Source: a bacterium | Lineage (GTDB): Bacteria > ARS69 | DNA length: 6,949 bases | Reading direction: 5' to 3' | Assembly: GCA_025774865.1 (NCBI GenBank) | Contig: JALGZO010000505.1 | Coordinates: 1-6,949, forward strand | Shown here: in pieces, positions 1 to 6,949 of the stretch | How positions within the stretch are numbered: the first letter of the stretch is position 1 | Layout of the letters: each line of letters starts with the position of its first letter | Program-made: the position numbers and the translations under genes | Notes under the pieces: model-generated | The model's database searches: none | Told to the model about the DNA's origin: nothing | What the model saw: only the letters and a program-made list of their open reading frames with translations

Positions 1-71
1 ATCTCCGCGAGCACCGGCACCGCCCACCGGTGGTGGAAGAGATCGGCGAGCTCGGTACCGTCCGCGGGCAT
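1..71 (-). CDS. HxlR-like winged-helix transcriptional regulator, N-terminal fragment (cut by left edge)
   Basis: The minus strand reads from an ATG at 71 leftwards for 23 codons before the window ends. The start is supported by AAGGGGG placed 4 nt upstream. The visible peptide contains LADLFHHRWAVPVLAE, which resembles the first helices of HxlR-type regulators, where a hydrophobic stretch with an R/K-W and a (L/V)PxL pattern precedes the DNA-binding wing. No cysteine, such as the redox-sensing one of YodB-like members, lies in the part that is visible. It is transcribed away from the VOC gene, the usual layout for a local regulator controlling itself and its neighbour. Family assignment rests on only 23 residues, so a MarR- or ArsR-type wHTH protein cannot be excluded. 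Confidence 0.55.
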   Translation of the reverse strand, partial: MPADGTELADLFHHRWAVPVLAE

Positions 72-80
72 CGTGCCCCC

Positions 81-107
81 TTGACATGAAAGTATATCTA
101 CTATAAA
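81..107 (+). promoter_or_regulatory. Probable sigma70-type promoter for the VOC gene
   Basis: A perfect TTGACA lies at 81-86, in an AT-rich island within otherwise very GC-rich DNA. A -10-like TATAAA is at 102-107 with a short 15-bp spacer; TAAAAA at 104-109 gives 17 bp but a poorer match. The position, about 60 bp before the GTG start of the VOC gene, fits. The -35 box overlaps the ribosome-binding site of the divergent regulator gene. No convincing -35 was seen for the opposite direction. Confidence 0.5.
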
Positions 108-115
108 AATATACT
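91..115. promoter_or_regulatory. Perfect inverted repeat, candidate operator in the divergent promoter
   Basis: AGTATAT (91-97) and ATATACT (109-115) are exact reverse complements separated by 11 bp. The centre (CTACTATAAAA) contains a further TACTATA element. Dyads rich in TACTATA/TATAGTA-like sequence are typical of HxlR-family operators. It covers the spacer and -10 region of the promoter for the VOC gene, so a bound dimer would be placed to repress or modulate transcription in both directions. The repeat is seen directly; binding by the adjacent regulator is inferred. Confidence 0.5.
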
Positions 116-163
116 CTGCGGCCGGCGATCACGCCAGCCCGCGTTTCCGACAGGAGGACAGCA

Positions 164-577
164 GTGACTACGAACGTTCAGACGAAGGAGAATGCGGTGG
201 GAACCGATCTGGGATTCGACGGGGGACTGACCTGCGCCTACGGCGTGAGCGATCTCGAGCGCTCGATCGCGTGGTACTGCGACGTACTCGGCTTCGAGGT
301 GACGTACAAGCTCGACGACATGGCCTGGTGCGAGCTCAAATCCCCGGTCGATCGCGTTCAGGTGGGGTTGTCGCAGGTGGAGGAGCTGAAGGTCGAAGGC
401 GGCTGCACGATGACCTACGGCGTCAAGGACATCGACAGGGCCCGGGCCGCGCTCGAGAAGCAGAGTGTTCGCTTCGACGGCGACACCGTGACGATCCCGG
501 AGATGGTGAAGCTCGCGACGTTCTACGATCCGGACGGCAACAAGCTCATGCTCTACCAGGACCTTCAGAAAGCCTAG
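164..577 (+). CDS. VOC-superfamily (glyoxalase/bleomycin-resistance fold) protein without histidines
   Basis: A 137-aa protein with GTG start, supported by AGGAGG at 152-157, 6 nt upstream. The VOC beta-alpha-beta-beta-beta signature is seen twice. The first half has YGVSDLERSIAWYCDVLGFEV (about residues 26-46). The second half has YGVKDIDRARAALEK and ends in FYDPDGNKLMLYQ. Length fits a single two-module VOC unit. Glyoxalase I enzymes hold a divalent metal with His/Glu residues; here the position of the first-strand His is a Thr, the C-terminal Glu position is occupied by LMLYQ, and the whole protein has no histidine. A metal-dependent glyoxalase reaction is therefore unlikely; a ligand-binding, sequestering or metal-free role is more likely, but the substrate is unknown. 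The divergent HxlR-like regulator suggests control by a small reactive or toxic molecule (inference). Confidence 0.9.
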   Translation: MTTNVQTKENAVGTDLGFDGGLTCAYGVSDLERSIAWYCDVLGFEVTYKLDDMAWCELKSPVDRVQVGLSQVEELKVEGGCTMTYGVKDIDRARAALEKQSVRFDGDTVTIPEMVKLATFYDPDGNKLMLYQDLQKA

Positions 578-625
578 GCGCCACCGGTTCCGGCCGCCGG
601 ACGGCGGTACGCTCTCAACGGCCGT

Positions 626-649
626 CTCCCGGCTCCTCGGTGCCGGGAG
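626..649 (+). terminator. GC-rich hairpin after the VOC gene, possible terminator without a U-tract
   Basis: CTCCCGGC (626-633) and GCCGGGAG (642-649) form a perfect 8-bp stem with an 8-nt loop, about 50 bp after the VOC stop codon. No T-run follows, so it is not a textbook intrinsic terminator; it could end transcription of the VOC gene, or act as a stabilising 3' structure. It is the strongest structure in the 242-bp gap between the VOC and lipoprotein genes. Confidence 0.35.
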
Positions 650-657
650 CGGGCCGG

Positions 658-673
658 CGCCGGACGCCCGGCG
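658..673 (+). other. Second small GC-rich hairpin in the VOC-lipoprotein gap
   Basis: CGCCGG (658-663) and CCGGCG (668-673) form a 6-bp stem with a 4-nt ACGC loop, 8 bp after the previous hairpin. It is followed by TGGGTTCCAACTTT, where only short T runs occur. In DNA of this GC content, a 6-bp stem can arise by chance. The remaining gap to 819 holds no clear promoter; TTGAAC at 691-696 has no convincing -10 partner. Confidence 0.2.
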
Positions 674-819
674 TGGGTTCCAACTTTCCCTTGAACGACT
701 GGACCTTTCGGACGACCCTCCGCCGTTGGTTGCATCTGTTGGCGTCGCGCCCGCGCAGCGCGTCCCCGGCGGGTTCCCTGACCACCGGAGCTCGCGATCT
801 CCTCGAGGAGAAGACCCCG

Positions 820-1593
820 ATGTCCAAGTGCAGGTGGTTGGCAATTCCGAGTGTTCTGGCCCTGAGCATCGCCTCCGGCTGCGGCGGTGGAGGTGACGAG
901 TCCGAGAGTCACACCGCTCCTGCCGCAAGTGATGCCGGCTCCGGCGCCGGCTTCGGCACCGCCAGCATCACCGGCAAGGTCACGTTCGATGGAGCCGCCC
1001 CCGAGGCCAAGTCGATCAGAATGAACGCCGACCCCGTCTGCTCCCTCAAGCACCCGGACGGCCGGGAGGACTACGATTACGTCGTGGGCGCCGACGGCGG
1101 CCTCAAGTGGACCTTCGTGTACGTCAAGGAAGGGGTGGCCGGAAGCTACGAACCGAGCGGCGAGGTCGTTCTGGACCAGAAGGGTTGCACCTTTGAGCCG
1201 CACGTCTTCGGCATCATGGCCGGACAGGATCTCAAGATCCTCAACAGCGACGAGACGCTTCACAACGTCCATGCGCTCTCGAACGAGTCGCGCCAGTTCA
1301 ACCTCGCGATGCCCCGGATGGGGATGGAACTCAAGCAGAAGTTCCGCAACCCCGAGGTCATGGTGCGGATCAAGTGCGACGTGCATCCCTGGATGGAGTG
1401 CTGGGCCGGCGTGCTCTCACACCCCTTCCACAGCGTCACCAGCGAAGACGGCAGCTTCAAGATCGACCGCCTCCCGGCCGGCACCTACACGATCGAGGCC
1501 TGGCACGAGAACGGTGGGACCCAAACTCAGACCGTCACCGTGGGTGACGGAGAGTCCCAAGAGATCACGTTCTCCTTCAAGTCATCGGTGTAA
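820..1593 (+). CDS. Lipoprotein with cupredoxin-like copper-site motif and carboxypeptidase-regulatory-like domain
   Basis: A 257-aa protein. The ATG at 820 is chosen because GAGGAG lies at 805-810 and because it opens a lipoprotein signal: a K/R-containing N-terminus, a hydrophobic core, then IASGC with Cys21 as the likely lipidated residue, followed by GGGGDE. The frame is open further upstream, but that part overlaps the VOC gene and is not protein-like. After a low-complexity linker (residues 22-45), a beta-rich domain (about 46-200) carries C74 and C123, HNVH (148-151), then C186-D-V-H189-P-W-M192 and H201. The spaced His/Cys/His/Met set resembles type-1 copper ligands of cupredoxins, although the C-x2-H-x2-M spacing is shorter than in plastocyanin or azurin. 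The C-terminus, with EDGSFKIDRLPAGTYTIEAWHE, is a carboxypeptidase-regulatory-like beta-sandwich. Such proteins are commonly annotated near respiratory cytochromes in environmental phyla. A periplasmic electron carrier or copper-binding role is inferred. The gene converges on the cytochrome operon. Confidence 0.9.
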   Translation: MSKCRWLAIPSVLALSIASGCGGGGDESESHTAPAASDAGSGAGFGTASITGKVTFDGAAPEAKSIRMNADPVCSLKHPDGREDYDYVVGADGGLKWTFVYVKEGVAGSYEPSGEVVLDQKGCTFEPHVFGIMAGQDLKILNSDETLHNVHALSNESRQFNLAMPRMGMELKQKFRNPEVMVRIKCDVHPWMECWAGVLSHPFHSVTSEDGSFKIDRLPAGTYTIEAWHENGGTQTQTVTVGDGESQEITFSFKSSV

Positions 1594-1714
1594 GGCGCTG
1601 ACCGCGTGGCGCACCGCAGCCACCTCAAGGGGCTTGGATGTTCGGCGAGGAGCGTATAGCGGGGCGAAGGCGGACCCGAAGACGTGGTCCCCGCCGGGCC
1701 TCTCACCCGCGAAA

Positions 1715-1735
1715 CCGCTACGGCTGCCGTAGCGG
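1715..1735 (-). terminator. Perfect 9-bp hairpin containing the stop codon of the last cytochrome gene
   Basis: CCGCTACGG (1715-1723) and CCGTAGCGG (1727-1735) are exact reverse complements around a 3-nt loop. Reading on the minus strand, the hairpin encodes the last residues and the TAG stop of the diheme cytochrome gene, and is followed by TTTCGC, a weak U-tract. It lies in the junction between convergent genes. It probably terminates the cytochrome operon or protects its 3' end; a clear T-run is lacking on either strand. Confidence 0.5.
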
Positions 1736-3241
1736 AGGCTCGGGCCCCGGCTCGGCGCGCCGGAGCCGACGCAACAGAAGCGCTTCCGCGCCCAGCCCGA
1801 GGAAGATGGCGACCAGCGGCCATGCGAACACGGTGCGCGGCGTCTCGGGCTCGAGCAGCAAGTAGTACCAGGCAGTGACGGCCTTGCGGTTGCCTTGTTC
1901 CTCGTTGGCGCCATCCCACACGTTGAACGCGATTGGCAGGAATGCTCCCGGCTCGAATTGCACGTCCTGCTCGTGATCCGTCGTCATCGCGCGACGGAAG
2001 ATCACCTGGTAGCGACCGTCGTCGTAGGCGCCCTGCGCGTTGACGCCCGACTCCTTCCGCTCGACCTCATTGGCTCCGTGAGCAAGCAGGTTGTCGGCCG
2101 TGTTCATGAGGGCGCTCCACCGCCAGTAGTCCACGGGGTGACGATCATCGCCCATGAGAAAGTAGGGCTTCTCGCCGCCCTCGGCCGGTCGTGCCGGAAA
2201 CTGGATCGCGGCTGCGTCCGAGGGCAGTCCGTCGCCGCCGGCGTTCTCCGTGCGGTCGTCCCAGATGAGCTGGACCGCGACCTCCTCGCCGTCGTAGAGC
2301 GCCTTCGCCGACACGTCCAGATTGACGAGCGTGAAGAGCCGTGGCTTCTGGATGATCTGCGGGGACAGCTTGAAATCGACCATGGGAGCCTCCGCCCACT
2401 CCGGCGCGGCCGGATCGGCGGGAATCGCGTCGACTCGGACGCCACGGACGACGATGTCGCGAACGGGCTCTCGGCCGACGCTGATCACATAGTTCGTGAG
2501 GTGCCACGCGTCCTCAGACGAGACCGACGGCGCGTACGACGGCATCGGCGTGCCGTTCAGCCCCGTCACGAACGTCCGGTACACGTCGCCCGGGGCACGG
2601 CCGCCCCGGAACGTCCAGGGCTGCATCATGTCGACGGGCCAGGTCCGCTCGTTCCATTCATCCTTGAGCTCGGCGGCGGACGGGCCGTTCCCACGTCCCT
2701 GCTCACCGTGGCACTTCGCGCACTGCATTTCCCCGTACACCTGGCGACCGCGCTCGACGCTCTCCTCGCTCGTGGGGATCGGCTCTCCGATCACCAGCTG
2801 TTCCTCGGGAGGGAAATGTTCGAAGTCCTCCGAGAACGTCTTGATGTAATGAACGACCTGCCAGATCTGATCCTCGGAGAGAAGCCCCTCCCACGCGGGC
2901 ATCGACGTTCCCGGCAGACCGAGCCGGACGGCTTCGTAAAGGTCATGATCGGTCGGGAGCTCACCTCCGAACGTGTGGCGAATCTTGTACGAGCCGGCGA
3001 TGAAGTCGCGGGGTTTGGGATAGACACGGTCGGCCATCGTGCCCTTGCCGTCTCCCGTGTCGCCGTGGCACTGCGCGCACGACTCCTGGTACACGCTCTT
3101 GCCGGCCTCGATCTGCTCGGGCGTCGCCGTCACGAACTCGACACCGCCGAGCTCATAGCCGAGCTCGTTGACCTCGGCCGCCGCCGACACCGCCAGAAGC
3201 GAGAAGGGTCCGGCGACGAGCGCGAACCGGAGCGAGGACAT
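1718..3241 (-). CDS. Secreted diheme cytochrome c fused to an ethylbenzene-dehydrogenase-gamma-like heme b domain
   Basis: A 507-aa protein. The ATG at 3241 is preferred over an upstream TTG at 3274: it has a strong SD (GGAGGGGGG, 5 nt upstream), it begins a Sec signal peptide (SSLRFALVAGPFSLLAVSAAA, cleavage near residue 22) and it overlaps the stop of the previous gene as TGATG. Two class-I cytochrome c modules follow: CAQCH at 55-59 with M114 (GTSMPAW), and CAKCH at 174-178 with M233 (GTPMPSY). Residues about 268-465 resemble the ethylbenzene-dehydrogenase gamma / DOMON-type heme b domain: AIQFPA, PYFLMGDDRHPVDYWRW and FNVWDGANEEQGNRKAVTAWYYL. In that family heme b is held by Met and Lys; M363 and K453 are the candidates here. 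A C-terminal membrane helix (about 470-489) followed by RRLRR anchors it, leaving the heme domains in the periplasm. No molybdenum-enzyme partner is visible. It is the last gene of the operon and likely an electron entry or relay component. Confidence 0.93.
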   Translation of the reverse strand: MSSLRFALVAGPFSLLAVSAAAEVNELGYELGGVEFVTATPEQIEAGKSVYQESCAQCHGDTGDGKGTMADRVYPKPRDFIAGSYKIRHTFGGELPTDHDLYEAVRLGLPGTSMPAWEGLLSEDQIWQVVHYIKTFSEDFEHFPPEEQLVIGEPIPTSEESVERGRQVYGEMQCAKCHGEQGRGNGPSAAELKDEWNERTWPVDMMQPWTFRGGRAPGDVYRTFVTGLNGTPMPSYAPSVSSEDAWHLTNYVISVGREPVRDIVVRGVRVDAIPADPAAPEWAEAPMVDFKLSPQIIQKPRLFTLVNLDVSAKALYDGEEVAVQLIWDDRTENAGGDGLPSDAAAIQFPARPAEGGEKPYFLMGDDRHPVDYWRWSALMNTADNLLAHGANEVERKESGVNAQGAYDDGRYQVIFRRAMTTDHEQDVQFEPGAFLPIAFNVWDGANEEQGNRKAVTAWYYLLLEPETPRTVFAWPLVAIFLGLGAEALLLRRLRRAEPGPEPPLRQP

Positions 3242-4005
3242 CAGTGCCCCCCTCCGCCGCCGTGCTCCCCCCAAGTGCGCGGCTCCGATCCCGACGCCTC
3301 GTAGATGTAGAGGATGACCTGCCAGATCTCTTCCTCGGTCAGGAAGTCCTGCCAGGCGGGCATCGCCGAGTTCCAGGGGGTGGCGCCCCTCGGCAGGCCC
3401 CGTCCGCCCGTCGCCACGCGCCAGAACACGTACGACTCTTCGAGCTGCGAGAGCGTCCCGCTATCGCGGAAGTTCGTGGGCAGCGGATTGAAAGCCTCCG
3501 CGAAGTGGCCCTTCCCCGTCAGGTGATCGCCGTGGCAGAACATGCAGTTCTCGAAGTAGACCCGCTTCCCGGCCTCGAGGTTGTCTGCGAAGTGCGCCTC
3601 CGCTTCGTGCTCCCTCAGGGGGTTCTGGGTCTTCAACACGTCGAAGTCCCGTCCCTGGAACTTGAACGTGCTCGGCGGCTCGGGATGGATCGTCCGGCCT
3701 TCGAACGGAGGTTCGAGCGTCGGGCGCACCTTCTCGAACGTGGCCCAGCCCACGAGCAGCGGCACGCAGGCGAGCACGATCAGTCTCGGCACCGCGAGTC
3801 GATCCTCGGTGAGGAGGGCCAGGATCGGCGCCTGCACGGCTCGGAAGCGACTTTCGTCGGCCATGAGGTAGACGAGAATCGACACACCCGCGATCGCCAT
3901 GTAGAGCGTCATCACGGAACCGGGGATCGGCGGCTGCACCAGTCGGAGCAGACCCCAGACGATCCCCCACCCGAGCAAGGCCAGCGGAAGTGTCAGCTTC
4001 TGCAT
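3241..4005 (-). CDS. Membrane-anchored monoheme cytochrome c
   Basis: A 254-aa protein with ATG start 6 bp after the stop of the diheme cytochrome gene; a GAGAGG in the end of that gene can act as SD. Three hydrophobic segments (about residues 5-23, 29-48 and 73-90) precede a periplasmic cytochrome c domain with C154-M-F-C157-H158 and a likely distal ligand M215 in NSAMPAW. The final helix pattern (LTEEEIWQVILYIYEA) is typical of class-I cytochromes c. The protein ends in an unusual HGGGGGH tail, whose codons also form the SD for the next gene. It probably passes electrons between the periplasmic diheme proteins and the CydA-like membrane subunit; this is inferred from context. The three-helix N-terminus is not one of the common respiratory cytochrome folds that I recognise. 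Confidence 0.92.
   Translation of the reverse strand: MQKLTLPLALLGWGIVWGLLRLVQPPIPGSVMTLYMAIAGVSILVYLMADESRFRAVQAPILALLTEDRLAVPRLIVLACVPLLVGWATFEKVRPTLEPPFEGRTIHPEPPSTFKFQGRDFDVLKTQNPLREHEAEAHFADNLEAGKRVYFENCMFCHGDHLTGKGHFAEAFNPLPTNFRDSGTLSQLEESYVFWRVATGGRGLPRGATPWNSAMPAWQDFLTEEEIWQVILYIYEASGSEPRTWGEHGGGGGH
3247..3255 (-). promoter_or_regulatory. Strong ribosome binding site inside the preceding coding sequence
   Basis: GGAGGGGGG on the minus strand lies 5 nt before the ATG at 3241, which decides that start over the TTG at 3274. The same bases encode the last glycines of the upstream cytochrome, so translation of the two genes is likely coupled through the TGATG overlap. Confidence 0.7.
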
Positions 4006-4011
4006 GACTCG

Positions 4012-4911
4012 TCAGCGCCTCTCGATCCACTCGATGGCCCACCACGCGCCTGCGTTGAAGACGAAGATGATCGAGATCAACTGGAGCATCGGGTGACCGG
4101 ATGCGCGTCGGATTCGTTCCCAGAACGTTCGCCCCGCCCCCGTCCCGCCGAGCCGCACGACGTATCGAACGAGCTGATCGACTTCCTGGGGCTTGAGATC
4201 CTCGGCGAACGTCGTGGGCATGAGACCGGCGGCGTAGCCTTCTGAAATGACCGCGTTGGGGTCGAGAATCGACTGGCGGATCTCCTCCTCGGAAAGCCGC
4301 TGGGCGACCTGCGTCAGCGGAGGTCCGACCTGGCGTGCGTCGCCGTGAACGTCGTGACAGGTGACGCACCCGTGCAGGTTCAGGTACGCGACTTCCGGCG
4401 ATGTTCCCCCCACCGCGGTCGCTGCCTTCGCGGCCGCGAGCTCCACATCCTCTTGGGTCACCTCGACCGTGACCTCGCCGCCCAACGACTGCAAGAACGC
4501 GATGACCGCCTTCAACTCCGTGGCACTCATGTCCGCCGGCGGCAGATTGGCCGCGGGCATGATCGGCGGATACTCGTTGACCACGAACGCGGCCGGCTGC
4601 AGGAGTGCCTCGGTGAGGTACGCCTCCGCGGTCACGTCGGGAATCCGCGTGGCCGCGCGCCCACCCACGCCCCGCAGGTCCGGCCCACGTTCGTTGCCCG
4701 TCTCCGTGATCTTGTGACAGATGAGGCACCCGCCCTTGTTCTTCACGAGCTCCTCCCCCATCGAGACGAGCTCGGCCGGCTCGTTCTCGGGAGTGATCTC
4801 GAGCTCCGCCGGCGGATGCTGCTCCGACTGCGTCACCGTCTGCCCTATGTACATGTAGAACAAATCGATCGCGAGCACGAAGAGCAGGATCCGAAGGAAG
4901 ACCTTCTTCAT
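4012..4911 (-). CDS. Membrane-anchored diheme cytochrome c
   Basis: A 299-aa protein. Its ATG at 4911 overlaps the TGA of the cydA-like gene (TGATG), with GGAGAAGGCGG upstream as SD. An N-terminal helix (about residues 5-24) leads into the periplasm. The first heme site is C62-L-I-C65-H66 with M118 (YPPIMPA) as a likely distal ligand. A linker rich in E, A and V (about 145-170) follows, then C182-V-T-C185-H186 with M231 (AGLMPTTF). A second hydrophobic segment (about 275-295) near the C-terminus gives a second anchor. Both modules look like class-I cytochrome c domains, and their tandem arrangement resembles CcoP/FixP in general design but without the CcoP sequence features. Being directly coupled to the CydA-like gene, it is the best candidate for the immediate electron donor to that subunit (inference). 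Confidence 0.93.
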   Translation of the reverse strand: MKKVFLRILLFVLAIDLFYMYIGQTVTQSEQHPPAELEITPENEPAELVSMGEELVKNKGGCLICHKITETGNERGPDLRGVGGRAATRIPDVTAEAYLTEALLQPAAFVVNEYPPIMPAANLPPADMSATELKAVIAFLQSLGGEVTVEVTQEDVELAAAKAATAVGGTSPEVAYLNLHGCVTCHDVHGDARQVGPPLTQVAQRLSEEEIRQSILDPNAVISEGYAAGLMPTTFAEDLKPQEVDQLVRYVVRLGGTGAGRTFWERIRRASGHPMLQLISIIFVFNAGAWWAIEWIERR

Positions 4912-6659
4912 CAGACCGCCTTCTCCTTGCGCTCGGAGCGCAGTGCGAGGCCGAAGACGGCGGCGATCATCAGGAAGAACGCGAGGACGATGAGGGATAC
5001 GGTCATCGTCGCGCTCCCGTGGGTCGGGATGAACGCCTCGGGGCTCTGGTCCCGCATCACACCGTAGACGTGCCAGTACTGCCGGATGCCCGACCGGATG
5101 TAACCCATCAATCCCATCAACCACGTGAAGGTGACCGCGAGGAAGAAGAGAACGTACTGGGACCGCGGCGGCATCTTCCCCCACTGGATCTCGCCGAGGG
5201 ACCTCGCACCCTTGTAGATCGGAACCTCGAGCACGAGGAAGATCACGATGAAGGAGAGTACGGCGAGCACTTGATACACGGAGAATTCGATCCGGATCGC
5301 CGCGGGCACGAAATACCCGTAGACTCCGTAACCGATCACGATGCCGGACGTTCCGAGAAGAAGCAGCGCCTGGACTGCCTTTCCGATCTTCGCCCATGGC
5401 ACGACCGCTTCCTTGTTGCCGCGCCGGTAGAGCATGAAGTTCAGAAACGTGAACAGGATCATCATGTTCACGGCCGTGTTCTTCGCGGACATGACGCCGA
5501 GCACGCCTAGCCGGGGGTGGTGGGCGCCTCCCATCTCGCGCATCTCCGACACCGTCGCCAGGATGCTGTGGGGCGTGGCCCAGATCGCGAATCCCGTGGC
5601 GATCACCGTGAGTACGATCGCCTGGGAGAACCGGTAGCGCTCCGCGCCCGGGATGCGTCCCATGGCCAGCCAGAGATACAGATTGAATCCCAGGAAGAGC
5701 GACCCGATGAGGATCGCCTGAATGATCCAGAGCTGCGCGAACGACCCGCCCATCATCGAGACACCCATCTGCTGGCTGTACGCGTAGATCTCGGTGCCGA
5801 AGTAGTAGCCGGCGAACGGCAGCGGAATGAACGCGGCGACGGCGATGAAGCTTCCGATGTACCCCATCCAGTCGAACTGCGCGCGCTCCTCGTCCGTTTC
5901 CGCGCATAGAAACCGGAACGCCGCGTAGGCGCCCACGACGGCCCCGCCAAAACAGATGTTCGCGATGAAGCGGTGAATGAAGAGTGGAATCACCGCGAAG
6001 CTCGTCCACGCGTTCCAGCGGTCGAGCACGGTGATCCCGAGATCACGCCCCTCGACCCCGCCCGGCGTCATCGTGTAGCCGACCCAGGAGCTCGTCACGA
6101 ACAGGATCACGATCCCCACAACGTTGACCATGAAGCCGATGAAGAGGTGCCACCCCTTCCTCTCGCGGAGAGCCTCCCAGCTGTACCAGTACAGGTAGGC
6201 GAAGAACACCTCCAACAGGATCATCGCCACGTAGAAGAACCAGGTGGGCTCGAACACCGTCATCAGGTGCGCGACGAGTCGCGGGTAGAGCGCGAAGAGC
6301 GCGACGAGGAGAACGCCGCCCAGAACCGCCGTGAGCGTGTAGCTCACCGCCAGCAGCCGCGTGAACTCCTTCGCCAGGTCATCGAAGCGCCGGCTCTTCT
6401 TCACGACGCCGATGGTCTCCGTGATGATGACGAAGATCGGGACGCCGAGGACGAAGGCGGCGAACATGAGATGCCACTGGGCGATCACCCACACGAACAC
6501 CCGGCTCCCGATGACCGGGAAAGCCCGGTAGTCGGCCGGACCCAGCAGGTGATTGAAACCCTGGATCAGGAAGTACGTGGCCACCAGAATCACCGAGACC
6601 TTGGCCAGGCCCTTCCGGACGCCGCTGAGGGCCGCTATCGTACCTTCGAGCGTCGCCAC
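4911..6659 (-). CDS. CydA-like membrane subunit of the cytochrome bd superfamily, non-canonical
   Basis: A 582-aa protein with GTG start, supported by AGGGGG at 6665-6670, 5 nt upstream. About 13-14 membrane helices are visible, more than the nine of CydA: one extra N-terminal helix (about 20-38) and extra C-terminal ones (about 460-480, 500-520, 550-573). Aligned by eye with E. coli CydA, QWHLMFAAFVLGVPIFVIITE gives H63 for H19, LLEVFFAYLYWYSW gives E150 for E107, LFIHRF gives H229 for H186, and NTAVNMMILF gives M399 or M400 for M393. So the heme-binding core looks kept. E99 aligns with F142, and K183 with L226. The GRQPW signature and Q-loop linked to quinol oxidation are not found. A C-terminal GYIRSGIRQYWHVYGVMRD (R522, R526, H530, R536) is conserved-looking. 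No cydB is present downstream; cytochromes c follow instead. It is therefore likely the catalytic subunit of a bd-superfamily enzyme taking electrons from cytochrome c. Substrate is unproven. Confidence 0.9.
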   Translation of the reverse strand: MATLEGTIAALSGVRKGLAKVSVILVATYFLIQGFNHLLGPADYRAFPVIGSRVFVWVIAQWHLMFAAFVLGVPIFVIITETIGVVKKSRRFDDLAKEFTRLLAVSYTLTAVLGGVLLVALFALYPRLVAHLMTVFEPTWFFYVAMILLEVFFAYLYWYSWEALRERKGWHLFIGFMVNVVGIVILFVTSSWVGYTMTPGGVEGRDLGITVLDRWNAWTSFAVIPLFIHRFIANICFGGAVVGAYAAFRFLCAETDEERAQFDWMGYIGSFIAVAAFIPLPFAGYYFGTEIYAYSQQMGVSMMGGSFAQLWIIQAILIGSLFLGFNLYLWLAMGRIPGAERYRFSQAIVLTVIATGFAIWATPHSILATVSEMREMGGAHHPRLGVLGVMSAKNTAVNMMILFTFLNFMLYRRGNKEAVVPWAKIGKAVQALLLLGTSGIVIGYGVYGYFVPAAIRIEFSVYQVLAVLSFIVIFLVLEVPIYKGARSLGEIQWGKMPPRSQYVLFFLAVTFTWLMGLMGYIRSGIRQYWHVYGVMRDQSPEAFIPTHGSATMTVSLIVLAFFLMIAAVFGLALRSERKEKAV

Positions 6660-6664
6660 CCTTT

Positions 6665-6670
6665 CCCCCT
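6665..6670 (-). promoter_or_regulatory. Ribosome binding site deciding the GTG start of the cydA-like gene
   Basis: AGGGGG on the minus strand lies 5 nt before the GTG at 6659. No ATG occurs in this frame before the first conserved helix, so this SD is the main support for the start. It overlaps the TAG (6669-6671) that ends the alternative upstream reading frame. Confidence 0.55.
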
Positions 6671-6949
6671 ATTGCGCGGACTCGGCGGCGCCTTCGGCTC
6701 CGTGATCTTGTTCAGGCGCGCCGCCGGGCTGCTCGGCAACGACCGCGGCGACCGGCGGGCGGGACGCGCGCCCGGGCGGGAACCCGCCGGAGGACGCCGC
6801 GTACCCGAAGATCACTCGCGTACCGTGACGCGTCGCGTCGGAGGCCGTAGGCAAATCCGAGGATCAATCCGAACACGACGTGCCCGATGAAACTCGGGAA
6901 CATCTCGAGCGCGTTGTCCAACGACCAGCGACTTCCCACCGCGTCGCCC
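6669..6949 (-). CDS. Small membrane protein, C-terminal part, with apparent frameshift (cut by right edge)
   Basis: From the right edge, one minus-strand frame reads through a helix, MFPSFIGHVVFGLILGFAYG (about 6902-6843), that looks like the last helix of small membrane proteins with an H-x-VFG-x-x-LG-x-x-YG ending (DUF6789-like; tentative). That frame continues to a TGA at 6712 as an Arg-rich, unconvincing tail. The +1 frame, open from just after a TGA at 6864-6866, instead gives a Pro/Ala/Glu-rich tail ending in AEGAAESAQ with a TAG at 6669-6671, touching the SD of the cydA-like gene. Over about 43 codons the +1 frame has roughly 91% G/C third positions against 72% for the first frame, whereas the helix is coded in the first frame. 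A frameshift (real or sequence error) near 6825-6860 is likely. If so the gene would sit only 9 nt before the cydA-like start, within the same operon. Confidence 0.5.

Follow-up and report, generated by a model that had tools for sequence, protein, structure and literature searches.

The locus described here raises the question of what a CydA-like protein does when it is encoded with three c-type cytochromes rather than with CydB: which donor supplies its electrons, and which acceptor receives them. The window is an entire contig of 6949 bp, and the sequence upstream of the genes therefore ends with the contig. A four-gene run, A-B-C-D, occupies positions 6659–1718 of the minus strand, and a fifth gene lies on the plus strand.

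4911–6659, minus strand: A, a CydA-like "bd-like" membrane subunit (GTG start, 582 aa, PF01654)
4012–4911, minus strand: B, a membrane-anchored, Kustd1711-like diheme cytochrome c (299 aa, two CxxCH motifs)
3241–4005, minus strand: C, a monoheme cytochrome c with three N-terminal hydrophobic segments (254 aa, one CxxCH motif, PF13442)
1718–3241, minus strand: D, an alternative NxrC-type protein (507 aa counted from the ATG at 3241, two CxxCH motifs, EB_dh)
820–1593, plus strand: a cupredoxin (type 1 copper) lipoprotein gene, convergent with D and a probable fifth member of the module

Frames and coordinates match those of the first-pass annotation, and ORF coordinates and domain matches bear out the order it had read, i.e., CydA-like subunit, diheme cytochrome, monoheme cytochrome, and a diheme protein with heme b. 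The junctions are as tight as it described (TGATG for A/B, 6 bp for B/C, and TGATG for C/D), and its five CxxCH motifs are distributed over B (two), C (one), and D (two). It overlooked the cupredoxin gene. No RNA elements or tRNAs were found in the window, and an open reading frame of 78 aa on the minus strand (6712–6948), cut off by the contig end, stops 52 bp short of A. There is no sign of a contaminant contig, with a window GC content of 65.0% and a tetranucleotide profile that correlates at 0.94 with host contig C139. Correlations with the window are almost as high for some foreign contigs (up to 0.92), and the contamination of the bin is 8.3%. Four genomes of the same family as the host lack A, and a gain by transfer is thus possible.

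A matches PF01654 with 57.8 bits (E 9.8e-16, cut-off 26.2) and is the sole PF01654 protein detected in the host genome by profile search. Its AF2 model (pLDDT 82, pTM 0.84) has 14 helices of at least 20 residues and harbors the CydA fold, matching ten CydA chains with Z scores of 28.3–31.2. The quinol loop residues Lys252 and Glu257 (E. coli numbering here and below) correspond to Ser365 and Val370 in A; all 43 family sequences have lost both, while 6/6 classical CydA proteins have them. In the CydA tree, the 43 sequences, which include A as well as those of Scalindua, Nitrospirota, and Nitrospinaceae, are separated from the six classical ones with a branch support of 100/100. On the basis of its sequence, A is assigned to the non-quinol, bd-like (OR-N type) side of the cytochrome bd superfamily, as had been suggested in the first reading. 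CydB (PF02322), previously reported missing from the window, was also absent from a search of the entire host genome (92.65% complete), with positive search controls.

The residues of the classical active site are only partly retained. His19, His186, Arg448, and Trp451 are kept in 43/43 family sequences, and position 107 is Glu in 42 of them and Asp in one. In contrast, Glu99 is replaced by Tyr throughout the family, and Glu445 by Leu, Val, Met, or Trp (Glu in 0/43), so that an O2 site of the classical two-heme type cannot have been preserved unchanged. The b558 ligand Met393 is replaced by Val or Ile, in a weakly aligned region with a gap in two divergent rows. The earlier designation of A as the catalytic subunit is putative, as two classical active-site glutamates are gone.

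B harbors CxxCH motifs at residues 62 and 182 and hydrophobic segments at both ends. It aligns with Kustd1711 of the Kuenenia nxr cluster (PDB 7ZS0, chain 7zs0_A; E 2.5e-24) over residues 1–230, such that the N-terminal hydrophobic segment and both motifs are in register, although B has an extra C-terminal hydrophobic segment. Kustd1711 has been structurally solved and electrochemically characterized, with hemes at about +350 mV (PMC11791136), which fits a donor at the level of cytochrome c or cupredoxin for B rather than a quinol. C carries its motif at residue 154 and matches PF13442 with E 4.5e-10.

D consists of a signal peptide, two c hemes, an EB_dh heme b domain, and a C-terminal anchor. 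Its diheme half matches PF13442/PF00034 in two stretches and, with E 1.4e-60, 6h5l_B, which we take to be Kustc0457, the partner of a HAO-like reductase. The heme b anticipated in the first-pass annotation is accounted for by a match to EB_dh PF09459 (74.8 bits, E 1.4e-20); the score against TIGR03477 is 126.5 bits, under its cut-off of 169.9. This half also matches NXR-C (7b04_C) and EbdC (2ivf_C), and Met363 and Lys453 align with the Met and Lys common to both, but these two residues are not conserved in the relatives. Unlike NXR-C and EbdC, the heme b domain here is part of a longer chain that also holds a diheme domain and a membrane anchor.

The cupredoxin gene encodes a periplasmic lipoprotein with a C-terminal carboxypeptidase-regulatory-like domain (PF13620). 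Residues 115–199 of its model superimpose on plastocyanin with Z 13.0 and an rmsd of 1.4 Å over 84 residues, and the type 1 copper ligands H148, C186, H189, and M192 are invariant in 15 homologues encoded beside such loci. The gene recurs next to the module at many related loci.

The A-B-C-D order is kept in Proteobacteria, Myxococcota, Gemmatimonadota, Rokubacteria, Nitrospirota, and anammox bacteria, and is seen at all related loci on contigs of sufficient length and without interfering gaps; in L041, B was recognized by position and two CxxCH motifs alone. A Nitrospinaceae locus (L049) that only seemed to lack B-C-D was left out, as its B is interrupted by an N gap, followed by other genes. 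The arrangement is therefore not due to chance, and the three cytochromes are indeed dedicated partners of A. L027 and L043 have A and B as one fused gene and L094 a shorter fusion of the A-B type, while C and D are fused in L019, L036, and L048. Together, conserved order across phyla and natural fusions make a single complex, as first proposed, likely.

The first-pass annotation considered this exact composition poorly described, yet the same set has been published. Clusters of Nitrospina, Nitrospira, and anammox bacteria combine a bd-like oxidase, diheme and mono- or multiheme cytochromes c, and a membrane-bound alternative NxrC with two c hemes (PMC3578206, PMC6606698, PMC8026999). That of Nitrospira comprises bd-like_3, two membrane c cytochromes, and alt_NxrC_2 (PMC6606698, PMC3578206, PMC8026999). 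As here, the bd-like protein has 14 helices and lacks the quinol residues, and cupredoxin-like proteins are noted there too. One cluster encodes a triheme cytochrome (PMC8026999), whereas C is monoheme. The cluster has been termed enigmatic (PMC3578206), and no biochemistry on it was found in the literature searched.

A likewise resembles the OR-N branch (Murali et al. 2021), described in PMC10839748 and PMC12342949 as CydA homologues in nitrifiers with no quinol site and a putative cytochrome c donor. OR-N enzymes are regarded as putative cytochrome c-oxidizing O2 reductases (PMC10839748, PMC10579370). Two CydA-type subunits (CydAA′) are proposed, though unproven, for OR-N enzymes, while the host MAG (92.65% complete) and several other carriers hold a single CydA homologue.

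The composition itself is thus known already; the additions here are that most carriers lack nitrite oxidoreductase (NXR), that the cupredoxin is recurrent, and that aa3-type oxidase (COX) genes are linked to the module in several phyla. Among 20 carriers, NXR is absent in 15, host included, MAG gaps being possible. The role of the cluster was previously read through nitrite oxidation. Many genomes that lack NXR carry it intact, next to cupredoxin and aa3 oxidase genes, and this sets it apart from that process. Tentatively, the module could represent a general, nitrite-independent respiratory complex built around a lone CydA-type protein, with neither CydB nor a further CydA. Blue copper protein or cytochrome c would drive it via three dedicated cytochromes, and it would act jointly with aa3-type oxidases in several phyla. 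Carriers in Beta- and Gammaproteobacteria and Myxococcota belong to groups with better laboratory genetics for testing its reaction.

It is hypothesized, with a rough probability of 45%, that A-B-C-D forms a bd-like complex with periplasmic donors that reduces O2 as an auxiliary terminal oxidase. A periplasmic cytochrome c or the neighboring cupredoxin would deliver high-potential electrons to the diheme and heme b domains of D, from which they would pass to the membrane-anchored C and B and on to A, at a heme pair within its N-terminal helix bundle. There, O2 would be reduced to water, beside the caa3 oxidase. This reading is favored because of the gene order and fusions, the kept His19, His186, Arg448, Trp451, and Glu107, the CydA fold, the cupredoxin neighbor, and the carriers with no heme-copper oxidase and no CydB. 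Three carriers (G009, G070, and G071) have neither, so that of these O2 reductase families bd-like proteins alone remain as candidates; a fourth (G074) has only a weak, sub-cut-off COX1 match. Counted against it are the loss of Glu99 and Glu445 and the five bd-like genes of the anammox bacterium Scalindua rubra. Moreover, a second oxidase would be redundant in the host and most carriers, since these have a heme-copper oxidase, which adjoins the module in several lineages.

The same observations lend some weight to a rather unlikely alternative with no O2 reduction, in which electrons are exchanged between the periplasmic high-potential pool and some other acceptor in the membrane, e.g., quinone, and A is an electron/proton device akin to alternative complex III. 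Such reverse electron transport has been proposed for the cluster of nitrite oxidizers and anammox bacteria (PMC3578206, PMC6606698). Lost glutamates and several bd-like copies in one anammox genome agree with it, as does the position beside aa3 COX clusters, where complex III-type genes often lie. The A model also matches ActC/ActF (Z 18.5–22.2), but this likeness in helix-bundle fold may reflect just common four-helix bundles; the module encodes no Act partner such as ActB or ActA, and B, C, and D belong to other families. Every known CydA quinol-loop residue is missing from A, and carriers with no NXR show no obvious need for reverse electron flow. Replacement of complex III is ruled out by a bc-type cytochrome b or NrfD-type protein in 20/20 carriers (both in the host).

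A role as a reductase of NO or another small molecule, or as a detoxifying enzyme, with periplasmic cytochromes as the electron supply, is improbable. It would accommodate the lost O2-site glutamates with a kept His19 equivalent, conservation in NO-handling bacteria (anammox, nitrifiers), and the closeness of the D diheme half to 6h5l_B, but the identified genes linked to the module are mostly COX and cupredoxin, with no NO-related gene recognized beside it. No biochemical precedent is known within this family.

A module dedicated to NXR is very unlikely. In its favor are the identity of D as an alternative NxrC and the conservation of the cluster among nitrifiers and anammox bacteria, some of which have it close to nxr genes (PMC3578206, PMC8026999). 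Full-length NXR-A occurs in G052, G009, and G060 (59–65% identity to that of Scalindua) and in Scalindua (G072), with a fragment in G071. An NXR partner in this host was rejected, as TIGR03479 and NXR-A protein searches found none in its incomplete bin (785 contigs), the best NXR-A match reaching 36.7 bits over 109 residues. As 14 of the 19 other carriers also lack NXR-A, MAG gaps notwithstanding, the module can hardly be a general NXR partner. Finally, a conventional cytochrome bd quinol oxidase whose cydB lies at another site, suggested by the PF01654 match, has a negligible chance given the absence of CydB from the genome and of the quinol residues from A, the changes at Met393, Glu445, and Glu99, the tree split, and the carriers' CydB, which shares a contig with classical CydA and not with the module.

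A heme-copper-like site, with the His pair of CuB and an HxH motif for the hemes, as proposed for a Nitrospira bd-like protein (PMC8026999), was considered for A and rejected. By our own residue mapping, A has His380-His381, but Tyr528 replaces the first His of HxH. Both positions, 380 and 528, are freely variable across the family, and this set cannot therefore be a family-wide active site. In A numbering, His63, Tyr143, His229, His381, Arg526, Trp529, and His530 are invariant and Glu150 is nearly so, and these eight positions set the constraints for any mechanism of A.

The window is an entire contig (C509) of a host genome of 785 contigs and 4.7 Mb (completeness 92.65%, contamination 8.3%). 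It harbors a four-gene module, A-D, and a cupredoxin gene:

6659-4911, minus strand: A, CydA-like membrane subunit (PF01654, 57.8 bits)
4911-4012, minus strand: B, diheme cytochrome c (cytochrome c family match)
4005-3241, minus strand: C, monoheme cytochrome c (cytochrome c family match)
3241-1718, minus strand: D, alternative NxrC-type protein (cytochrome c matched twice, plus EB_dh)
820-1593, plus strand: cupredoxin-like lipoprotein gene, convergent with D

The coordinates and junctions of A-D agree with the first-pass annotation: A/B and C/D overlap by one base, with start positions inside TGATG, B and C are spaced by 6 bp, and the five CxxCH motifs claimed are recovered. The operon was also described as lacking CydB, and a profile search of the whole host genome (92.65% complete), extending beyond the window, found no PF02322 protein; A is the only PF01654 protein of the host. 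An open, hydrophobic 78-aa ORF with a weak Tim17 match (6712-6948, minus strand, as A) ends 52 bp before A; the operon may start past the contig end. At the opposite end, a glyoxalase/VOC-family gene (164-577, plus strand) follows an AT-rich stretch, and two sigma-70-like promoter matches overlap at 81-115.

By sequence, A matches solved CydA weakly (9r2g_A, E 5.5e-11; 5doq_A, 5.7e-7). A structure model built from a 34-row alignment (pLDDT 82, pTM 0.84) contains 14 helices of at least 20 residues and superimposes on ten CydA chains with Z 28-31; as modeled, A has the CydA fold. The model is also similar to the alternative complex III subunits ActC/ActF (Z 18.5-22.2, well over the next folds listed). 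Residues were compared among 43 family sequences and six classical CydA, numbered via the solved E. coli CydA. His19, His186, Arg448, and Trp451 are conserved across all of them, and Glu107 is retained except in one sequence (Asp). The Glu99 position is Tyr in 43/43 family sequences, the Glu445 position is Leu, Val, Met, or Trp, and the Met393 position is Val or Ile within a weakly aligned region where two divergent rows are empty. The quinol-loop residues Lys252 and Glu257 are lost, and a branch with 100/100 support separates the six classical CydA, bearing out the proposed placement of A outside the classical quinol oxidases. A groups with one gammaproteobacterial, two myxococcal, and one planctomycete-labelled MAG (100/100), adjoining Rhodocyclales and another betaproteobacterium. 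New invariant residues in the 34-row alignment include His381, Met390, Lys393, Met518, Arg522, and His530 (numbering of A). A heme-copper-like site has been discussed for a bd-like protein (PMC8026999); by our own reading, it maps to positions 380/381 and 528/530 of A, of which 380 and 528 are freely variable and 381 and 530 never vary.

B is homologous to the diheme cytochrome Kustd1711 (structure 7zs0, E 2.5e-24), whose gene belongs to the Kuenenia nxr cluster and whose potential is about +350 mV (PMC11791136). C has one c heme and three hydrophobic segments at its N-terminus. The first half of D aligns with 6h5l_B (E 1.4e-60), the Kuenenia diheme protein Kustc0457, and the second half matches NXR-C and ethylbenzene dehydrogenase gamma. 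Met363 and Lys453 of D are in register with a Met and a Lys common to the latter two, which we take to be the heme b ligands of type II DMSO reductase gamma subunits. On this alignment, the heme b previously assigned to D is probable for the window's protein; the two residues are not conserved in relatives, where the heme may therefore be missing or bound otherwise.

Among related loci (27 from one scan of species genomes, others from genome searches), every contig of sufficient length and without gaps shows the order A-B-C-D, with B of L041 identified solely from its position and two CxxCH. One reading frame covers both A and B in L027 (Rhodocyclales) and L043 (Scalindua rubra), L094 has an A-B fusion variant with one heme, and C and D are joined in L019, L036, and L048. 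These fusions argue for one complex; the tight gene coupling had first suggested one complex or pathway.

The composition of the module, initially thought poorly described, is already known. The Nitrospina cluster comprises mono- and diheme cytochromes c, an alternative NxrC, cupredoxin-like proteins, and a bd-like oxidase of 14 helices without quinol residues (PMC3578206), all of which have counterparts in the window. In Nitrospira moscoviensis, bd-like_3 is accompanied by alt_NxrC_2, a diheme protein with one helix, and by a pair of membrane cytochromes c, and the set is highly transcribed (PMC6606698). Nitrospinae and anammox bacteria carry the same cluster (PMC8026999). Nitrospinota proteins of A's type are classed as OR-N, putative cytochrome c-oxidizing O2 reductases (PMC10839748). 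The context added here is independence from NXR, the cupredoxin, a link to aa3 oxidase, and the presence of just one CydA homologue per genome in several cases.

The cupredoxin gene, which lay outside the first-pass finding, turns up next to the module in many loci. Its product is a type 1 copper protein with invariant His148, Cys186, His189, and Met192 and a modeled plastocyanin-like fold (Z 13.0, 1.4 Å over 84 residues). In 15 loci, the gene adjoins COX2-COX1(-COX3) of an aa3-type oxidase (Rokubacteria, Gemmatimonadota, two Myxococcales, one planctomycete-labelled MAG, and two further genomes); eight are from Rokubacteria, so the 15 cannot be counted as independent. The host caa3 genes lie together with an NrfD-type (ACIII-like) gene on a different contig from the module.

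Most likely, the cupredoxin or a cytochrome c would donate electrons to D, which would pass them via C and B to A's hemes and on to O2. The parts, their order, their homology, and the lost quinol site are established; the assembly into one complex, the direction of flow, and O2 as the acceptor are inferred. The main rival is that electrons reach another membrane acceptor without O2. The five bd-like genes of Scalindua rubra, which do not fit a purely aerobic role, speak for it, whereas genome searches of carriers G009, G070, and G071 found neither heme-copper oxidase nor CydB, favoring O2 reduction by the bd-like proteins there. A weak COX1 match is the sole heme-copper oxidase candidate in G074. 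Even so, G009, G070, and G074 each have a second bd-like gene. The module can hardly be tied to nitrite oxidation in general, since full-length NXR-A occurs in just four of 20 carriers (a fragment in a fifth) and was not found in the host genome. Replacement of complex III fails because all 20 carriers have a bc-type or NrfD-type protein.

In L022 and L085/L099 (G009, G074), a very divergent CydA-like protein (687-725 aa) precedes one with two CxxCH; this may be the second OR-N type of Nitrospinota-like genomes. L049 (CP070799, Nitrospinaceae bin1391) has an N gap within B, after which the sequence turns to a molybdopterin domain and complex I, probably a false join in a chromosome-level MAG. 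In L023 (Gammaproteobacteria MT_MAG1, 489-12887), two complete modules in tandem flank a protein that has four CxxCH and a FixO-like stretch; NXR-A also occurs in this genome, as do about ten alpha paralogues of type II DMSO reductase. Directly upstream of the module in L021 (G043), a 1061-aa protein with eight CxxCH is encoded at 12920-16105, with a second cupredoxin gene between the two. Two diheme genes lie after the module in the alphaproteobacterial loci L036 and L048; those of L036 both match cytochrome c peroxidase/MauG.

Follow-up and report, generated by a model that had tools for sequence, protein, structure and literature searches.

The window analysed here is one whole contig of 6949 bases from a draft genome (92.65% complete, 8.3% contamination). 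Four consecutive genes lie on its minus strand and encode, in this order, a CydA-like protein, a diheme cytochrome c, a monoheme cytochrome c and a diheme cytochrome c with an EB_dh domain. A cupredoxin-like gene runs convergently with this operon.

4911–6659, minus strand: CydA-like (bd-like, very probably OR-N type) membrane subunit of 582 aa with 14 predicted helices and a GTG start
4012–4911, minus strand: diheme cytochrome c, membrane-anchored, 299 aa; two CXXCH; Cytochrom_C E=7e-16
3241–4005, minus strand: monoheme cytochrome c, N-terminal hydrophobic stretches, 254 aa; one CXXCH; Cytochrome_CBB3 E=4.5e-10
1718–3241, minus strand: diheme cytochrome c with an EB_dh heme-b domain ('alternative NxrC'); two CXXCH; EB_dh E=1.5e-20
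820–1593, plus strand: cupredoxin-like protein with a CarboxypepD_reg domain

Translational coupling is likely, as the genes overlap at two junctions: the diheme start with the CydA-like stop at 4911, and an ATG at 3241 with the 3' end of the monoheme gene. This ATG is the probable start of the 'alternative NxrC', whose longer ORF reaches 3274. The protein carries a C-terminal hydrophobic segment and matches TIGR03477 with E=9e-37, under that model's cut-off. Altogether, the operon partners of the CydA-like protein carry five CXXCH sites for heme c and one heme-b domain.

Upstream of the CydA-like gene, positions 6660–6949 hold partial minus-strand frames, and a hydrophobic stretch, MFPSFIGHVVFGLILGFAYG, breaks off between frames. 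A frameshift or the end of another gene is possible there. This upstream partial ORF has no clear homologue among the relatives' loci.

Family, fold and placement of the CydA-like protein

The 582-aa protein was originally taken for a CydA homologue, and the likeness is far above chance. It matches PF01654 (Cyt_bd_oxida_I) over residues 52–573 with 57.8 bits against a cut-off of 26.2 (E=9.8e-16), and a sequence search with it recovered the solved CydA chains. An AlphaFold2 model built with 25 relatives has a pLDDT of 81, a pTM of 0.83 and 14 long helices. The structural comparison with solved bd oxidases that had been called for gave VIA Z scores of 28.8–31.9 to ten CydA chains over roughly residues 44–582, with 31.9 to E. 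coli CydA for this predicted model. The matches ranking after CydA are the NrfD-type subunits of alternative complex III at Z 22.6. Its membership of the CydA superfamily is practically certain.

CydA has nine helices. The 14 predicted in the model leave five extra ones, in agreement with the four or five expected: one at the N terminus, and four that separate the TM6 and TM8 counterparts.

In the tree, the OR-N-like rows stand apart from the eight quinol-oxidase (qOR) rows with support of 100/100, and the window sequence falls on the Nitrospinota side, clustering with MAG sequences labelled Gammaproteobacteria, Myxococcota and Planctomycetota. This tree is midpoint-rooted with long branches, which makes its finer groupings tentative, and it was drawn without OR-C rows and labelled OR-N references. 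Nearly all Nitrospinota CydA are OR-N (PMC10839748). The defining feature of OR-N, a CydA homologue without the quinol site, is found in the window protein, and we assign it to this type with high confidence.

Several features have precedents. The bd-like oxidase in a cluster of Nitrospina, Kuenenia and Nitrospira has 14 helices with conserved heme ligands, helices in place of the Q-loop and none of the quinol residues (Lucker et al. 2013, PMC3578206). Such bd-like proteins have since been classed as the OR-N family (PMC10839748, PMC12342949, PMC13189123), and OR-N enzymes are described in PMC10839748 as thought to use cytochrome c, with none characterised. Hence the pattern of a different donor is already published for such proteins, chiefly those of nitrite oxidisers and anammox bacteria, and the window protein adds one member from a genome without a recognisable nitrite oxidoreductase.

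The Nitrospira moscoviensis cluster (bd-like_3, alt_NxrC_2 and two c-type cytochromes) and its Nitrospina and Kuenenia equivalents have four gene types in common with the window, as well as the approximately 14 helices, the retained heme ligands and the lost Q-loop and quinol residues (PMC3578206, PMC6606698). The home genome differs from theirs in having no detected NxrA/NarG, a haem-copper oxidase and one CydA-like gene. The OR-N enzymes in general share the CydA homologue, the missing quinol site, the missing CydB and the presumed cytochrome c link, whereas the CydAA' partner proposed for Nitrospinota was not found in the home genome. Compared with E. coli CydAB, the CydA core fold and the positions of H19, E107, H186, R448 and W451 are shared, but the Q-loop and CydB are missing, Tyr replaces E99, a non-Glu residue replaces E445, and five extra helices and c-type cytochrome partners are present.

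Heme ligands and the quinol site

Residue conservation was counted over 51 relatives, and the 42 of the window type were scored separately from the 706-aa paralogues.

6471–6473, minus strand: H63, counterpart of CydA H19 by profile alignments
6231–6233, minus strand: Y143, at the position of heme d ligand E99 by alignments; Tyr in 51/51 relatives
6210–6212, minus strand: E150, counterpart of CydA E107 by profile alignments; 49/51 relatives
5973–5975, minus strand: H229, counterpart of heme b558 ligand H186 by profile alignments
5751–5753, minus strand: M303, invariant Met among the relatives, alternative candidate heme ligand
5490–5492, minus strand: M390, invariant Met among the relatives where helix C begins, another candidate heme ligand
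5460–5462, minus strand: M400, most plausible candidate for M393; 37/42 in the window type, register ambiguous
5091–5093, minus strand: S523, at the Glu445 position in the Arg-x-x-Trp register of the alignments
5070–5084, minus strand: R526-Q-Y-W529-H530, what is left of GRQPW plus an invariant His, by alignments and the relatives' conservation

Three of the ligand assignments made by eye hold in every profile alignment: H63 for H19, E150 for E107 and H229 for H186. H63 and H229 are kept in all 51 relatives and E150 in 49. The heme d ligand E99 had been aligned by eye with F142, but the alignments put it on Y143. F142 lies eight residues ahead of E150, matching the E. coli spacing between the two glutamate positions. 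This spacing is 8 in E. coli and 7 in all the other CydA and OR-N-like rows, because E. coli CydA has the Leu101 insertion in its E99 helix (PMC6853902).

The original prediction also saw no GRQPW motif. A remnant of it does exist, as Arg448 and Trp451 have aligned counterparts in R526 and W529. Both are almost invariant among the 51 relatives, and the following H530 is invariant. Meanwhile, the loss of Glu445, which in E. coli binds heme b595 (PMC6853902), was overlooked by eye. Its place is taken by S523 in the register anchored on Arg-x-x-Trp and by L517 in other alignments, so Ser523 or another non-Glu residue stands there. The S523 position is Glu in 7/9 paralogues of the 706-aa type.

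The counterpart of M393 was given as M399 or M400. M399 is not conserved, with 15/42, and M400 is plausible but unproven, with 37/42 in the window type and Leu in the 706-aa paralogues. M400 lies about ten residues into a predicted helix running in the right direction. The alignments disagree over which helix is the TM7 counterpart: the global profile alignment places M393 in helix D and the mixed MAFFT alignment in helix E, the local segment profiles give no significant match, and the fragment model divides its answer between helices C and A. Judging from sequence conservation, M400 is a plausible Met ligand of the H229 heme, with the invariant M303, M390 and H530 as rivals. M518 is likewise invariant among the relatives.

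The Q-loop is absent as claimed, its region being replaced by helices, and the alignment of the CydA-like protein with quinol oxidases shows no counterparts of K252, E257 and R391. L226 does occupy the K183 position as predicted, but it has little diagnostic value, since most of the sampled quinol-oxidase rows have Gln or Glu there. A canonical quinol oxidase was ruled out by the absence of the Q-loop, the ligands Glu99 and Glu445 and CydB. A normal cytochrome bd that oxidises quinol in a strongly diverged pocket would agree with the CydA family match and fold, yet is barely credible with the Q-loop, the K252 and E257 counterparts and CydB all missing and c-type cytochromes in the operon.

Gene neighbourhood and home genome

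The relatives' loci comprise 27 genome contigs, and since these are mostly MAGs, their taxon labels are perhaps imperfect. The labels are Rokubacteria, Gemmatimonadota, Myxococcota, Pseudomonadota, Planctomycetota (including Scalindua rubra), Nitrospirota and Nitrospinota. The order of CydA-like, diheme c, monoheme c and c/EB_dh genes is conserved among the 27 wherever the contig is long enough, with few exceptions. In Scalindua rubra (L039:6686-9232), the CydA-like protein and the diheme c share one 848-aa frame. A Rhodocyclales MAG (L023:4875-7622) has a 915-aa fusion of the two through a poly-Lys linker, and this Lys run could be a sequencing (indel) artefact.

A homologue of the cupredoxin-like protein adjoins the cluster in many relatives. 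It stands beside the cluster together with COX2 in 12/27 loci (L021, L022, L024–L031, L034 and L040), 11 of which also have COX1; in the other, L026, the contig ends. In L021 and L022 the cupredoxin and COX genes are upstream on the opposite strand. In Rokubacteria, Gemmatimonadota and Myxococcota the cluster comes with haem-copper oxidase subunits II and I, and the neighbouring COX1 proteins retain the HPEVY and HH motifs of the aa3-type oxidase. The stand-alone OR-N complex thus occurs outside the nitrifiers, where it frequently shares an operon with an aa3-type haem-copper oxidase.

A few loci deviate. One carries the whole four-gene cluster in two tandem copies (L019:489-5975 and 7968-12887) with a multi-CXXCH FixO-like protein between them, and one copy's CydA-like protein is 718 aa, its helices C and D being separated by a long insertion. 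Another (L011:799-2325, minus strand) encodes a 508-aa CydA-like protein containing one CXXCH, possibly of the OR-C type. Many of the Nitrospinota genomes searched (e.g. L012, L093–L096 and L104–L106) have two distinct OR-N-like proteins of about 660 aa and 710 aa, and the latter type is without H381, N398 and M400 and has mostly Glu at the S523 position. This complementary residue pattern would fit a two-subunit CydAA' enzyme.

In the home genome, 92.65% complete, there is no PF02322 match for CydB. Only one PF01654 match is present, and a second CydA as the Nitrospinota-type CydAA' partner was not found. None of its six molybdopterin matches is of the NxrA/NarG type, although absence from a draft genome is no proof; as candidates for nitrite oxidoreductase they were rejected, being NapA, PhsA-like, Fdh-like, two NuoG-like and FdhF/YdeP-like. 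The genome has one cytochrome b and one COX1, the latter on the same contig as an NrfD gene of the alternative complex III kind. EB_dh is confined to the bd-like cluster.

Electron donor and acceptor

A different electron donor, as had been proposed, is well supported. It follows from the lack of the Q-loop, K252, E257 and R391, the lack of CydB, the four-gene cytochrome linkage across phyla and one credible fusion. The CydA-like protein is thus probably coupled to c-type cytochromes. Altered proton handling, the other part of that proposal, is also likely, since most of the E. coli bd proton path lies in CydB (PMC6853902), for which the home genome gave no match. The pattern itself was published before, and several of the residue assignments behind it were wrong or incomplete.

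Our favoured reading, which we hold to be likely, makes the protein the membrane component of a bd-like complex of the OR-N type, coupled to c-type cytochromes. Electrons would pass between the periplasmic c hemes and the b-type hemes in the CydA-like subunit, replacing quinol at the Q-loop. H63 and H229 would bind the b-type hemes, H229 together with a Met or His. A small oxidant, O2 first, would most likely be reduced at the H63/Y143 heme, which would make the complex a cytochrome c-linked O2 reductase without CydB.

The acceptor is less secure than the donor. As judged from sequence, we put O2 in this role at just under an even chance. O2 reduction is favoured by the near-invariance of the core residues, and it is disfavoured by the lost glutamates, the adjacent haem-copper oxidase and the cluster in anammox bacteria. 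Glu99 and Glu445, both O2-site residues, are replaced, and the aa3-type oxidase beside the cluster in 12/27 relatives has apparently intact active-site motifs. The home genome's own haem-copper oxidase, encoded on one contig with the NrfD gene, and its missing CydAA' partner count against O2 as well. Anammox bacteria are strict anaerobes. They nonetheless retain the cluster (PMC3578206), as also seen here in L039.

The same observations suit an electron-transfer module that joins the periplasmic c-type cytochromes to the membrane, with the haem-copper oxidase as the true oxidase, and we regard this as a real though lesser possibility. The module perhaps reaches the quinone pool via a new site in reverse or forward flow. 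Besides the accompanying haem-copper oxidase subunits and the persistence in the anaerobic anammox bacteria, the reverse electron transport proposed for the bd-like cluster (PMC3578206, PMC6606698) and the NrfD-type subunits as the next structural match argue for it. However, no quinone site was found, and a mere wire needs none of the almost invariant H63, E150, R526 and W529. A bd-derived, complex III-like version, a cytochrome c-linked electron-transfer complex that is no oxidase and in which the invariant Tyr replaces the glutamate ligand of heme d, appears unlikely.

Another small molecule such as NO, peroxide or a nitrite-derived species might instead be reduced or detoxified at the H63/Y143 heme. 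The invariant Tyr at the distal-ligand position, the loss of both Glu ligands and the occurrence of the cluster in anammox and nitrite-oxidising bacteria would be compatible with this. It is a residue-level argument, however, and no NO or peroxide metabolism genes were seen in the flanking genes examined, so we consider it improbable.

In nitrite oxidisers of global importance, the OR-N bd-like enzymes are the proposed terminal oxidases. For O2 reduction by the present subgroup, concrete tests are offered by the invariant Tyr143, the absent Glu445, the invariant His530 and the candidates for the sixth ligand of the H229 heme, together with the recurring linkage to a haem-copper oxidase in non-nitrifiers.
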